This document shows positions 1-64,000 of a DNA stretch of 64,000 bases, one piece after another. This DNA is from Candidatus Brocadiaceae bacterium (GTDB lineage Bacteria; Planctomycetota; Brocadiia; SM23-32): assembly GCA_012728835.1 (NCBI GenBank), contig JAAYEJ010000067.1, positions 1-64,000 of the forward strand, given 5' to 3'. Both the position numbers and the translations under genes were made by a program. Position 1 is the stretch's first letter; every line of letters begins with the position of its first letter. Under the pieces are notes generated by a model. It was not told the origin of the DNA. It saw only the letters and a program-made list of their open reading frames with translations, and made no database searches.

Positions 1-2
1 AC

Positions 3-176
3 CACACCCCGTCGCTCTACCACCGGACGGCGAGCGAGGCGATCAGCGGGGTCGTGGCGCGGTTCGTCAGCGACCTGGCCGAAGGCCGGCCGAACCCCGT
101 GCTGGAGAAGGCCACCATCATCCGCGAGGGCCGCATCCTGGACGAGCGCATCGCACGCTTCCAGAAGCGCACGTGA
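3..176 (+). CDS. C-terminal fragment, possibly a D-2-hydroxyacid dehydrogenase
   Basis: An open frame enters from the left edge and ends at TGA 174-176, leaving 57 residues. The fragment begins HTPSLYHRTASEAI and continues with an amphipathic helix and FVSDLAEGRPNPV. This resembles the end of D-isomer 2-hydroxyacid dehydrogenases, where a T-P-H segment is followed by a helix and a 'G.P.N.V' tail. The resemblance is weak because the catalytic domain lies outside the window. The 5' end is cut by the window, so start and full function cannot be judged. A Gfo/Idh or other Rossmann protein is not excluded. Confidence 0.4.
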   Translation, partial: HTPSLYHRTASEAISGVVARFVSDLAEGRPNPVLEKATIIREGRILDERIARFQKRT

Positions 177-230
177 GCCGGCCGCTCTCCGGGGAACCGC
201 CGTTCCCGCGAATCGGCCGCGCCGAGAGGC

Positions 231-236
231 TACAAT
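231..236 (+). promoter_or_regulatory. Possible -10 box (TACAAT) for the GHL6-like gene
   Basis: TACAAT stands 51 nt upstream of the start codon at 287. No good -35 hexamer is found 16-18 nt upstream, so this is only a -10 candidate. Confidence 0.3.
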
Positions 237-286
237 CCCCGCCTGTCGGGCACTCCCGGCGCCGTTCACCATGAGGAGGCGTTGTC

Positions 287-2314
287 ATGACTCGATGGGA
301 ACTGCCGTTTCGCCAGATCCACCTGGATTTTCACACGAGCGAAGACATTCCCGACGTGGGCGCGGACTTCGACGCCGAGGAGTTCGCCGCCACCCTGGAG
401 AAGGCGCACGTCAACTCCGTCACCGCGTTCGGCCGGTGCCATCACGGCTGGATCTACTTCGATTCAAGGGAATTCCCCGAGCGCGTCCACCCGACGCTCG
501 CCCGCCGCGACCTGCTCAGGGAGCAGATCGAGGCCTGCCACGCGCGCGGCATCCGCGTGCCCATCTACACAACCGTTCAGTGGGACCACTACACTTCCCA
601 GCGCCATCCGGAGTGGTGCGTCCTGGACCCGGACGGCAGGCTGTCCGGCACCCCGCCGTACGAGGCCGGCTTCTACCGCTACCTCTGCGTCAACACGCCC
701 TACCGGGAATTTCTCAAGCTCCACGTGCGGGAGATGCTCGAGACGCTGCCCGTCGATGGGTTCTTCTTCGACATCGTCCAGCACCGCGACTGCTCCTGCC
801 GCGGCTGCCGGGACGATATGGAGGCAGCCGGGCTCGACCCGGCCGTCCACGCAGACCGCATGCGCCATGCGAAGCAGATGCTCGATGCGTTCAAGCAGGA
901 CATGACCGAGTTCGTGCGGCGGTTCAACAAGGACTGCCTCGTCTTCTACAACGCCGGGCACGTCGGGCCCGCCGTGCGGGATTCGGCCCCGGCCTACACG
1001 CACTTCGAAGTGGAGTCCCTTCCGAGCGGCGGCTGGGGCTACATCCACTTCCCGCTGTCCGTCCGCTACGCGCGCACGCTCGGCCGGGACTGCCTGAGCC
1101 ACACCGGGAAGTTCCACACCGCCTGGGGAGATTTCCACTCGTTCAAGAACCGGCCGGCACTCGAATTCGAGTGCCTGCGCATGCTGGCGCTGAACGCGAA
1201 GTGCGACGTGGGCGACCAGCTCCACCCGCGCGGCCGGCTCTGCCCGCACGTCTACGACCTGATCGGGTCGGTCTACAGCCTGGTCGAGGCGAGGGAGCCC
1301 TGGTGCGCGGGCGCCCGGGCCGTCGCGGAGATCGGCGTTCTGACGCCGGAGGAGTTCACCGGCCGGCGCGAGGCCGCCGCCGGCGCGGTGCGTATCCTGC
1401 AGGAAGGCGCGCGGCAGTTCGACGTGCTCGACACGCGCAGCGACTGGGCGCCGTACAAGCTGCTCGTGCTGCCCGATCACGTGCCCGTGGACGACGAGCT
1501 GGCCGCCCGGCTGCAGGGCTACCTCGACGCCGGAGGCCGGCTGATCGCTTCCTTCGAGTCCGGCCTGACCCCCTCGAAGGACCGCTTCGCGGCGGCAGGG
1601 CTCGGCGTGCGGCTCCGGCCGAACCCGACGCGGTGCCCCGACGGCCGGCTCGCGCGCGATACCGGGTGGGAGGGCCGCAGCGCATACGCCGAATACGTCC
1701 TCCCGTCGGGTGCCATCGGGCAGGGCCTGCCGCCCACCGAACACGTGATGTACGCGAAGGGCGTCGAAGTCGAAGCGCAGCCCGGAACGGACGTCCTGGC
1801 CCCCGTGATCGCATCCTACTTCGACCGCACGAGCGAACACTTCTGCTCGCACCGCCAGACGCCGTCTTCGGGCCGGCCCGACTACCCCGGCATCGTGCGC
1901 CGGGGCGGCGCCGTCTACTTCGCACACCCCGTCTTCAGCCTCTACAACGCGTGGGCGCCGCGCTGGTGCCGGACGCTCCTCCTGAACGCCGTGGACATGC
2001 TGCTGCCCGAGCCCCTGCTGCGCCACGACGGCCCGACGGGCCTCATGGCGACGGTGAACGAGCAGGCCGCCGAGCGGCGCTGGATCGTGCACCTGCTCCA
2101 TTACGTGCCCGAACGGCGCGGGCGTGAGCTGGACGTGATCGAGGACGTGATCCCGCTGTTCGGGCTGAACGTATCGGTCAAGGTGCCGGGGACGGTTCGG
2201 TCCGTGCGCAGGGTGCCCGACGGCGGGCCGCTGGAGTTCCGCTTCGAAGGCGGTCGGGTGGACTTCCTCCTGCAGCGCCTCGACGGCCACGCCATGGTGG
2301 AACTGGCGTTCTGA
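287..2314 (+). CDS. GHL6-like glycoside hydrolase with a beta-galactosidase trimerisation-like domain
   Basis: The protein has 675 residues and no signal peptide. The N-terminal 330 residues look like a TIM barrel of the hypothetical glycosyl hydrolase 6 type: a strand starting 'IHLDFHTSE', 'HGIRVPIYTT-like' strand ends, and 'VDGFFFDIVQH' near residue 160 as a likely active-site strand. Residues about 345-560 resemble the beta-galactosidase trimerisation (glutamine amidotransferase-like) domain, with 'KLLVLPDHVPVDDE' and 'YLDAGGRLIASFES'. The rest is beta-rich. An unknown carbohydrate substrate in the cytoplasm is likely. The start is set by a GAGGAGG Shine-Dalgarno at 273-279. It converges on the pseudopilin operon. 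Family membership is from memory of the fold pattern; the activity is inferred. Confidence 0.7.
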   Translation: MTRWELPFRQIHLDFHTSEDIPDVGADFDAEEFAATLEKAHVNSVTAFGRCHHGWIYFDSREFPERVHPTLARRDLLREQIEACHARGIRVPIYTTVQWDHYTSQRHPEWCVLDPDGRLSGTPPYEAGFYRYLCVNTPYREFLKLHVREMLETLPVDGFFFDIVQHRDCSCRGCRDDMEAAGLDPAVHADRMRHAKQMLDAFKQDMTEFVRRFNKDCLVFYNAGHVGPAVRDSAPAYTHFEVESLPSGGWGYIHFPLSVRYARTLGRDCLSHTGKFHTAWGDFHSFKNRPALEFECLRMLALNAKCDVGDQLHPRGRLCPHVYDLIGSVYSLVEAREPWCAGARAVAEIGVLTPEEFTGRREAAAGAVRILQEGARQFDVLDTRSDWAPYKLLVLPDHVPVDDELAARLQGYLDAGGRLIASFESGLTPSKDRFAAAGLGVRLRPNPTRCPDGRLARDTGWEGRSAYAEYVLPSGAIGQGLPPTEHVMYAKGVEVEAQPGTDVLAPVIASYFDRTSEHFCSHRQTPSSGRPDYPGIVRRGGAVYFAHPVFSLYNAWAPRWCRTLLLNAVDMLLPEPLLRHDGPTGLMATVNEQAAERRWIVHLLHYVPERRGRELDVIEDVIPLFGLNVSVKVPGTVRSVRRVPDGGPLEFRFEGGRVDFLLQRLDGHAMVELAF

Positions 2315-2324
2315 ACGCCCGCGC

Positions 2325-2337
2325 GCCGGCCGCCGGC
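2325..2337. terminator. Short GC hairpin between convergent genes
   Basis: GCCGG, a 3-nt loop and CCGGC lie between the convergent stops at 2314 and 2341. There is no T-run, so it is a weak terminator candidate at best. Confidence 0.25.
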
Positions 2338-2340
2338 CCG

Positions 2341-3294
2341 TCAGCGGCTCCGGGGGGTGTAGGCGCCCTGGAAGGTCCAGGCGCGGAACATGTTCCCGGT
2401 CGCGTAGGCGACCGAGACGATCATCCGGGCCGAGGTCCCGCGGGCGTTCGTCGGGTAGAACTGCACCGTGTAGTAGAAGCCGGGGTAGAACGGATGTTCC
2501 CGGGCGACGGTAACGGGCGTGCCGGCCTTGTGCGCGACGGCCGCCGTGCCGCCCACGCCGCGGTCGAACTTGCCGTCGTTGTTTGCGTCGCTGATCGTGA
2601 AGGAGGTCGCACTGCGCGCGTCGTAGCGCATCCACTCCTCGTCCACGACGATGTAGCCGGGCACCGGCGCCCCGGCATCTGACCCATCGGGGAGCCCCTG
2701 GGGGTTGCCGTTCACGAGGACCGTGTCGTCATCGTGGTCAATGTCCGCGTCCAGCACGTAGAACCATGTGCGCGGCTGCAGGATCGGGTCGCCCTGCACG
2801 TACGAACCGCCGGGCCCGGCCACGTGGTCGCAGGTCGCGAATCTGTTGGCCAGCCTGCGGCTGTAGTAGATCAGGTCGCTGCCGATCAGGAACGGTCCCT
2901 CCGTGCGGGTGTCTTCCTGTTCCGCCTGCAGCGGGAAGAAGTTGTGCCGGATGGGGTAGAGGTCGAAGTTCGCCGAGGGGTAGTCCATCTCGGCCTGTGT
3001 CGTCTGGACGTCGAAGCTGCCGTCGCCGGCGCTCGCCGTCGGCTGGTTCAGGTCCGTCTTGGCGAAGACCTCGCTGAAGCGCACATCCTGGGCCTCGGCG
3101 ATGAGTTCCTCGGCGATGAAGGCGGCCGTGCGGCGGTTGGACGCTTCGGCGTGGAGGACGCCGGCGGTGACGAAGAGGCTGACGATACTGACCGAACCGG
3201 TCAGGAACACGGCCAGCCCCAGGAGGACCTCCGTCAGCGTCATGCCGGACCGACGGCCGGCGCCGCGTGCAAGCGTTTTGCAGATGCGATGCAT
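2341..3294 (-). CDS. GspI/PilV-like minor pseudopilin
   Basis: A prepilin-type protein of 317 residues. The leader ends RRSG and is followed by MTLTEVLLGLAVFL, so cleavage falls after Gly with Glu at +5, then a hydrophobic helix. I choose ATG 3294 because AAGGAGG lies 5 nt upstream; an in-frame ATG at 3354 would add 20 residues with no such signal. The C-terminal part (DNA about 2500-2658) carries the GYIVVDEEWMRY ... RGVGGT ... AHKAGTPV module shared with its neighbours. It is last in the six-gene operon, 56 nt after the GspJ-like gene. It should sit at the tip or base of a pseudopilus after processing by a prepilin peptidase such as the one at 50637. The minor pilin class is inferred from gene order. 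Confidence 0.8.
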   Translation of the reverse strand: MHRICKTLARGAGRRSGMTLTEVLLGLAVFLTGSVSIVSLFVTAGVLHAEASNRRTAAFIAEELIAEAQDVRFSEVFAKTDLNQPTASAGDGSFDVQTTQAEMDYPSANFDLYPIRHNFFPLQAEQEDTRTEGPFLIGSDLIYYSRRLANRFATCDHVAGPGGSYVQGDPILQPRTWFYVLDADIDHDDDTVLVNGNPQGLPDGSDAGAPVPGYIVVDEEWMRYDARSATSFTISDANNDGKFDRGVGGTAAVAHKAGTPVTVAREHPFYPGFYYTVQFYPTNARGTSARMIVSVAYATGNMFRAWTFQGAYTPRSR

Positions 3295-3350
3295 GTCCGC
3301 CTCCTTCGCCGGCCCATGGCCGGGGCGCCGGCCCGCAGCCGGCGGGGTTG

Positions 3351-4583
3351 TCACCAGGATTCCCTGCCAGTGAGGTTGCGGAAGACGCGGCTGAACGTGA
3401 AGCCGAACTCGACTGGCGCGCCGACGGCGTGGGCGACCTCCGCCGTGCCGCGGACAGCGCGCTCACACCCGGTGAAGGTCTGCGTGTCCTCGTCGAATGC
3501 CTCGAACCGGATCCACTCGTCCTCGATGCGGATGTAGGGCCACCGGGTGTTGTAGGCCGGCACATTGCCCCGCACGCGGATGCTGTCCCCGAGGTCCTCC
3601 ACCACCTCCAGGCGCCCGACGCCGGGCAGCCGGTCCGGCGGCGTCGTCACGACCACCACCATGATCGCCGAGGGGAAGACGTTGTCGTCGACCCGCTCCT
3701 CTTCTGTGGCATAGTCGTCGGGATCGGCGAAGCCGGGCTGGCCCCAGTCCATCCGGAATGACGGCGTTGAGGCGTCGTCCAGCCGGTCGCTGTCCCACGC
3801 GAACAGCGGGCCGCAGGTGGTCGGCTTATACGAGTTGGTCCAGACGTGGAAATCCGGGTCGCCCCGGCCCTCCCAGGTGGTCGTGTACTGGCTCCAGCAG
3901 CGGACTTCGAAGTGGAGCACGTTCTCGGCCAGCGGCAGCGCCTTCCCCTTGATGCGGTCGGCGGTCGCAAGCACGTCCCTGTCGAAGAACGTATGCCCGG
4001 GATCGTCCAGGTTGACGGGGTCGTCTCCTATGGGCGAGAGCACCGCGCGGTAGAGCGTGTCGGAGTCGTCGCCGTCCAGCCCGCGCAGGTAGGCCACCTC
4101 GCAGAGGCCCTCGAGCGGGGCCAGGTCATCCTCCATGTCGATCAGGTTGTAGACGCCGGTCGCGTTGGCGACGTCGCCGGCCGCGCGCAGGTAGGGGTTG
4201 AGGGTCTGGTCGGGAAGCCCCCGGACGAACCGCAGCCTCTGCCGGCCCTCATCGTCCCCGTCCACCCAGAACTTGATGCGCATGTCGTAGTCTTCGGCTT
4301 CCTTGTTCCAGAACTGGCTCCGGCAGGCCCCGATGTCGTCGGCGATCTGGTGGAAGACGATGGTGGCGGCGTCGTAGGCGGCGGCGCGGCGATGGCCGAT
4401 CCGCCACAGGCTGCTGCCATACTGCAGGGTGCGGATGGCGATCGAGCCGAAGATGATCACCAGCGTCATGGCGACCAGCATCTCGACAAGCGTAAACCCG
4501 GCCCGGCGCCGGGACGCCGCCCTGGCCTGCGTCGCACAGCGCCTGCCCGTGAGTCCTGTCGTTTGTCGCTCTCGACTGATCAT
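3351..4583 (-). CDS. GspJ-like minor pseudopilin
   Basis: A protein of 410 residues with a class III prepilin signal: RRRAG followed by FTLVEMLVAMTLVII (cleavage after Gly, Glu at +5). GspJ proteins usually have about 200 residues, so this one is long. The extra length is acidic, Asp-rich beta sequence, and it ends with a copy of the shared module (YIRIEDEWIRFE ... RAVRGT ... AHAVGAPV, DNA about 3405-3560). Asp-rich loops could bind calcium as in other GspJ/GspK proteins, but no canonical site is obvious. It starts 24 nt after the GspK-like gene, with a weak GAGGG ribosome site. The GspJ assignment rests on gene order and length rank, not on a diagnostic motif. Confidence 0.75.
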   Translation of the reverse strand: MISRERQTTGLTGRRCATQARAASRRRAGFTLVEMLVAMTLVIIFGSIAIRTLQYGSSLWRIGHRRAAAYDAATIVFHQIADDIGACRSQFWNKEAEDYDMRIKFWVDGDDEGRQRLRFVRGLPDQTLNPYLRAAGDVANATGVYNLIDMEDDLAPLEGLCEVAYLRGLDGDDSDTLYRAVLSPIGDDPVNLDDPGHTFFDRDVLATADRIKGKALPLAENVLHFEVRCWSQYTTTWEGRGDPDFHVWTNSYKPTTCGPLFAWDSDRLDDASTPSFRMDWGQPGFADPDDYATEEERVDDNVFPSAIMVVVVTTPPDRLPGVGRLEVVEDLGDSIRVRGNVPAYNTRWPYIRIEDEWIRFEAFDEDTQTFTGCERAVRGTAEVAHAVGAPVEFGFTFSRVFRNLTGRESW

Positions 4584-4607
4584 GTCTGTCTATCCCTCAC
4601 AGGCGGC

Positions 4608-7600
4608 TCAGAAAGTCATGGGCTCGGGGACCATCTCGATTCGGACTTCGTCCAGCTCCACCATCTCCGACCAGCCGCCGCCCGGCACGGGCGCGCCGGC
4701 TTCATAGGTGGTGCTGTAGGGCTCCGTCTCGGACAGGTCGAAGTAGAACCGCACTTCGACCCGGGTGTTGACCACCGGCCGCTCGCCGGCGCCGTTGGAG
4801 AGCGAGAGCACGTCCTCCTGGTCGCCCTCGTTGCAGATCCGGCCCCAGATGTTGTCTGCCGCGCTCGCGTCCGGGTTCGTGTTCCAGGGCTCCGTGTCGT
4901 CGATCTTGACGACGACGGCGACCTGCTGGCCCTCTTCGAGTGGCTCCTTGAAGCGCCACCGCACGGTCCGCAGCCGGCCCGGGCGGTCGACGCTGAAGCT
5001 GTACATGCACATGTCGCCGCCCAGTTCGGCCCCCGTGTATCCCGTATGGTTGCCCCAGGCGGTTCCGACCTGATAGCGATCCAGGTGCCGCACGGGCACG
5101 TGGCGGACGATGTCGCCGGCCGCATGGCCTGCGGCGGCCGTGTTGTAGCAGCCGCGCCGGTAGCCGCCGCCAAGCCGCAGCTCGCCTTGCGGAGGCGTGC
5201 CCCAGGCCGCGATTTCCTCGTAGGCCAGGATCTCGTCGCCGATCTTCACGTAGCCGGTGAGGGGCAGCACCGAGGCGTCCTCCACCGCGATGGCGGTGTC
5301 GCCGGCCCCAACGCCGGCGACCAGCCGGGTGGCCGGCAGGAAGCTGAGCGGGATGACCGCGCGCCAGCCCTCATGGACCTCGGCGAAGCCGCCGCCCAGC
5401 GGGGTCAGGTCGTCGCGCATCTGCGCCACACCGGCGAACGTGTGCCCCGGCGGCGAGAGGAACTCCTGGTAGCTGTAGATGTGCCCGGCCACCATGAACA
5501 GCCCGCTGAGGGGCATCTCGGCCCGGCCCAGGGCCTCGGCCATGTCGAAGGCGCTCCCCGCCTCGCGCCCCAGCAGCGGCCAGCCGGTGGCGTCGTCCCA
5601 GGTCCACCGCTCGACCGTTCCGTCGGTCGCGGCGGCGCTCCAGTCGGCAGCAGCCACCCGCAGATTCGGCAGGGCCGTCAGGCGCAGTTCGTCCAGTTCG
5701 CCCTCGAAGACCTCGCCGCCGTCCCGCGCACCGCCGAGGCTGAGTTCGCTCCCCACGGGGCCGCACGGCAGGGTGCCCGACAGCAGGGGCGTGCCCGCCA
5801 GCACGGCGGCCGTGTGCTTGACGAGCACCTTCCACCGGTCCTCCGGCAGCAGGTCGCCGGCTCCTTCCAGCGGGTAGAGCGTCGGGTCCAGCCCGATCCA
5901 CCGGAAGTCGTGGTACGCCGCCCAGGTCGGCCAGGCGCCCATCGGGTGCGAGGTCCCGACGATATACGAGTTCGCGGGAACCGCGCCCCGGTCATAGGAG
6001 CCGTTGCCCAGGTCCGTGTGGTACCACAGCGAGACCTCGTCGGTTGCCACGGGGGGCTGCCAGCCGGCCGAATGCACCGTGGTGCGGACGACGGGCAGCA
6101 TCAGGGCCACCAGCTCGCCCCGCATGTGCGTCTCTTCGAGGCCCTTCGCGCTTCCGTCCGCGAAATCCACCAGATGGAGGGCGTCGACCTCCACCATGTT
6201 CCCGCTGCCGGGCGGATCCTCGACCCAGTATGTGCCCTTGGCGTCGTAGGCGTAGGCGTGTCCGGCGGAGCCGATGACGACGGCGCCCTGCTCCGGCAGC
6301 CACGAGGCATCGTCCAGGCCGATGTAGCCCAGCGTCAGGGGCCACTCGCCGGTCGGCCCGGGGCCCCAGGTGACCGCCGCCGTGCGGTTCGGATAGGCCA
6401 TGGCGACCGGCAGGAAGGAGCCCTCCTGCACGGCGCCCGGGCCCGCCTGGCCGGTCGGGTGATGGAACGTCCAGTCCATTTCCCGATCGTAGATGCCGTC
6501 GATGAACATGGCGATCTCGTTGCGGAACGTGCCCGCGACAGCCACCGCCACGTGGTACCACCGGTTGGACTCCAGGGGGATGTCGGAGACGGCCTCCACG
6601 TAGCCCTCGTATCCGGCGAGCGTCCGGTCGCCGACGGGCTCGTCGATGCGGAGCTTCAGCCGGCCGTCCTCCAGGTAGACGCGCACCTGGTTGATCGCCG
6701 TCAGCGCGTCGGGGTCGGCTCCGTCGCCGAGGTCCACCAATAGCTGCCGCGAGGTCACGTCGTCGGCGGGCCGCATCCAGAACTCCACGGCGAAAGGCTG
6801 GATGGTGGCGTCGCGCGAGTCGGCTTCGACGTGCCGCTCCCCGGCGACCGCGTCGTAGTGCGTGCGGTAAGCGAGCCGCGTGGACCGCAGGCCCTCGCTC
6901 GTTGTGTTCGTCACGTCGGCCTCTGTGCCCAGCACCATCTCCGTGTCGGCGGCGATGGAGAAGTCCAGGTCGAAGCTCGGCGTGCTCTCGTGCAGCCCCT
7001 CCTGAAGCGTCGTGTAGCGGGTGGCGTTCAACTGGTCCAGGAGAGGAGCCACCGTGCCGACGCCGTCGTCGAGGTCCTCGTAGACGTCCGTCGTTGCGGC
7101 GTCAAACGTCGCGGGATCGAAGCCCATGTTGATGGGGTTGGTGAGGAAGTTCCCGTTGCCGCCGGCCGTCTGCCAGTGGGTCCAGAAGTCCTTCTGGCTC
7201 CGCAGGACCCAGTAGAGGGGGTCGAGCGGCGGGGCGACGTCGTAGATGCGCGCGATCGCCAGGCCGGCGTTCACGGGCACCTGGGCGATGGGCGTGCCGG
7301 CCCGGTCGTCGACGATGCCCACCGAGTCGATGCCGATCATCGTGCCGCTGTTGAACCGCAGGGGCACGGTGGAGACGGCCGGCCAATCCGCCGGGTCGGT
7401 GTCGAAGTTGTGCCTCAGCAACTGCACCTGCGCGGCGGAGAGCGAGGCTACGGTGCCGAAGAAGGCGTCCAGATCCGCCCGGTCGACGAACCAGTTCTCG
7501 CCGGAGGTACGGTCGAGCAGCGCTTGGGCCACGGCGTCCGCTTCGGCCGGCCCGATGCTCGTCGTGTCGTCGCTGATGCCATCCAGGATCGAGCGCAGGA

Positions 7601-9164
7601 CGATGTCGCTCGTGACGGTGTTGATGTTGATCGCGTGCCGCGCCTCGGCGTGGAGTTCGTCGGGGTCCGCGCCGCCGCTCTGATACTCCTCGTACAGGTC
7701 GATCTCCCAGGAGATCACGCAGCCGTCCAGAGACCGCCCCGCGTCGTGGTCCACACCGGATGTGCCGAACTCCCCGCGCGTGACGCCGGTCAGCAGCGGG
7801 TAGGGCGCCGCCGTGGCGTCGATGCCCGTGTAGCTGATCCACTCGTGTCCCTCCACCGGGTCCTCGATGCGGATGTAGCCCGTGGCGCCGTCCATCAGGC
7901 GGAACCCGGCGACGCTGGTGACCGGGATGTCCGCTGGAGACTCGTCGATGTCCTCGGCCAGTTGTGTGTCTTCGTTGCGGGAGGAGACGATGCGGTACTC
8001 CGCGTCCCCGGTCGGCGTGTCCGTCAGCCGCACGATGGTGCCGAGCCCGATGCCGTTGGCGGAACTCAGGTTCGCCGAAGACTGGTCTGTGGCCGCGTCG
8101 CCTCCGCTCGGGCCGGCCTCGATGTTGCCCTGGAGTGCAAAGGGTCCCTGCCAGCGGGAGGTGCCGGTGTGTTCCGAATGGACCGTGACGTAGCGGCGAA
8201 GCTTGTCGAAGTCGGCGGCGCTCAGCGGCGCGCTGGTCGCGCCCCAATAGGTCCCGTCCGCGTCCGCGATGTTCTTGAGCATGCTGAGGTTCTGGAAGGG
8301 GGTGTATTCGATGTCGGTCGACGTCTTCCACCAGGTGTAGTAGAGCCGGTAGTTGGAGATGGCCCGGGCGATGTCCATCCGGTTGCCGGCGTCGGTGCCG
8401 ATCCCCAGCTCCTCCAGCAGGTTCAGGATCACGTCGTAGGGCGCCGTGTTGATGTTGATGAGCGCCTGCTGGTCCTGCACGGTCAGATGCCACAGCGCGC
8501 TGTCGGGGTAGAAGGACACGATGGCGCCGGGCGCATGCGCCTCCGGTGTCGTCCCGAACAGGCCCCGGTGCTCGTCGAGCACCGTCAGGGTTCCGTGCGG
8601 GAAGTCGGCGCTGCTCGGGTCCATGTCGTCCCGGCGGACGTAGGCCAGCCACTCGTTGTTCACGCGGATGTAGCCGTCGACCGTGTTGTCGTCCCCGTCG
8701 TTCGGGAATCCGAGGGCGTTCTCAACGGTCAGGGTCCCGCCGCCGGCAGCGCCCAGGGTGCTGGCGGTGGCCCGCGTGCGCAGCGTGACGTGGAACTCCC
8801 AGGGCGTGTCGACCGCCGGATCATTGAACGGGAAGAAGGCGTCGGGCGTGGCGCTCGCGAATGCCTGGTCTTCGAGGGCGTAGACGCCGCGGCTCAGCAC
8901 GGCGATGGCGTGGCTGACGGCGCCCTGGGCGCCGGCGCGGGCGCGGACCGCGTGCAGGGCCTGCGTGCCCGAGCCGTGCTGCATGCGCATGAAGACGGCG
9001 AAGGGCAGGGCCAGCAGGAACATGGCGGCCAGCACGATGAGGGCCAGCATCAGCGCGGCCCCCCGGCGGCCGTCCCGTCCGCCCGGGATGCGGGCCCGCG
9101 GGCCCGGTGTGGTGTCGCTCGTGGTTCTCATGCGTTCTGCCTCGCTTCTGTGCCGCGCTGTCAT
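4608..9164 (-). CDS. Giant GspK-like pseudopilin with LamG domain and three EWxxY/RGxxGT modules
   Basis: The protein has 1518 residues, against about 330 for typical GspK. It begins with a basic leader, GRRG, and the helix AALMLALIVLAAMFLLALPF. Lack of Glu at +5 is usual for GspK. Residues near 230 contain 'INTAPYDVI', the helix-hairpin signature of GspK, which recurs as 'ININTVTSDIV'. A LamG/ConA-like region begins near residue 780 ('FAVEFWMRP', 'NRWYHVAVAVAG') and ends near 1160 ('GELDELRLT'). Three copies of the shared module lie at DNA about 8511-8676, 7715-7887 and 5100-5258. The start codon overlaps the preceding stop as ATGA, which suggests translational coupling; ATG 9131 is an alternative start. 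It probably caps the pseudopilus and displays a large sugar- or surface-binding head. That role is inference. Confidence 0.75.
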   Translation of the reverse strand: MTARHRSEAERMRTTSDTTPGPRARIPGGRDGRRGAALMLALIVLAAMFLLALPFAVFMRMQHGSGTQALHAVRARAGAQGAVSHAIAVLSRGVYALEDQAFASATPDAFFPFNDPAVDTPWEFHVTLRTRATASTLGAAGGGTLTVENALGFPNDGDDNTVDGYIRVNNEWLAYVRRDDMDPSSADFPHGTLTVLDEHRGLFGTTPEAHAPGAIVSFYPDSALWHLTVQDQQALININTAPYDVILNLLEELGIGTDAGNRMDIARAISNYRLYYTWWKTSTDIEYTPFQNLSMLKNIADADGTYWGATSAPLSAADFDKLRRYVTVHSEHTGTSRWQGPFALQGNIEAGPSGGDAATDQSSANLSSANGIGLGTIVRLTDTPTGDAEYRIVSSRNEDTQLAEDIDESPADIPVTSVAGFRLMDGATGYIRIEDPVEGHEWISYTGIDATAAPYPLLTGVTRGEFGTSGVDHDAGRSLDGCVISWEIDLYEEYQSGGADPDELHAEARHAININTVTSDIVLRSILDGISDDTTSIGPAEADAVAQALLDRTSGENWFVDRADLDAFFGTVASLSAAQVQLLRHNFDTDPADWPAVSTVPLRFNSGTMIGIDSVGIVDDRAGTPIAQVPVNAGLAIARIYDVAPPLDPLYWVLRSQKDFWTHWQTAGGNGNFLTNPINMGFDPATFDAATTDVYEDLDDGVGTVAPLLDQLNATRYTTLQEGLHESTPSFDLDFSIAADTEMVLGTEADVTNTTSEGLRSTRLAYRTHYDAVAGERHVEADSRDATIQPFAVEFWMRPADDVTSRQLLVDLGDGADPDALTAINQVRVYLEDGRLKLRIDEPVGDRTLAGYEGYVEAVSDIPLESNRWYHVAVAVAGTFRNEIAMFIDGIYDREMDWTFHHPTGQAGPGAVQEGSFLPVAMAYPNRTAAVTWGPGPTGEWPLTLGYIGLDDASWLPEQGAVVIGSAGHAYAYDAKGTYWVEDPPGSGNMVEVDALHLVDFADGSAKGLEETHMRGELVALMLPVVRTTVHSAGWQPPVATDEVSLWYHTDLGNGSYDRGAVPANSYIVGTSHPMGAWPTWAAYHDFRWIGLDPTLYPLEGAGDLLPEDRWKVLVKHTAAVLAGTPLLSGTLPCGPVGSELSLGGARDGGEVFEGELDELRLTALPNLRVAAADWSAAATDGTVERWTWDDATGWPLLGREAGSAFDMAEALGRAEMPLSGLFMVAGHIYSYQEFLSPPGHTFAGVAQMRDDLTPLGGGFAEVHEGWRAVIPLSFLPATRLVAGVGAGDTAIAVEDASVLPLTGYVKIGDEILAYEEIAAWGTPPQGELRLGGGYRRGCYNTAAAGHAAGDIVRHVPVRHLDRYQVGTAWGNHTGYTGAELGGDMCMYSFSVDRPGRLRTVRWRFKEPLEEGQQVAVVVKIDDTEPWNTNPDASAADNIWGRICNEGDQEDVLSLSNGAGERPVVNTRVEVRFYFDLSETEPYSTTYEAGAPVPGGGWSEMVELDEVRIEMVPEPMTF

Positions 9165-10576
9165 GGCCAGACCACCCGGCCCACCACGCCCGCCGGCGTC
9201 ACGCGCACGACGCGGGCGAACCAGACGGGGTCGCCCGCGTCGTGCGCATCCGCCAGCGTCCCGTACGCGGCGCGGCGGTCGTTGAACTGAATCAGGTTGA
9301 GGTTCGCGCCGGCGGCCGAGTCATACCGGATCAGTTCGTAGTACACCTCCCCGGCGTCTTCGCTGCGTATGAGCACGATGCCGCCGTCGGGCGGCATGGG
9401 GTTGCGGCCCTGCAGGGGGAGTGTCAGGGCGTCGACGGCGACGTCGCCGGCGAGTTCGGCCATCTGGTAGGGGTCGCCGACCGCGATGAAGACGTCGCCG
9501 CCGTGGTAGGCGATGTCGAGCCGGCCCTGTCCGTCGAAGTGGATGGCGCCGTGGGAGGAGAAGATCGGGACGCCCTCGGGCATCCGGGTGCGCTCGCCGC
9601 CGGCCACCGACAGGATCTTGGGCTGGTCGATCCGGCCCTGCATGTACACCGTGGTCCCCATGGGGGGGAACAGCGCGGCGCCGATCGTCAGGTTCGCCCC
9701 CCGGGCGGCGCGGATCCGCTGGGGCGCGACGAATGTCACGTCCGTGTTCTGCGGCGGGTTGGGCGGGTTGGGATCGGCCACGGGGTTATCGTCTTCGGGC
9801 TGACGAGAGCTGTCCAGGTCGGCCAGGACGCCGTTGACGAACAGGCGCGCTTCATAGCCGTCGAACTCGATGGCCACATGGCTCCATTCCTGCCCGGCGA
9901 TCTCGAAATCCTCATGGGCCCTGAGCATGATCGCCGTGTTGGCAGGGTCGTCGTCCAGGAAGAAGCCGCCGCAGGGCGCATATCGCTCCGGGGACGTGCC
10001 GGTGCAGACGAGTCCCATGGCGTAGCCGGCGGCGTCGGGGTTCACACTGGACTTGCCCATCACGCCCAGCAGTTCACCAGTGGCTACGGTCGGTGCGTCC
10101 GGCCACACCCAGGTCTCGATGCGGACGCCGTCGGTCTGGTTGAAGACGGGCGGATTCCCGCAGTCGATGTAGTCGTCGCCGTCAAACGCCAGGCTGAGCC
10201 CCACGGCGCCTCCGTGGCCCTGGGTGACGCCGCCGTTCACCTCGCCGTCGTAGCCCTTCGCGCCGGGGGTGATGGTGCCGTCGATGTGTTCGAAGTGCCA
10301 GGCGCCCTCGATGGAGGTCGAGAGGCCGTAGATGGAGCGTTCGACGGGGTCGATGCGGACCAGAGCGCCGCGGCCGCTGTCGACGGCGGAGATCTGGGCC
10401 CGCCGCAGCAGGCTCTGGATGTCCTGCGCGGCGCCTTCGCGGCTGGTGCGCCGCCCGACCGCGGAGAACGACGCGACCAGCATGCCGGCGACGACGGCGG
10501 CGATGGCCATCACGACCAGCAGTTCGATGAGGGTGATGCCGCTGCGCGGCCTGCTCTGGTGCCGGATGCGCCCCAT
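9161..10576 (-). CDS. GspH-like pseudopilin with inserted LamG domain
   Basis: A protein of 471 residues with the prepilin signal RPRSG|ITLIELLVVMAIAAV, Glu at +5. After about 60 residues of GspH-like sequence ('LLRRAQISAVDSGRGALVRID') comes a LamG/concanavalin-like domain: 'GLSLAFDGDDYIDCG', 'VRIETWVWP', 'EWSHVAIEFDGYEARLFVNG'. The C-terminus carries a diverged copy of the shared module (ELIRYD ... RAAYGT ... AHDAGDPV, DNA about 9215-9393). ATG 10576 is chosen because GGGAGGAG precedes it and it lies 4 nt after the GspG-like stop. GspH is normally about 170 residues, so the LamG insertion explains the size. A surface-exposed binding head is inferred. Confidence 0.8.
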   Translation of the reverse strand: MGRIRHQSRPRSGITLIELLVVMAIAAVVAGMLVASFSAVGRRTSREGAAQDIQSLLRRAQISAVDSGRGALVRIDPVERSIYGLSTSIEGAWHFEHIDGTITPGAKGYDGEVNGGVTQGHGGAVGLSLAFDGDDYIDCGNPPVFNQTDGVRIETWVWPDAPTVATGELLGVMGKSSVNPDAAGYAMGLVCTGTSPERYAPCGGFFLDDDPANTAIMLRAHEDFEIAGQEWSHVAIEFDGYEARLFVNGVLADLDSSRQPEDDNPVADPNPPNPPQNTDVTFVAPQRIRAARGANLTIGAALFPPMGTTVYMQGRIDQPKILSVAGGERTRMPEGVPIFSSHGAIHFDGQGRLDIAYHGGDVFIAVGDPYQMAELAGDVAVDALTLPLQGRNPMPPDGGIVLIRSEDAGEVYYELIRYDSAAGANLNLIQFNDRRAAYGTLADAHDAGDPVWFARVVRVTPAGVVGRVVWP

Positions 10577-10580
10577 GGCC

Positions 10581-11432
10581 TCACTCCTCCCAGTTGGTGA
10601 GCTTTCCGGACTTCTTCCACCAGCCGGGCAACCAGCCGGGCTCGGTCGGGACAGGCAGGCCGCCGTCCTCATCGCAGCCGGCCATGCCCTCCAGCCCCCA
10701 ACTGAAGAGCTGGAAGGTGTTCAGGTTCGGGTGGTTGTCCGTCGTCGTGCCGTAGTAGCTGCGGGCATAGCAGGGCTGGAGAACCCCATCGACATCCGCG
10801 TACGGGAGGGCTTCCGTGCCGGTTGCCGGGGCATACCACACGTCGTTCTCCTCGTCCCAGCCGTCGTAGTCGGCGTAGTAGCGGTTGTGGACGTAGACGA
10901 GCGGGTTGCCCCAGTAGTCGACGATCTCGAAGATCTGGCGGCCGCCGAAGTACCAGTTGGTGGCCTGGGCGACGTCATTCTGAAGGGTGTCGTTCTCCCG
11001 GTCATCGGGGGCGGCGTTCAGGTCGTCGGGCACGTCGACGTTGCGCAGCCAGTCGCCTTCCGGTTGGAGGTAAGGTCCGCCGGTCCGGCTTGCCAGGCAC
11101 GCGACGAAGACCTCGATGCCTTCGTTGATGGTGCTGGGCTCCGTGCCCGTGTCCAAGCCGTCCAGGTGGCCGTCTATGTCGTTGTAGTCGAACAGCTCGG
11201 CGAGTTCGTCCCAGTGCATGGGCGGGTATTGGCCGTAGTCGTTGAAGAAGGCCGTGGCGGCCAGCTCGCACTGGCGGATTCGGGCCACGGTGACGGTCAC
11301 TCCCGACCTGTTCATGGCGGCGATGATGGCCGGGGTGAGCAGTCCGGCCAGCACGGCGATGATGGTGATCACGACGAGCAGTTCCACCAGGGTGAACGCT
11401 GCCCGCCCGGCGACGTTTCGTTCCACATGCAT
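10581..11432 (-). CDS. gspG: GspG-like major pseudopilin
   Basis: A protein of 283 residues with AGRA|AFTLVELLVVITIIAVLAGL at the N-terminus. The residue before the cleavage site is Ala instead of Gly, which class III prepilins tolerate. The following region (MNRSGVTVTVARIRQCELAATAFFNDYGQYPP) matches the GspG pattern of an N-terminal helix followed by 'A...F..D.G.YP'. The extended C-terminal half is unlike classic GspG (about 145 residues) and rich in Tyr, Trp and Asp. ATG 11432 is preceded by AAAGGAG at 7 nt. It is second in the operon, after gspF. It should polymerise into the pseudopilus shaft in the periplasm. Confidence 0.8.
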   Translation of the reverse strand: MHVERNVAGRAAFTLVELLVVITIIAVLAGLLTPAIIAAMNRSGVTVTVARIRQCELAATAFFNDYGQYPPMHWDELAELFDYNDIDGHLDGLDTGTEPSTINEGIEVFVACLASRTGGPYLQPEGDWLRNVDVPDDLNAAPDDRENDTLQNDVAQATNWYFGGRQIFEIVDYWGNPLVYVHNRYYADYDGWDEENDVWYAPATGTEALPYADVDGVLQPCYARSYYGTTTDNHPNLNTFQLFSWGLEGMAGCDEDGGLPVPTEPGWLPGWWKKSGKLTNWEE

Positions 11433-11518
11433 CGTTCGGCTCCTTTCCCTGTATTCAGCCGGCCGATGCCCGACAGCCGGGCCGGCGGCGCCTGTGCGTC
11501 TTGTGGACGGTGCACCCA

Positions 11519-12766
11519 TCACTTCGTACTCCCGGAGAGCGCGCTCATTATCGAGACCAGGGGCATGAAGAGTGCGATGACGATGAAGCCGACGACGACA
11601 CCCATGCCGACGACCAGGATGGGCTCCATGAGGCGGGTGAGGCCTTCGACGGCCACGTCGACCTCCTGGTCGTAGTTGTCGGCCACCTTCATGAGCATCG
11701 CGTCGAGGTTGCCGGTCTCCTCTCCGACGTCGATCATGTTCACGACGATGTCATCGCAGACCTTGCTCTGTCCGAGGGGTGCGGCAATGGGGTCGCCCTC
11801 GCGGACGCTGTCGTGCACGGACTGGATGGCGTTGGCGAGCACCATGTTGCCGGCGGTGTCGCGGGAGATGTTCAGGGCCTCCAGGATGGGCACGCCGCTG
11901 CCGATCAGGGTGCCGAAGGTGCGGGTGAAGCGCGCGATGGCCGACTTGTTGACGATACTGCCGAACAGGGGCACGTGGAACTTGGTCCAGTCGACGGTCA
12001 GCCGGCCGATGCGGGTGCTGACGATGATCTTGTAGAGGACGAAGATGCCGACCGGGACCGCCGGCAGGACGTACCAGTACTTCGTGCACCACGAGGTGAT
12101 GTCCAGCAGTAGCTGGGTCGCCGCCGGCAGCTTGACCTCCATCTCAAGGAACATGTCGATGAAGGACGGGATGATCCACTTGATCAGGCCGGCCAGGATG
12201 AGGGTGGCGATGCTCAGGACGGCCACGGGGTAGATGAGGGCGCCGACGACGCGGCGCTTCAGCCGGGCGGCCTTCTCACGGAAGTCGGCCAGGCGCTGCA
12301 GGACCAGGTCGAGCATGCCGCCGGTTTCGCCGGCCTTGACCATGTTGCAGTAGAGTTCGTCGAAGGCCTTCGGGTGCTTGGCCATGGCCTCCGAGAGGCT
12401 GGCGCCGCCCTCGACCTCGTCGGCGACCGACCCGACGATGTTCTTCAGTGCCCCGGCCCGCATCTGGCCTTCCAGGATGTTGAGGGCCTGCACGATCGGG
12501 ATGCCGGCGTCGGTCAGGGTGGAGAGCTGCCGGGTGAAGCCTGTCAGGTCCTTGCCGCTGACACCGCCGATGGTGAAGGACTTCTTCCGGATGCGCCGGG
12601 TGGAGGTCCGACGCTGGCCGGTCTCGGCCTTCTTCTGCGTGACCCGGGTGGGGAACAGGGCCATCCCGCGGATCTTGGCGATCGCCTCGTCCTGGTTGCG
12701 GGCGTCAACCTGGTCGACGATGGCCTTGCCCTCGGCATTCATCGCCTCGAATTCAAAGGTTGGCAT
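11519..12766 (-). CDS. gspF: Type II secretion/type IV pilus inner-membrane protein GspF/PilC
   Basis: A protein of 415 residues, the usual GspF length. Its N-terminus (MPTFEFEAMNAEGKAIVDQVDARNQ) is the typical start of GspF. Two T2SSF domains follow, about 95-220 ('FTRQLSTLTDAGIPIVQALNIL' type, with 'GETGGMLDLVLQRLADF') and about 295-410 ('FTRTFGTLIGSGVPILEAL', 'GEETGNLDAMLMKVAD'). Three membrane helices are visible, including one around 'LIYPVAVLSIATLILAGL'. It forms the platform that couples the motor ATPase to pseudopilin assembly. ATG 12766 has AAGGAG upstream; the in-frame ATG 12832 does not. It leads the operon, 115 nt below a strong promoter. No GspE/PilB motor or secretin gene is in the window. 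Confidence 0.93.
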   Translation of the reverse strand: MPTFEFEAMNAEGKAIVDQVDARNQDEAIAKIRGMALFPTRVTQKKAETGQRRTSTRRIRKKSFTIGGVSGKDLTGFTRQLSTLTDAGIPIVQALNILEGQMRAGALKNIVGSVADEVEGGASLSEAMAKHPKAFDELYCNMVKAGETGGMLDLVLQRLADFREKAARLKRRVVGALIYPVAVLSIATLILAGLIKWIIPSFIDMFLEMEVKLPAATQLLLDITSWCTKYWYVLPAVPVGIFVLYKIIVSTRIGRLTVDWTKFHVPLFGSIVNKSAIARFTRTFGTLIGSGVPILEALNISRDTAGNMVLANAIQSVHDSVREGDPIAAPLGQSKVCDDIVVNMIDVGEETGNLDAMLMKVADNYDQEVDVAVEGLTRLMEPILVVGMGVVVGFIVIALFMPLVSIMSALSGSTK

Positions 12767-12880
12767 CGCGGACACTCCTTCGCATGAGAACGGTTCTTCC
12801 GGCCTGTTCCGGGCCGGACACCTGGATTTCAAGACTCAGCGCGGCTTCACTGTCAATGTGCTTCCCAAGTCCGTGAATGG

Positions 12881-12909
12881 ATTATCGCCGTTTTGGCCCC
12901 AGGTGTCAA
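12881..12909 (-). promoter_or_regulatory. Sigma70-type promoter of the pseudopilin operon
   Basis: On the minus strand TTGACA (12909-12904) and GATAAT (12886-12881) are separated by exactly 17 nt. The position fits a 5' leader of about 105 nt before gspF. It is the only good match in the 369-base gap 12767-13135. Confidence 0.75.
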
Positions 12910-12930
12910 CCCCCAAAACCGCGGCAGAAG

Positions 12931-13006
12931 CGGACGGACACGGACTGACACGGACGGACACGGACGGACACGGACGGACACGGACTGACACGGACTGACA
13001 CGGACG
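12931..13006. repeat. Tandem decamer array, seven units of CGGACKGACA
   Basis: Seven consecutive 10-bp units fill 12931-13000, each CGGAC then G or T then GACA, in the order G,T,G,G,G,T,T. A partial eighth unit (CGGACG) runs to 13006. There are no indels and the only variable position is the sixth. The array starts 22 bp upstream of the -35 box of the pseudopilin operon. A 10-bp period is close to one helical turn, so all units would face the same side of the DNA. Confidence 0.95.
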
Positions 13007-13009
13007 CAC

Positions 13010-13133
13010 GGGCGGGCACGGCGGGGCGTGCCCCTGCACGCGGGTCGCGCCCGGGCGTCCTCGCTCCGAGCGGGCGGGCACGGCGGGGCGTGCCCCTGCG
13101 CGCGGGTCGCGCCGGGGCGTCCTTGCCCCGAGC
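13010..13133. repeat. 62-bp tandem duplication, each copy with a GC hairpin
   Basis: Positions 13010-13071 and 13072-13133 agree at about 58 of 62 bases by eye. Each unit holds GGGCACG, a 6-nt loop GCGGGG and CGTGCCC (13014-13033 and 13076-13095). The second copy abuts the thyA stop codon at 13136. No T-run follows either hairpin on either strand. They could act as mRNA 3'-end structures for the uxs-thyA transcript, but not as textbook intrinsic terminators. Confidence 0.9.
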
Positions 13134-13135
13134 GG

Positions 13136-14014
13136 TCAGGGGGCGGCCGGGGCCTCTCCGCGTGCGTAGTAGTCGGGGTCCTCGGCCAGGTGGCGGCGGG
13201 CCTCTGCGAACATGGGCTCGAGCATCTCGCTGTTCCATGCGCGGTCGGTGTAGGGGCTGGTGCGCATCTTCTGCACCTCGCGTTCCAGTCCCTGGTCGCG
13301 GTAGCTGCCGTAGATGTGGAGGGAATCGGCGACGTCGACGTAGCGTCCGCACCGGACCGGGGCGTCGAGGCGCTCGGCCAGGTCGGCGGCGATGCGGCGC
13401 TGGAGGTCGGTGAGGGCGAAGACGTTCATGAACCAGGCCTTGTAGAGGTCGCGGCTGCGCCAGTGGGTGTTGAGGTTGAGGGTGTAGCCGTCGTCGACGG
13501 GCAGCAGGCGGGCCCAGAGGCGCTGGAGGCAGGGCGGATCGTCGGTGGCGGGGTCGCACTGGGGGATCCACGTGATGGCCTGTGCGCGGCGGGAGTGCGG
13601 CGCGGAGGCCAGCTTCTGCACCATGAGGGCGATCTGGTCGACGGCGGGGAACTGCGGTCCCGCCCCGGGCTGTTCCAGGTCCATCAGGGGCCGGTAGGCG
13701 AAGAGCCGCTGATGGTAGGTGTAGGTCCACTTGCCCTCGCGGGGGTTGATCCAGTGGTCGTGGATGCCGTCGACGACCTCCTGGCGGTAGACTTCCAGGT
13801 CGGTGGGTCCGCCGGGGAAGTTCTTGTGGATGCGCGGCTCGGCCAGGGGGTCGGCGACCTCGACCAGGACGGTGGCGTCGAGGCTGGGGGGGTCGGAGGG
13901 CTTGTCGTATTCGGTGCGTACCTGGGCGCCGTGGTCATAGACGGCCAGGACGGCCTTCTCCCATGCCTCGGGCAGGTTGCGGCCGCGCACGCAGAGAACG
14001 GGGATGTCAGTCAT
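13136..14014 (-). CDS. thyA: Thymidylate synthase (ThyA family)
   Basis: A protein of 292 residues, close to the size of bacterial ThyA. It makes dTMP from dUMP and methylene-tetrahydrofolate in the cytoplasm. The core motif is clear: SRRAQAITW, then catalytic Cys162 in [10 protein letters not shown], then WRSRD (Arg186, Ser187 phosphate grip), Asn197 in FMNVF (dUMP rather than dCMP specificity) and His233/Tyr235 in LHIY. The N-terminus ([16 protein letters not shown]) resembles the divergent archaeal-type ThyA more than the E. coli enzyme. Its ATG overlaps the end of the upstream uxs gene by 8 nt, so the two are co-translated. No dihydrofolate reductase gene is adjacent. A pyrimidine hydroxymethylase is the main alternative, made less likely by Asn197. 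Confidence 0.85.
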
Positions 14015-14957
14015 TGCCGGCCCTCAGTTGTTCCCTGAAGTACTCCATGGCCTGGCGCAGGCCGTCGGCGCGGGGCGTGGTGGGTTCCCAGCCGAGCACG
14101 CGGCGGGCCTTGGCGATGTCCGGCTGGCGCACCTTGGGGTCGTCGGTGGGCAGGGGCTGGAACACGATGCGGCTGGAGGAGCCGGTGAGCGCGATGATCT
14201 CCTTGGCCAGTTGGAGGACGGTCAGCTCCTCGGGGTTGCCGAGGTTGACCGGGTCGTGCTCGTGGCTGGTCAGCAGGGCGTCGATGCCGCGGACCATGTC
14301 GGCGATGTAGCAGAAGCTGCGGGTCTGGGAGCCGTCGCCGAAGACGGTGATGTCTTCGCCGGTGAGGGCCTGTCGGAAGAACGTGGGCAGGGCGCGGCCG
14401 TCGCGCAGGCGCATGCGGGGTCCGTAGGTGTTGAAGATGCGTACGATGCGGGTGTCCATGCCGTGGGTGCGGCGATAGGCCATGGTGAGGGCTTCGGCAA
14501 AGCGTTTGGCCTCGTCGTAGACGCCGCGGGGCCCGACGGGGTTGACGTTGCCCCAGTAGGTCTCCGGCTGGGGGTGCAGGAGGGGGTCGCCGTAGACCTC
14601 GCTGGTGGAGGCCAGCAGGAAGCGGGCACGCTTCTCGCGCGCCAGGCCAAGCGCCTTGTGGGTGCCCAGCGCGCCGACCTTGAGCGTTTCGATGGGGAAC
14701 TCCAGGTAGTCGACCGGGCTGGCGGGCGAGGCGAAGTGCAGCACGTTGTCGACCGGGCCGGCCACGTGGATGTAGTCGGTCACGTCGTAGTCGATGAACT
14801 GGAAGTTCTTGCGGCCGAACAGGTGGCCGACGTTGACGGGCTCGCCGGTCAGGAGGTTGTCGAGACACAGGACCTCGTGTCCCTTCTCCACGTAGTAGTC
14901 GCAGAGATGGGACCCGAGGAAGCCGGCGCCTCCGGTGATGACCGTTCTGTGTGCCAT
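14007..14957 (-). CDS. uxs: UDP-glucuronate decarboxylase (UDP-xylose synthase)
   Basis: A protein of 316 residues of the extended SDR family. It turns UDP-glucuronate into UDP-xylose for cell-surface polysaccharide. NAD-binding [11 protein letters not shown] lies at the N-terminus; catalytic Tyr and Lys are in [12 protein letters not shown]. The stretch '[18 protein letters not shown]' followed by '[11 protein letters not shown]' is highly characteristic of UXS rather than of UDP-galactose epimerases. ATG 14957 is chosen for GGGAGA 5 nt upstream and for starting exactly at the Rossmann fold; longer in-frame starts (up to 15260) add low-complexity sequence and cross the promoter. It is first gene of the uxs-thyA pair. 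Confidence 0.9.
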
Positions 14958-15035
14958 GGGCGTCTCCCGATGCAGGTGGTGCGAGGGCGGCGGGCCGCCC
15001 GCATCCGGCCGGCGCGGGGCTCCCGTCCGGCTCGT

Positions 15036-15064
15036 ATCGTAGCGAAGAGCGGGGGCAACGGCAA
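15036..15064 (-). promoter_or_regulatory. Sigma70-type promoter of uxs-thyA
   Basis: Minus-strand TTGCCG (15064-15059), 17-nt spacer, TACGAT (15041-15036). It diverges from the promoter at 15088-15116. Confidence 0.6.
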
Positions 15065-15087
15065 GGCGATTTCGCCGGCGGCAGCAT

Positions 15088-15116
15088 TTGCCGCCCCCGC
15101 GGCCTTGTGATACAGT
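15088..15116 (+). promoter_or_regulatory. Sigma70-type promoter of the acyl-CoA synthetase gene
   Basis: TTGCCG (15088-15093), 17 nt, TACAGT (15111-15116) preceded by TGA, an extended -10. It lies 80 nt upstream of the start at 15196. Confidence 0.6.
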
Positions 15117-15195
15117 ATGCCGAACGTTGAGAACGCGGGGCCGCCCAGCGGCCGCGCGCGGTCCGACTCCCCAGTGCCCCAGGAGTGTGGTCGCC

Positions 15196-17286
15196 ATGCT
15201 CACTTCGTTCTTCAGCCCCGCCTCCGTCGCGGTCATCGGTGCAAGCCGTACGCCCGGCAAGGTGGGCTACGACGTTGTCCGCAACCTGGTCGAGGGTGGC
15301 TTCCAGGGGACGGTTGTCCCCGTGAACCCGAAGGCGGAGGAGGTGCTCGGGCTTCCCTGCGCCCCGTCGGTGGACCAGGTGGACGGCCCGGTCGAGCTGG
15401 CCGTCCTCTGCATCCCGTCGGCCTTCGTGCTGGACGCGATCGAGCAGTGTGCGCGCAAGGACATCCACTCGGTCATCATCATCACGGCCGGGTTCAAGGA
15501 GTCGGGCGCGGAGGGCGCGGAGCTGGAGCGGCAGTTGACCGAGGCGTGCCGGCGGGACGGCATCCGCTGCATCGGCCCGAACTGCCTGGGCGTGATGAGC
15601 CCCATCACGGGGCTGAATGCCTCCTTCGGCGCGACGATGCCCGGGCCGGGCAGGATCGCGTTCTTCAGCCAGTCCGGCGCGCTGGGCACGGCGATCCTCG
15701 ACGCGTGCGTGGGCGAGGACATCGGCATGTCGCGGTTCATCAGCTACGGCAACAAGGCCGACGTGGACGAGACGGACCTGATCGAGGCCCTGGGCGAGGA
15801 CGACGAGACGGACGTGATCCTGGGGTACGTCGAGAGCGTCAACGACGGGCGGAAGTTCATCGACGTGGCATCCCGCGTGACGCGCAAGAAGCCGGTCGTG
15901 ATCCTCAAGTCGGGCCGCACCAGCGCGGGCGCCCGCGCGGCTTCGAGCCACACCGGCAGCCTGGCCGGCGCCGATACCGCCTACGAGGCCGCCTTCCGGC
16001 AGTGCGGCGTCTTCCGCGCCAACACCGTCGAGGAGTTCTTCGACTTCGCCCGGGTGCTCTCCGGCCGGACGCTGCCGGCCGACAACCGCATCGCCATCGT
16101 CACCAACGCCGGCGGCCCCGGCATCATCGCCACCGACGCCGTGGAGTCCTCCCTGCTGCGCATGGCCGACCTGGCCGAGACGACCGTGTCCGCACTGACC
16201 GAGGCCCTGCCGCCCCAGGCGAACAGGCACAACCCGGTCGACGTCCTGGGCGACGCGCGCGCCGACCGATATCGGACGGCGTTCCGCATCGTCGGCGCCG
16301 ACCCGAACGTATCGGCGGTCCTGACCATCCTGACCCCGCAGACGTCCACGGAGGTCGAGGAGACGGCGGCGGCCGTCATCGAGGCGTCCGAGGCCACCGA
16401 CAAGCCCATCGTGGCCACCTTCATGGGCAGCCAGTCGGTGCGCCCGGCCTGGCGCCTGCTGGACAAGGCGGGCGTGGCCAACTTCCCGCGTCCGGACCAG
16501 GCCGTCAAGGCCATGGAGACGCTCTACCGCTACGGCCAGTGGCGCGGCGGCGCGCCCAGCGATGCGCCCAGGTACGCGTTCGACGACGGCCTGATCCGCA
16601 AGACCATCGCCGGGGCGGCCGAGCGCGGCCATACAACGCTGGCCGAGCGCGATGCGCGCGACATCGCCGAGGCATGCGGGATCGCCCTGCCCAAGAGCGT
16701 GTTCGCGGCCGACGAGGAGGCCGCCGTCGAGGCGGCCGGGCAGGTCGGATACCCGGTCGTTCTGAAGATCTCCTCGGACGACATCCTGCACAAGTCGGAC
16801 GCCGGGGGCGTCAAGGTGCGGCTGGCCGACGCGGAGGCCGTGCGCACGGCGTTCCGGGCGATCATGGACTCCGCGCGCCGCTACAAGCCCGACGCGCGGC
16901 TCGACGGCGTGCTGGTGCAGCAGATGGCCCCGTCCGGCCGCGAGGTGATCATCGGCGTCAACCGCGACGCGCAGTTCGGGCCGGTCATCATGTTCGGCCT
17001 GGGCGGGATCTACGTGGAGGTGCTCAAGGACGTGACCTTCCGCGTGGCCCCGCTGACGCTTCGGGACGCCCGGGAGATGGTCTCGGAGATCCGGGCGGCC
17101 CGCATCCTGCAGGCGTTCCGCGGCGATCCGCCGGCGGACGTCGAGGCCCTGGCCGAGTGCCTGACGCGCGTGTCGCAACTGGCCGTGGAGTATCCGGAGC
17201 TGACCGAGTGCGACCTGAACCCCCTGCGCGTCTACCCGGAGGGACAGGGCGTCATGGCCGTGGACGTGCGCTTCGGGCTGGCCTGA
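15196..17286 (+). CDS. Acyl-CoA synthetase, ADP-forming (fused alpha-beta, acetate-CoA ligase type)
   Basis: A protein of 696 residues. It couples an acyl-CoA and ADP plus phosphate to a free acid and ATP, or the reverse. Order of domains: CoA-binding Rossmann (1-130, '[20 protein letters not shown]'), succinyl-CoA ligase-like domains (to about 460) with the phosphorylated His252 in SSHTGSLAG, then an ATP-grasp_5 domain (about 470-695) with '[21 protein letters not shown]' split over residues 545-566 and the end '[16 protein letters not shown]'. Both halves are in one chain, as in many bacterial enzymes. An AGGAG at 15181-15185 supports the start. It stands alone and converges on the CPBP gene. 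The acyl substrate is unknown; acetate is the default guess. Confidence 0.9.
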
Positions 17287-17309
17287 GGCGCGGGGCGGGG
17301 ACCCGGCGG

Positions 17310-18059
17310 TCAGGCACGGAGCGCCGCCTGCTGGAAGAGCACGAGGGCGTTGTACGCCGAGTGCGTCCAGGCCGCCACGCCGAAGCCGCGCGTCGTGAAC
17401 ACCACGCCGAGCGCCAGCCCACAGACGGTCCGATACAGGAACCGGTAGCTTTCCAGCGGTTCGCCCAGCGGGCCGACGTGGTGCGCGGCCGCGAACAGCA
17501 CGCTGGAGGCCGCCAGCATGACGGCCAGGCTCGGCGCCCGGCTCCACAGGAACACGCGGCAGAGCAGCAGCGAGCCCCCGCCCACCAGCAGCAGCCGGAA
17601 GACGAGTTCCTCGTAGACGCCCGCGCCCAACGCCAGGCAGAGCGGCCCGTGGGCCGGCCAGTCGATCGCGAACACCACCCGCGACGCACGCTCGTCCAGC
17701 AGCCCGGCCAGCGCCGGCGCGCCCTTGTAGAGCAGCGTGGCGTAGAAGGCCGATTCGCCGATGATGCCCGCCACGGCCAGCAGGCTGAACGGCCGCGCCC
17801 GGCCGCTGCGCCACAGGACGCCCAGCAGCGCGAGCACCAGCGCCACGTTCAGCAGGTGCGCCGCCTCGATGCCGATCAGGTTCAGCGGGCCCGTCAGCCA
17901 GGCCTGCGCCAGGTTGCGTTCCCCGTAGCCGCTCTGGATGATGCCCCAGTGGTAGACGAGCATCAGGGGCAGGACGCTGACGATGCCCATCGTGAGCGAA
18001 CGGGACTCCTCCACGTAGCCCTCGTCCCGTTCGGCGTCCGGCGCGACGCGTTCGCTCAT
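17310..18059 (-). CDS. CPBP-family intramembrane glutamic protease (Rce1/CAAX-like)
   Basis: A membrane protein of 249 residues with about seven hydrophobic helices. The family's conserved motifs are present in order: GVYEELVFRLLL (EExxxR), FAAAHH (FxxxH) and WTHSAYN (HxxxN/B). The N-terminus has a short hydrophilic stretch. ATG 18059 follows the uppP stop by 10 nt, so the gene is third in the lipoprotein-uppP-CPBP operon. Members cleave or process membrane proteins or peptides; the target here is unknown. Link to envelope maintenance is suggested by uppP next door. Confidence 0.85.
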   Translation of the reverse strand: MSERVAPDAERDEGYVEESRSLTMGIVSVLPLMLVYHWGIIQSGYGERNLAQAWLTGPLNLIGIEAAHLLNVALVLALLGVLWRSGRARPFSLLAVAGIIGESAFYATLLYKGAPALAGLLDERASRVVFAIDWPAHGPLCLALGAGVYEELVFRLLLVGGGSLLLCRVFLWSRAPSLAVMLAASSVLFAAAHHVGPLGEPLESYRFLYRTVCGLALGVVFTTRGFGVAAWTHSAYNALVLFQQAALRA

Positions 18060-18069
18060 GCGAGCCCTC

Positions 18070-18912
18070 TCAGCCCGACAGCCCGGCCAGCAGCATGGCC
18101 AGGCCCGCCGGCAGGCAGTAGGCCGCAAACCAGTGGAGCCGGCCGCGTTCGATCATCCGCAGGAGGACGATCAGGGCCAGCCCGCCCGTCAGGCCCGAAA
18201 CCAGGACGCCCGCCGCGAGCGCGCCGGCCGTCACCGGCGGCCCGGCCGCCGGCGACTGCGTTCCGAGGCTCCGGAGCACCTCCCAGACGGCCGCTCCCGT
18301 GAGGGCGGGCACAGCCAGGAGGAAGGAGAAACGGCCGGCCAGCCGCCGGTCCAGGCCGGCCGCGCGTCCCGCCACAATCGTGATGCCCGAGCGGCTGAGG
18401 CCGGGCAGCAGCGCCATCGCCTGGGCCGCGCCCACCGCCAGCCCGCGGCCGATCGTGACGCGCTCGCGCGTGCCGGGCCGGATCGTGCGCGAGGCCAGCA
18501 GGATGGCGCCCGTGCAGCACAGGAACGCGCCCGCCGCCGCCAGGTTGTCGAACAGGCCGCCGATGGCGTCGCCGGCCAGAACGCCGATCACGGCCGCCGG
18601 GATGGTGCCGACGACGACCGCAGCGGCCGTGCCGAACAGCGGCGCCCGTTCCTCGATCGCCTCGGCTCCGGCACCGCGCAGGAGCAGCAGCCCGCCCCGC
18701 AGCGCATCCGTGACCAGGGCCAGAACGTCGCGCCAGAGGACCGCCAAGATGGCCCCCAGCGTGCCGGCGTGCAGCGCGACTTCGAGGGCGACGCCCGGCT
18801 GCTGCACGTTCAGCAGGTGCTTGGCTGCGACCAGGTGGGCGGAGCTGCTGACCGGCAGAAACTCCGTCAGCCCCTGCACAAGCCCCAGCAGAATGCCTTG
18901 CCACATGTTCAT
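18070..18912 (-). CDS. uppP: Undecaprenyl-diphosphatase UppP (BacA)
   Basis: A polytopic protein of 280 residues, the usual size. It recycles the lipid carrier of peptidoglycan and polysaccharide synthesis by removing one phosphate from undecaprenyl diphosphate. Both signature regions are intact: GLTEFLPVSSSAHL near the N-terminus (catalytic Glu and Ser cluster) and LLPGLSRSGITI in the middle (PGxSRSG). ATG 18912 is used; a second in-frame ATG lies at 18906, and neither has a strong ribosome site. It starts 32 nt after the lipoprotein gene and is probably co-transcribed with it. Confidence 0.95.
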   Translation of the reverse strand: MNMWQGILLGLVQGLTEFLPVSSSAHLVAAKHLLNVQQPGVALEVALHAGTLGAILAVLWRDVLALVTDALRGGLLLLRGAGAEAIEERAPLFGTAAAVVVGTIPAAVIGVLAGDAIGGLFDNLAAAGAFLCCTGAILLASRTIRPGTRERVTIGRGLAVGAAQAMALLPGLSRSGITIVAGRAAGLDRRLAGRFSFLLAVPALTGAAVWEVLRSLGTQSPAAGPPVTAGALAAGVLVSGLTGGLALIVLLRMIERGRLHWFAAYCLPAGLAMLLAGLSG

Positions 18913-18944
18913 GTGCAACCCGGTCGCGGGCGTCTGGGGGGCCT

Positions 18945-20306
18945 CTACGCCCCTGCCGCCCCCCCTCCCGTGGCCGTCTGCGGAGGCAGGGCATCGCGGA
19001 TGTACTGAAGGCCGGCTTCGGCGGCCTCCTTGCGCGCCCGCAACTCGATCAGCTTCTCCAGGTCGGCGAACACCTCGGCCTCCTGGAGGAACTCCCGCCC
19101 GATGGACTGCCCGAAGACGGCCATCTTCTCGCGCAGTTCGGCCATCCGTGCAGGGCTCTCGTCCGGCGGCAGTTGGCCCGACTGCTCCTCGTCCTGCGCC
19201 GCGTGTGCACGCAGGGCCTGCATGTCCGGCAACGCGCCGGTGCCGGCCATCTGCTCCAGGCGGCGTGCGGCGGCGTCCAGCCGCAGCCCGGCGGTGGCGG
19301 CCAGCGCGATCGTGCCGGGCGGGGCGGCGGCCTCTTCGACCATGGCCTCGACCTCGGACAACCCGAGCCCGACTCGGGACGCCCCCCACTGCTCGTAGGC
19401 CTTCGACAGCTCCACGACTGCCTGCTGCGCCGTATCCAGTCCGGCCTGCAGCCGTTCGCGGGCCTTCTGGGCGTTGGCCCGGACTTCGGCGAGGAGGCGT
19501 CCGTAGTCGGCCACCTCGGCGTCGATCTGGCCGGCGTCCATGTCGGTTGTCGCGATGCGCCTGGCCAGGCCGCCCTTCCTGGCCGCCAGATCGGTGACGA
19601 TCGCCAGTGCCTCGGCGCGCCCGGCCCGGAGCCCCCGCTCCTGGGCCAGGGCCCGTCGCCTGTCGACCGTCGCGAAGAACGCGGGCTTGAACTCCTGCCA
19701 GGCGAGCTGGCGGCGCGTGCGTTCGGCGGCGATGCGGTCGTGCAGTTCAGCGGCCCGGGCCTGGACCTCGGCCACCGCCTCCGTCAGGAGCGCCCCGGCC
19801 AGCCCTTCCTTCTCCTGCCGGGCCTTCTGCTCCTCGGGCGACCCCGGGCGGTAGGCCTGCACCAGGAACACCTCGGCCGACGGCGAGACGGAGGCTCCGT
19901 CCTCCGTCCACGGGTACGGACGGGGTCGGACCGTCTCGGCCGCACGCGTCCATTCCTCGGGGGTGGGCAGGCGCTTCATGTGCCAGACGGCGCAGCGCTT
20001 CGCCTCCTTCCGCGACAGGCCCACGACGGGCCGGCCCGCCTCCGGGCTGCCGGGCAGCACGTCCTGCCACTGCACGGGCACGTCCTGGCCGGTTCCCTCC
20101 AGGTAGTCCATGTACTGGCCGACCGTCAGCGGCCGGGTGGTGATGAACACAAACTGCTCACCCGGCAGGAGCGTTACGCCCGCGGGGGTCTGTGCCGTCG
20201 GGCCCACCACGCGGCGCACGGGAGGGGGCGTCGCCTCCTCCTTCTTCTCGCACCCTGTCACGAGCAAGGCAACGCACACAACGGCGGGCAGCAACTGGCG
20301 GAACAT
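18945..20306 (-). CDS. Lipoprotein with a short SUMF1-like segment and a long coiled coil
   Basis: A protein of 453 residues. A lipoprotein signal ends at Cys19 (VALLVTGC). Residues about 55-150 resemble part of the formylglycine-generating-enzyme (SUMF1) fold: 'RPLTVGQYMDYLEG', 'RPVVGLSRKEAKRCAVWH', 'KRLPTPEEWTRAAE'. The catalytic Cys pair of true FGE enzymes is absent, so a binding or structural role is more likely. Residues about 170-450 are helical and rich in Ala, Glu, Arg and Gln, with heptad-like spacing typical of a coiled coil. GGAGA precedes ATG 20306. It is first in the operon with uppP. An envelope-anchored structural or sensor protein is inferred. Confidence 0.7.
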   Translation of the reverse strand: MFRQLLPAVVCVALLVTGCEKKEEATPPPVRRVVGPTAQTPAGVTLLPGEQFVFITTRPLTVGQYMDYLEGTGQDVPVQWQDVLPGSPEAGRPVVGLSRKEAKRCAVWHMKRLPTPEEWTRAAETVRPRPYPWTEDGASVSPSAEVFLVQAYRPGSPEEQKARQEKEGLAGALLTEAVAEVQARAAELHDRIAAERTRRQLAWQEFKPAFFATVDRRRALAQERGLRAGRAEALAIVTDLAARKGGLARRIATTDMDAGQIDAEVADYGRLLAEVRANAQKARERLQAGLDTAQQAVVELSKAYEQWGASRVGLGLSEVEAMVEEAAAPPGTIALAATAGLRLDAAARRLEQMAGTGALPDMQALRAHAAQDEEQSGQLPPDESPARMAELREKMAVFGQSIGREFLQEAEVFADLEKLIELRARKEAAEAGLQYIRDALPPQTATGGGAAGA

Positions 20307-20367
20307 GTCGTCGTTCTCCGGATGGGCGTGGCGTCTCCTCGGCCGGGCCGTCCCCGCGGCCCGCTTC

Positions 20368-20397
20368 ATCATAAGCAAACCGTCGCCCGAAAGTCCA
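20368..20397 (-). promoter_or_regulatory. Possible promoter of the lipoprotein-uppP-CPBP operon
   Basis: Minus-strand TGGACT (20397-20392), 18-nt spacer, TATGAT (20373-20368), 62 nt upstream of the start. The -10 is good and the -35 poor. Confidence 0.45.
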
Positions 20398-20494
20398 GTC
20401 GGCCGAATACTCCCGTAACCGTTGCATACGCAGGAGGCCCCCCCTCCCCCCTGCGTGCCCGCCCCCTTGCGCCGGCGAGCCACGGGGGCAGACG

Positions 20495-21067
20495 TCACGC
20501 GAACAGCCGCTCGCCCATCTGCTCGGCGCGGGCCAGCAGGTCCGGTCGGCCGGCCGCCGCCCCGCGCGGGCCGAGGTTGCCCTCGCAGAGGACACCGACC
20601 TCGCCGAAGTCGCCCATCCAGCCCAGGTAGTGCACCAGCTTCCGGGCCTCGCGGCCGTACTCCTCCCGGGGGTTGTCCTCGTAGGTGACGATCACGGCGG
20701 CGCGGCGTGCGCCTTCGAGCTGCGGCTTCAGGCTGCGCGACCGGGGGTCGCGGGTGAAGGTCCGGCAGCGGTCGAAGAACGTCTTCATCTGCCCGCAGAC
20801 GCCGTCGTAGTAGATGGGGCACGCCAGCACCCAGCCGTCCGCGCAGCGGAGGTCCTCCAGGACGGGGGTCAGTTCATCGCGCACGACGCAGCGTCCTCGG
20901 GGCGAGCACGGGCTGCAGCCCTGGCAACCCCTGTAGGTGAGACCGTTGAGGTATACCTCGCGGACGTCGGCGCCGGCCCGGGCCGCACCCTTGAGGACGG
21001 CCCGCATGAGGGTCGTGGAATTGCCCGTCTTTCGCGGGCTTCCGGCGACGGCGATGACCATGCTCAT
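20495..21067 (-). CDS. NADPH-dependent FMN reductase / iron-sulfur flavoprotein-like
   Basis: A protein of 190 residues with a flavodoxin-like fold. The N-terminal phosphate-binding loop for FMN is AVAGSPRKTGNSTTLM. A cluster of cysteines (YRGCQGCSPCSPRGRCVV) follows, as in iron-sulfur flavoproteins, where a compact Cys motif binds 4Fe-4S; here the spacing is C-x2-C-x2-C-x5-C. 'ACPIYYDGVCGQMKTFFDR' is the typical second FMN contact. AAGGAGAGG lies just upstream of ATG 21067. It is last in the operon headed by the sulfatase, 46 nt after the esterase gene. The electron partner is unknown. Confidence 0.85.
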   Translation of the reverse strand: MSMVIAVAGSPRKTGNSTTLMRAVLKGAARAGADVREVYLNGLTYRGCQGCSPCSPRGRCVVRDELTPVLEDLRCADGWVLACPIYYDGVCGQMKTFFDRCRTFTRDPRSRSLKPQLEGARRAAVIVTYEDNPREEYGREARKLVHYLGWMGDFGEVGVLCEGNLGPRGAAAGRPDLLARAEQMGERLFA

Positions 21068-21113
21068 TCGTCCTCTCCTTCGAAGTTCGCCCGGGCGGTC
21101 CTCCGTGCGTTCG

Positions 21114-21851
21114 TCACCGGGCGCGGCGCTGCGCGAAAAGCCACTCGTAGAGTTCCGGGTTTGCGTAGGTCTCCGTCCAGGCATCGTGGCCCGCCTCGGG
21201 GTAGACCGTCAGCCTCGGCTCGGCGCCCAGGGCGCGCAGGGCCTCGACCATGGTCTCGGACTCCCGCAGGGGCACCGTGGTGTCCTTTGCGCCGTGGAAG
21301 ACCCAGACCGGGAGGTGGCGGATGCGGTCGGCCGTCCCGGGGTTCGTCGGGCCGCAGACGGGCGCGATGGCGGCGAAGCGATGCGGCTGCTCGGCCGCCA
21401 GCGCCCAGGTGCCCGCGCCGCCCATGCTCAGCCCCGTCAGGTAGATGCGGTCCGGATCGACGCGGAAGTCGCGCTCGATCTCGTCCAGAAGGGCGGCCAG
21501 TGCGGCGGGCTCGGCGGCCCACCATTGCCAGGCCGGGCATTGCGGCGAGACGACGATGCAGGGGAAGGATCGGCCCTGCTCGATGAGCATCGGCGGGCCG
21601 TGCAGCTTGACCCGTTCCAGTTCGTCGCCGCGCTCGCCGACTCCGTGGAGGAACAGCATGAGCGGCCAGCGCTTCGAGCCGTCGGCGTAGGCCTCCGGCA
21701 GGTAGAGCAGGTAATCGAGGCGCACCCGCTTGCGGATCTCTCCCTCGAAAGTACGGGGCAGTTGCCGCCCGGCCAGGCCATCCCCGGCGGCACACCCGAC
21801 GAATGCGGCGCCCAGGGCCATCATCAACGCGGCCAGAACGATCAATGGCAT
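21114..21851 (-). CDS. Alpha/beta-hydrolase lipoprotein (prolyl oligopeptidase/dienelactone-hydrolase-like esterase)
   Basis: A protein of 245 residues. The signal ends AAFVGC with Cys20 as a probable lipidation site. The fold is alpha/beta-hydrolase: oxyanion region LMLFLHGVGERG, nucleophile Ser142 in GLSMGGAG, Asp190 in HGAKDTTVP and His222 in EAGHDAW. This matches the esterase group found beside polysaccharide-degrading genes. It could remove acetyl or feruloyl esters from glycans at the cell surface; the substrate is inferred from context only. It lies 19 nt after the Gfo/Idh gene in the sulfatase operon. Confidence 0.85.
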   Translation of the reverse strand: MPLIVLAALMMALGAAFVGCAAGDGLAGRQLPRTFEGEIRKRVRLDYLLYLPEAYADGSKRWPLMLFLHGVGERGDELERVKLHGPPMLIEQGRSFPCIVVSPQCPAWQWWAAEPAALAALLDEIERDFRVDPDRIYLTGLSMGGAGTWALAAEQPHRFAAIAPVCGPTNPGTADRIRHLPVWVFHGAKDTTVPLRESETMVEALRALGAEPRLTVYPEAGHDAWTETYANPELYEWLFAQRRAR

Positions 21852-21870
21852 GTTCGTGTCCGTTCTCGAT

Positions 21871-22878
21871 TTAGAGCTTTACGACCTTGCCCGTGCGACA
21901 GGACTGCTCGATGGCCAACAGCACGCGCGTGACCTCCATGCCCTCCTCGGCGCCGGGTCGGGGCTCGACTCCGCGCTCCAGGCATTCGATGAAGTAGTTC
22001 ACGGAGTTGATCCACCAGCCGTGCCGGCGGCCCAGCGGGTCGATGCCGCCGCCGTCGTAGTCCGGCGCCTCCGCCTTCTTGACCGACACCTCCATGTCGT
22101 GGGAGCGCATGGCGGTGTAGATCGTGCCCTTCTGTCCGATCAGTTCGAGCGTGAAGTCGATGCCGCGGGCGAATCCGTCGGGCATGATCCAGTTGGCGTC
22201 CATGACCACCGTGGCGCCGCTGTCGAGCCCCAGCATGGCCACCTGGCAGTCGGGCGTGTCCAGGCCGCGCGCCTTGAGGACGCCGTAGTTGGCCCGGGCG
22301 TAGACCTCGCGGACCTGTCCGCCGATGAGGTACAGGACCGTGTCGGTGCAGTGCGAGAGCAGGAAGAAGGTCGGGGTGGTGTCGGCGGCCCAGGCGAGGG
22401 TGCGGGTCTTGTGGATGGGCTCGCGGAGCTGGATGAAGGCGTTCTCGATCGGGCCGAGTTCGCCGGCGTCGAGTCTGCCCTTCATCGCGTAGGTCTGCAT
22501 CTTGTGGCGGTTGCCGAAGTTGACCATGAGACGTCGGTCATACTTACGGACGGCGTCGCGGATGGCGCGGCAGTCGGCCATGGTAGTCGCAAGTGGTTTT
22601 TCGCAAAGGACATGCATTCCGGCGCGGAGGCAGCCGACGGCCGGTTTGCGGTGATAGCGGTCGGGGGTGGCGACGGTGACGGCGTCCAGTTCTTCCGCGC
22701 GCAGCATCTCGGCGTAGTCTTCGTAGAGCGCCTTCACGCCGAAGGCGCGTCCGAGTGCGCGGGCCTTTCTGCCGTCCAGGTCGCAGACAGCGACCAGCTC
22801 GGCCGAGGCGGACTGCGTGAATGCTCCGGCGTACATCCGGCCCATGGTTCCGGCGCCGATCAGCCCCATGCGTATCAT
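21871..22878 (-). CDS. Gfo/Idh/MocA family oxidoreductase
   Basis: A protein of 335 residues. The N-terminus has the NAD(P)-binding loop GLIGAGTMGRMYAGAF; the family motif 'HVLCEKPLATTMADC' follows, where the Lys of EKP is catalytic. The C-terminal domain (about 130-330) has the usual beta-sheet pattern ('GATVVMDANWIMPD', 'FTLELIGQKGTIY'). Such enzymes oxidise or epimerise sugars and inositols. It lies between an isomerase (17 nt upstream) and an esterase, so a role in converting the sugar released by the sulfatase is plausible. The start follows a G-rich ribosome site. Confidence 0.9.
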   Translation of the reverse strand: MIRMGLIGAGTMGRMYAGAFTQSASAELVAVCDLDGRKARALGRAFGVKALYEDYAEMLRAEELDAVTVATPDRYHRKPAVGCLRAGMHVLCEKPLATTMADCRAIRDAVRKYDRRLMVNFGNRHKMQTYAMKGRLDAGELGPIENAFIQLREPIHKTRTLAWAADTTPTFFLLSHCTDTVLYLIGGQVREVYARANYGVLKARGLDTPDCQVAMLGLDSGATVVMDANWIMPDGFARGIDFTLELIGQKGTIYTAMRSHDMEVSVKKAEAPDYDGGGIDPLGRRHGWWINSVNYFIECLERGVEPRPGAEEGMEVTRVLLAIEQSCRTGKVVKL

Positions 22879-22895
22879 CCCCGGGCCCCCTTGTT

Positions 22896-23798
22896 TCAGG
22901 TTTCGTCGGTGGCGGTCAACTCGCGCAGGACGGCCAGGCTGGCGGCCGCCGCCGCGTCCAGGTTGGCCTGGCTGCCGCCGCCCCGCAGCGGCGAGCACAT
23001 CTCGTAGGCCACGTAGCCGTCGAAGCCGCCCTCTTTGAGGCCGGCGAAGAAGGCGTCCAGGTCCACGAATCCCTGGCCCAGCGGCACGGCGCGGGCCACG
23101 GGCGTCAGCGGTTCGTAGTTGACCAGCCCCGGCACGTAGCGGTAGCGTGCCAGGCGCACGTAGTCGGCCAGCGTCGTCTGGACCATGCGTGGCGCCAGGG
23201 CGCGGGCGCATTCGAACAGGTCGTCGCCGTGCAGCGCAGGTGCCCAGGGGTCGAACATGGCGCGGCAGTTCGCGTGGCCCACCTCGTCCAGGAACTCGAC
23301 GTAGCTGCGCCAGTCCACGCCGACGTCATGGTGGTTCTGCACGCCGACGACCACGCCGAATTCGCCGGCGACCTCCGCGCACTCGCGCACGGCGGCGACG
23401 CACCGGTTCCAGTCGGCGCCGTGCGCGGCCGGGTCGGTGGTGTAGCCGGTGAAGATGCGCACGATGCCGGCGCCGAGCGCGCGGGCCATGCGGGCCATCT
23501 CGCGCACGTAGGCCACCTGGACCTCGCCCAGCGGCGTCTCCGCGTGATCGCTGCCGGCCGTGAAGTCCGTGTAGGCGGCGACCGTGGCGACGCGGACGTC
23601 CGCCTCCTGCGCCGCCTGCCGGACGTCGGCCAGGGCGGCCTCATCCGTGTCGAGGATCGAGAGGTGCGGGCGCTTGCCCATGAGTTCCACCGCCGGGTAA
23701 CCCAGGGCGGCGGCCTTCCGGATGAAGGCGGGCAGGTCCAGGGTGTGCTGCCCCCACAGGCCGGCGTAACTGACCGAGAACAGCGTCGGCGTCATCAT
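22896..23798 (-). CDS. Sugar phosphate isomerase/epimerase-like TIM-barrel protein
   Basis: A protein of 300 residues of the AP-endonuclease-2/xylose isomerase-like TIM family. Metal-site residues can be read in 'GVVVGVQNHHDV', 'CRAMFDPWAPALHGDD', 'QTTLADYV' and 'GYVAYEMCSP' at the ends of barrel strands. GGAGAGG precedes ATG 23798. It lies 27 nt after the sulfatase gene. These proteins interconvert keto sugars or inosose-like compounds; the substrate cannot be named. The protein at 25447 is a second, shorter member of the family. Confidence 0.85.
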   Translation of the reverse strand: MMTPTLFSVSYAGLWGQHTLDLPAFIRKAAALGYPAVELMGKRPHLSILDTDEAALADVRQAAQEADVRVATVAAYTDFTAGSDHAETPLGEVQVAYVREMARMARALGAGIVRIFTGYTTDPAAHGADWNRCVAAVRECAEVAGEFGVVVGVQNHHDVGVDWRSYVEFLDEVGHANCRAMFDPWAPALHGDDLFECARALAPRMVQTTLADYVRLARYRYVPGLVNYEPLTPVARAVPLGQGFVDLDAFFAGLKEGGFDGYVAYEMCSPLRGGGSQANLDAAAAASLAVLRELTATDET

Positions 23799-23825
23799 GA
23801 GAAGCCTCTCCGGATTGTCAGGAAT

Positions 23826-25220
23826 TCAGGTCCGCAGCGGCCGCATGCCGGAGCGCGTCAGCCGGTCCAGCATGAGGAGACGGTGGCGTTCGATCTCCTC
23901 GCGGCAGGCGGGATCGTCGATGGCGTTGCGTCGTTCGAGAGGGTCTTCCTGCAGGTCGAAGAACTGCTCTTCCCCGCCGAGGCCCCAGAAGGCGTACTTG
24001 TAGCGGTCCGTGCGCACGCAGGTGCCGCGCGTGCACCGGTCCGCGTCGGAGAATTCGGAAAGGACAACCTCCTTGCCCTGCCCCCGGCCTTCAATCAACG
24101 GCCGCAGGCTGGCGGCCGACATGTCCTCCGGCACCTCCGCGCCGCAGTAGTCCAGCACCGTCGGCGCGACGTCGAAGGTCTCGACCAGGCCGTCGACGGT
24201 GCGGGCGGACTCCGCGCCGCCGGGGGGCACGACGATCAGCGGCATGCGGGTTACGCACTCGTAGAAGCGCGACTTGCCCGTTCGGCCGAACTCGAACATC
24301 ATCTCGCCGTGGTCGGACACGAACAGGATCAGGGTGTTGTCCAGCAGGCCACGTTCCCGGAGCGCCTCGACGATGCGGGCGATCTGGTCGTCGATCAGCG
24401 TCACGAGCCCCCAGTAGCAGGCGCAGAAGCGGCGCGCCACGGCGTCCTGCTCGGGCGTCGTCGGGCGCGGCGAGCCGTCCTCGCGCACGGCGTAGTTGGG
24501 CGGGAGCTGCACTTCGTCGACCGGGTACATGGTGTCGTACGGGGCCGGAGGGTTGCACGGCGGATGTGGGCCGCAGAAGCCGCACCAGAGGAAGAACGGC
24601 CGGCCGTGGTCGCGGCGGATGAACTCGATCGTGTTCTGTGCCGTCCAGCAGTCCACGTGCTCTTCCAGCGGCAGGGGGAACGGCAGGCACGTCTCCCACC
24701 GGGTGTAGTCGGGCGTGCGGCGCTGCTCGTAGATGGCCTCGTAGGCGCCGGGATGGCGCTGTTCCAGCCAGGCGGCGTAGTCGCGCCCGAGGGGGCCCAG
24801 GCCGATGGGCAGTCCGGCGGACTTCGTCCAGCGGGCGCCCTGGCCGCCGGTCACCCGCTGCTCGTGGAAGCCCCGCTCGGGCATCATGTGGATCTTGCCG
24901 AAGGCGGCCGTGCGGTAGCCGGCGTGCTGGAGGCGCTCCTGGATGGTCAGTTCCCATGCGGGCAGGCCGGGCGTGTCGTCGATGACCTGCTCCATGTAGT
25001 CCACGCCGTGCTGGTGGATGTAGCGCCCCGTCATGAGGCAGGCGCGGCTGGGGATGCAGACGGGATTCTGCGCGTAGGCACGGCGGAAGAACGCCCCGCG
25101 CCCGGCCAGGGCGTCCAGGTGGGGAGTGCGGGCCTGCGCCACGCCGCTCAGGCCGAGGGTATCGTAGCGCTGCTGGTCTGTGGTGATCAGGAGGACGTTC
25201 GGACGGCCTGCGTGGGGCAT
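23826..25220 (-). CDS. Type I sulfatase without signal peptide
   Basis: A protein of 464 residues of the alkaline phosphatase superfamily. The formylglycine site is Cys55 in CIPSRACLMTGRY (C-x-P-S-R), so it needs an FGE or anSME maturase, neither of which is in the window. Metal ligands include Asp15-Gln16 in ITTDQQRYD and Asp-His in FVSDHGEMM. There is no signal peptide, which suggests a cytoplasmic enzyme acting on imported sulfated sugars, unlike most secreted planctomycete sulfatases. It heads a five-gene operon and diverges from the isomerase at 25447. The substrate is unknown. Confidence 0.93.
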   Translation of the reverse strand: MPHAGRPNVLLITTDQQRYDTLGLSGVAQARTPHLDALAGRGAFFRRAYAQNPVCIPSRACLMTGRYIHQHGVDYMEQVIDDTPGLPAWELTIQERLQHAGYRTAAFGKIHMMPERGFHEQRVTGGQGARWTKSAGLPIGLGPLGRDYAAWLEQRHPGAYEAIYEQRRTPDYTRWETCLPFPLPLEEHVDCWTAQNTIEFIRRDHGRPFFLWCGFCGPHPPCNPPAPYDTMYPVDEVQLPPNYAVREDGSPRPTTPEQDAVARRFCACYWGLVTLIDDQIARIVEALRERGLLDNTLILFVSDHGEMMFEFGRTGKSRFYECVTRMPLIVVPPGGAESARTVDGLVETFDVAPTVLDYCGAEVPEDMSAASLRPLIEGRGQGKEVVLSEFSDADRCTRGTCVRTDRYKYAFWGLGGEEQFFDLQEDPLERRNAIDDPACREEIERHRLLMLDRLTRSGMRPLRT

Positions 25221-25259
25221 TTTCGACTCCCGGCGATCTCGGACGTTCGTCGACCGCGC

Positions 25260-25287
25260 ATTCTACCGTCTTGGCGCGCCGGCTCAA
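25260..25287 (-). promoter_or_regulatory. Promoter of the sulfatase operon
   Basis: Minus-strand TTGAGC (25287-25282), 16-nt spacer, TAGAAT (25265-25260), 40 nt upstream of the sulfatase start. Confidence 0.55.
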
Positions 25288-25308
25288 ACCGCACGCGACG
25301 GCGCGCAC

Positions 25309-25337
25309 TTGAAAAGGGCGTGGGGCGGTGCGAGAAT
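25309..25337 (+). promoter_or_regulatory. Possible promoter of the isomerase-GH2 operon
   Basis: TTGAAA (25309-25314), 17 nt, GAGAAT (25332-25337). It diverges from the sulfatase promoter in the 226-bp shared gap. Confidence 0.45.
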
Positions 25338-25446
25338 GGCCGCCGAGCCGGGCGCACGAAACGGCCGGCGGGCAGAGGCGGACTTCGAGCGGATCGCGCT
25401 GCGCGATTCCGGGAGCATTCCAGAGGCGTACAGCAGGAGCGGATCG

Positions 25447-26190
25447 ATGGCCAGGATTCCGATCGGGTTGCAGTTGTGGTCCGTCAAGGACGCCTGCAAG
25501 GAGGACCTTGCCGGCACGCTGAAGGCCGTGGCGGAGATGGGCTACGACGGCGTCGAGTCCGGGAAGTTCATCGCCGCCGAGGCTGCCGAGATGAAGGCGA
25601 TTCTCGACGACGTCGGCCTGAAGATGTGCGGCACGCACGTGCCGATGGACACGCTGCGCGGCGACGAGCTGTCGAAGACGGTCGAGTTCTACCGGACGTG
25701 CGAATGCCGGCATCTCATCGTGCCCTACATGAAGCACGAGACGCGCGAGGACTGCGAACGGTTCGCCGAGGAGCTGAGCGCAGTCGCCGAGACGCTGCGC
25801 CCCCTGGGCATGTCCACGGGCTACCATCTGCACTATCACGACGTGGCGCCCCGCGACGGCGAGTGGCCCTGGCAGACGATCTTCCGGGCGGGCGGCAAGG
25901 GCCTGATCGCGCAGATGGACGCCGGCAACTGCCTCGGCGCCGGCGTCGACCCGACGCCGCTGGTGCGGGAGTTCCCCGGCCAGGCCGTGACGGTGCATCT
26001 GAAGGACTGGTCCGGCCCGCGCAGCGAACCCCTGGTCGGCGAAGGCAACGTGCAATGGGCGGCGTTCTTCGACGCGTGCGAGAGCGTCGGCGGGGTGACC
26101 TGGTACATCGTGGAGCAGGAGAAGTACCCGGTGCCGCCGCTGGACTCCGTTCGGAAGTGCCTGGAAAACCTGCGCGCGATGGGCAAGTAG
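25447..26190 (+). CDS. Sugar phosphate isomerase/epimerase-like TIM-barrel protein
   Basis: A protein of 247 residues. The start MARIPIGLQLWSVKDACKEDL is typical of the family, in which 'G(L/I)QL(W/Y)S(V/L)' is the first barrel strand. Later metal-site strands are 'GYHLHYHDVAP', 'LIAQMDAGNCLGAG' and 'AVTVHLKDWSG', and the closing Glu is in 'TWYIVEQEKYP'. ATG 25447 has AGGAG 7 nt upstream; in-frame starts further upstream (25180) would cross the promoter region. It is probably co-transcribed with the GH2-like gene 112 nt downstream. Substrate unknown. Confidence 0.88.
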   Translation: MARIPIGLQLWSVKDACKEDLAGTLKAVAEMGYDGVESGKFIAAEAAEMKAILDDVGLKMCGTHVPMDTLRGDELSKTVEFYRTCECRHLIVPYMKHETREDCERFAEELSAVAETLRPLGMSTGYHLHYHDVAPRDGEWPWQTIFRAGGKGLIAQMDAGNCLGAGVDPTPLVREFPGQAVTVHLKDWSGPRSEPLVGEGNVQWAAFFDACESVGGVTWYIVEQEKYPVPPLDSVRKCLENLRAMGK

Positions 26191-26302
26191 GCACGCGGAA
26201 CGACGGAAGGATGCCCGGAACGGGCTCCTCGGGGCCCGCCGGGTGGACTATCCGGTTCATTCGACCGAGGCCCCGCGTGCCGGCGGGGCCGGAGGTGTGG
26301 CC

Positions 26303-29300
26303 GTGGAGCTTCCGAAGGGCGTACGGGCCGTCTGGGACCTGGAGAAGGCGCACCGTGAGGCGACCGCCACGCGGGAACGCGTCTGCATCAACGGGCTGTG
26401 GCGCTTCCGCCCCGCCGACGACGAGCGGGAGGCCGTGCCGCCGGACGACGGCGAATGGGGCTACTTCAAGGTCCCCGGCACCTGGGTCCTGGGCGGGGGC
26501 CGCAGCGAGGTCGGCCGCAGCCAGACCCTCTACGCTCCTGAGAGCTGGCGCGAGACGCTCAAGGATGCCGATCGCGCCTGGTACGTCCGCCGCGTCACCG
26601 TGCCGGCCGACTGGACGGGCCGCCGCATCGCCGTGCGGCTCGAGTGGGTCAACTCCCACGCGCGCATCCTGGTGGACGGACGGGACGCCGGCGAGATCGT
26701 CTTCCCGGGCGGCGAGTGCGACCTGACCGACGCCATGCAGCCGGGACGGACGCACGAACTCGCCATCCTCGCCTCTGCGCGCCCCATCTCGCCCAAGGGG
26801 GATTACATCCCCTACGACGAAGCCCCCCAGCAGCGCCGCATGATGCGCCGCGGCCTCTGCGGCGACGCCTACCTGACCGGCACGCCCCGCGCCGAACGCA
26901 TCACGCACGTGAGCGTCGATCCGTCCGTTCGCCGGGGCACGCTCACCGTCACGGCCGCCCTGGAAGGGCTGGACGCCGCCGGCTCCTACGTCCTGCGTGC
27001 ACGTGTGATCGAGGGCGACGGACAGGTCCTGCAGGCCGTGAGCGACGCGTTCACGGCGGCCGACCTTGAAGCGCGCCGCTTCTCCTTCTCCACCGAGTGG
27101 ACCACGGCCAAGCTCTGGGACCTCACCACTCCCGAGAACCAGTACGACCTCGAGGTCGACCTCGTCCAGGCCGATCGGACGCTCGACGCCTACCATCGCG
27201 TGCGCTTCGGGTTCCGGGAATTCTGGGTCGAGGGCAACCGGTTCATGCTCAACGGCACGCGCATCAACCTGCGCGCCCTGCCGCTGAACTCCGCCCAGAA
27301 CAACACGGCCACCGCGAGCTACGAAGGCGCCTGCGAGACCATGCGCCGCTTCAAGGCGTGGGGCTACGACGCCGCCTATACGCACAACTACGACTGCCGT
27401 CCCGGCTCGCATCTGGCCTTCGAGCAGATCCTGCGCGCCGCCGACGACGTCGGCTTCCTGCTCAGCTTCTCGCTGCCTCACTCCCGCGACTACGACTGGG
27501 AGGGCGAGCAGGCCGAGAAGCGCAACGGCTACGAGCGCCACCTGGAATGGTACGTGAGCTGTGCGCAGAACCATCCCAGCGTCGTCATGTACAGCCAGAA
27601 CCACAACGCCCTGGCCTACGCCGACGACGAGAATCCCCTGCGCCTGCCGCTCGTGCTCGACTGCGTCATGCCCGAGTACCTGGCCGCGCGGCTGCGCGAC
27701 GTCTATGCCCGCGACGCGATCCTGCGGCAGTTCGACAGGACCCGCGTGCAGTACAACCACTCCGGCCCCAGTCCGTCCACCTATACGCTCAACTGCTACC
27801 TGAACTGGGTGCCGATGCAGGAACGTTCGGAGTGGTTCCAGCGCTGGAGCGAGTACGGCGCGCGCCCGCTCTACGTGGTCGAATACGGCGAGCCGCTCTA
27901 CTTCAGCTACTCCACCGAGCGCGGCCCGTGGAGCCACGTGCGATCGCCGGATCTGCGGCAGCACCACTACACGGAGTGGGCGGCCGCCATCCGGGGCGAC
28001 GATGCGTTCGAGCTGAGCGAGTTCGAGACGCTCTGCCTGCGCTGGGAGGCCGAGCAGTTCCGCCTCCACAAGCCGTTCGTCCAGTATGCCCACGGGGCCG
28101 GCCACCTGTTCCGCGACGACATCCCGAACATCCGCGGCGTCCAGGCGACCTACATCGCCGGCACCTGGCCCTACATCCGCACCCTCGGGCTCGGTGGGTT
28201 CAACATCTGGCACGAGGGGAACCTGGCGCGCTTCCGCAAGGGTGCGGTGGCCGAACGCCTTGACTACCCCCAGGACTGGGACGCCCTGCAGCAGCCCGGG
28301 TTCCGCCCCGACTTCTGCGACGCCTCCCCGGGCGACTGCCTGTTCTACTCGCTGGCCACCGACTTTGCCGACTGGGAGCCGAACATCCGCGGCGCCGCCT
28401 TCCGGCGCTACAACCGCCCCCTGCTCGCCTACATCGGTGGCCCGCCCGAGCGCTTCACCGCCCGCGCCCACAACTACGGCCCGGGGGAGACGGTCGAGAA
28501 GCAGTTGATCGTCTGCAACGATTCGCGAGCGACGGTCGAGTGCACCTGCGAATGGTCGGTGAACCTGCCGGGCCGGCCGGCCGGGGTCAGCACCGTGCGG
28601 GTGCCGACCGGCGAGAACCGGCGCGTGCTCGTGCGCTTCCCCCTGCCCCGCGTGCGCACGCACCGTACCTGCACCCTCCGCCTGAAGGCCACCTTCAGCA
28701 CCGGCGAGGTCCAGGAGGACGAGTTCACCCTGCACGTGCTGCCCGCCCGCAAGGCCCCGATGGTCAAGGCGGCGATCGCCCTCTACGATCCCCCGGGCGA
28801 GACGGCGAAGCTGCTGGACGAGCTGGGGGTCGAGTTCAGGCCCGTGCAGACTGCCGACGACCTGAGCGGCTGCGAGCTGCTGGTGATCGGCAAGAAGGCG
28901 CTCACCGTCGACGGCGCCGCCCCGGACCTGTCCCGGGTGCCGGCGGGGCTGAACGTGGTCATGTTCGAGCAGACCAAGGACGTGCTGGAGCACCGCCTGG
29001 GCTTCCGCGTGCAGGAGCACGGCTTCCGGCGCGCCTTCCCGCGCGTGCCCGACCACCCCGTGCTCGACGGCCTGTCGGCCGAGCATCTGCGCGACTGGCG
29101 CGGCGAGGCGACCCTGGTGCCGCCCACCATGCCGCTGGGCGAGCTGATCACGTACCCGCAGGTCAAGTGGTGCGGATTCGACACGCCGCGCGCCGGTCGG
29201 GCCGGCTGCTGCGGCAACGTCTCGTCGGTGATGATCGAGAAGCCGGCGGCCGGCGACTTCCTGCCGCTCCTGGACGGCGGCTTCAACCTGCAGTACAGCC

Positions 29301-30109
29301 CGCTGATGGTCTACCGCGAGGGCCGGGGCATGGTGGTGTTCTGCCAGGTCGACGTGACCGGCCGGACTGCTACCGATCCGGCAGCCGCACGGCTGGCGGC
29401 GAACCTCCTGGAGTTCGCCGGCGCGCGGCAGGCCTCCCGGCGGCGCACCGTCGTCTACGCCGGCGAGCCCGAAGGGCTGGCCCACCTGAAGGCCGCCGGG
29501 ACGGCCGTGGAGCCCTACGGGAATCAGCCGCTCTCCGACGAACACGTGCTCGTGCTCGGACCCGGCGCGGCCGAGCAGGTCGGGGACACTGCGGCCGCCT
29601 CGGCCTGGCTGCGCGGCGGCGGCCGGGCGCTGGCGCTGGCACTGGACGGGGACGCCGCCCGCCGGCTTCTGCCGTGGCCGGTCGCGATGGAGGTCGGGGA
29701 GCATATCGCCTGCCGGTTCGATCCCGTCGGGGCGGACTCCCCCCTTGCCGGTGTCGGCTGCGGCGAGACGATGATCCGCGACCCGCGCAAGGCGCCGCTC
29801 GTCACGGGCGGCGCGGAGCCGCTCGGAGACGGCGTGCTGGCCCTTGCCGGCGAGGGCCGCGCGGTGCTCTGCCAGCTCGCGCCCTGGCACTTCGACTACA
29901 AAGACATGTACAACACGAAGGCGGCGTTCCGGCACCTCAGTTTCGCCGTCAGCCGGGTGCTCGGCAACATGGGAGTGGCGCTGGAAACCCCCCTGCTCGC
30001 GCACGCGGCCCGGCCCGCCGGGCCGTACGAGACGCGCTGGCTCAATGGCCTGTACCTGGACGAGCCGGTGCGGAACGACGACGACGTCTACCGGTTCTTC
30101 CGCTGGTAA
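26303..30109 (+). CDS. Large GH2-like protein with altered catalytic acid/base site
   Basis: A protein of 1268 residues from the GTG at 26303, chosen for GGAGG 7 nt upstream (an earlier GTG is at 26243). Residues about 20-200 form a GH2 sugar-binding jelly roll ('WRFRPADDERE', 'AWYVRRVTVPADWTGRRIAVRLEW' in part). A beta-sandwich and TIM barrel follow. The GH2 acid/base motif W-S-x-G-N-E is replaced by Y-S-Q-N-H-N, with Asn435 where Glu is expected; the nucleophile Glu527 in YVVEYGE is kept. Beyond about 830 comes a gatase-like and all-beta C-terminal part. No signal peptide. It may be a non-classical hydrolase, a lyase-like enzyme or a binding protein. Confidence 0.75.
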   Translation: MELPKGVRAVWDLEKAHREATATRERVCINGLWRFRPADDEREAVPPDDGEWGYFKVPGTWVLGGGRSEVGRSQTLYAPESWRETLKDADRAWYVRRVTVPADWTGRRIAVRLEWVNSHARILVDGRDAGEIVFPGGECDLTDAMQPGRTHELAILASARPISPKGDYIPYDEAPQQRRMMRRGLCGDAYLTGTPRAERITHVSVDPSVRRGTLTVTAALEGLDAAGSYVLRARVIEGDGQVLQAVSDAFTAADLEARRFSFSTEWTTAKLWDLTTPENQYDLEVDLVQADRTLDAYHRVRFGFREFWVEGNRFMLNGTRINLRALPLNSAQNNTATASYEGACETMRRFKAWGYDAAYTHNYDCRPGSHLAFEQILRAADDVGFLLSFSLPHSRDYDWEGEQAEKRNGYERHLEWYVSCAQNHPSVVMYSQNHNALAYADDENPLRLPLVLDCVMPEYLAARLRDVYARDAILRQFDRTRVQYNHSGPSPSTYTLNCYLNWVPMQERSEWFQRWSEYGARPLYVVEYGEPLYFSYSTERGPWSHVRSPDLRQHHYTEWAAAIRGDDAFELSEFETLCLRWEAEQFRLHKPFVQYAHGAGHLFRDDIPNIRGVQATYIAGTWPYIRTLGLGGFNIWHEGNLARFRKGAVAERLDYPQDWDALQQPGFRPDFCDASPGDCLFYSLATDFADWEPNIRGAAFRRYNRPLLAYIGGPPERFTARAHNYGPGETVEKQLIVCNDSRATVECTCEWSVNLPGRPAGVSTVRVPTGENRRVLVRFPLPRVRTHRTCTLRLKATFSTGEVQEDEFTLHVLPARKAPMVKAAIALYDPPGETAKLLDELGVEFRPVQTADDLSGCELLVIGKKALTVDGAAPDLSRVPAGLNVVMFEQTKDVLEHRLGFRVQEHGFRRAFPRVPDHPVLDGLSAEHLRDWRGEATLVPPTMPLGELITYPQVKWCGFDTPRAGRAGCCGNVSSVMIEKPAAGDFLPLLDGGFNLQYSPLMVYREGRGMVVFCQVDVTGRTATDPAAARLAANLLEFAGARQASRRRTVVYAGEPEGLAHLKAAGTAVEPYGNQPLSDEHVLVLGPGAAEQVGDTAAASAWLRGGGRALALALDGDAARRLLPWPVAMEVGEHIACRFDPVGADSPLAGVGCGETMIRDPRKAPLVTGGAEPLGDGVLALAGEGRAVLCQLAPWHFDYKDMYNTKAAFRHLSFAVSRVLGNMGVALETPLLAHAARPAGPYETRWLNGLYLDEPVRNDDDVYRFFRW

Positions 30110-30131
30110 ACGGAAACTCGGGACTCCTGCA

Positions 30132-31289
30132 ATGACAGAACAGCCGGATGGTGGTGTGACCATGCGGCGGGCCGTCATGGCCGACCGCGACGAACTCCTG
30201 ACCGTGCTGACGCGTGCCTTCTCCCGCGACGAGGCCCATCCGATCGACTTCCTGAGCTTCGTCCCCCATGTGTTCACGCCGGAGCGCATCGGCGACCATC
30301 TGCTCTACCTGGAGGGCGGCCGGATCCTCGGCTGCCTGGGGCTCTACCCGTACGAGATGAGGGTCGGCGGCGTCTCCTTCCGTGCCGCTGCGCTCGGACA
30401 GGTCGCCACCCTCCCCGAAGCGCGCGGACGCGGCGTCATGAGCGCTTTGCTGAGCGATATCTGTCGCGACGCCGATGCCGCCGCCTATGACTTCTGCTGG
30501 CTGGGCGGCGACAGGACCCGCTACGGCCGGCACGGGTGGGCGATCGGAGGGATGCGGCTGCGTTTCTGGTTCCCGGCGCGCTATCTGCCGGACCCGCCGG
30601 ACGAGTCCTGGGCCCGCCCGCTGGACCCCGCCCGCGACTTTGAACTTGTGCGCGACCACCTGGCGCAGGACGCCGACACCGTCGTGGCCGACGACGTGGA
30701 ACTGCGACGCATCCTGGAGGGCGAGGCGACCGGCGGCTGGGTGGCCGGCGATTCGTTCGTCATCCACCGGCGCGGCCTTGGGAACGTCCACCTGGGCCGG
30801 GGCGCCGTCGAGCAGATCGGCCGGCTGCTGGCCTGCCACCTGCGCTGGCTCGGCAGGCAGCCGGCATGGCGGGGCGACCTGGTCGTCGAGTGCGCTGCCG
30901 CCCCGTCGGACCTCCTGCGGGCGGCCCACGTTTACCACGCCGGCATGACCGTCGAGCCGTCCGGCATGTTCCGCCTCGGCCCCCTCCGGCCGTTCCTGGA
31001 GAAGGCCTGCCGGGTGGCGCAGCCGGGGATCGCCTGCGGCTCGGGGCGGGTCTCTCTGGCCAACGCCGACACCGGCGAGACGGCCACGATCACGTGCACG
31101 AACGGCCGTCTGGCGGTCCGGGACGGGGCCGGCGACGCACCGCACTTCCGCCTGGGCCGGAAGGACCTGTCCGAGGCATGCTTCGGGCTCTGCCCGCTGG
31201 ACGTCTGCCTGCCGGGCCTTCCGGCGGATTCGCTCCTCCGGCGGGTCCTGCCGCTGCGGGCCTGCTGGTCGCGTTTCTTCGGGCTCTGA
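30132..31289 (+). CDS. Eis-like GNAT N-acetyltransferase with SCP2-type C-terminus
   Basis: A protein of 385 residues. The N-terminal GNAT domain (about 10-150) has the acetyl-CoA loop 'QVATLPEARGRGVMSAL' (V-x-x-x-P-x-x-R-G-x-G). A second GNAT-like part and a C-terminal sterol-carrier-like beta domain ('FRLGRKDLSEACFGL') match the three-part Eis architecture. It starts 22 nt after the GH2-like gene and is probably in that operon. It acetylates amines; the substrate (amino sugar, aminoglycoside or peptide) is not evident. Confidence 0.8.
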   Translation: MTEQPDGGVTMRRAVMADRDELLTVLTRAFSRDEAHPIDFLSFVPHVFTPERIGDHLLYLEGGRILGCLGLYPYEMRVGGVSFRAAALGQVATLPEARGRGVMSALLSDICRDADAAAYDFCWLGGDRTRYGRHGWAIGGMRLRFWFPARYLPDPPDESWARPLDPARDFELVRDHLAQDADTVVADDVELRRILEGEATGGWVAGDSFVIHRRGLGNVHLGRGAVEQIGRLLACHLRWLGRQPAWRGDLVVECAAAPSDLLRAAHVYHAGMTVEPSGMFRLGPLRPFLEKACRVAQPGIACGSGRVSLANADTGETATITCTNGRLAVRDGAGDAPHFRLGRKDLSEACFGLCPLDVCLPGLPADSLLRRVLPLRACWSRFFGL

Positions 31290-31451
31290 CGGGCCGCCGC
31301 CGCCCTGGAGGTTCCCAACTCCTGTTTTGTGCGTCGTGCTCCCGGGCAGGCCGGGCGCCGGAGACGACGCCCTCCACGCCCCCCTGGCCCCGCCGTCCAG
31401 GCCGTATGGGGGCCGACTTTCGGCACGAGGCGCCTGTCTGCGGCAGGAGCC

Positions 31452-31480
31452 TTGACACCCCGCCGGGGCGCCCATACGAT
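31452..31480 (+). promoter_or_regulatory. Sigma70-type promoter of the secreted glycoside hydrolase gene
   Basis: TTGACA (31452-31457), 17 nt, TACGAT (31475-31480). The leader to the start at 31570 is about 80 nt. The 280-base gap 31290-31569 holds nothing else I can name. Confidence 0.7.
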
Positions 31481-31569
31481 GCGAGTACTGCCGGGACCTG
31501 ACCGCGGGACGCGGGTCCACCGCCGAGACGGCAGGTCGGAGAACCCGCGTATGCCTTGAGGATTGAGCC

Positions 31570-34500
31570 ATGAAGATGCGCACGCTGGCGCTGGCCCTGT
31601 TTCTGTTCGCGATGTCCACTCCCGCCCTGGCACAGGTTGACCTGAGCCGGCCCCTGCCGGTCGACGAACACACGATCTGCCTGCTGCGTATGGACGAACT
31701 CGGCCGAGGGCAGGTGCAGGAGGCCGTGAGCGGCCGTCTCTTCCCCGCGGCGGGCGCCGTGGGTTCGCTTGGCCGATTCGGGGGCGCCCTGAGCCTGAGG
31801 GGGGTGGACGGCTGGATCGACCTGCCGAACCGGCCCGAGTCCCCCCCGGCCGACGGGATGACGGTCGAATGCTGGGTCAAGTTCCGCAGCCGGGCCTCCG
31901 GCGACATCATCTGCCGCAACGGCGGCTACATGATGCGCCTCGGCGGCTCGGTGAGCGCCATGTTCCACGTCGACGGCGGCTGGCGCACCCTGGCCGGGTC
32001 GGCGTCCGTGCCGGTCGGGCGCTGGACGCACCTGGCCATGACCTACGACCGGGCCACACGCGAGATCCGCATCTACGTGGACGGCGAGCTGGACACCGCG
32101 GGCGTGCCGCGCGGGCTGACGGCGACCATCGCCGACCCGGCCGCGCCGGGGTTCGCCGCCGAGGAACGGCGGGCGGCGGTCGACACGGGCCTGCTGGACG
32201 CCGGGGCGTCGGTCCTGCGGATCGGGGGCAACACGTGGAGCGTGGCCGGATCGGTGCCGGACGCGCTGATGGACGAGATCCGGGTCTCCTCTGTGGCCAG
32301 GGCCTACACCCCGCTGCGCGTCGTCGAGGACGCTCCCCTTCCCGAGAACACGAACCTGGTGGGCAATCCGAGCTTCGAATCGGGCATCTACGGCTGGCGC
32401 ATCTGGCCCGAGGGCAACGGCCATCTGCGCTGGGGCGTCGAGTCGGGCCAGGCGGCCCATGGGCAGTCCTTCCTGCGCGCCCGCGAACCCGCTGCGCGGA
32501 CCATCGTCTCCTACCCGTTCCCCATCGTCCGGGGCAGGACGCACACCGTCTCGGCCTCGATGCGGGCCGACACGCCGTGCGATGCGCTCCTGCGGCTTCG
32601 TCTGACCGGCAGGGGCTCGGGCGGGGCGCGGTCCAGGCGGAGCAGCCCCATGCGGATCGGCGGGGAATGGCAGCGCGTCTGGGCCACCTTCGACATCCCC
32701 GAGGACTGGCCGACCGCCACAGCCTATGTCGAGGTCGGCACGCGCGCGAACGCGATCGTCGATCTCGACGCCGTGAGCGTGGTCGTCGGCGACCGGACGG
32801 ACTACATGCAGACGGAGGCGGAGTCGATCGGCCTGAACGCCCATCTGCCGCCGCAGCGCACCTACCTTCTGGGCGGCGACTCTGCCCTGCCCGTCACCCT
32901 GGCCAACAACGGAGAGGCCGCCCGCAGCCTGACGCTGGCCTGCAGCGTGACCGACTGGCTGGGCCGCGAAGTGACGCGGCAGCAGGTGCCGGTGGGCGCG
33001 GTGCCGGCCGGACAGGCGGCGCAGGTCCGGGTGGCCCTGCCCGAGGGGCAGGTCGGCTGGTTCGTCGCCCGGTTCGAGGTGCTGGCGGACGGCCGCGTGG
33101 TCAAGCGTGAGGAGCGCCTCTTCAACGTCATCGAGTCGATGCAGGGCGTCGGGGACGCGGCGGACTCTCCCCTGGGCATGAACACGCACATGGAGCGGGA
33201 GGCGACCCCCCACCTCGAGTACAACATGCGGATGCTGTCCCTCTGCGGAGTCAAGTGGGTCCGCGCCTGGTGGGGATGGGGCATGGCCGAGAAGCAGCCC
33301 GGCCAGTTCGACTGGACCGAATACGACCGCCAGCTCGAGACGGTGCGGGGCGCCGGCATGGAGATCATGCCGATCCTCCTGCGCTACTACCCCGAGTATG
33401 AGCAGGAGTGGGCCGGAGAGACGCGTCGCATCCAGTTGCGGCCCCACGACCTGAACCAGTGGGCCTCGTTCGTGCGGACGACGGCCGAGCGCTACCGGGG
33501 CCGCGTGAAGGCCTGGGAGGTGTGGAACGAACCGACGTACACGATGGATGCCGACTACTATGCCCAACTGCTGAAGGCGACCTGGGACAGCATCCGGGCG
33601 GTCGACCCGGACGTCACCGTCGTCGGATTCGGCGGATCCAGCCCCGCGTATGTCCGCGGAGCGCTCCAGGCGGGCGCCGCCGGCAGCTTCGACGTCATCG
33701 CCGACCACAGCTACAGCCAGTTGACGCAGCCCTTCCATCGGATGGCCAATCTGGCCGCGGAGTTCACAGCCGTGACTGCGCGCTTCAACGTTCCGAACCG
33801 CATCTGGCATACCGAACAGGGCACCCAGAGCGACGGCGCGGGCTACCGCGTCTCCGAGCAGACCGAGGAGCAGTGCGCCGTGAACGTGATCCAGGGCTAC
33901 CTGTCGGCCCTCTCGACCGGCGTGGAGAAGTTCTTCTGGTTCAGCGCGCAGACGACGGCCGGCTATGGCTGGGGCGTCTTCTACGAGAACTACGTGCCTC
34001 GCCCGCGGCTGGTCGCCATCAACGGCCTGGCCCGCCTGCTGAACGGCCGGCATGCCACCGGGCGCATGGAGCTGGCCGACGGCCGGATCGCCTGTGTGCT
34101 TCTGGACGGCGAGGCGGGTGCGGCGGCGGCGCTGTGGAACCTGTCGGAGATCATGTCCGTGCGGCTGCCCCAGGGCACGCAGGCGACCTGGACCGACATG
34201 CTGGGCAACCCGACCGAGCCGGACGCCGATGGCCGGGTCCAACTCCGGATGGGCCGGCCGCTCTACGTCCTGGCTGACGGAGCCGGCGTCGACCGCCTGG
34301 TCCAGGCGCTCCAGGGGGCCGAGGCGATCCCATGCGAGCCGCTGGAGGCCACGGTGACGCGTGCCGCCGACGGCTCGCTGGCGGTGGTCCTCCGCAACGT
34401 CAGCGTGGAGCACACCGACGCCCGTCTGGCCGTGCACGCGCCGGCGTTGTTCGCGGAGGCTCCGGCGCCCGTGGCGGTCGTCGACCTGGCGCCCGGGGCC

Positions 34501-34629
34501 GCCTACACGGCCACGTTCCGTCTGGATACGGCGCCAGCGGCCGGCACGGATGTGCCGGTGACCGTGCGGCTGGAGATCGGCGGCCACGGCATCCGCACCG
34601 TCACGGTGCAGCCCGCCGTCCGCTACTGA
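31570..34629 (+). CDS. Secreted multidomain glycoside hydrolase (LamG + CBM-like + clan GH-A barrel)
   Basis: A protein of 1019 residues with a signal peptide ending STPALA|Q near residue 21. A LamG/ConA-like domain fills about 40-245 ('MTVECWVKFRS', 'RWTHLAMTYDRATREIRIYVDG', 'ALMDEIRVS'). A CenC-like carbohydrate-binding domain follows (about 255-405, 'NLVGNPSFESGIYGWRIW'). The barrel begins near 530 ('SPLGMNTHME'); the probable acid/base is Glu654 in AWEVWNEPT and the nucleophile Glu749 in IWHTEQG, as in GH39- or GH5-like clan A enzymes. The C-terminus is beta-sandwich. It is transcribed from its own promoter. It should degrade an extracellular polysaccharide; the bond is not known. Confidence 0.85.
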   Translation: MKMRTLALALFLFAMSTPALAQVDLSRPLPVDEHTICLLRMDELGRGQVQEAVSGRLFPAAGAVGSLGRFGGALSLRGVDGWIDLPNRPESPPADGMTVECWVKFRSRASGDIICRNGGYMMRLGGSVSAMFHVDGGWRTLAGSASVPVGRWTHLAMTYDRATREIRIYVDGELDTAGVPRGLTATIADPAAPGFAAEERRAAVDTGLLDAGASVLRIGGNTWSVAGSVPDALMDEIRVSSVARAYTPLRVVEDAPLPENTNLVGNPSFESGIYGWRIWPEGNGHLRWGVESGQAAHGQSFLRAREPAARTIVSYPFPIVRGRTHTVSASMRADTPCDALLRLRLTGRGSGGARSRRSSPMRIGGEWQRVWATFDIPEDWPTATAYVEVGTRANAIVDLDAVSVVVGDRTDYMQTEAESIGLNAHLPPQRTYLLGGDSALPVTLANNGEAARSLTLACSVTDWLGREVTRQQVPVGAVPAGQAAQVRVALPEGQVGWFVARFEVLADGRVVKREERLFNVIESMQGVGDAADSPLGMNTHMEREATPHLEYNMRMLSLCGVKWVRAWWGWGMAEKQPGQFDWTEYDRQLETVRGAGMEIMPILLRYYPEYEQEWAGETRRIQLRPHDLNQWASFVRTTAERYRGRVKAWEVWNEPTYTMDADYYAQLLKATWDSIRAVDPDVTVVGFGGSSPAYVRGALQAGAAGSFDVIADHSYSQLTQPFHRMANLAAEFTAVTARFNVPNRIWHTEQGTQSDGAGYRVSEQTEEQCAVNVIQGYLSALSTGVEKFFWFSAQTTAGYGWGVFYENYVPRPRLVAINGLARLLNGRHATGRMELADGRIACVLLDGEAGAAAALWNLSEIMSVRLPQGTQATWTDMLGNPTEPDADGRVQLRMGRPLYVLADGAGVDRLVQALQGAEAIPCEPLEATVTRAADGSLAVVLRNVSVEHTDARLAVHAPALFAEAPAPVAVVDLAPGAAYTATFRLDTAPAAGTDVPVTVRLEIGGHGIRTVTVQPAVRY

Positions 34630-34669
34630 CCCGAGGGCGAGCCCCGGCGGACCACGCGCCCGCAGCGTA

Positions 34670-34698
34670 TTGCTATGCGCCCGTGCGGCCGCTATGAT
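34670..34698 (+). promoter_or_regulatory. Sigma70-type promoter of the amidohydrolase pair
   Basis: TTGCTA (34670-34675), 17 nt, TATGAT (34693-34698), 50 nt upstream of the start at 34749. Confidence 0.6.
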
Positions 34699-34748
34699 GC
34701 CGAGGCATGCTTGTGGCTGACTGACCGAACGCATTCGAGGCGCAAGTG

Positions 34749-35498
34749 ATGAGATTCTTCGACTGCAACTGCTTCATCGGGCGGCCGCTGATCGCCATGC
34801 TGAAGCCCGCCCCGGCGGCGGGCGATCTGCTGTCCGAGATGGACCGTGCAGGCATTGAGAAGGCCCTCGTCTGGCACGTGGTGCAGCGCGACTGCGCCGT
34901 GCCGACCGGCAACGCCCTGCTGGCGCGGGAGATCGCCGGGCATCGCGACCGGCTGACCGGCTGCTGGGCGGTCCTGCCGCCCCAGACGGGCGAGCTGCCC
35001 CCGCCGGAGGAGTTCTGCGACCGCATGGCGGAGGCCGGCGTGCGCGCCCTGCGCGCCTTCCCCGACCGCCACCACTACCTGCTGCGGCGCGAGTCCTGCG
35101 GCCCCCTGCTGGACGTCCTGGTGGAGCGGCGCATCCCGCTCTTCCTGGAGGCGCGCGGCCCGGGGCAGTGGCAGGCGATCTACGACCTGATGCGGGACTT
35201 CCCGGACCTCGTCTGCGTGCTGGCCGACATGCACGTGTGGGGCACCGACCGCTGGTTCCGCCCGCTGGTCGAGAACTACGGACACGTCTACGTGGAGATG
35301 AGCGAGTACATCCTGGACGGCGGCGTCGACGCGTTCGTCGAGTCCTACGGAGCCGACCGCATGCTGTTCGGCACGGGCTTCCCGAAGATGGAGCACGGCG
35401 GCGTGATGTTCATGCTCAAGCACGCCGACATCGCGGACGAGCAGAAGCAGGCCATCGCGGCCGGCAACCTGGAACGAATCCTGTCGGAGGCGAGGTGA
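34749..35498 (+). CDS. Amidohydrolase-2 family protein lacking the first HxH motif
   Basis: A protein of 249 residues with a TIM-barrel pattern like amidohydrolase family 2. The strand that normally carries the metal-binding H-x-H reads MRFFDCNCFIGRP, so both His are missing. Later features are kept: 'GVRALRAFPDRHHYLL', 'VCVLADMHVWG', and 'ADRMLFGTGFPKMEHGG' where the metal-dependent members have G-T-D. It may be metal-free, inactive, or a partner of the next gene product. An in-frame GTG directly before the ATG is an alternative start. It starts the pair that ends at 36321. Confidence 0.8.
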   Translation: MRFFDCNCFIGRPLIAMLKPAPAAGDLLSEMDRAGIEKALVWHVVQRDCAVPTGNALLAREIAGHRDRLTGCWAVLPPQTGELPPPEEFCDRMAEAGVRALRAFPDRHHYLLRRESCGPLLDVLVERRIPLFLEARGPGQWQAIYDLMRDFPDLVCVLADMHVWGTDRWFRPLVENYGHVYVEMSEYILDGGVDAFVESYGADRMLFGTGFPKMEHGGVMFMLKHADIADEQKQAIAAGNLERILSEAR

Positions 35499-35502
35499 GA
35501 CG

Positions 35503-36321
35503 ATGAAAACGCAGACGCCGATCCGGCCGGGTTCCGAACTGGCCGCCGAGTTCTGGGAACACGGCCGCAGCGAGTCGTGCCCTATCTACGACATGCACGG
35601 CCACATGGGCGAGTGGTATGCCATCTACTTCCCCCGCGCCCAGGCGGCCGAGATGATCCGCAGCATGGACGCCGCCGGCGTGAAGCTGCTCTGCTTCGCG
35701 CACCACGCGGCGCTGCTGGCGCCGGAGGTCGGCAACCGGCCGGCCGTCGACGCCGTGCGCGCCTTCCCCGATCGGTTGCGCGCCTACATGGCGATCAACC
35801 CGCAGTACCCGGACATCATCGAGCGTGACCTGGCGCAGTTCGACGGCATGCGCGACGTCTTCGTGGGACTGAAGTTCCTGGCCAGCTACCACCAGGCGGA
35901 CCTGAGGGACGGGCGCTACCGGCCCGCGCTGGAGTTCGCGAACGAGCGCGCCCTGCCGGTGCTCCTCCACACGTGGAAAGGGGCGGCGAACAACGGGCCG
36001 GAGCAGGTGCGGGCGATCGCCGGCCGGTACGAGCGGGCGCGTTTCCTGTGCGGCCACAGCTTCCACGACGACTGGGAGGCCGCCGTCTCCGTCGCCCGCG
36101 ACTGCCCCAACACCTACCTGGAGTTGACCGCCGTGCTGGGCTACCGCGGCGTGATCGACGTGCTCTGCGAGGGCGCCGGCAGCGACCGGCTGCTGTTCGG
36201 CACCGACCTGCCGTGGTTCGACGAACAGCACGGCCTGGGCGCGCTGCTCTCGACCTCGATCAGCGACGACGACATCCACAACATCTGCCACCGCAACGCC
36301 GAGAAGCTGCTGGGGCTGTAG
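35503..36321 (+). CDS. Amidohydrolase-2 family metal-dependent hydrolase
   Basis: A protein of 272 residues. Metal ligands His32 and His34 are in YDMHGHMGEW; later strands 'LPVLLHTWKG', 'RFLCGHSFHDDW' and 'DRLLFGTDLPWFD' supply the remaining His and Asp. This is the complete family-2 active site. GAGG lies upstream of ATG 35503, and the gene starts 4 nt after its paralogue, so the two are co-translated and could form a heteromer. It converges on the carbon-nitrogen hydrolase gene with only 3 bases between stop codons. Substrate unknown; decarboxylation of a sugar-derived acid or lactone hydrolysis are family precedents. Confidence 0.87.
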   Translation: MKTQTPIRPGSELAAEFWEHGRSESCPIYDMHGHMGEWYAIYFPRAQAAEMIRSMDAAGVKLLCFAHHAALLAPEVGNRPAVDAVRAFPDRLRAYMAINPQYPDIIERDLAQFDGMRDVFVGLKFLASYHQADLRDGRYRPALEFANERALPVLLHTWKGAANNGPEQVRAIAGRYERARFLCGHSFHDDWEAAVSVARDCPNTYLELTAVLGYRGVIDVLCEGAGSDRLLFGTDLPWFDEQHGLGALLSTSISDDDIHNICHRNAEKLLGL

Positions 36322-36324
36322 GCC

Positions 36325-37302
36325 CTACGCTCCGACGCCCGGCGGCAGCGTGGGCGGGCCGCCCCGCTCCCGGGCGATGCGCGTGCGGTTGTAGGCCACC
36401 CATTCCCTGGTCGACATCATCTTCTCGATCTCGACGAATCTGCCGATCGGCATCTCGGGGTCGGTGGACGTCATGAGGCAGCCGCTCTCGGCGCTGTGCC
36501 AGTTCCACCGGATGGCGTCGCCGTACTTCTCCTTCACCTGCGCCTCGCGTTCCCAGAGATAGCGGGACGGCAGCACGCGGTAGTCCAGGTCCACCCGGGC
36601 GACGGCCACCTGCCGGTTCTCCAGCGATTGCGCGACGACGCATCCGAGCGGGTCCACGATGAAAGACGGCGGCCGCATGATCGACCCGGCGATGTAGTAC
36701 TGGTAGCGATAGGCGTGGGAGACCAGAAGGCTGCTGCTCGGTGCGGCGGAGGTGAACATGACCAGTTCCGCCTCCCGGGCCGCCAGCGCCTCCCAGCCTT
36801 CCTCGAACACAACGTCCCAGCAGATCTGGATGGCCACCCGCCCGAAGTCCGTCTCGAAGACCGGGAACTCCGTGCCCGGCATCTGGCCGCCTTCGACCGA
36901 GTCGTCCTGCAGGACGACGGGGAACACCTTGTGGTAGACGCCGGCGGGCTCGCCCCGGCGGTCCAGCAGAACGGCCGAGTTGTGCACGACATCCCCGTCG
37001 CGCACGTACATGGGCACGACGATGTAGCAGCCGTGCGCGCGGGCCCGCTCGGCCACGGCGCTGACGGTGCGGCCGTCCAGATCCTCCGCGCCGCCCTGCG
37101 GGGAGGTGCCGGGCGGTAGTGCGAAGTGCTCGGGCAGGTTCAGGATGTCGGGGCTCCAGCCCTGCCGCTCGGCCTCGCGGGCCATCTCGTCGATCATCTG
37201 CAGGCCGTTGGCCAGGAGCGCGTCGGCGTCCCCCGCGTTGCGGATGGACAGGGTGCACGTTCCAACGACGGCGGGTCTCGGACCCGGCTTGCGCATGGTC
37301 AT
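36325..37302 (-). CDS. Carbon-nitrogen hydrolase (nitrilase superfamily)
   Basis: A protein of 325 residues with the Glu-Lys-Cys triad: Glu58 in LNLPEHFA, Lys125 in VYHKVFP and Cys161 in VAIQICWDVVF. Such enzymes hydrolyse amides or N-carbamoyl groups in the cytoplasm. GAGG lies upstream of ATG 37302; the third codon is also Met. It is last in the operon DegT - UroD-like - CN hydrolase, 53 nt after its neighbour. An N-carbamoyl or amide-bearing sugar derivative is a possible substrate, from context only. Confidence 0.9.
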   Translation of the reverse strand: MTMRKPGPRPAVVGTCTLSIRNAGDADALLANGLQMIDEMAREAERQGWSPDILNLPEHFALPPGTSPQGGAEDLDGRTVSAVAERARAHGCYIVVPMYVRDGDVVHNSAVLLDRRGEPAGVYHKVFPVVLQDDSVEGGQMPGTEFPVFETDFGRVAIQICWDVVFEEGWEALAAREAELVMFTSAAPSSSLLVSHAYRYQYYIAGSIMRPPSFIVDPLGCVVAQSLENRQVAVARVDLDYRVLPSRYLWEREAQVKEKYGDAIRWNWHSAESGCLMTSTDPEMPIGRFVEIEKMMSTREWVAYNRTRIARERGGPPTLPPGVGA

Positions 37303-37355
37303 GATGATGCCTCTTCCGGGCGGGCCATCCGGCGGGGGCCGCCCTCATGCAGACG

Positions 37356-38516
37356 TCAGGATCGGGTTTCGACGCACAGCCGCTTCCACTCGTCGATCAT
37401 GGCCTCGACGTTGCGCCAGGCGCGTTCCGTGTCGGCGCGGACATTGGTGACCGGCGCCAGGATGAAGCCGCCGCCGGGGGCCAGGACGTCCACGGCCTGC
37501 CTCACCTCCTCGCGGATCTCGTCCGGCGTGCCGCACTCGACCGTCAGGTAGCCGCACACGCCGCCCCAGAGGGCCATGCGCCCCTGCGTCTTCCGCTTCA
37601 TGAGCGGCAGGTCCAGCATGCGGTCCTGCGCCGGGTCGATGCCGAGCAGCACGTCGACGCCGGCCTCCATGAACATGTCCAGCAGCGGCATGGATGAACA
37701 ACTGACGATGTAGCCGAGCTTCGCGCCGGCGGCGTGGACCTGCTCGGCGTCGCGCTTGAGGATGGGGAACATGAACTCCCGGTAGAGGGCCGGCGACCAG
37801 AAGTCGGCGTTCTCATACCACCCGCGGCGGATGAAGACGTCGGGCTGCTGGCCCAGGATGACGTCCATCCGCTTGCGGTTCCAGTCCTCGATGATGGCGA
37901 AGTACTCGTGCACGAAGTCGGGGGCGTCCATGCACATCATCATCAGGTCCTGGATGCCGCTGAGCCAGCAGGCCATGTCGCCCTGCATGGCGACGCCGGC
38001 CATCGTGGCCAGCCCGCGTTCGGCGGCCAGCGCCCGGGCCTTCCCGGCGTCGGCGGCGTAGGCCTCCGCCTCCTCTTCGGTCGGGGCGGCCAGCAGGTAG
38101 CGCAGGGCGTCCAGGCTGTCGTCCGGCGTGATCAGGTGCCTCGTAGCGCGCACGATGATGAAGTCGGAGAGGAAGGGCACGGTGTCGCCGTGCTCCCAGT
38201 CTTCGCTCTTGCTCACGGTGCGCAGCAGCTTGCCGGCGGGCGTGTCGTATTCGCTGTGCAGGAGCGGGTAGGAGCCGCCGGGCGGGTCTTCGCGCCATTG
38301 CCGGTTCGTCACGCTCGGGGCGTGACGGACGGGGAGGTTGCCGAACTCGACCACGACGTCGAGGCCCATCTCCTGCTGGCGGGTGACGAAATCCTCCCGG
38401 CTGCTGCTCTTCCTGCTCAACGCCATGAAGGCGCTGAAACAGCAGGGCACACGGTCCGGTTCGCGGCAGTCGATCGCGGTCAGCACGCGGTCACGGGACG
38501 ACAGCACGTCGGCCAT
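37356..38516 (-). CDS. Uroporphyrinogen decarboxylase-like (UroD/MtaA family) protein
   Basis: A protein of 386 residues with the UroD TIM-barrel pattern: 'SSRDRVLTAIDCREPDRVPCCF' at the start, 'MQGDMACWLSGIQDLMMMCMDAP' in the middle and 'ALWGGVCGYLTVECGTPDEIREEV' near the end. In the related corrinoid methyltransferases (MtaA/CmuA) a zinc site starts H-x-C; here the strand reads GYIVSCSSMPLLDMF, with Val in place of that His. It is therefore neither a clear heme-pathway enzyme nor a clear zinc methyltransferase. Such genes are common in carbohydrate-degrading PVC bacteria. It lies 20 nt after the DegT gene. Confidence 0.85.
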   Translation of the reverse strand: MADVLSSRDRVLTAIDCREPDRVPCCFSAFMALSRKSSSREDFVTRQQEMGLDVVVEFGNLPVRHAPSVTNRQWREDPPGGSYPLLHSEYDTPAGKLLRTVSKSEDWEHGDTVPFLSDFIIVRATRHLITPDDSLDALRYLLAAPTEEEAEAYAADAGKARALAAERGLATMAGVAMQGDMACWLSGIQDLMMMCMDAPDFVHEYFAIIEDWNRKRMDVILGQQPDVFIRRGWYENADFWSPALYREFMFPILKRDAEQVHAAGAKLGYIVSCSSMPLLDMFMEAGVDVLLGIDPAQDRMLDLPLMKRKTQGRMALWGGVCGYLTVECGTPDEIREEVRQAVDVLAPGGGFILAPVTNVRADTERAWRNVEAMIDEWKRLCVETRS

Positions 38517-38536
38517 TGGAGCACCTCCCGGTGCAA

Positions 38537-39784
38537 CTATCTCTTGTAGGCCTTCTCGAGTTTCTTCAATGCGGCGACGATCTGGTCGGCGATCTCCAGT
38601 CCGTAGTTCTCATGGATCGGTATCGGGATGTTGTCCAGCATGGCCTGCTCCGCGTTGTCCGCCCGGATGACGGGCCGGCGCGGGCCCTTGTAGTCGGAGC
38701 AGGTCCAGGGGAAGCCGCCCTCGCCGAAGACGGTCATGGTCCGGAGCCAGGGCGCCGTCCAGAGGCGGCCGGGATAGCCGTCCATACAGGGGATGCCCTC
38801 GGCCTTGAGGGCGCGGCAGAACTGCTGCTTGTCAACCGTCAGGGCGTCCAGTTCGAGCTTGACGCGCAGGTACCAGTAGGAGCTCTGAGTCTGGGGCACC
38901 TGGCGGCCCAGCTTCACGGCGTGCCCGTCCTTCATGCCCTCCTTGACGGCCTCGCCGAGCTTGCGGCGGTGGGCGATCATGGCCGGCAGGCGCTTGACCT
39001 GCACGCTGCCGATGGTGGCGCCGATCTCGTTCAGGTTGCAGTTGATGCCGGCGCGCACGTTGCCGGGCTCGTCGAGGTGGAAGGGCTTGCCGCGGTCGGC
39101 AAACCGGCGCCCCTCCCAATGCAGGTCTTCGTTGTGCGTGTAGACGACGCCGCCCTGCCCGCCGGTGCTGAAGTGCTTGCCGAACATCGTGGAGAAGGCG
39201 GCGATGTCGCCCATCGTGCCGACCATCCGGCCCTTGTAGAGGGCGCCGTGCGACTGGGCGCAGTCCTCGACGACGTACAGGTCATGCTTCTTCGCCAGGG
39301 CCAGGATGGGGTCCATATCCACCGCCTCGCCCATGATGGGCGGGATGACCAGCGCGCGGGTGCGTTCGGTGATCAGCGGCTCGATCTGCTCGGCGCAGGT
39401 GTTGTAGCCCTCGCCGTCGGTGTCGGCCACGACGGGCACGCAGCCCAGCAGGGCGATGGGCATGATGCCGCCCGGATCGGTGATGGCCGAGACGATGACC
39501 TCGGAGAACGGCTCCAGCCGGAGGGCCCCCAGGGCGCAGTAGACGGCGTTGGAGCCGGAGTTGACTCCGTCGGCGAACCCGCCGCCCATGAACTCGACGA
39601 AGTCCGCCTCGAACTGCCGCTCGCGGGGACCGCTGTAGCCGAACGCGCCGCCCTCGGCGATGGCTTCGTCGAACAGCTCCACAACCGCCTGCTTCTCGGC
39701 CTCGGTCATGAGCCCGCGCGGCGGGATCGGCTCGGTCCGCACGGGGGTGCCTCCGTCGATGGCCGGCTTGTCTGCTGCAGACAT
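38537..39784 (-). CDS. DegT/DnrJ/EryC1/StrS family PLP-dependent aminotransferase
   Basis: A protein of 415 residues. The cofactor Lys is in AFSTMFGKHFSTGGQGG; 'VNSGSNAVYCALGAL' binds the phosphate, and 'LYVVEDCAQSHGALYKGR' contains the Asp that pairs with the pyridine ring. These enzymes transfer an amino group to keto sugars or cyclitols. GGAAGGGAAG precedes ATG 39784. It heads the three-gene operon through 36325. The 'GGTPVRTEP' start is typical of the sugar aminotransferase/dehydratase group found with Gfo/Idh genes. Confidence 0.92.
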   Translation of the reverse strand: MSAADKPAIDGGTPVRTEPIPPRGLMTEAEKQAVVELFDEAIAEGGAFGYSGPRERQFEADFVEFMGGGFADGVNSGSNAVYCALGALRLEPFSEVIVSAITDPGGIMPIALLGCVPVVADTDGEGYNTCAEQIEPLITERTRALVIPPIMGEAVDMDPILALAKKHDLYVVEDCAQSHGALYKGRMVGTMGDIAAFSTMFGKHFSTGGQGGVVYTHNEDLHWEGRRFADRGKPFHLDEPGNVRAGINCNLNEIGATIGSVQVKRLPAMIAHRRKLGEAVKEGMKDGHAVKLGRQVPQTQSSYWYLRVKLELDALTVDKQQFCRALKAEGIPCMDGYPGRLWTAPWLRTMTVFGEGGFPWTCSDYKGPRRPVIRADNAEQAMLDNIPIPIHENYGLEIADQIVAALKKLEKAYKR

Positions 39785-39869
39785 GGTCTTCCCTTCCTGT
39801 AAATCAGTGGATTGGCTCGGTCACGCATACAATGTGGTTCGTAGTGGGTCCGTCTAACAGATACGGCCG

Positions 39870-39898
39870 ATGCTACTGAATCGGCAGACGGCTTTCAA
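39870..39898 (-). promoter_or_regulatory. Sigma70-type promoter of the DegT operon
   Basis: Minus-strand TTGAAA (39898-39893), 17 nt, TAGCAT (39875-39870). The -35 overlaps the last codons of the upstream kinase gene. Confidence 0.5.
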
Positions 39899-40602
39899 GT
39901 TCCGTCGTCGGCACGGCGGGATGGGGGCCGGCGGGCCATGATCTCGAACAGTCCGTCGAGCAGGGCGCGCGGCACCCAGAGGCCGCCGAGATGGTGCAGC
40001 CACGTCGCCCTCGCCATTTGGGGTCCGCTGAACGTGTTCGGGCAGAGGCGCCGCTTCCAGTTGAGGACGGCCAGCCGGTCGATGCTCCCCAGCGCCCGGA
40101 GCAGGAGGCGCCCCAGGCGGCACGCGGGGTTGAAGCAGAGCGCGCTCTCGAAGTCGAGGACAAGCGGCGTGTCCTGTTCGGAGATGAGCAGGTTGCTGCG
40201 GTGCTTGAGGTCCAGGTGGACGACGCCGCGGGCGTGCATCTCGGCGACCATTCGGTCCAGCCTTTGCGTGACGGCCTCGGCACGGCCCGGTTCCAGCTCG
40301 CGCCTGCGCGCCTTGCGGCCTTCCAGGAGCGTCATCGCCACGCAGAAGCGGTCGGGGCGGCCGCGGAATCGGGGCACCCCGTCCAGGCCGCTCAGCGCCC
40401 GGAGGGCGCGGGCCTCGTGGCCCGTCCCGATCACGCCGAGGCGCCGCCAGATGCCGCGTTTGGCGGCGTAGTCCTTCAGCACGACGGGGCCGTCGGCAGT
40501 GTCATAGACGAACAGGTCCGCCTTGTACGGAAGCCCCCGCCGGAGCACCCGGGAGGGAAGCTCACGCAGGTCGTCGCGCGTCAGCTCGGGGCGGCTGTCC
40601 AT
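39895..40602 (-). CDS. Small protein-kinase-like protein (RIO/Kdo-kinase-like)
   Basis: A protein of 235 residues. Kinase motifs: Lys in GPVVLKDYAAKRG (beta-3), the catalytic loop VHLDLKHRSNLLI and the metal-binding LVLDFESAL. The catalytic loop has one residue more between Asp and Asn than classic kinases and resembles small RIO- or lipopolysaccharide-kinase-like proteins. It could phosphorylate a sugar of the LPS core or a protein. ATG 40602 is taken because the kinase fold starts soon after; no strong ribosome site is seen. It follows the Xre gene by 165 nt on the same strand. Confidence 0.7.
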   Translation of the reverse strand: MDSRPELTRDDLRELPSRVLRRGLPYKADLFVYDTADGPVVLKDYAAKRGIWRRLGVIGTGHEARALRALSGLDGVPRFRGRPDRFCVAMTLLEGRKARRRELEPGRAEAVTQRLDRMVAEMHARGVVHLDLKHRSNLLISEQDTPLVLDFESALCFNPACRLGRLLLRALGSIDRLAVLNWKRRLCPNTFSGPQMARATWLHHLGGLWVPRALLDGLFEIMARRPPSRRADDGT

Positions 40603-40767
40603 GGGGCGCCGATGGCGAAGGTCAGGTGGGCCCTGCGGAGCCGGCGGCATGGCCGGTGGGGCCCGCATTCTCGACATCACACAGGACGACCCGCGGCGGT
40701 GCCCCGGGCGCAGAGATGGCGCGTCGCGCGGCATCGGCGTCCGGCATGCGGGCCTCTCCGCACGCGG

Positions 40768-41613
40768 CTACTGTGCCGCGAGCGCCGTGAGGGCATGGAC
40801 CGTGCGGGATCGCGGCGCGCTGCGGCCGGTCTCCCAGTTGGAGACGGAATTCGCCGACACCCCGAGCTTGTCCGCCAGTTCCCTCTGGCTCAGCCCTGCC
40901 TTCTGACGGATCTCCCGCACCTGTTCGCTCGACAGCCCGGAGGCGGGCGGGGTTGAGGCGGTCGGCACCCGGCCGAGTCGTTCGGCAACGTCGGCGGTCG
41001 ACAGGCCGGCCAGTTCCGCCAGGGCCGCGCGGTTCTTCCTCGTGGGCACGGCCTTGCCGGCCTCCCACAGGGCGATGGACGCGGGCGAGACGGACAGCAG
41101 CGCGGCCAGGGCGGCCTGCGTGATGGCCAACTGGTTGCGGAGCTTCTTCAGTTGCTCGGGCTTCAGCGCAGCGGGCGCCTGAGCGCGTCCCAGTGCGGCG
41201 TCGACGTCGGCGGGCGCCATGCCGCGCAGCGTGACGATCTGGGCCAGATTCGCCTTGCGGGGACGCGAGCGCCCCGATTCCCAGGCCGTCACCGTCACCG
41301 CGGAGACCTCGAGCAGTTTCGCCAGATCCTTCTGCGTCAGCGACAGACGCTTGCGCAGGCTCTTCAGGGTGCGGGGAGAGAACCGTGCGTTGTCCACCGT
41401 CTCCTCGTCGGCCGGCGGCACGGCCATCTCGCTCTCGCGGACGCTCACAAGTTCGCCCACGGTGCCTTCGATCGCCTGTATCTCCTTGCGGAGGCTCCGC
41501 ACCTCGCGCGTCAGTTCGCGTACGCGCGCGGCGGTGTCGCCGTAGACCTGGTTGGCGATCCGCTTGCTGTGGTACTGGACCAGGTCTCTCAATGCATCCT
41601 CAACACGCGACAT
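40768..41613 (-). CDS. Transcriptional regulator with three tandem Xre (HTH_3) domains
   Basis: A protein of 281 residues. Residues about 27-60 are a predicted coiled coil ('RVRELTREVRSLRKEIQAIE'). Three complete cro/C1-type HTH domains follow at about 81-130, 152-203 and 229-279, each with the helix-turn-helix and the W-E-x-G-(R/K) ending: 'VTAWESGRSRPR', 'IALWEAGKAVPTR', 'VSNWETGRSAPR'. Most Xre proteins have one such domain. GGAGG lies 6 nt upstream of ATG 41613. Its promoter (41675-41703) is spanned by an inverted repeat, which suggests autoregulation. With a coiled coil it could dimerise and present six DNA-reading units. Targets unknown. Confidence 0.88.
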   Translation of the reverse strand: MSRVEDALRDLVQYHSKRIANQVYGDTAARVRELTREVRSLRKEIQAIEGTVGELVSVRESEMAVPPADEETVDNARFSPRTLKSLRKRLSLTQKDLAKLLEVSAVTVTAWESGRSRPRKANLAQIVTLRGMAPADVDAALGRAQAPAALKPEQLKKLRNQLAITQAALAALLSVSPASIALWEAGKAVPTRKNRAALAELAGLSTADVAERLGRVPTASTPPASGLSSEQVREIRQKAGLSQRELADKLGVSANSVSNWETGRSAPRSRTVHALTALAAQ

Positions 41614-41663
41614 CGTGTTCCTCCCGGCAGGGCTCCGGCTCTCAGAAGAATCCCGAACAGCAT

Positions 41664-41691
41664 GACATTGCGCCATTATCGCCGAAATGTC
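41664..41691. promoter_or_regulatory. Inverted repeat centred on the xre -10 box (candidate operator)
   Basis: GACATT (41664-41669) and AATGTC (41686-41691) are perfect inverted 6-mers with a 16-nt spacer. Their centre is 41677.5, the same as the centre of the -10 hexamer 41675-41680. This would let a bound dimer block RNA polymerase. Confidence 0.5.
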
Positions 41692-41703
41692 GGCCCTGTG
41701 CAA
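41675..41703 (-). promoter_or_regulatory. Sigma70-type promoter of the triple-Xre gene
   Basis: Minus-strand TTGCAC (41703-41698), 17 nt, GATAAT (41680-41675), 61 nt upstream of the start. Confidence 0.6.
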
Positions 41704-41741
41704 TGCGCGGTGGCCTGGCTGGACGTTCTGTCGCTTATGCA

Positions 41742-41760
41742 CAACATGGCAGTAATGTTG
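41742..41760. promoter_or_regulatory. 19-bp palindrome CAACAT-N7-ATGTTG
   Basis: Perfect 6-bp arms and a 7-nt spacer in the 321-bp gap between the divergent Xre and M16 genes. It shares the ACAT/ATGT half-site with the repeat at 41664-41691 and may be a second binding site. Confidence 0.4.
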
Positions 41761-41863
41761 GTCATCCTCCGAGGAACGGCGCGCTGCTACGGCGCGTTCG
41801 CTCTCCGCAGGGAGGCCGGCCGGGCACAAGTCACTGCGTTTCCGACGGACCGATGGCGCACGG

Positions 41864-41892
41864 TTTCGCGCGCGAGTTGTGGATGGTAGACT
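41864..41892 (+). promoter_or_regulatory. Weak promoter candidate for the M16 protease gene
   Basis: TTTCGC (41864-41869), 17 nt, TAGACT (41887-41892), 42 nt upstream of the start at 41935. The -35 is poor. Confidence 0.3.
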
Positions 41893-41934
41893 GAACGCTC
41901 TGGGGACCGGCTTCGACAACGGAAGGGAACGCCC

Positions 41935-44751
41935 ATGTTGGATGCACGCCGTTCGGCCGTCGTACTGTGCCTGTTCATCCTGGCCGCCGTGTCGCGGTCG
42001 GCCGCTGCCGAGGCGGCCGACCCGGCCGATCCTCTGCCCGTCGATCCGAACGTGCGCGTCGTCGTGTTGCCGAACGGTCTGGAATGCTGGCTGCGTGCGC
42101 ACTCCACGCCGCCGGAACGGGTGGGCATGTGGCTGCACGTGGGCAGCGGTTCCATCAATGAGCAGGAGGATCAGCGGGGGCTTGCCCATTTTCTGGAGCA
42201 CATGGCCTTCGAGGGCAGCGAGCACTTCCCGCCGGGCGAGTTGGTCCGCTACTTCGAGTCCATCGGCCTGACGTTCGGCCGCCACCAGAACGCGTTCACA
42301 AGCTTCGACCAGACAACGTACGTCCTGACGCTGCCGAACACGGACGAGGAGACCATCCGCAAGGGCCTGTTGTGCATGGCGGACTTCGCCTTCCGCCTGA
42401 GCCTGCCGCCGGAGCAGATCGAGCGTGAACGCGGCGTGATCCTGGAGGAGATGCAGGCGCGCAAGGGGCCCGGGCAGCGGACGTTCGAGCGACTGCTGCC
42501 GATCGTCCTGCCGGGGTCTCGCGTGGCGGAGAGGGTGCCCATCGGGCTGGAGGAGGTCGTGCGCGCCGCCGGGCGCGAGCAGTTCGCCCGCTACTACCGG
42601 ACCTGGTACCGGCCCGACAACAGCGTGCTGATGGTCGTCGGCGACGTGGCTCTCGACGCCATGGAGGCGATGGTGCGCGATGCGTTCGCCGAGTGGCCGG
42701 CGGCCGAGGACCCCGCCGCCGACGCCGACCCGGGCATCGTGCCCTATGCGGAGGCACGCGCCGACGTCATCACCGACCCCGAGGTGACGCGTGCCGACGT
42801 GGCCGTCATCCGCGTGCGGCCGATCGAGCGGATGCAGACGGTGGGGGACTTCCGGCGTTCGCTCGTGGACGGCATGGGGCGATGGATCGTGAACCGGCGG
42901 CTCAACCAGATGGTCAACGAGGGCCGGGCGCCGTTTCAGAACGCCGCCCTTCACAAGAGCACGCTGTGGAACGTGTGCACCTACCTGGAGGCGGAGGCGT
43001 CCGGCTCCCCGGAGCACTGGCGCGAGATGCTGCGTGCAATCGCCGTCGAGGTCAGGCGGGCGCGGGAACACGGCGTGCTGCCTTCGGAACTCGACGACGC
43101 GCGCCGCGCCACGCTGGCCTCGGCGGAACAGGCCGCGCGCGTTGAAGGCACGCGGGACACCCGTTCCCTGCTGGGCGAGATGAACGGCCTGGTATCAGAG
43201 AGACGCAGGCCCATGTCCGCCGCTCAGCGCCGGGACCTCATCGTGGCTCTGCTGGACTCGGTGACGGCCGACGAGGTGGCCGAGTCGCTCCGGCGGGACT
43301 TCTCGCTCGACGATGCGCTGGCGCTGGCCACCATGCCCGAGGCGGAGGGGCAGGCACCGCCCTCCCCGGACGAACTGCTGGCCGTGCTGGCCCAGGCGCG
43401 AGCCGACGCCGTCGTGCCGCCGGTCGAACGCGAGCGCCCCGCCGCCCTTCTGGAACGCGAACCCGCCCCCGGCGCCGTCGCGCGGCAGGAGCTGGACCCG
43501 GACCTGCAGATACTGTCCGCCACGCTGGCGAACGGCGTGCGTATCCACCTGCGCAGCATGGACTTCAAGAAGGATGAAGTGCTGGTGCGCATCGTCCTGG
43601 CCGGCGGCGTGCCCTGGGAGACGGCCGGCAGCCGCGGACTGAGCGAGGCGGTCGTTGCCGCCTTCCAGCAGCCGGCGACCTCCCGCCTGTCCTCGACCGA
43701 CGTCCGCGACCTGCTGACCGGCAGGAACGTGGGGCTGACCGGCAAGTGCGCCCGCGACCGGATGGTCATCGAGGTTGCCGGAACGCCCGACGACATCGAG
43801 GAGGGCCTCCGCCTGGCCCATGCCCTGCTGACCGATGCCGTGCTGGAGCCCTCGGCGCTGAAGACCTGGCGCCAGAAGACGCGACAGGAGCTGGAGGGCC
43901 GGCGCACCGACGTCCGGGCGCAGCTCTGGGATGCCGTCGACGGCACGCTGAGCGGCGGCGATCCGCGCTTCGCCCCTCCGACGCTCGCCCAGGTGGACGG
44001 CATCCGGATTGCCGATGCGCAGCGCTGGCTGGATCGGATCGTGGGCACGGCGCCGATCGAGGCGGCGATCGTGGGCGACATCGACCGCGACCGGGCCCTG
44101 GAACTGGCACTGCGCTACCTGGGTTCCCTGCGCCGGCGTCCGGAGATCGGGCCGCTCTCGCCCGAGCTGCGCCGGACAGTGCCCTCGCCCGGCCCCCTGA
44201 CGGCGGAGGTGCCCGTGGACACGGTCACGCCCACGGCGGCTACGCTGGTGGGTTGGCGCGGAGCGGACTGGGCCGACGTGAAGGACCGGCGCGTGCTCCA
44301 GATCGCCGCGCAGATCATGACCAGCCGCCTGCGCGAGGAAATGCGCCAGCAGCGGGGACTGGCCTACTCGCCCTACTGCACCGCCATCCCGGCGCAGACG
44401 TATCCCGGCACGGGGCTTCTGGCGGCGGTGCTGGCCGGGGACCCGGCCAATGCCGACGAGGCGGCGCAGTTGATGCGCAACGCGATCGAGCGGTTTGCGG
44501 CGGACGGGCCCACCGAGGACGAGATGGCGACGGTGCGCAAGCAGTTCGCGAACCAGATCGAGACCCAGATGAAGGAGCCGCGCTACTGGCTGGGCGTCCT
44601 GGCGGACCTGGACTACGTCGGCACGCACCTGAAGGACGTAAAGGAGGTCATGGAGAAATACCTGTCCTACACGGGGCGCGACCTGCAGGAGACGGCCCGC
44701 AGGTATGTGACCGAGGAGCGGCGCATCCAGGTCGTGGCGCGGCCGCGCTGA
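41935..44751 (+). CDS. Secreted or periplasmic M16 zinc metalloprotease (two-domain)
   Basis: A protein of 938 residues with a signal peptide (about 1-25, 'VLCLFILAAVSRSAAAEA'). The inverted zinc motif H-x-x-E-H is His85, Glu88, His89 in AHFLEHMAF; the downstream Glu ligand is in 'ERGVILEEM'. The C-terminal half (about 500-938) is the inactive second M16 pair, with the typical 'RLREEMRQQRGLAYS' segment that shapes the substrate chamber. This is the PqqL/pitrilysin-like layout of peptide-degrading enzymes in the periplasm. It diverges from the Xre gene and converges on the DUF401 gene, with a strong hairpin between. Confidence 0.92.
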   Translation: MLDARRSAVVLCLFILAAVSRSAAAEAADPADPLPVDPNVRVVVLPNGLECWLRAHSTPPERVGMWLHVGSGSINEQEDQRGLAHFLEHMAFEGSEHFPPGELVRYFESIGLTFGRHQNAFTSFDQTTYVLTLPNTDEETIRKGLLCMADFAFRLSLPPEQIERERGVILEEMQARKGPGQRTFERLLPIVLPGSRVAERVPIGLEEVVRAAGREQFARYYRTWYRPDNSVLMVVGDVALDAMEAMVRDAFAEWPAAEDPAADADPGIVPYAEARADVITDPEVTRADVAVIRVRPIERMQTVGDFRRSLVDGMGRWIVNRRLNQMVNEGRAPFQNAALHKSTLWNVCTYLEAEASGSPEHWREMLRAIAVEVRRAREHGVLPSELDDARRATLASAEQAARVEGTRDTRSLLGEMNGLVSERRRPMSAAQRRDLIVALLDSVTADEVAESLRRDFSLDDALALATMPEAEGQAPPSPDELLAVLAQARADAVVPPVERERPAALLEREPAPGAVARQELDPDLQILSATLANGVRIHLRSMDFKKDEVLVRIVLAGGVPWETAGSRGLSEAVVAAFQQPATSRLSSTDVRDLLTGRNVGLTGKCARDRMVIEVAGTPDDIEEGLRLAHALLTDAVLEPSALKTWRQKTRQELEGRRTDVRAQLWDAVDGTLSGGDPRFAPPTLAQVDGIRIADAQRWLDRIVGTAPIEAAIVGDIDRDRALELALRYLGSLRRRPEIGPLSPELRRTVPSPGPLTAEVPVDTVTPTAATLVGWRGADWADVKDRRVLQIAAQIMTSRLREEMRQQRGLAYSPYCTAIPAQTYPGTGLLAAVLAGDPANADEAAQLMRNAIERFAADGPTEDEMATVRKQFANQIETQMKEPRYWLGVLADLDYVGTHLKDVKEVMEKYLSYTGRDLQETARRYVTEERRIQVVARPR

Positions 44752-44767
44752 CGGATGCCGACCGCAC

Positions 44768-44828
44768 GGGGGTCCCGGGACAACGATCGCCTGCGCGCAT
44801 GTGCCTCCCGGGCGCGCAGGCGACCCCC
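44768..44828. terminator. Strong hairpin between convergent M16 and DUF401 genes
   Basis: A perfect 12-bp stem (44787-44798 with 44812-44823) around a 13-nt loop. GGGGGTC (44768-44774) and GACCCCC (44822-44828) offer a competing outer pairing. It is placed between two convergent stops, fit for bidirectional termination. No long T-run is present. Confidence 0.6.
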
Positions 44829-44889
44829 AGCCCCGTCCGTCGGTTCACGGCCGTGTCGGATCCCCGCGAGACTCGGGGGGGAGGACGGA

Positions 44890-46203
44890 TCAGAAGACGT
44901 TCAGCAGGACGTACATGCCGAGCGAGCCGGCCAGGACCACGGCCGCGAGCCTCAGCAGGCCGGCTGCGTTGGCGAACACCGACGTTCTGAAGTACTCGCT
45001 GGTCACGACCAGGCAGACGTGCACGGGCGAGAGAAGCTGTCCCACGTGGCCGAACCCGTATGCCAGCGCCGTCGCCGCCATGCGGGTCGCCGCGCTCGGG
45101 TCCTCGCCGATCAGGCTCATGACGATCGGGAAGCTGGCCCCCACGAAGCCGATGGCAAGGCCCGTGGCCAGTCCGCTGACCAGGGGCAGGAGCATGACGA
45201 TGGCCGGCACGGGGATGCCTGAGTCGGCCATCTCGGCGTGCATGTGCGCCACCAGCGTCCGGCCGTCCGGCAGCGTGGCCTCGATGAAGGCGCCGTAGAT
45301 GCGCACCACCATGACCAGGAGGACCATCTTGCCGGCCTGGCGCGAGAGCAGCACGTCCCGCCACTGCGCGCTCCGGATCGGACGCTGGACCTGGAGCACC
45401 GCCATCGCGCCGCACAGGCCCAGCAGCATGGGAAGGTAGCGGTTCATCGCCGGCAGGCCGGGGCGGACCGACGAGAGCCCGGCGTGGGCCAGCCGGACCA
45501 CGCCGTAGCAGCCGATCACCACCAGGATCGGCAGCATGGCGCTCAGCGTCCGATGGGCTCTGCGGGCACCGGGTGCGGGGGCCGGCCCCGCCTCGGCCGG
45601 TATGCGCCGCAGCAGGAAGAGCCAACCCGCCGCGACGGCGCAGAGGGTGAGCGGCACGCCCAGGACCATGAACTGCCAGACCTCGAGCTTCGTGATCTGC
45701 ATCGCGAGCAGCACGCCCGGGTAGAGCGGCCACCAGTACTCCCAGATGTGACGGAACCAGTGATTGGCCAGGGCCTTCGTGCGCGCCGGCAGGGCGCCTT
45801 CCGCATCGCAGCTCTCCACCAGCGGCGCGCTGAAGATCGCCCCGCCCGGCATCGGCAGCAGGCCGATCAGGGCCGGCAGCACCGCCATCGCCGCCCGCCT
45901 GCTGACCAACCCGCGCACCGAGTCCAGCAGGTCTCCCATCACCCCGCTGGCGGACATCTGTGAACTGAGCGCGATCACCTGGTAGACGACGACCAGGAGG
46001 AGGGCATTGTCCGGCGACCAGACGGACGCCCACACGATCCGCCCCATCGCGGCCGCCGGGTGGCCGGACCAGACTGCCAGCACCAGCGCCCCCACGGCCA
46101 GCGAGACGACCAGTTGTCCGCAGGCGCGGTTGACGATCAGGATCAGCGCCAGGGCGACGAACACCTTGACCAGGACAGGGGCGGACAGCAGCATGTTCCA
46201 CAT
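44890..46203 (-). CDS. DUF401 family membrane protein
   Basis: A polytopic protein of 437 residues, with about ten or more hydrophobic helices. 'LPALIGLLPMPGGAIFSAPLVE' is the hallmark segment of DUF401, and 'GFGHVGQLLSPVHVCLVVTSEYF' near the C-terminus is a second conserved stretch. The fold resembles ion-transporter-superfamily permeases (two inverted repeats), so transport of an anion or organic acid is a reasonable guess but unproved. ATG 46203 has GGAAGG upstream. It has its own promoter at 46251-46279 and diverges from the small gene at 46368. Confidence 0.88.
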   Translation of the reverse strand: MWNMLLSAPVLVKVFVALALILIVNRACGQLVVSLAVGALVLAVWSGHPAAAMGRIVWASVWSPDNALLLVVVYQVIALSSQMSASGVMGDLLDSVRGLVSRRAAMAVLPALIGLLPMPGGAIFSAPLVESCDAEGALPARTKALANHWFRHIWEYWWPLYPGVLLAMQITKLEVWQFMVLGVPLTLCAVAAGWLFLLRRIPAEAGPAPAPGARRAHRTLSAMLPILVVIGCYGVVRLAHAGLSSVRPGLPAMNRYLPMLLGLCGAMAVLQVQRPIRSAQWRDVLLSRQAGKMVLLVMVVRIYGAFIEATLPDGRTLVAHMHAEMADSGIPVPAIVMLLPLVSGLATGLAIGFVGASFPIVMSLIGEDPSAATRMAATALAYGFGHVGQLLSPVHVCLVVTSEYFRTSVFANAAGLLRLAAVVLAGSLGMYVLLNVF

Positions 46204-46250
46204 GGCGGGGGACCTTCCGGGCGGCGGCCGGCCAGACGGACGAGCCGTCG

Positions 46251-46279
46251 ATTCTACCCGTCCCGCCGTCCGCCCGCAA
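46251..46279 (-). promoter_or_regulatory. Sigma70-type promoter of the DUF401 gene
   Basis: Minus-strand TTGCGG (46279-46274), 17 nt, TAGAAT (46256-46251), 47 nt upstream of the start. Confidence 0.6.
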
Positions 46280-46286
46280 AAGTCCG

Positions 46287-46316
46287 TGGACACCCGCCCC
46301 GCCGGCCCGCTACGAT
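46287..46316 (+). promoter_or_regulatory. Promoter candidate for the small conserved gene at 46368
   Basis: TGGACA (46287-46292), 18 nt, TACGAT (46311-46316). Confidence 0.45.
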
Positions 46317-46367
46317 CTTGTGTGCGGACACGGGAATGCACAGCCCCCCCGACAAGGACCCCACGCC

Positions 46368-46631
46368 ATGGCCAGGCACCAGTGGCTCACGCCCCGTCAG
46401 AAGGGCATCGTCCGGCGCTACTACGAACACAAGGAGACGCTCGGCACCCAGAAGCTGAGCGAGATCGTCTCGGAACTCTACCTGTGCGAGGACGCCGGGA
46501 AGGCGGAGCGGCTCTGGCAGCAGGCCCTGACCGCGCTGAAGAACGCCGGCGTCCACGAGGCCCGCGCCAAACGCATCGTGGAGGGGCGCAACCTGGAGCG
46601 GCTTGCGCATGTCCTGGAAGAGGTGTTCTGA
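46368..46631 (+). CDS. Small conserved helical protein of unknown function
   Basis: A protein of 87 residues, basic at the N-terminus and fully helical in appearance, with no Cys beyond one and no signal or membrane segment. The layout 'RRYYEHKETLGTQKLSEIVS' then 'LWQQALTALKNAGVHEARA' looks like small proteins I recall from planctomycete genomes, but I know no function. It has its own promoter and converges on the kinase gene with 16 bases between. A role in nucleic-acid or protein binding is only a guess. Confidence 0.75.
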   Translation: MARHQWLTPRQKGIVRRYYEHKETLGTQKLSEIVSELYLCEDAGKAERLWQQALTALKNAGVHEARAKRIVEGRNLERLAHVLEEVF

Positions 46632-46647
46632 CCCCCGGCGGGGGCGG

Positions 46648-48156
46648 TCACCCGACCGGTTCCGCCCCGCCGAACAGACGGGAGAGGACGCTCCATATCT
46701 GCGGCCAGAAGACGACGAGGGCGATGATGAGGGCCAGCAGGACGGCCGCCTGAATCAGCAGGGGGGCGAGTCGCTTCATGCGGAGCCTGCGCGTGTAGGC
46801 CCGGTTCTGCTGCTCGATGTCTCCCATCAGCGAGTGCAGTTGGGCACGTACGGTGCCCGGCTGCGTCGGAGCGTCGCGGTCGACCGGGGCGCTCCGGCCC
46901 CGGGGAAACTCCGGCTGAAGCTCGCGGAAGGCGCCCGCGGGCTGCCAGGCCCCGTGTGTGCCCGCGCGTCGCGCGGGCGTATCCCGCGACACCTGGCCCT
47001 TGCGGATACGCTCGCGCAGGGCCGGCAGAGAGAACCGTCGGACCTCGACGCCGCCACCCTCCGCCACCCGCATGTCCCACTGGCCGGCGGCCGCCTCGGG
47101 CTTCTGCAGGCCGAGCTCGCGCCGGATGTCGCGTTCGCCGAGGCACCGTTCGTCGATGAGGCGGCACAGTTCGCGCGCGGACTGGACGCGATCCTCCGGC
47201 TTCTTGGCCAGCATGTGCTCGATCAGGGCCGAGACGGCCCGGGGCACGTCGGGGCGAACCGAGATCGGCGGGCGGACCGGCTCCTTTGCGTGTCGGGTCA
47301 GGATCTCCCAGGGCGTGGAGCCGTCGAACGGCACGGCGCCGGTGACGAGGTGGTACCAGGTGGCGCCGAGCGAGTAGATGTCGCTGCGCACGTCGGCCTT
47401 CTTGGCATCCGTGCTCTGTTCGGGCGCAGTATAGAGAGGCGTGCCCATGCCCGTTCCGGTGAGGGTCAGCGCCGTCGTCTCCGCGTCGACCTGGCGTGCA
47501 AGCCCCAGGTCGGCGATCTTCACGACGCCCTCCCGCGTGATCATGAGGTTATCGGGCTTGATGTCGCGGTGGATGACTCCGGCCTCGTGTGCGCAGGCGA
47601 GGCCCTCGGCGGCCTGTCGGATGATGTCCGTTGCCCTGGCCACGGGCAGGGCGCCGTGCTTCTTCACAAGGTGGCGGGCATTGGTCCCGTCGATGAACTC
47701 CATGGCGAAGTAATAGCGGCCCCGGTCCTCGGCGACGGCAATGCCGCGCACGATGTTCCTGTGCTGGAGCCGGATGCCCGCCTGAGCCTCCCGGAAGAAG
47801 CGTGCCAGGAAGGAGCGCTGCTTGGCCAGATGGGCCGCCAGCAGCTTCACAGCCGCCGGCTCATTCGCGGGGCCCCGGCAGAGCCAGACGCTGCCCATGC
47901 CGCCTTCGCCCAGCTTGCGCAGGACCGTGAACTCGCCCAGCGTCTCCACGTCCAGATCGCCTGCGAGGTCCTGGAGCTTCTCGGCCGTGTCCTGGTCAAG
48001 CATGCCGTTGAGGACGGCACAGTCCCAGAGCGGGATGTTCGAACCGTGGGCGCGCTTCTGCCCCTGGTATTCCAGGCAGGCCTTCACCTGGTCGGGGCTG
48101 AGCGCCTTGCGTTCGACGGCGACGTGCGCAAACCGGTTCTCCTGCGGTGTCGCCAT
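46648..48156 (-). CDS. Membrane-anchored Ser/Thr protein kinase with GYF_2-like segment
   Basis: A protein of 502 residues. The first 70 residues are a helical domain ('RKALSPDQVKACLEYQ') of the kind that precedes kinases in Planctomycetes. The kinase domain (about 75-350) is complete: LGEGGMGSVW loop, Lys104 in AAVKLL, VIHRDIKPDNLM, ADLGLA (Leu replacing Phe of DFG) and GTPLYTAPEQ. Residues about 375-425 ('FSLPALRERIRKG', 'WQPAGAFRELQPEF') resemble GYF_2. A membrane helix near 470-492 anchors the protein, leaving the kinase cytoplasmic and almost no external part. GGGGGAG precedes ATG 48156. Confidence 0.92.
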   Translation of the reverse strand: MATPQENRFAHVAVERKALSPDQVKACLEYQGQKRAHGSNIPLWDCAVLNGMLDQDTAEKLQDLAGDLDVETLGEFTVLRKLGEGGMGSVWLCRGPANEPAAVKLLAAHLAKQRSFLARFFREAQAGIRLQHRNIVRGIAVAEDRGRYYFAMEFIDGTNARHLVKKHGALPVARATDIIRQAAEGLACAHEAGVIHRDIKPDNLMITREGVVKIADLGLARQVDAETTALTLTGTGMGTPLYTAPEQSTDAKKADVRSDIYSLGATWYHLVTGAVPFDGSTPWEILTRHAKEPVRPPISVRPDVPRAVSALIEHMLAKKPEDRVQSARELCRLIDERCLGERDIRRELGLQKPEAAAGQWDMRVAEGGGVEVRRFSLPALRERIRKGQVSRDTPARRAGTHGAWQPAGAFRELQPEFPRGRSAPVDRDAPTQPGTVRAQLHSLMGDIEQQNRAYTRRLRMKRLAPLLIQAAVLLALIIALVVFWPQIWSVLSRLFGGAEPVG

Positions 48157-48295
48157 ACGGCTCCCCCTGTGCCCCCCCCGATGCCGGCCGCCGAACAACG
48201 GCAGGCGAGAGGGCCTGCAGCCTCTCTGCACACACGCGGATCTCAACGCTGAAGATGGCCGCCGCATTCCGGCAGAAACCCCCATCTCAGACGCC

Positions 48296-48324
48296 AGTCT
48301 ATGATCCGCCGCTGGGCCTGTCAA
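48296..48324 (-). promoter_or_regulatory. Sigma70-type promoter of the Ser/Thr kinase gene
   Basis: Minus-strand TTGACA (48324-48319), 17 nt, TAGACT (48301-48296). The leader is about 135 nt. Confidence 0.65.
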
Positions 48325-48451
48325 TGACGAAGTCCCCATGTGTGGGCGCCGTCTGCAGGGGCCCCGACCGGCCCTGCGGCGGCGCATCCCGGCGGCCCCT
48401 CTGCCCGACGGGCAGCGGGCTCGGGGCCGGCCGAAAGCGGCGCCCGGGCGT

Positions 48452-48480
48452 TTGCGGGCGCGGAGACGCCGACCTATAAT
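48452..48480 (+). promoter_or_regulatory. Sigma70-type promoter of the aldo/keto reductase fusion gene
   Basis: TTGCGG (48452-48457), 17 nt, TATAAT (48475-48480), a perfect -10. Confidence 0.65.
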
Positions 48481-48601
48481 CGAATCGAGACGTTGCGGGC
48501 GGCATCCGGGCGATCGGCCCGGGGCGGGGCGGCTCCCCGCGGCCATGTTGCCCGTCGGGACGGCCTCGTTCGAGGCGCAGGAACGGAAGAGGAAGCTCAC
48601 G

Positions 48602-50590
48602 ATGGAGTATGCCATACTGGGCAGGACGGGACTGAAGGTCTCACGGCTCGGCTTCGGGTGCATGCGGCTCCCGATGGCGACGGCCACGGCGGTCGATCGC
48701 GACCAGGCGATCCCGCTGCTGCGCCGCGCCGTCGATCTGGGCATCAACTACTTCGACACGGCGGTCCACTACTGCGGCGACGACAGCCAGCGCGTGCTCG
48801 GGGAGGCCATGGAGGACATCCGCGACCGCGTCATCCTGTCCACCAAGAACCATCATTACGACAAGGCAGACGTCGCCGGTTGGTGGCGCAACCTGGAGGA
48901 CTCGCTCGAACGGCTGCGCACCGGCTGCATCGACGTATATAACTTCCATTACCTGGATTACGACAAGTATGAGAAGTCGCTCGCCGGCGACGACGGGCTC
49001 TACAAGCAGATGCTGAAGGCCCGCGAGCAGGGCCTGATCGCGCACATCTGCTGCTCGTTCCACGGCCCGGTCGAGTCCATGAAGAAGCTGGTCGATACGG
49101 GCGCCTTCGAGTCGATCACCTGCCAGTACAACCTGCTGGACCGCCACTTGGAGGAGGGCATCGCCTGCGCCGCCGAGCACGGCATGGGCGTGACCATCAT
49201 GGGCCCGGTGGGGGGCGGCCGGCTGGGCTATCCGAGCCCGCAGGCGCGCGAGATCGTCGGCGACGTCCAGAGCACGCCCGAGCTGGCCCTGCGCTTCGTC
49301 CTGTCGAACCCCCACGTCACGATCGCCCTGTCCGGCATGAGCACGATGCAGATGCTCGAGGAGAACGTGGCAACCGCCTCGACGGCCGGCACGCTGAGCG
49401 AGGGGGACAACCGCCGCATCGCCGCCGCCATCGAGGAGCGCCGCGAGCTGATGGGCCTCTACTGCACCGGCTGCGGCTACTGCATGCCGTGCCCGGCGGG
49501 CGTGGACATCCCGGCGAACTTCGAGATACTCAACCTGGAGCGCGTCTTTGGGCTCACCGAGCATGCGCGGAACCGCTACCGGGCGCTGGCGGGCAAGGCG
49601 GCGCTCTGCCGGCTCTGCGGTCAGTGCGTGAAGGAGTGCCCGCAGGACCTGGACATCCCCGTCCGCCTGGCCGAGACGGTTGCCGCGCTCGACCCGCGCG
49701 CGGGAACCGTCGGCGGATGGCTCGAATGGCAGGGCGCCTCGCGCGCCCGCGGCGGCGCCGTGAAGCTGAAGCTGCGCTACCAGTTGAAGAACTTCACGGA
49801 CCGCGACTACGGGAGCGTGCGCGTGGAGTTCCAGCCGCTCGCGGGCCAGGAAATCGAGCCGGGCGAGGCGCGGTTCCGCTCCCTGAAGGCCTATGCGCGC
49901 CGCCACAAGGATCTGGAAGTGACCCTGCAGACGCCTCTGACGGCCCTGGACCTGCGGGCGCTCGTGAGCTGCGATCAGACGCACCAGGTGGACCACATCC
50001 GCGTGCCGCTGGCGGTTGCCCGCCGCGTTGCCGACTACCGGCTCGACGCCCGCGTGCGCCGGCCGGGCATGGTGCACGTGCCGTGGGCCGGCCGGCCGGA
50101 CGGCGCCGCCCCGCACAGCTTCGACGTGGTCGCAGCCTATGACCGCACGAACCTCTACGTGGCCGTGGACGTTGAAGACGACCTGCTCGACGCCGCCGCC
50201 AAGACCATCGAGGGGTGGTGGCAGGAGGCGGACAGCCTGAGCATCTGCCTGGACGGCCGCGCGCCGGAATCGGTCGGCCGCGAGGGCCGCGGAGCCGGCG
50301 TGGTCGTCCTCACGATCTACCCGCCGGCCGACCCCGCTGCGAAACCGCAGGTCTCCGGCCCGGCCGGAACGCAGGTGCGCCTGGCACGCACGCCGGTCGG
50401 CTATCGCGTTGACTGTGCGCTGCCGTGGAAGGTATTCTCGCAGGTCCGGGGACGCCCGGATCTGATCGGCTTCGACGTCCTCCTCCGGAGCTTCGACGCA
50501 CAGGACAGACCGGTCGTCCGGCTCAGCTGGAGCGGCCGGGGCGGCCAGGAGAGGACGGCCGCCGCGTTTGGGGCGCTGGTGCTCGCCTGA
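48602..50590 (+). CDS. Aldo/keto reductase - ferredoxin - CBM9-like fusion
   Basis: A protein of 662 residues with no signal peptide. Residues 1-280 are an aldo/keto reductase with Asp and Tyr in INYFDTAVHY, Lys in ILSTKNHH and His in YNFHYLD. Residues about 287-360 carry the ferredoxin-like tail of one reductase subfamily: C-x2-C-x2-C-x3-C in CTGCGYCMPCP and again in CRLCGQCVKECP. After a linker, residues about 480-660 look like a CBM9/DOMON-type beta sandwich ('FDVVAAYDRTNLYVAVDVED', 'WWQEADSLSICLDGR'). The third part is unusual here. Ribosome site GAGGAAG precedes ATG 48602. A redox enzyme tethered to a sugar or to heme is conceivable. Confidence 0.85.
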   Translation: MEYAILGRTGLKVSRLGFGCMRLPMATATAVDRDQAIPLLRRAVDLGINYFDTAVHYCGDDSQRVLGEAMEDIRDRVILSTKNHHYDKADVAGWWRNLEDSLERLRTGCIDVYNFHYLDYDKYEKSLAGDDGLYKQMLKAREQGLIAHICCSFHGPVESMKKLVDTGAFESITCQYNLLDRHLEEGIACAAEHGMGVTIMGPVGGGRLGYPSPQAREIVGDVQSTPELALRFVLSNPHVTIALSGMSTMQMLEENVATASTAGTLSEGDNRRIAAAIEERRELMGLYCTGCGYCMPCPAGVDIPANFEILNLERVFGLTEHARNRYRALAGKAALCRLCGQCVKECPQDLDIPVRLAETVAALDPRAGTVGGWLEWQGASRARGGAVKLKLRYQLKNFTDRDYGSVRVEFQPLAGQEIEPGEARFRSLKAYARRHKDLEVTLQTPLTALDLRALVSCDQTHQVDHIRVPLAVARRVADYRLDARVRRPGMVHVPWAGRPDGAAPHSFDVVAAYDRTNLYVAVDVEDDLLDAAAKTIEGWWQEADSLSICLDGRAPESVGREGRGAGVVVLTIYPPADPAAKPQVSGPAGTQVRLARTPVGYRVDCALPWKVFSQVRGRPDLIGFDVLLRSFDAQDRPVVRLSWSGRGGQERTAAAFGALVLA

Positions 50591-50636
50591 GCGTCCCGCG
50601 CGGGACCGCACGGCGTTCGTCCGAGGGAGGTGCCAC

Positions 50637-51521
50637 TTGCCCATCGCCGCGCTGACAGCCCTCGAGGGCCTGGCGCTGTTCCTGTTCTTCGTGCTCGGGC
50701 TGATCGTGGGCAGCTTCCTGAACGTGTGCATCTGGCGCCTGCCGCGCGGGATCAGCGTGAACTTCCCGCGGCGCTCGCTCTGCCCCCGATGCGGCCATTC
50801 GCTGGCCTGGGCGGACAACATCCCGGTGGTCAGTTTTCTGCGGCTGCGCGGCCGGTGCCGCTACTGCAGCGACCCGGTCTCGTGGCGCTACCCCTGCGTG
50901 GAACTGATCACGGGCCTCCTGTTCGCGCTCATCTACTTCCGCCAGAGGGTGCAGGTGGGCACGGACCTCGGGCAGGTCGTCGTCATGCTGCTGCTGGCCG
51001 CCCTGCTGGTCGTCGCCAGCGGCATCGACCTGGAGTTCCTGATCATCCCGGACGAAATCTCGGCCTTCGGGGTGCTCGGCGGGCTGCTGGCGGGGTTCCT
51101 GCTCCCGCAACTGCACGTGGGGCCGCTCAACTACCACACGTTTGAGTCGCTGACGGGGCATGTGCGCCTGGACGGCCTGATCGCCTCGGGTATCGGCGCG
51201 GTCGGGGGCGGCAGCATGGTGCTCGCGTTCGCGCTGCTGGGGCAGCTCGTGTTCCGCAAGGAGGCGATGGGGCTGGGCGACGTCAAGCTGATGGCGATGA
51301 TCGGCGCCTTCTTCGGCTGGAGGGTCGTGTTCATGACGTTCTTCCTGGCACCGTTCGTCGGCCTGCTCTACGGCCTGCCGATGCTGCTCATGAACGACGA
51401 GCACGTGATGCCCTACGGGCCGTTCCTGTCCATCGGGGCCGTGGTGACGCTGGTCTTCCGCGACGACATCTGCCGGTACCCCGCCATGCTGGAGGAAGTC
51501 GTCCGCCTGCTTGCCGGCTGA
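50637..51521 (+). CDS. pilD: Prepilin peptidase (leader peptidase/N-methyltransferase, PilD/GspO)
   Basis: An integral membrane protein of 294 residues. It starts at TTG 50637, chosen because GGGAGG lies 6 nt upstream and no ATG or GTG fits. The N-terminal methylase domain is present with the zinc-type cysteines C49-x2-C52 and C74-x2-C77 (LCPRCGHSL, GRCRYCSDP). Catalytic aspartates are Asp131 in ASGIDLEFLIIPD and Asp215 in GLGDVKLM. It should cleave and N-methylate the five pseudopilins encoded at 2341-11432. It stands 46 nt after the reductase fusion gene and may be read from that promoter. Confidence 0.95.
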   Translation: MPIAALTALEGLALFLFFVLGLIVGSFLNVCIWRLPRGISVNFPRRSLCPRCGHSLAWADNIPVVSFLRLRGRCRYCSDPVSWRYPCVELITGLLFALIYFRQRVQVGTDLGQVVVMLLLAALLVVASGIDLEFLIIPDEISAFGVLGGLLAGFLLPQLHVGPLNYHTFESLTGHVRLDGLIASGIGAVGGGSMVLAFALLGQLVFRKEAMGLGDVKLMAMIGAFFGWRVVFMTFFLAPFVGLLYGLPMLLMNDEHVMPYGPFLSIGAVVTLVFRDDICRYPAMLEEVVRLLAG

Positions 51522-51611
51522 ACGTCGCACGCGGCGGTCGGTCTGGCAGCCCGTTGAAGACGTCCTCTTGTGGCACAGGCGCCCCCCCCGCGCCGGAAGA
51601 ACCGGCCGCAG

Positions 51612-51640
51612 ATGACGGGCGGCCTGTGATGCGGTATAAT
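51612..51640 (+). promoter_or_regulatory. Sigma70-type promoter of prs-argS
   Basis: ATGACG (51612-51617), 17 nt, TATAAT (51635-51640), 50 nt upstream of the start at 51691. Confidence 0.65.
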
Positions 51641-51690
51641 CCGCCGGGGCCGTCGTGTGCCGGGCCCCAGGAGTCAACTGCGAGGATCCC

Positions 51691-52770
51691 ATGAGAGACT
51701 GTCAACAACCCCTGATGCTGTTCACCGGCCGGGCAACCTACTACCTGGCCCGCCGCATCGGCGAGAGCCTGAGGACCTTTCCCGGTCTGGCCGACGTGCG
51801 GCTGTGCGAGCCGCGGGTGACGCGATTCAGCAACGAGAACCTGAAGGTCAAGATCAACGAGAGCGTGCGCGGCGCGGACGTATTCCTGGTTCAGACCGCC
51901 GCCAACGCCGGCCACTGCAGCAGGGGCGTCAACCCCGAACGGGTCAGCGCCGAGGAGGCCGCCGAGCTGTGCCTCTCCGAGAACCTGATGGAGCTGTTCA
52001 TCACCATCGACGCGCTGCGGGGCGCCTCGGCCGGCCGCATCACCGTGGTGGCGCCGTACTTCCCGTACGTGCGCAGCGACAAGAAGGACGAGCCGCGCAT
52101 CAGCATCTCCGCCCGCCTGATGGGCCAGCTCATGCACCAGGCGGGCGCCGACCGCGTCCTGACCGTCAACCTGCACAACCTGCAGATCATGGGCTTCATG
52201 CCCATGGCCTGCGACCAGCTCGACGCCAACCCGCTGATCGCGGAGTACTTCCGCTGCCACATGGACACCGAACGGCTGGGCGTGCTGACCACCGACGCCG
52301 GCGGCGTGCGCATCGGCACCGTCTACGCCGAGCGGCTGAACCTGCCGCTGGCCGTCTGCGACAAGCGGCGATGGGCCGACAACGAGGACCCGGAGATCCG
52401 CGCCGTCATCGGCATCGAGGGGCTGCAAGGGCGCGAAGTGGCGATCTTCGACGACGAGATCCTGACGGGCGGCACGATGTGCCGGGCCATCTCGGCGCTG
52501 AAGGACAAGTTCGGGCTGCCCGTGTCGTATATCTCCTGCGTGCACCCCGTCTTCGGCAACGGAGCGGCCGAGCGGCTCCTGTCCACGGGCGTCAAGCGCA
52601 TCGTGTGCACGGACACCCTGCCGCCGCCGGAAGCGAACGACCGCGTCCGAGTCGTCAGCGTGGCGCCGCTGCTGGCGGCCGCCATCAACAACATCCACAC
52701 GAACCGGTCCGTCACGAGCATCTTCCGCGAACAGGACTCCCTGTTCGGCGCCCAGAGCGAACCGTCGTGA
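51691..52770 (+). CDS. prs: Ribose-phosphate pyrophosphokinase (PRPP synthetase)
   Basis: A protein of 359 residues, slightly longer than bacterial Prs (about 315). It makes PRPP from ribose 5-phosphate and ATP for nucleotide synthesis. Motifs: 'PYFPYVRSDKKDEPRISISA' for ATP, the catalytic loop CDKRRWADN and the PRPP site FDDEILTGGTM. The metal-binding segment, usually V-D-L-H-x-x-Q-I-Q-G-F-F, reads TVNLHNLQIMGF, with Asn for Asp. This makes it a diverged form. GAGG lies upstream of ATG 51691. It is 5 nt before argS and so in the same operon. Confidence 0.9.
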   Translation: MRDCQQPLMLFTGRATYYLARRIGESLRTFPGLADVRLCEPRVTRFSNENLKVKINESVRGADVFLVQTAANAGHCSRGVNPERVSAEEAAELCLSENLMELFITIDALRGASAGRITVVAPYFPYVRSDKKDEPRISISARLMGQLMHQAGADRVLTVNLHNLQIMGFMPMACDQLDANPLIAEYFRCHMDTERLGVLTTDAGGVRIGTVYAERLNLPLAVCDKRRWADNEDPEIRAVIGIEGLQGREVAIFDDEILTGGTMCRAISALKDKFGLPVSYISCVHPVFGNGAAERLLSTGVKRIVCTDTLPPPEANDRVRVVSVAPLLAAAINNIHTNRSVTSIFREQDSLFGAQSEPS

Positions 52771-52775
52771 CCGCC

Positions 52776-54524
52776 ATGGCCGAACGACCCGCCATCGAAG
52801 ACCTGCTGGCCGCCGCCGTGGCCGAGCACGTGCCGATGTCGGTGGACGAGGTGCGCGCGCTGATCTCGGTGCCGCCGGCGGCGGACATGGGCGACTACGC
52901 GCTGCCGTGCTTCCCGCTGGCCAGGGCACTGCGCAAGGCGCCGAACGCCATCGCGGCCGAGCTTCAGACCCTCGTGCGCCTGCCGGACGGCATTGTGGCG
53001 TCGCGCGCCGTCGGGCCGTACCTGAACTTCTCCGCCGACCGCGCCGGGCAGACCGCATGCATCCTGGCGGCCATCTGCCGCGCCGGCCGCCTCTACGGCG
53101 CCGCCGAGGTCGGTGCGGGCCGCACCGTCGTGTTCGAATACAGCAGCCCGAACATCGCCAAGCACCTGGGCGTCCATCACCTCCCGGGCACCATCATCGG
53201 CCGCACGCTCTGCCGGATCTTCGAGCGGCTGGGCTACACGGTGGTGGCCGTCAACTTCCTGGGCGACTGGGGCACGGGGTTCGGCAAGCTGATCGCCGCC
53301 GTCGAGCGCTACGGCGTCGACGACGTCGCCTCGCTGACGGTGGACGACCTGCAGGGGCTCTACGTGCGTTACAGCCGGGAGGCGGAGGAGGACCCCGCGC
53401 TGACGGAGGCGGCGCGCGCAGCCGCGCTGCGCCTGGAGCGGGGGGAGAAACGCGCGGTCCACTGCTGGGAGACCTTCCGGGCGGTGAGCCTGGCCGAGTT
53501 CGAGCACGCCTACGAACGCCTGGGCGTCGCCTTCGACCGCTACACGCCGGAGAGCGAGTACCGCGGCCGCATGGCCGAGACGCTGCGCAGCATGCAGGAG
53601 GCCGGCGTCGCCGTCGAGAGCGAAGGCGCCCTGATCGTGCGATTCGACGCGGAGGAGATGCCGCCGCTGCTGGTGCGCACCGGGGACGGCCGGAGCCTGT
53701 ACGCCACGCGGGACATCCCGGCCGCCATCGACCGCTGGGAAACCTACCGGTTCGACCGCTCCGTCTACGTGGTGGGCAACGAGCAGTCGCTCTACCTGAA
53801 CCAGGTTCGCGCCGCGCTCCGGCGGATGGGGCACGAGTGGGCGGACCGGGTCGTGCACGTCAACTTCGGCCTGATCAAGTTCCTCGACGCCGAGACGGGC
53901 CAGGCCCGCAAGGGCAGCACGCGGCGCGGTGAGCTTCTGCTGCTGGAGGAGGTGCTGGACGAGGCCGTTGCGCGGGCCCGGGTGAAGATCGCCCAGAACG
54001 CCGATCGCTTCGAGGAGGGCGCCGACCTGGACGCCCTGGCCGAGCAGGTGGGCATCGGCGCCGTACTCTTCCGGCAGATGTCCGTGCGGCGCACGCGCGA
54101 CGTGGTCTTCGACTGGGATCGGATGCTCGACTTCGAAGGCGACACGGGCCCGTACGTGCAGTACGCGCACGCCCGCCTGTGCAGCATCCTGCGCAAGGCC
54201 GGGGGCGAGGTGCCCGAACAGGTCGATTTCGGCCTGCTGTGCATGCCGGAGGAGTGGACGCTCGTGCGGCACCTGGAACGCTTCCCGCGGACGATCCTCC
54301 GGGCCGCGCGGGAGTACGAGCCGTCGGTGATCGCCACGCACCTGCTCGAGCTGTGCGCCGACTTCAGCTCCTACTACAGCGCCGGCATGAAGGAACCCGA
54401 TCGCCGCGTTCTGTGCGAGGACGAGCGGGTGCGGGCCGCCCGTCTGAAGCTGGTGGACGCCGTCCGCCACGTGATCCGCTCCGGACTGGAGCTGCTCGGC
54501 ATCGCTGTGCCCGAACGGATGTGA
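52776..54524 (+). CDS. argS: Arginyl-tRNA synthetase with an altered HIGH motif
   Basis: A protein of 582 residues, the usual ArgRS length. It has the N-terminal Add1 domain (about 1-95), a class I catalytic domain ('EYSSPNIAK' near 122-129, 'VVAVNFLGDWGTGFGKLI'), and the DALR anticodon-binding domain at the end ('PSVIATHLLELCADFSSYY'). The KMSKS counterpart is 'ARKGSTRRGELLLL'. The HIGH signature, usually H-V-G-H-L-R, here reads G-V-H-H-L-P (residues 132-137). The rest of the catalytic core is intact, so it is probably functional. No second argS is in the window. Confidence 0.92.
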   Translation: MAERPAIEDLLAAAVAEHVPMSVDEVRALISVPPAADMGDYALPCFPLARALRKAPNAIAAELQTLVRLPDGIVASRAVGPYLNFSADRAGQTACILAAICRAGRLYGAAEVGAGRTVVFEYSSPNIAKHLGVHHLPGTIIGRTLCRIFERLGYTVVAVNFLGDWGTGFGKLIAAVERYGVDDVASLTVDDLQGLYVRYSREAEEDPALTEAARAAALRLERGEKRAVHCWETFRAVSLAEFEHAYERLGVAFDRYTPESEYRGRMAETLRSMQEAGVAVESEGALIVRFDAEEMPPLLVRTGDGRSLYATRDIPAAIDRWETYRFDRSVYVVGNEQSLYLNQVRAALRRMGHEWADRVVHVNFGLIKFLDAETGQARKGSTRRGELLLLEEVLDEAVARARVKIAQNADRFEEGADLDALAEQVGIGAVLFRQMSVRRTRDVVFDWDRMLDFEGDTGPYVQYAHARLCSILRKAGGEVPEQVDFGLLCMPEEWTLVRHLERFPRTILRAAREYEPSVIATHLLELCADFSSYYSAGMKEPDRRVLCEDERVRAARLKLVDAVRHVIRSGLELLGIAVPERM

Positions 54525-54544
54525 CAGGAGGGCGCGCCGGGACG

Positions 54545-55255
54545 ATGGCTGACCTGAAGGCAGTCTTCTTCGATGTGAGCGGCACGCTCTGGGACGCCAA
54601 CGCCTGCGCCCTGCACCTGTTGGAGATCGTCGTCTCGAAGTTCAGCCCGCCTCTGCCCCGGGAAGACCCGGCGCACGTCATCCGCCGGTTCAACGCCGCC
54701 TTCCTGAACCAGCCCACCCGCCGCCACGTCCGCGAAAGCCGGCCGTTCTCCCGCCTGAAACGCTTCGAGGGACTGCTGGAGGGCTACGGACTGACGCGCC
54801 ACGGCCTGGCGCAGGACATGAGCCGCACCTACGACTCCGCCCGACGCCTCTGCATGCGCCGGTTCCTGCGGCCCGACGCGCACCCGGTCCTGGGGGAACT
54901 CCGGCGCAACGGCCTGCAGTGCGGCGTCATCCTGAACGGTTCCCCGGCCGTGCAGCGTCACATGCTCGAGTGCCTCGGGCTCGAGACGCGCCTCGACCAT
55001 GTCGTGCTGGGCCAGGTGGAGGGCTACGCCAAGCCCGACGTGCGGCTGTTCCGGCGCGCCCTGGATGCCGCCGGGACCGCCCCGGACCAGATGCTCTACG
55101 TCGGCGACAGCCCGCTGACCGACGTGTTCGGGGCGGTCCGCGCGGGCATCCGCACCGCCTGGTACCAGACCGGCCTGCGCCGGCTGCCGCAGGGGTTCCC
55201 CCCGCCCGACTTCACCATCCGCAGTCTCTCCGAAGTGCTCGACATCGTCGCGTAG
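54545..55255 (+). CDS. HAD superfamily hydrolase
   Basis: A protein of 236 residues with the four HAD motifs: motif I FFDVSGTLWD (nucleophile Asp10), motif II ILNGSP, the Lys in GYAKPDVRLF and motif IV VGDSPLTD. The Asp normally two residues after the nucleophile is Ser, as in some non-phosphatase HAD proteins, so the general acid is missing. A helical cap lies between about 20 and 110. It follows argS by 20 nt. Substrate unknown; dehalogenase- or phosphatase-like activities are both possible. Confidence 0.87.
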   Translation: MADLKAVFFDVSGTLWDANACALHLLEIVVSKFSPPLPREDPAHVIRRFNAAFLNQPTRRHVRESRPFSRLKRFEGLLEGYGLTRHGLAQDMSRTYDSARRLCMRRFLRPDAHPVLGELRRNGLQCGVILNGSPAVQRHMLECLGLETRLDHVVLGQVEGYAKPDVRLFRRALDAAGTAPDQMLYVGDSPLTDVFGAVRAGIRTAWYQTGLRRLPQGFPPPDFTIRSLSEVLDIVA

Positions 55256-55321
55256 GCCGGCGGCGCCCGGTCGCGTTCCGCCGCCGGTCGGGGCGGCGCG
55301 GTCTCCGGCCATGCCAACCGG

Positions 55322-55351
55322 TTGCGCGGCGGCTGCCCGGGGCGGTATGCT
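55322..55351 (+). promoter_or_regulatory. Promoter candidate for waaA
   Basis: TTGCGC (55322-55327), 18 nt, TATGCT (55346-55351), 38 nt upstream of the start at 55390. Confidence 0.4.
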
Positions 55352-55389
55352 GAGCGAAACGGGGATCTTCGCAGAGGGACGGCGCCCGC

Positions 55390-56685
55390 ATGATCTGGCT
55401 GATGGACTGCGTGTACCTGGCCGTGGGCGCGTTCCTGCTGCCGTTCTGGCTGTTGAAGATCCCCACCGCGCCCAGGTACCGGGCGGGAATCCTGCAACGG
55501 CTGGGGCTGAGCCCCCGGCTGGACCCGGGCCGCAGACGCCTCTGGATCCACTGCGCGAGCGTGGGCGAGGCCGCCATCCCCACCATGCTGGTGGCCGACT
55601 TCCGGCGGCGCTTTCCCGACTGGCAGATCGTCTTCTCAACCAACACGGACACCGGCGCCGCGCGTCTGCGCGAACTCCATCCGGGCGCCACGGTCTTCTA
55701 CCTCCCGCTGGACCTGTCGCCCTGTGTGGCGCTGGCCCTGCGCCGGATCGCCCCGACCGTGCTGCTGCTGGTGGAACTGGAGTTCTGGCCGAACCTGACG
55801 GGCGCCTGCGCCGAGCGGGGCGTGCCGATCGGCATCATCAACGGCCGCATTACGGGCGGCTCGCAGAGGATGCTCAAGGCCATGTCGCGCCTGTGGCCGC
55901 GGCTGTGGCGGGGCGTGAGCGTCTGTTGCGCCCGGGGGCCGGACGACGCGGAGGGGTTCATCCGGGCCGGGCTCGCGCGCGAGCGCGTCTTCGACTGCGG
56001 GATGCTCAAGTGCGACCAGCCGCCCGCCGAGCCGCTGCCGGAGGAGCTGGCGCGGCTGCAGTCGATGTTTCAAATCGCGGCGGGCGCGCCGGTTCTGGTG
56101 GCCGGCAGCACGCGGGTAGGGGAGGAGTCGATCCTCGCGGCGGCGTATCGAGACCTGATCAGCAAATACAGGCGCCTGCGCATGATCGTGGTGCCGCGGC
56201 ACGTTGAGCGAGCCCGGGAGGCCGTGGCGGCCGTGCGCGGCCGCGGCCTGCCGGCCGTGACCAAGACCGACCTGGACCTGGGCCGCGCGACCGCCGACGG
56301 AACCGAGGTGATCGTCGTGGACACGATCGGGGAGCTGTCGGCGTGCTACGCGCTCGCCACGGTGACCTTCGTGGGCGGAAGCCTGCTGCCGCCCGGCGGA
56401 GGGCAGAACGTCATGGAGGCGGCCGCACTGGGCAAGCCGGTCCTGACGGGGCCCTACACGACGAACTTCCGCACCGAGGTCGAACTGCTGCGCGCGGCCG
56501 GCACGGCGGTGCTCGTGCGCACGGCGGCGGATCTGGTCGATGAGGTGGATCGGCTCCTGCTGGACCCCGTCCGCGCACGGGGGATAGGCGCGGCCGGCCG
56601 ACGGACCGTGGAACGCAACCGCGGGGCCTCCGAGCGGACGTTCCGGCACGTGGAGAAGCTGGCGACCGGCGGGCTTACGACTTGA
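55390..56685 (+). CDS. waaA: 3-deoxy-D-manno-octulosonic acid transferase (Kdo transferase)
   Basis: A protein of 431 residues with an N-terminal membrane anchor ('CVYLAVGAFLLPFWLL'). It adds Kdo to lipid A on the inner membrane. The catalytic Glu is in WIHCASVGEAA, and 'VELEFWPNL' and 'INGRITGGS' are further hallmarks of WaaA. The C-terminal GT-B domain contains 'VTFVGGSLLPPGGGQN' and 'MEAAALGKPVLTGP', which bind the CMP-Kdo donor. Its presence indicates an LPS-bearing outer membrane. The stop codon overlaps the -35 box of the pilT promoter. Confidence 0.95.
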   Translation: MIWLMDCVYLAVGAFLLPFWLLKIPTAPRYRAGILQRLGLSPRLDPGRRRLWIHCASVGEAAIPTMLVADFRRRFPDWQIVFSTNTDTGAARLRELHPGATVFYLPLDLSPCVALALRRIAPTVLLLVELEFWPNLTGACAERGVPIGIINGRITGGSQRMLKAMSRLWPRLWRGVSVCCARGPDDAEGFIRAGLARERVFDCGMLKCDQPPAEPLPEELARLQSMFQIAAGAPVLVAGSTRVGEESILAAAYRDLISKYRRLRMIVVPRHVERAREAVAAVRGRGLPAVTKTDLDLGRATADGTEVIVVDTIGELSACYALATVTFVGGSLLPPGGGQNVMEAAALGKPVLTGPYTTNFRTEVELLRAAGTAVLVRTAADLVDEVDRLLLDPVRARGIGAAGRRTVERNRGASERTFRHVEKLATGGLTT

Positions 56686-56710
56686 CGCATGGGGGGGCGG
56701 CTGCTAACAT
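56682..56710 (+). promoter_or_regulatory. Sigma70-type promoter of pilT
   Basis: TTGACG (56682-56687), 17 nt, TAACAT (56705-56710), 49 nt upstream of the start. The -35 overlaps the waaA stop codon. Confidence 0.7.
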
Positions 56711-56758
56711 ACGGCTTCCATAACGCGGCACCTCGGGAACCCAACGGAGGTAGACGCC

Positions 56759-57979
56759 ATGGCTCAGGTGGACAAGTTTCTGAGCTTTCTTGTCAAGAAT
56801 AGCGGTTCTGATCTGCATCTGGTCACCGGGTCCCCGCCGATCGTCCGCATCGACGGCAAGCTTCAGAAGATGAAACTCCCGCCGCTCACCGGCGAACAGG
56901 TGAAGTCGCTGATCTACGAGATCATACCCGAGCGGAACCGGAAGGAATACGAGGCGATCAACGACACGGACTTCGCCTACGAGATTGCCGGTGTCGCCCG
57001 ATTCCGCACAAACGTCTACATGGACCTGAACGGGCCGTCGATGGCCCAGCGTCTGATCCCGTTCGACATCATGACGGTCGACGACCTCGGCATCTCCCCG
57101 GAGATCCGGGACCTCATGATGCTCCCGAAGGGCATCGTGCTCTGCACCGGGCCGACCGGCTGCGGCAAGAGCACCACGCTGGCCGCGCTGCTGCACTATG
57201 CCAACGAACGCCGGCACGACCACGTGATCACCATCGAAGACCCCGTGGAGTTCGTCCACAGCAACGTCAACTGCATCTTCAGCCATCGGCAGGTCGGCCT
57301 GCACACCGAGAGCTTCAAGCGGGCACTGCGCGCGGCCTTCCGCGAGGACCCCGACATCATCCTCGTCGGCGAGATGCGCGACCTGGAAACGACGGCCCTG
57401 GCCATCACGGCCGCCGAGACGGGCCACCTCGTCCTGGCCACCGTCCACACGACCACGGCGTCGAGCACGGTCGACCGCGTCATCGACCAGTTCCCCCCGG
57501 ACCGCCAGGCGCAGATCCGCGTCATGCTGTCCAGCACGCTCAAGGCCGTCATCACGCAGGCCCTCTGCCGGCGCAAGGTCAAGGGGCGGATCGCCGCGTT
57601 CGAGATCCTCGTCGTCCACAGCGCCGTGCAGAACCTGATCCGTGAGAAGAAGACGTACCAGCTTCCCTCGACGATCCAGACGGGCCGCAAGTACGGCATG
57701 TGCACCATGAACGAGTCGCTCATGCAACTGGTCGAGGACGGCTTCATCGATCTGGAAGAGTCCTTCAGCAAGTCCGTCGACAAGCAGGACATGAACGACC
57801 GCGTGAACAACTACCTGCTCGCCCTCGTGCAGCAGGGGCAGATCGCGCCCGTCGAGGCCGTCAAGCAGTCCTACTTCCGCCCCAACATGATCGAACTGCT
57901 CCGGGCCCACGGACACGGGAAGAGCCTGCGAGACGTCGATCTGGCCCACCTGGACCTGGCGGACGAGCAGATCATCTGA
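56759..57979 (+). CDS. pilT: Type IV pilus retraction ATPase PilT
   Basis: A protein of 406 residues, somewhat longer than PilT of about 345. Walker A is at residues 131-140 (GPTGCGKSTT), the Asp box in ITIEDPVEFVH, Walker B in IILVGEMRDLET and the His box in ATVHTTTASSTVDR. The N-terminal PAS-like domain begins 'GSDLHLVTGSPPIVRIDGKL', typical of PilT. The extra C-terminal stretch is charged and helical. GGAGGT precedes ATG 56759. It powers pilus retraction; with the pseudopilin operon it implies a working pilus system, though the extension motor is not in the window. Confidence 0.95.
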   Translation: MAQVDKFLSFLVKNSGSDLHLVTGSPPIVRIDGKLQKMKLPPLTGEQVKSLIYEIIPERNRKEYEAINDTDFAYEIAGVARFRTNVYMDLNGPSMAQRLIPFDIMTVDDLGISPEIRDLMMLPKGIVLCTGPTGCGKSTTLAALLHYANERRHDHVITIEDPVEFVHSNVNCIFSHRQVGLHTESFKRALRAAFREDPDIILVGEMRDLETTALAITAAETGHLVLATVHTTTASSTVDRVIDQFPPDRQAQIRVMLSSTLKAVITQALCRRKVKGRIAAFEILVVHSAVQNLIREKKTYQLPSTIQTGRKYGMCTMNESLMQLVEDGFIDLEESFSKSVDKQDMNDRVNNYLLALVQQGQIAPVEAVKQSYFRPNMIELLRAHGHGKSLRDVDLAHLDLADEQII

Positions 57980-58024
57980 CGGGACGGGGCCGGACCGTTG
58001 GACCCCGAGGGGAGGTGACGGCCC

Positions 58025-58618
58025 GTGCGCTTCTCGGTGGCCCTTCTGGCGGCGTTCGCGGGGCTGGCGCTGGCCGGTTGCCATCGCGGCCAGATTCGCC
58101 TGCCGACAGCGGCCGGGGCCGAAGGCCACACCTGGCGCAATCCGGTGGACCTGGAGATCTACCGCGCCCCCGCCCGTGCGCTCCTATACACCGTCGAGCC
58201 CCCCGTCGGCTACGCCGAAGCCCGTCACCGGCCGGGCCGTAGCCTTGCGATCGCCCTGCGCCTGAACTGGAACGCCGCCGTTCGCCCGCTGTCCGATGCC
58301 TTCGAGCGCCTGGCCATGGAGCACAACGCCGCCGAAATCGCTCTGAGCGACTTCACCGACCGGGAGAGGAACCTGGGCTTCGTCCTGGACGCCCTGAGGC
58401 CCCTCAGGGCACGGTTCGACGGGCTGCTGGCCGAGTACGACGACCTCATGTCCGCCACCGAGCCCGACTCCCCCGATCAATACTCGGCTACGAACGCGAT
58501 TCGAGCCCGGGCACGGCAGATCAACCTGGAGGCTGCCGAGTGCGTCGCGGCCGTCTGCTGCCCCGAATCGCCTCAACACGACCCCGACGCGGTTCACCCT
58601 CAGCCGGTGCGGCCATGA
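58025..58618 (+). CDS. Small lipoprotein of unknown function
   Basis: A protein of 197 residues starting at GTG 58025, with GGAGG about 9 nt upstream. The signal ends LALAGC, Cys19 being the lipid site. The mature part is helical and charged ('FERLAMEHNAAEIALSDFTD') with no motif I can name. Its stop overlaps the start of nnrE as ATGA, so the two are coupled. It follows pilT by 45 nt and may be a pilus-linked or envelope protein, but this is inferred from position only. Confidence 0.7.
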   Translation: MRFSVALLAAFAGLALAGCHRGQIRLPTAAGAEGHTWRNPVDLEIYRAPARALLYTVEPPVGYAEARHRPGRSLAIALRLNWNAAVRPLSDAFERLAMEHNAAEIALSDFTDRERNLGFVLDALRPLRARFDGLLAEYDDLMSATEPDSPDQYSATNAIRARARQINLEAAECVAAVCCPESPQHDPDAVHPQPVRP

Positions 58619-59310
58619 TCGAGCGCCCCCGCATGACCCGCGAACAGGTGCGGGCGGTCGACCGGATCGCCATGGAACGCTACGCGATGCCGGGCGTCAT
58701 CCTGATGGAGAACGCCGGGCGCGCCTGCGTCTTGGCCGCTGTCCGGCTGATGGGCGGCGAGGCCGCCGGACGCCGCGTGGGCATCCTCTGCGGACGCGGG
58801 AACAACGGAGGCGACGGACTGGTCGTGGCCCGCCACCTGAGCAACGCCGGAGCGCGGGCCGACGTCGTGCTGCTCACAACGGTCGATGAGGCCCTCGAAG
58901 CCGGAGGCGATGCCGCCGTGAACCTCCGGATCGTGCGTCATATGGCCCTGCCGCTCCGACAGGCTCCGACCGCTGCAGAGGCGGCCGAGGCCGTCGGCGG
59001 CCTGCTGGACGCCGACCTGATCGTGGACGCCATGCTGGGCACGGGAGCCCGCGGCGAGGTGCGCGAACCGGTGCGTTCGGCGATCGAAGCCCTCCAGGGA
59101 TATGAGGGCCCCGTCCTGGCGGTCGACGTGCCGTCGGGGCTCGACTGCGACACGGGCCGCCCGATGGGCGCCTGCGTGCGTGCCCGGTGCACCGTCACGT
59201 TCGTCGCCCGCAAGGTCGGTTTCGACGAACCCGGGGCCGGGGCCTGGACGGGCGCCGTCGAGGTGGCCGACATCGGCGTCCCGCGCGCCGTCCTGGACGA
59301 AGTGGCGTAA
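58615..59310 (+). CDS. nnrE: NAD(P)H-hydrate epimerase (YjeF N-terminal domain)
   Basis: A protein of 231 residues consisting of the YjeF_N domain alone; the dehydratase half often fused to it is absent. It repairs damaged NAD(P)H by epimerising the hydrate. Signature stretches are 'GVILMENAGRACVLA', 'ILCGRGNNGGDGLVVARHL', 'VDAMLGTGARGEV' and 'AVDVPSGLDCDTG', all typical of this domain. The ATGA overlap with the lipoprotein gene marks an operon. No NnrD gene is in the window. Confidence 0.93.
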   Translation: MIERPRMTREQVRAVDRIAMERYAMPGVILMENAGRACVLAAVRLMGGEAAGRRVGILCGRGNNGGDGLVVARHLSNAGARADVVLLTTVDEALEAGGDAAVNLRIVRHMALPLRQAPTAAEAAEAVGGLLDADLIVDAMLGTGARGEVREPVRSAIEALQGYEGPVLAVDVPSGLDCDTGRPMGACVRARCTVTFVARKVGFDEPGAGAWTGAVEVADIGVPRAVLDEVA

Positions 59311-59329
59311 CGCTGGAGAGAGGGGGACG

Positions 59330-59812
59330 ATGGAGATCTACCTGAGCGCGCCCCTGTTCACGCAGGAACAGAGGCGCTGGAATCGCCTGGTCGCGCGGGG
59401 GCTGGAGAAGCGCATCGCCGGCGCCCGCGTGGTGCTGCCCCAGGACTACCGCGTCCATTCGTCGTTCAACAAGCGCACCGACTTCCCGCACCTGTTCAGG
59501 TCCTGCGTCGAGGGCGCGCGCGAGGCCGACCTGATGGTGGCCGTTCTGGACGGCCCGGACGTGGACAGCGGGACCGCCTTCGAAATGGGCATCGCCTACG
59601 AGCGCGACATCCCCATCGTCGGCATCCGCACGGACTACCGCGAGAGCCAGCAGAAGGGCGTGAACCTGATGATCTCCGGCGCCTGCACCGTGCTGCTGCG
59701 CGAGATGGCGTTCGGCGAAGACGTCGAACAGCTCCTCAAGGACCTTGCCGACAAGGTCGTGCACGCCCTGAAGCGCACGGGCCGCCGTGCGCCTCCCGGG
59801 GAAGAGACATGA
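59330..59812 (+). CDS. Nucleoside 2-deoxyribosyltransferase family protein
   Basis: A protein of 160 residues. The start MEIYLSAPLFTQEQRRWN and the segment 'LDGPDVDSGTAFEMGIAYE' match the family, in which Asp and Glu of this stretch form the active site. Such proteins exchange or hydrolyse the base of deoxynucleosides, in salvage or clean-up. GGAGAGAGGGGG precedes ATG 59330. Its stop overlaps the start of the next small gene. Substrate unknown. Confidence 0.88.
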   Translation: MEIYLSAPLFTQEQRRWNRLVARGLEKRIAGARVVLPQDYRVHSSFNKRTDFPHLFRSCVEGAREADLMVAVLDGPDVDSGTAFEMGIAYERDIPIVGIRTDYRESQQKGVNLMISGACTVLLREMAFGEDVEQLLKDLADKVVHALKRTGRRAPPGEET

Positions 59813-60096
59813 CGGTGCGGCCGACCGCCGGCAAGCTCATCGCCCTGGGCGTCGCGGCGGTCCACCTCGTGCTTCTCGTCAGCGGAGGGGCTGTCCGGTG
59901 GTCGCAGCTTCTCCAGTACCTCGTCTTCCTGCTGCTGGCGCTGGTGCTCGTCTGGTTCCCCGGGCAGATCGGGGAATTCACCGGCTACGTCGGGCGCGGG
60001 GGCGGCATCGACGTAGAGACCCCTGCCATCTTGGTGTCGCTCGCCGGCTGGTTCTTCCTCGTGGGTCTTCCCGCCGTGCTGTGGCTGCTGAGCTGA
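59809..60096 (+). CDS. Small membrane protein of unknown function
   Basis: A protein of 95 residues with three hydrophobic segments (about 10-27, 33-50 and 73-94) and a short Gly-rich loop 'TGYVGRGGGIDVETP' between the second and third. It overlaps the deoxyribosyltransferase gene by ATGA, so it is translated with it. Similar short proteins occur beside many genes and have no known job. Real coding is supported by the coupled start and the clear helix pattern. Confidence 0.7.
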   Translation: MTVRPTAGKLIALGVAAVHLVLLVSGGAVRWSQLLQYLVFLLLALVLVWFPGQIGEFTGYVGRGGGIDVETPAILVSLAGWFFLVGLPAVLWLLS

Positions 60097-60123
60097 GCGC
60101 GCACGAGCGCGCTTCGGCCGGCG

Positions 60124-60152
60124 TTGACGGTCGGGGAGGGCAGGGTTAGAAT
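60124..60152 (+). promoter_or_regulatory. Sigma70-type promoter of the SDR-FAD-OYE operon
   Basis: TTGACG (60124-60129), 17 nt, TAGAAT (60147-60152), 60 nt upstream of the start at 60213. Confidence 0.7.
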
Positions 60153-60212
60153 GCGCCGGTGCCGCCCTGCGTCGGGCGAGCTTGTCTTGTCCCTCCGTTC
60201 CGGAGTGTTCCC

Positions 60213-61010
60213 ATGGCAGCATCCGACCTCCCCGTGGCGCTCGTCACCGGCGCAGGCCAGGGCATCGGCCGGGGCATCGCCCTCCGACTGGCCGCCGACG
60301 GGTTTTGTGTCGTCGTGAACGACGTGGTGGCCGACCCCTCGAAGACCGATGCCGGCGCCTACGAGGTCAAGGCGAAGATCGAGGCCGCCGGCGGCCGGGC
60401 GGAGGTCTGCCGGGCGGATATCGCGTCCGCCTCCGACCGCCGCACCATGCTCGACTTCCTCGCCGACCGTTTCGGGCGGCTGGACGTGCTCGTCAACAAC
60501 GCCGGCGTGGCGCCCCGGCAGCGCATGGACATCCTGGAAGCGACCGAAGAGAGCTACGACCGCGTGATGGCCATCAACCTGAAGGGCCCGCACTTCCTCA
60601 CGCAGGCCGTCGCGCGACGCATGGTCGAATGGAAGAACGCCGGCGTCGTCGAGCAGCCGCGGATCGCCTTCATCACGTCCGTCAGCGCCTACGCGTCCTC
60701 GCCCAACCGCGCCGAGTACTGCGTGAGCAAGGCCGGCCTGAGCATGGTCGCCAAGCTCTACGCCGACCGGCTGGCCGAGTTCGGCATCCCGGTCATCGAG
60801 ATCCGCCCGGGCATCATCGAGACGCCGATGACGTCCGTCGTGAAGGAGAGGTACGACGCCATGATCGCCGGCGGGCTCCTGCCGACGGCCCGCTGGGGGC
60901 GTCCCGACGACGTGGCGCGCGTTGTGGGCGCCTTCGCGCGCGGCGACCTGGACTACTCCACCGGCCAGGTCATCGAGGTGGGCGGCGGCTTCGGTCTCCG
61001 GAGGCTGTAG
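60213..61010 (+). CDS. Short-chain dehydrogenase/reductase
   Basis: A protein of 265 residues, classical SDR length. The cofactor loop is ALVTGAGQGIGRGIAL; 'VLVNNAGVAPRQRMD' is the NNAG motif; the catalytic Ser is in FITSVSAYAS and Tyr/Lys are in EYCVSKAGLS. It is first in an operon with an FAD oxidoreductase and an Old Yellow Enzyme-like gene. It probably oxidises or reduces a keto group of a substrate that the other two also act on. GGAG lies 7 nt upstream of ATG 60213. Annotation as a 3-ketoacyl-ACP reductase would be over-specific. Confidence 0.9.
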   Translation: MAASDLPVALVTGAGQGIGRGIALRLAADGFCVVVNDVVADPSKTDAGAYEVKAKIEAAGGRAEVCRADIASASDRRTMLDFLADRFGRLDVLVNNAGVAPRQRMDILEATEESYDRVMAINLKGPHFLTQAVARRMVEWKNAGVVEQPRIAFITSVSAYASSPNRAEYCVSKAGLSMVAKLYADRLAEFGIPVIEIRPGIIETPMTSVVKERYDAMIAGGLLPTARWGRPDDVARVVGAFARGDLDYSTGQVIEVGGGFGLRRL

Positions 61011-61014
61011 CCAC

Positions 61015-63072
61015 ATGATCCGACAGGAGACCATCGACTTCGACGGCCTGAGCGTGCCCGTCCGTTCCCTGAACACCGCCGTCATCGGCAGCGGCGCGGC
61101 GGGGCTGGCGTGCGCGGCGCGGCTGTTCCGCCTGATGGAGGAGACGGGTGTGCACCGCCCGCAGGACCAGGTGGCGGTGGTCACGCACGGCATGGGAACG
61201 GGCACCTCGCACAACGCCGGGTCCGACAAGCAGACCTACTACAAGCTCGGCACGGACGCCGCATCCCCGGACACGCCGGCCGAGTTCGCCGCCACGCTGA
61301 CGGCGGGGGGCTGCGCCCATGCCGATCTGGCGCTCGTGGAGGGCCTCAACGCGTTGCGCGCCTTCCATCACCTGGTGGACGCGGGCGTGCCGTTCCCGCA
61401 CAACGCGCGCGGCGGCTTCGTCGGCTACAAGACGGACCACGACCCCAGCCAGCGCGCCACGTCGGCCGGGCCGTGGACATCGCGGTTCATGGTGCGGAAG
61501 CTCGCCGCCGAACTGAAACGCTACGGCGTGCCCGTCCTCGAAGGGCTGCACGTGCTGGCCGTCCTGACCGAGGAGTGCGGCGGCCGCCGCGCGGCTTGCG
61601 GCCTGCTCTGCATCGACCTGACGGCGCAGGACGGGGCCGGCACCGGCCTGACGCTCTTCCGCTGCCGCAACGTCGTCGCCGCCGGCGGAGGGCCGGGGGA
61701 ACTCTACGCCATCTCCGTCTACCCCAGGGGCCAGATGGGGCCCTACGCGGCCCTGTTCGAGGCCGGGGCCGCCGCCGAGAACCTCACGGAGTCGCAGTTC
61801 GGCCTGGCCTCGCTGGATCCCCGCTGGAACCTGTCGGGCACCTACCAGCAGGTCATCCCCCGCTACTACAGCACCGACGCCGACGGCGGGAACGTCCGGG
61901 AGTTCCTGAACCCCTGGTTCGACTCGATGGCGCAACTGGCGACCGCCGTCTTTCTGAAGGGCTACCAGTGGCCGTTCGACCCGGACAAGATCGCCGGGCA
62001 CGGCTCCTCGCTCATCGACGTGCTCGTGCAGCACGAGACGGTGAACCGCGGGCGGCGGGTGTTCATGGACTTCCGCAGCAATCCGGCGGCCACCGACGGG
62101 CTGGAGGCGTTCGACCTGGGCCGCCTGGCGCCTGAGGCGCGGACGTATCTGGAGAGGTCCGGCGCCCTCCAGGCCACGCCCATCGAGCGGCTCGCCCACA
62201 TGAACCAGCCCAGCATCGACCTGTATGCCGAGATGGGCGTCGATCTGCGGCGGGAGCCGCTCGAGGTGGGCGTCTGCCACCAGCACTGCAACGGCGGCTT
62301 TGCGGTGGACACGTGGTGGGAGTCCGGCGTGCCGCACCTGTTCGTCGTCGGCGAACTGGCCGGAACGCACGGCGTCAAGCGACCGGGCGGATCGGCGCTC
62401 AACGCCGGGCAGGTGGGCGCGCTGCGCGCCGCGCAGAGGATCGCGCACGTGTACCACGACGCGGCGCCGGACGCCGACGCCTTCCGCAAGGCGGCCGGGA
62501 AGGCCGTGCGACGCTTCGCCGAGGAGATCGCCCGGACCCGCGCCGGCGGCGGCCTCGACTGCGCGGAGGTGAAGCGCCAGGTGCAGCGCCGCATGACGGA
62601 GCACGCCGGCATGGTGCGCTCGCTGCGCGGCGTGCGCCACGCCCTGGCCGAGGCGCAGGCCCGGTGGCGGGCGATCCGCCGGGAGGGACTCCGCAGCGCC
62701 GGGGGCGGCCCGGTCGAGGCCCTGCAGGTGCGCGAACTGGCCCTGGCGCAGATCGGCTTCCTGGCGGCCGTCGAGGGCCTGCTGGCGCGCGGCGGCGGCT
62801 CGCGCGGTTCGCACCTGGTCGCCGATCCGGCCGGCCGGCAGCCGCATCCGAAGCTGGGCGATGAGTGGCGGTTCGTGCCGGAGAATCCGTCCCTCCGCAG
62901 CGAGGCGCTCGAAGTGGCGTATGATGCCGAGAGCGACGAGTTCCGCACGCGGGCGGTTTCGCTCCGGGAGGCGCCGGCCGAGGAGTTCTGGTTCGAGAAC
63001 ACGTGGGCGGAGTTCCGTCGCGGCGACGTCTTCGCGCGGGACGAAGGCGACCGCCCCCGCCCCTACCGGTGA
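61015..63072 (+). CDS. FAD-dependent oxidoreductase (fumarate reductase/L-aspartate oxidase-like)
   Basis: A protein of 685 residues. The dinucleotide-binding loop is [16 protein letters not shown] (Gly25, Gly27, Gly30). The layout of a large FAD domain, an inserted capping domain and a helical C-terminus ('[20 protein letters not shown]') follows the succinate dehydrogenase/fumarate reductase flavoprotein fold. '[20 protein letters not shown]' is the usual second FAD contact ('GE.aG..G..R..G..L'). It starts 4 nt after the SDR gene. The reaction is unknown; a desaturase or dehydrogenase step is inferred from the partners. Confidence 0.87.
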
Positions 63073-63080
63073 GCGCAGCC

Positions 63081-64000
63081 ATGGCCGACGGGCGCGAGGC
63101 CCCCAAGATCCGACGCGTGGCGTCCCTGACGACGCCGGACGAGTTCCGCCGGCACGTGGCGGGCCTGGGCATCGAACTCCCCCTGGACGACGCGGCGGAG
63201 TCCGGCGACGGCGCCCCGCTGGCACAGCCCTGGCGCCTGCCGAACGGACGCATCATCGGCAACCGCTGGTGCATCCACCCGATGGAGGGGTGGGACTGCG
63301 CGGCCGACGGCCGTCCGACGGAACTCGTGCACCGTCGCTGGCGGCACTTCGGCCGCAGCGGCGCCAAGCTTATCTGGGGCGGCGAGGCGGCGGCCGTGCG
63401 CCATGACGGCCGGGCGAATCCCCGCCAGCTTGTGATCAACGACGACACGGTCGGCGACGTCGCCGCGCTGCGCACGGCCCTCGTGGACGAACACCGCGCG
63501 GCGTACGGCCGCACCGACGACCTGCTGGTCGGCCTGCAGTTGACGCACTCGGGCCGCTTCTGCAAGCCCAACGCCGACGACCGTCCCGAGCCGCGCATCG
63601 CCTGCCATCACCCCGTTCTGGACCGCCGGCTGGGCATCCCGCCCGATGCGCCGGTCCTCTCGGATACCGAGATCGAGGACATCGCTGCGTGCATGGTGCA
63701 TGCGGCGGGGCTGGCCCACAGGGCCGGCTTCGACTTCGTGGACGTCAAGCACTGCCACGGCTACCTGGGCCACGAACTGCTGAGCGCCCGCACCCGGCCC
63801 GGCCCCTTCGGCGGCAGCTTCGAGAACCGCACGCGCTTCCTGCGCCTGGTCGTCGAGGGCATCCGGCGCTCCGTGCCCGACCTGCTGATCGGCGTTCGGT
63901 TCAGCGCCTTCGACACCGTGCCTTTCCACGCCGGCCCGGACGGCACCGGCGTGCCCGATGAGCACCCCCTGCCGTACCCGCATGCGTTCGGCGCCCGCCC
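63081..64000 (+). CDS. NADH:flavin oxidoreductase (Old Yellow Enzyme family), 3' truncated by window
   Basis: 306 residues are visible from ATG 63081; the gene runs off the right edge. The FMN barrel pattern is clear: '[16 protein letters not shown]', '[10 protein letters not shown]' with the catalytic His of the family's Q-x-x-H-x-G-R motif, and '[18 protein letters not shown]' followed by '[11 protein letters not shown]'. It starts 8 nt after the FAD gene and completes the operon seen here. These enzymes reduce C=C bonds next to carbonyls using NAD(P)H. The end and any fused C-terminal domain cannot be seen. Confidence 0.9.

What the first reader, a model, noticed from the sequence alone, without database searches (positions are those of the whole stretch)
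2500..9393. A shared roughly 55-residue module recurs six times in four pseudopilins of one operon
Comparing the proteins of the operon by eye shows one pattern in all but the major pseudopilin: G-(Y)-(I/V)-x-(I/V)-x-x-E-W/I-(I/L/M)-x-(Y/F), a variable stretch, R-G-x-x-G-T or similar, then A-H-x-x-G-x-x-V. Copies: GspI-like 2500-2658, GspJ-like 3405-3560, GspK-like 5100-5258, 7715-7887 and 8511-8676, GspH-like (diverged) 9215-9393. A motif of this look ('E.I.Y ... RG..GT.A..H..G..V') is one I associate with phage-tail-like proteins. Its presence in several minor pseudopilins is new to me. It suggests a common add-on domain spread between pseudopilins, perhaps forming the exposed tip of the fibre.
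Basis: partly seen in the sequence, partly recalled or inferred. Interest (0 to 1): 0.72.

Follow-up and report, generated by a model that had tools for sequence, protein, structure and literature searches.

The report
Phage-tail barrels repeated in pilus tips
A small protein barrel known from phage tail tips has been built six or more times into the minor (probably tip-forming) subunits of a pilus-like fibre in a planctomycete, and a version in two of those subunits recurs across about half of the phylum's genomes, so it looks like a widespread but unnamed building block of pilus tips.

Summary
The six segments are homologous: profiles trained without each paralogue group recover it at E 3e-5 to 7e-11, and the diverged GspH copy at 5e-7 to 1e-3, with no shuffled decoy below 0.01. 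The unit is about 75-90 residues, longer than stated; three more degenerate copies are probable. The major pseudopilin lacks it, and in the 3.07 Mb genome it occurs only in this operon. A profile made only of pseudopilin copies finds two phage tail-tip proteins in the whole PDB (JBD30 baseplate hub 1.3e-7, 8vjh 1e-6; next 0.11), so the phage likeness is homology. The architecture is not local: 155 of 294 Planctomycetota genomes have a match; in the loci read it is mostly a G-H-K-J-I operon with a giant GspK (2-6 copies) and a GspJ with one copy. GspI and GspH copies were found only in the window's family. Relatives' operons add PilB-type ATPases with a c-di-GMP motif, PilT and PilC/GspF. Best reading: a retractile pilus with a large modular tip, in which barrels brace the minor subunits and LamG domains bind. 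Homology and spread are shown; function is inferred. New variant of the known 'modular pilin' kind.

The parts
2494..2748 (-). module copy I2 in the GspI-like pseudopilin (residues 203-287)
   Evidence: leave-out profile 1.6e-9; own genome search 3.4e-23; coordinates
2764..3012 (-). probable degenerate copy I1, tandem to I2 (residues 115-197)
   Evidence: same place holds an intact copy in orthologues G1, G3 and G5; in the window only E 0.006 with the combined profile
3396..3623 (-). module copy in GspJ (residues 321-396), in a loop near the C-terminus
   Evidence: leave-out profile 5.5e-10; AF2 pLDDT 89.6, pTM 0.78
8505..8783 (-). module copy K1 in GspK (residues 128-220), within the pilin core
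   Evidence: leave-out profile 6.9e-11
7713..7973 (-). module copy K2 in GspK (residues 398-484)
   Evidence: leave-out profile 1e-7
5091..5339 (-). module copy K3 in the GspK C-terminal extension (residues 1276-1358); orthologous to the last GspK copy elsewhere in the phylum
   Evidence: leave-out profile 3.1e-5; tree group 95/98
6081..6332 (-). probable degenerate copy in GspK (residues 945-1028)
   Evidence: profile-profile P 5e-5 to 8e-5 against GspK and combined module profiles, not against the GspJ profile (0.02)
5334..5516 (-). probable degenerate copy in GspK directly before K3 (residues 1217-1277)
   Evidence: profile-profile P 3e-4 to 1e-3; matches the tandem position in other planctomycetes
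9206..9466 (-). diverged module copy in GspH (residues 403-489)
   Evidence: 5e-7 to 1e-3 with profiles that never held it; 5.6e-6 in the whole genome; orthologue in G003 7.6e-6
2341..3354 (-). GspI-like minor pseudopilin gene
   Evidence: NCBIfam PilV/GspI weak N-terminal matches; orthologues
3351..4583 (-). GspJ-like minor pseudopilin gene
   Evidence: PF07963 above cut-off; weak TIGR02599/gspJ
4608..9164 (-). giant GspK-like pseudopilin gene, 1518 aa
   Evidence: NF037980 E 8e-5, below cut-off; both NxNT stretches present
6486..6839 (-). LamG (concanavalin A-like) domain of GspK
   Evidence: PF13385 39.9 bits, cut-off 27.6
9161..10672 (-). GspH-like pseudopilin gene
   Evidence: PF07963 above cut-off; TIGR01708 E 1.4e-8, below cut-off
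9809..10183 (-). LamG domain of GspH
   Evidence: PF13385 31.2 bits, cut-off 27.6
10581..11522 (-). major pseudopilin GspG-like, no module
   Evidence: PF07963 above cut-off; TIGR01710 E 9e-9, below cut-off; no module hit
11519..12832 (-). PilC/GspF-like inner-membrane platform gene heading the cassette
   Evidence: NF052606 2e-116, TIGR02120 1e-114, both below their equivalog cut-offs

Best explanation
The operon encodes the subunits of a type IV pilus / type II secretion-like fibre. The repeated segment is a small beta-barrel of the family that serves as a brace in phage tail-tip hub proteins, inserted into loops of the minor pseudopilins. GspK and GspJ took it up early and keep it over much of the Planctomycetota; in this family GspI and GspH gained copies too. 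Most likely the minor pseudopilins form a K-I-J-H cap on the fibre; the barrels pack between neighbouring heads as clamps and spacers that hold together an unusually large cap; and the LamG domains of GspK and GspH are the binding surface. PilB-type ATPases with a c-di-GMP motif and a PilT-type ATPase would extend and retract it. Shown: homology of the copies, phage kinship, spread over the phylum, gene neighbourhood. Inferred: tip position, clamp role, ligand binding, retraction.
For: Homology of copies. Phage kinship: PDB 8rk3 1.3e-7 and 8vjh 1e-6 with a pseudopilin-only profile; of ten JBD30 proteins searched only gp53 matches, at 478-563; [quoted passage not shown] Fold: AF2 model all-beta, JBD30 hub TM 0.61, phage models TM 0.6-0.75. 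Spread: 155 of 294 phylum genomes, G-H-K-J-I loci, absent from H/I/G elsewhere, J and last-K groups in the tree. Machine: PilB-type, PilT-type, PilB-type, PilC/GspF next to the pseudopilins in relatives; PilT and the c-di-GMP motif over cut-off, same ATPase trio in the own genome on another contig. LamG in GspK and GspH. GspK-I-J as fibre tip: PMC8179133.
Against: Nothing shows that the barrels lie at subunit interfaces; the full GspI model is low-confidence and shows no usable fold. In other proteins of the class the barrel sits alone in enzyme-like proteins, so it is not tied to fibre assembly. No Foldseek match passes E 0.001. That our stretch is exactly domain VI of gp53 is inferred from position and fold. 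The ATPase trio and the pseudopilins are on different contigs in this genome.
Confidence: 0.5

Rival explanations
1. The barrels themselves are the adhesive units: many copies at the fibre tip bind polysaccharide or another surface ligand with high avidity, as other small beta domains inserted in phage tails are thought to do.
For: Domain kin in phage tail tips; phage tails do carry oligosaccharide-binding insertions (RcGTA paper PMC7296036); the barrel also occurs in glycoside-hydrolase-like proteins (named by my reading); modular pilins commonly present binding modules (PMC8179133).
Against: The hub barrel of JBD30 is described as stabilising the baseplate, not as binding a receptor; the invariant residues are few (E, R, H) and no ligand is known; LamG domains are already there as likely binders.
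Confidence: 0.25
2. A type II secretion pseudopilus: the barrels and LamG domains at the piston tip recognise exported enzymes in the periplasm, and no surface fibre is made.
For: Subunits are of the GspG/H/I/J/K kinds; the genome has several secretin genes.
Against: PilT family ATPase over its cut-off inside the relatives' operon and in the own genome fits a retractile pilus better; no exported protein with the module exists elsewhere in this genome to be recognised by like-with-like pairing.
Confidence: 0.15
3. The inserts are tolerated, largely neutral decorations: a mobile domain that duplicates easily and lands in surface loops.
For: Several copies have decayed; copy number in GspK varies from 2 to 6; the domain also sits in unrelated proteins.
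Against: GspJ and last-GspK copies are retained with positional orthology over the phylum, which neutral inserts would not be.
Confidence: 0.08
4. The motif is a chance or convergent resemblance read by eye.
For: Single-sequence comparisons between most copies are near background.
Against: Leave-one-out profiles, whole-genome specificity and PDB specificity.
Confidence: 0.02

Closest known systems
Modular type IV pilins (Raynaud et al. 2021, PMC8179133: PilB with a vWA module, PilC with a lectin module; GspK and ComZ as pilins with inserted domains)
   Same: A non-pilin module is grafted onto or inserted into pilins; LamG-type (PF13385) modules are among those listed there
   Different: One and the same uncatalogued, phage-related barrel sits in up to four subunits of a single operon, several times in a giant GspK, with positional conservation over a phylum
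Baseplate hub protein gp53 of Pseudomonas phage JBD30 (PDB 8rk3; PMC11445458)
   Same: Homologous domain at residues 478-563, E 2.6e-8 locally and 1.3e-7 in the PDB; probably its small six-stranded barrel, domain VI
   Different: One copy in a trimeric phage hub against many copies in cellular pseudopilins
Cyanophage gp7 baseplate wedge initiator and large structural proteins (P-HM2, Syn30)
   Same: One or two copies in the stretch read, E about 1e-13
   Different: Huge virion proteins, no pilin part
Pfam PF23666 Rcc01698_C (gene transfer agent megatron protein)
   Same: The only Pfam family hit by more than one copy; E 0.0088 in one planctomycete GspK
   Different: Below the curated cut-off in every copy; kinship not established by this test
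MSHA-type retractile pili of Vibrio (MshE, PilT; PMC7096442, title and abstract seen)
   Same: PilB-type ATPases with the MshE-related c-di-GMP motif beside a PilT-family ATPase
   Different: GspG/H/I/J/K-type subunits, a giant GspK and barrel modules

Membership tests
Modular pilins | N-terminal prepilin (class III signal / N_methyl) motif | tested here: met
   PF07963 above cut-off in GspJ, GspH and GspG; below cut-off in GspI (13.1 vs 21.2 bits) and not reported in GspK, where the motif is seen by eye
[quoted passage not shown]
   LamG in GspK and GspH; phage-type barrel in all four
Modular pilins | Presentation of the module on the filament, with a function | not testable with these tools
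   needs microscopy and binding assays
Phage tail-tip barrel family (JBD30 gp53 type) | Significant profile match | tested here: met
   1.3e-7 and 1e-6, next hit 0.11; local search 2.6e-8 with no other JBD30 protein among ten hit
Phage tail-tip barrel family (JBD30 gp53 type) | Same fold | tested here: inconclusive
   GspJ copy only: TM 0.61 to 8rk3, 0.6-0.75 to phage models, but no Foldseek E below 0.001 and F1-ATPase barrels rank first by E-value
PF23666 Rcc01698_C | Score over the Pfam cut-off | tested here: not met
   16.8 vs 27 bits at best; 2 of 21 copies at E up to 10
T2SS minor pseudopilins GspH/I/J/K (NCBIfam equivalogs) | Score over the equivalog cut-offs | tested here: not met
   GspH 34.9 vs 80, GspI 17 vs 44.35, GspJ 13.8 vs 64.85, GspK 22.3 vs 130 bits; hence named '-like', by gene order and N-terminal similarity
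Type IVa pilus machine | PilT-family retraction ATPase with the assembly genes | tested here: met
   TIGR01420 437 vs 319 bits inside the relative's cluster; 436 bits in the own genome, on another contig from the pseudopilins
Type IVa pilus machine | PilB extension ATPase over its equivalog cut-off | tested here: not met
   631 and 618 vs 675.65 bits, 627 and 619; GspE cut-off 630 is also missed: intermediate between the two
Type IVa pilus machine | Surface fibre that extends and retracts | not testable with these tools
   needs live imaging

The most novel reading that the evidence does not exclude
Planctomycetota build a distinct class of pilus whose tip is a giant multi-barrel cap, with a phage-baseplate brace domain reused as a common interlocking part in all minor subunits: cellular fibre tips and phage tail tips sharing the same construction element, kept at fixed positions over the phylum.
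Probability: 0.35. Interest if true: 0.8.

Novelty: new variant of a known kind. Interest (0 to 1): 0.62.

Why it matters
It links pilus tips and phage tail tips through a homologous domain that Pfam does not name, and turns one odd operon into a recurrent architecture of Planctomycetota, a phylum whose surface fibres are little understood. It gives a profile for annotating giant GspK proteins whose C-terminal parts now carry few or no domain names, and a concrete case of how minor pilins evolve: one insert passed among neighbours in an operon. If the barrels clamp the cap, it also makes a testable prediction about how large pilus tips are held together.

Tried and rejected
Single-sequence phmmer between copies was too weak to decide; replaced by leave-one-out profiles. 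Full-length GspI structure: low confidence and no useful fold match. A duplication of the GspK core (two 'NxNT' stretches) was considered and dropped: both stretches recur over the phylum and, from my own knowledge, canonical GspK has both. A chance motif was rejected. Direct Pfam naming of the module: none over cut-off. F1-ATPase barrels as true relatives: fold-level likeness only, none among the sequence hits. No paper on planctomycete GspK modules was found in the held library.

Full report
What is there. On the - strand a PilC/GspF-like gene (11519-12832) is followed by pseudopilin genes of the GspG, GspH, GspK, GspJ and GspI kinds running down to 2341. The finding says one module recurs six times in all of them except GspG. 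GspK is giant (1518 aa) and, like GspH, carries a LamG domain. Related records are titled Planctomycetota, among them 'Planctomycetes bacterium SM23_32'.

Is it more than chance? Direct pairwise comparison is weak except between GspI and GspJ. I collected orthologous operons from genomes of the same family, built profiles from all paralogue groups but one, and searched for the group left out, with 1800 shuffled sequences in the set. The window copies I2, J, K1, K2 and K3 are each recovered (3e-5 to 7e-11), and GspH, never used for training, at 5e-7 to 1e-3; no shuffled sequence came below 0.01. Over the 3.07 Mb genome in six frames the profile finds exactly these six places, the next candidate being at E 0.45 (five of the six were in the training set, GspH was not and scores 5.6e-6). 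Five of nine family genomes have the module. The true unit includes an N-terminal hairpin and measures about 75-90 residues; E, R and H are invariant over 21 copies. Three more copies are likely but degenerate: one in GspI, where three of the four orthologues that cover the region keep an intact tandem copy, and two in GspK.

What is the module? PHROGs gives 'tail protein' for 12 of 21 copies singly. A tblastn with the GspJ copy against 50,697 phage records hits 106, all but one from cyanophages; the rows listed are mostly structural, VrlC or baseplate wedge proteins, best E 2e-4. A profile of pseudopilin copies only, against 177,635 PDB sequences, puts the JBD30 tail-tip hub first (1.3e-7, residues 491-560) and another phage minor tail protein second (1e-6); the third hit is at 0.11. 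In a local search of ten JBD30 proteins only gp53 is hit, at 478-563, and cyanophage gp7 shows two copies at about 1e-13. [quoted passage not shown] that our stretch is domain VI is my inference from position and fold. The AF2 model of the GspJ copy is confident (pLDDT 89.6, pTM 0.78) and all-beta. Foldseek ranks F1-ATPase N-terminal barrels first by E-value, but the JBD30 hub has the highest query TM-score among the rows listed (0.61), and phage models reach 0.6-0.75 at probability 1.00; no match passes E 0.001. Structure thus agrees with the sequence result without proving it alone. The nearest Pfam family, PF23666 Rcc01698_C, stays below its cut-off.

How widespread? Among 75 genomes of the class, 12 have the module; outside the family it sits in molybdopterin-oxidoreductase-like and glycoside-hydrolase-like proteins (names from my reading of the sequences, not from a family search). 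In an even draw of 294 Planctomycetota genomes of at least 90% completeness, 155 have a match at 1e-4 or better, in 116 of 206 genera. I read 20 loci chosen from strong matches, so not a random sample: 18 are pseudopilin loci, 17 of them with a module-bearing GspJ, and the giant GspK has roughly 1400-2070 residues and 2-6 copies. In contrast 11 GspH, 10 GspI and 7 GspG homologues in those loci, and five pilins of family member G004, show no module. A tree of 87 copies puts the phylum's GspJ copies on one side (with this family's I2; 91/83) and the last GspK copies, including K3, together at 95/98; the alignment is short and many deep forks are open.

The machine. In relatives the pseudopilins follow PilB/GspE-type, PilT-type, PilB/GspE-type and PilC/GspF-type genes. 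The PilT protein exceeds its curated cut-off and both PilB-type ATPases exceed the cut-off of the MshE-related c-di-GMP motif, while the PilB and GspE equivalog cut-offs themselves are narrowly missed. The window's genome has the same ATPase trio on contig C45. MshE and PilT drive a retractile, c-di-GMP-controlled pilus in Vibrio (PMC7096442, title and abstract only). This favours a dynamic pilus over a pure secretion piston, although the subunits are of type II kinds.

How it probably works. GspK, GspI and GspJ are proposed to form the tip of type II pseudopili (PMC8179133). Barrels in loops of GspK and GspJ, and here GspI and GspH, would then lie around that tip. In the phage hub the barrel braces neighbouring domains, so I take bracing as its likeliest role here: holding together a very large cap whose LamG domains meet a surface or polymer. 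This step is inference; tip position, packing and ligand were not tested. The main rival is that the barrels bind a ligand themselves. I put about 0.95 on the homology and phage kinship and about 0.5 on the whole mechanism.

Novelty. Modular pilins are known, LamG modules in pilins included (PMC8179133). One shared, unnamed, phage-related barrel in up to four subunits of one operon, conserved in GspK and GspJ over a phylum, I did not find described in the held library, which lacks most subscription papers. I rate it a new variant of a known kind.

Noticed in passing
window 56708-57976 (+): A PilT-family ATPase gene (TIGR01420 432 bits, cut-off 319) lies 44 kb from the pseudopilin operon in the same window.
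   Followed up: partly
G000:C67:83043-83537 (+), 19 kb beyond the window end: A secretin gene (PF00263, 140.6 bits) on the same contig; seven secretin matches in the genome.
   Followed up: no
L135 2987-4933 and 6114-7856 (own genome, contig C45): Two PilB/GspE-type ATPases around a PilT, both with the MshE-related c-di-GMP motif over cut-off; same trio as in relatives' pilin operons.
   Followed up: partly
L056 4310-7573, L057 4422-7691: The same barrel is inserted in a protein that reads like a molybdopterin oxidoreductase with a twin-arginine signal, in one genus of the same class.
   Followed up: partly
L058 6122-8992, L059 4743-7628, L060 4431-8303, L061 5208-9776, L064 5569-7887: The barrel is inserted in large glycoside-hydrolase-like proteins of other families of the class; genome G011 has about eight module-bearing proteins.
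   Followed up: partly
L139 2945-8126 (phage P-HM2 gp7): Cyanophage baseplate wedge initiator gp7 holds at least two tandemly spaced copies of the barrel in its N-terminal third.
   Followed up: no
L012, L015 (genome G001): Genome G001 has GspI genes with the module on two contigs, so either two operons or a mixed bin (contamination 5%).
   Followed up: no
window 287-2314 (+): A 675 aa ORF converging on the operon reads like a glycoside-hydrolase-type protein; not searched.
   Followed up: no
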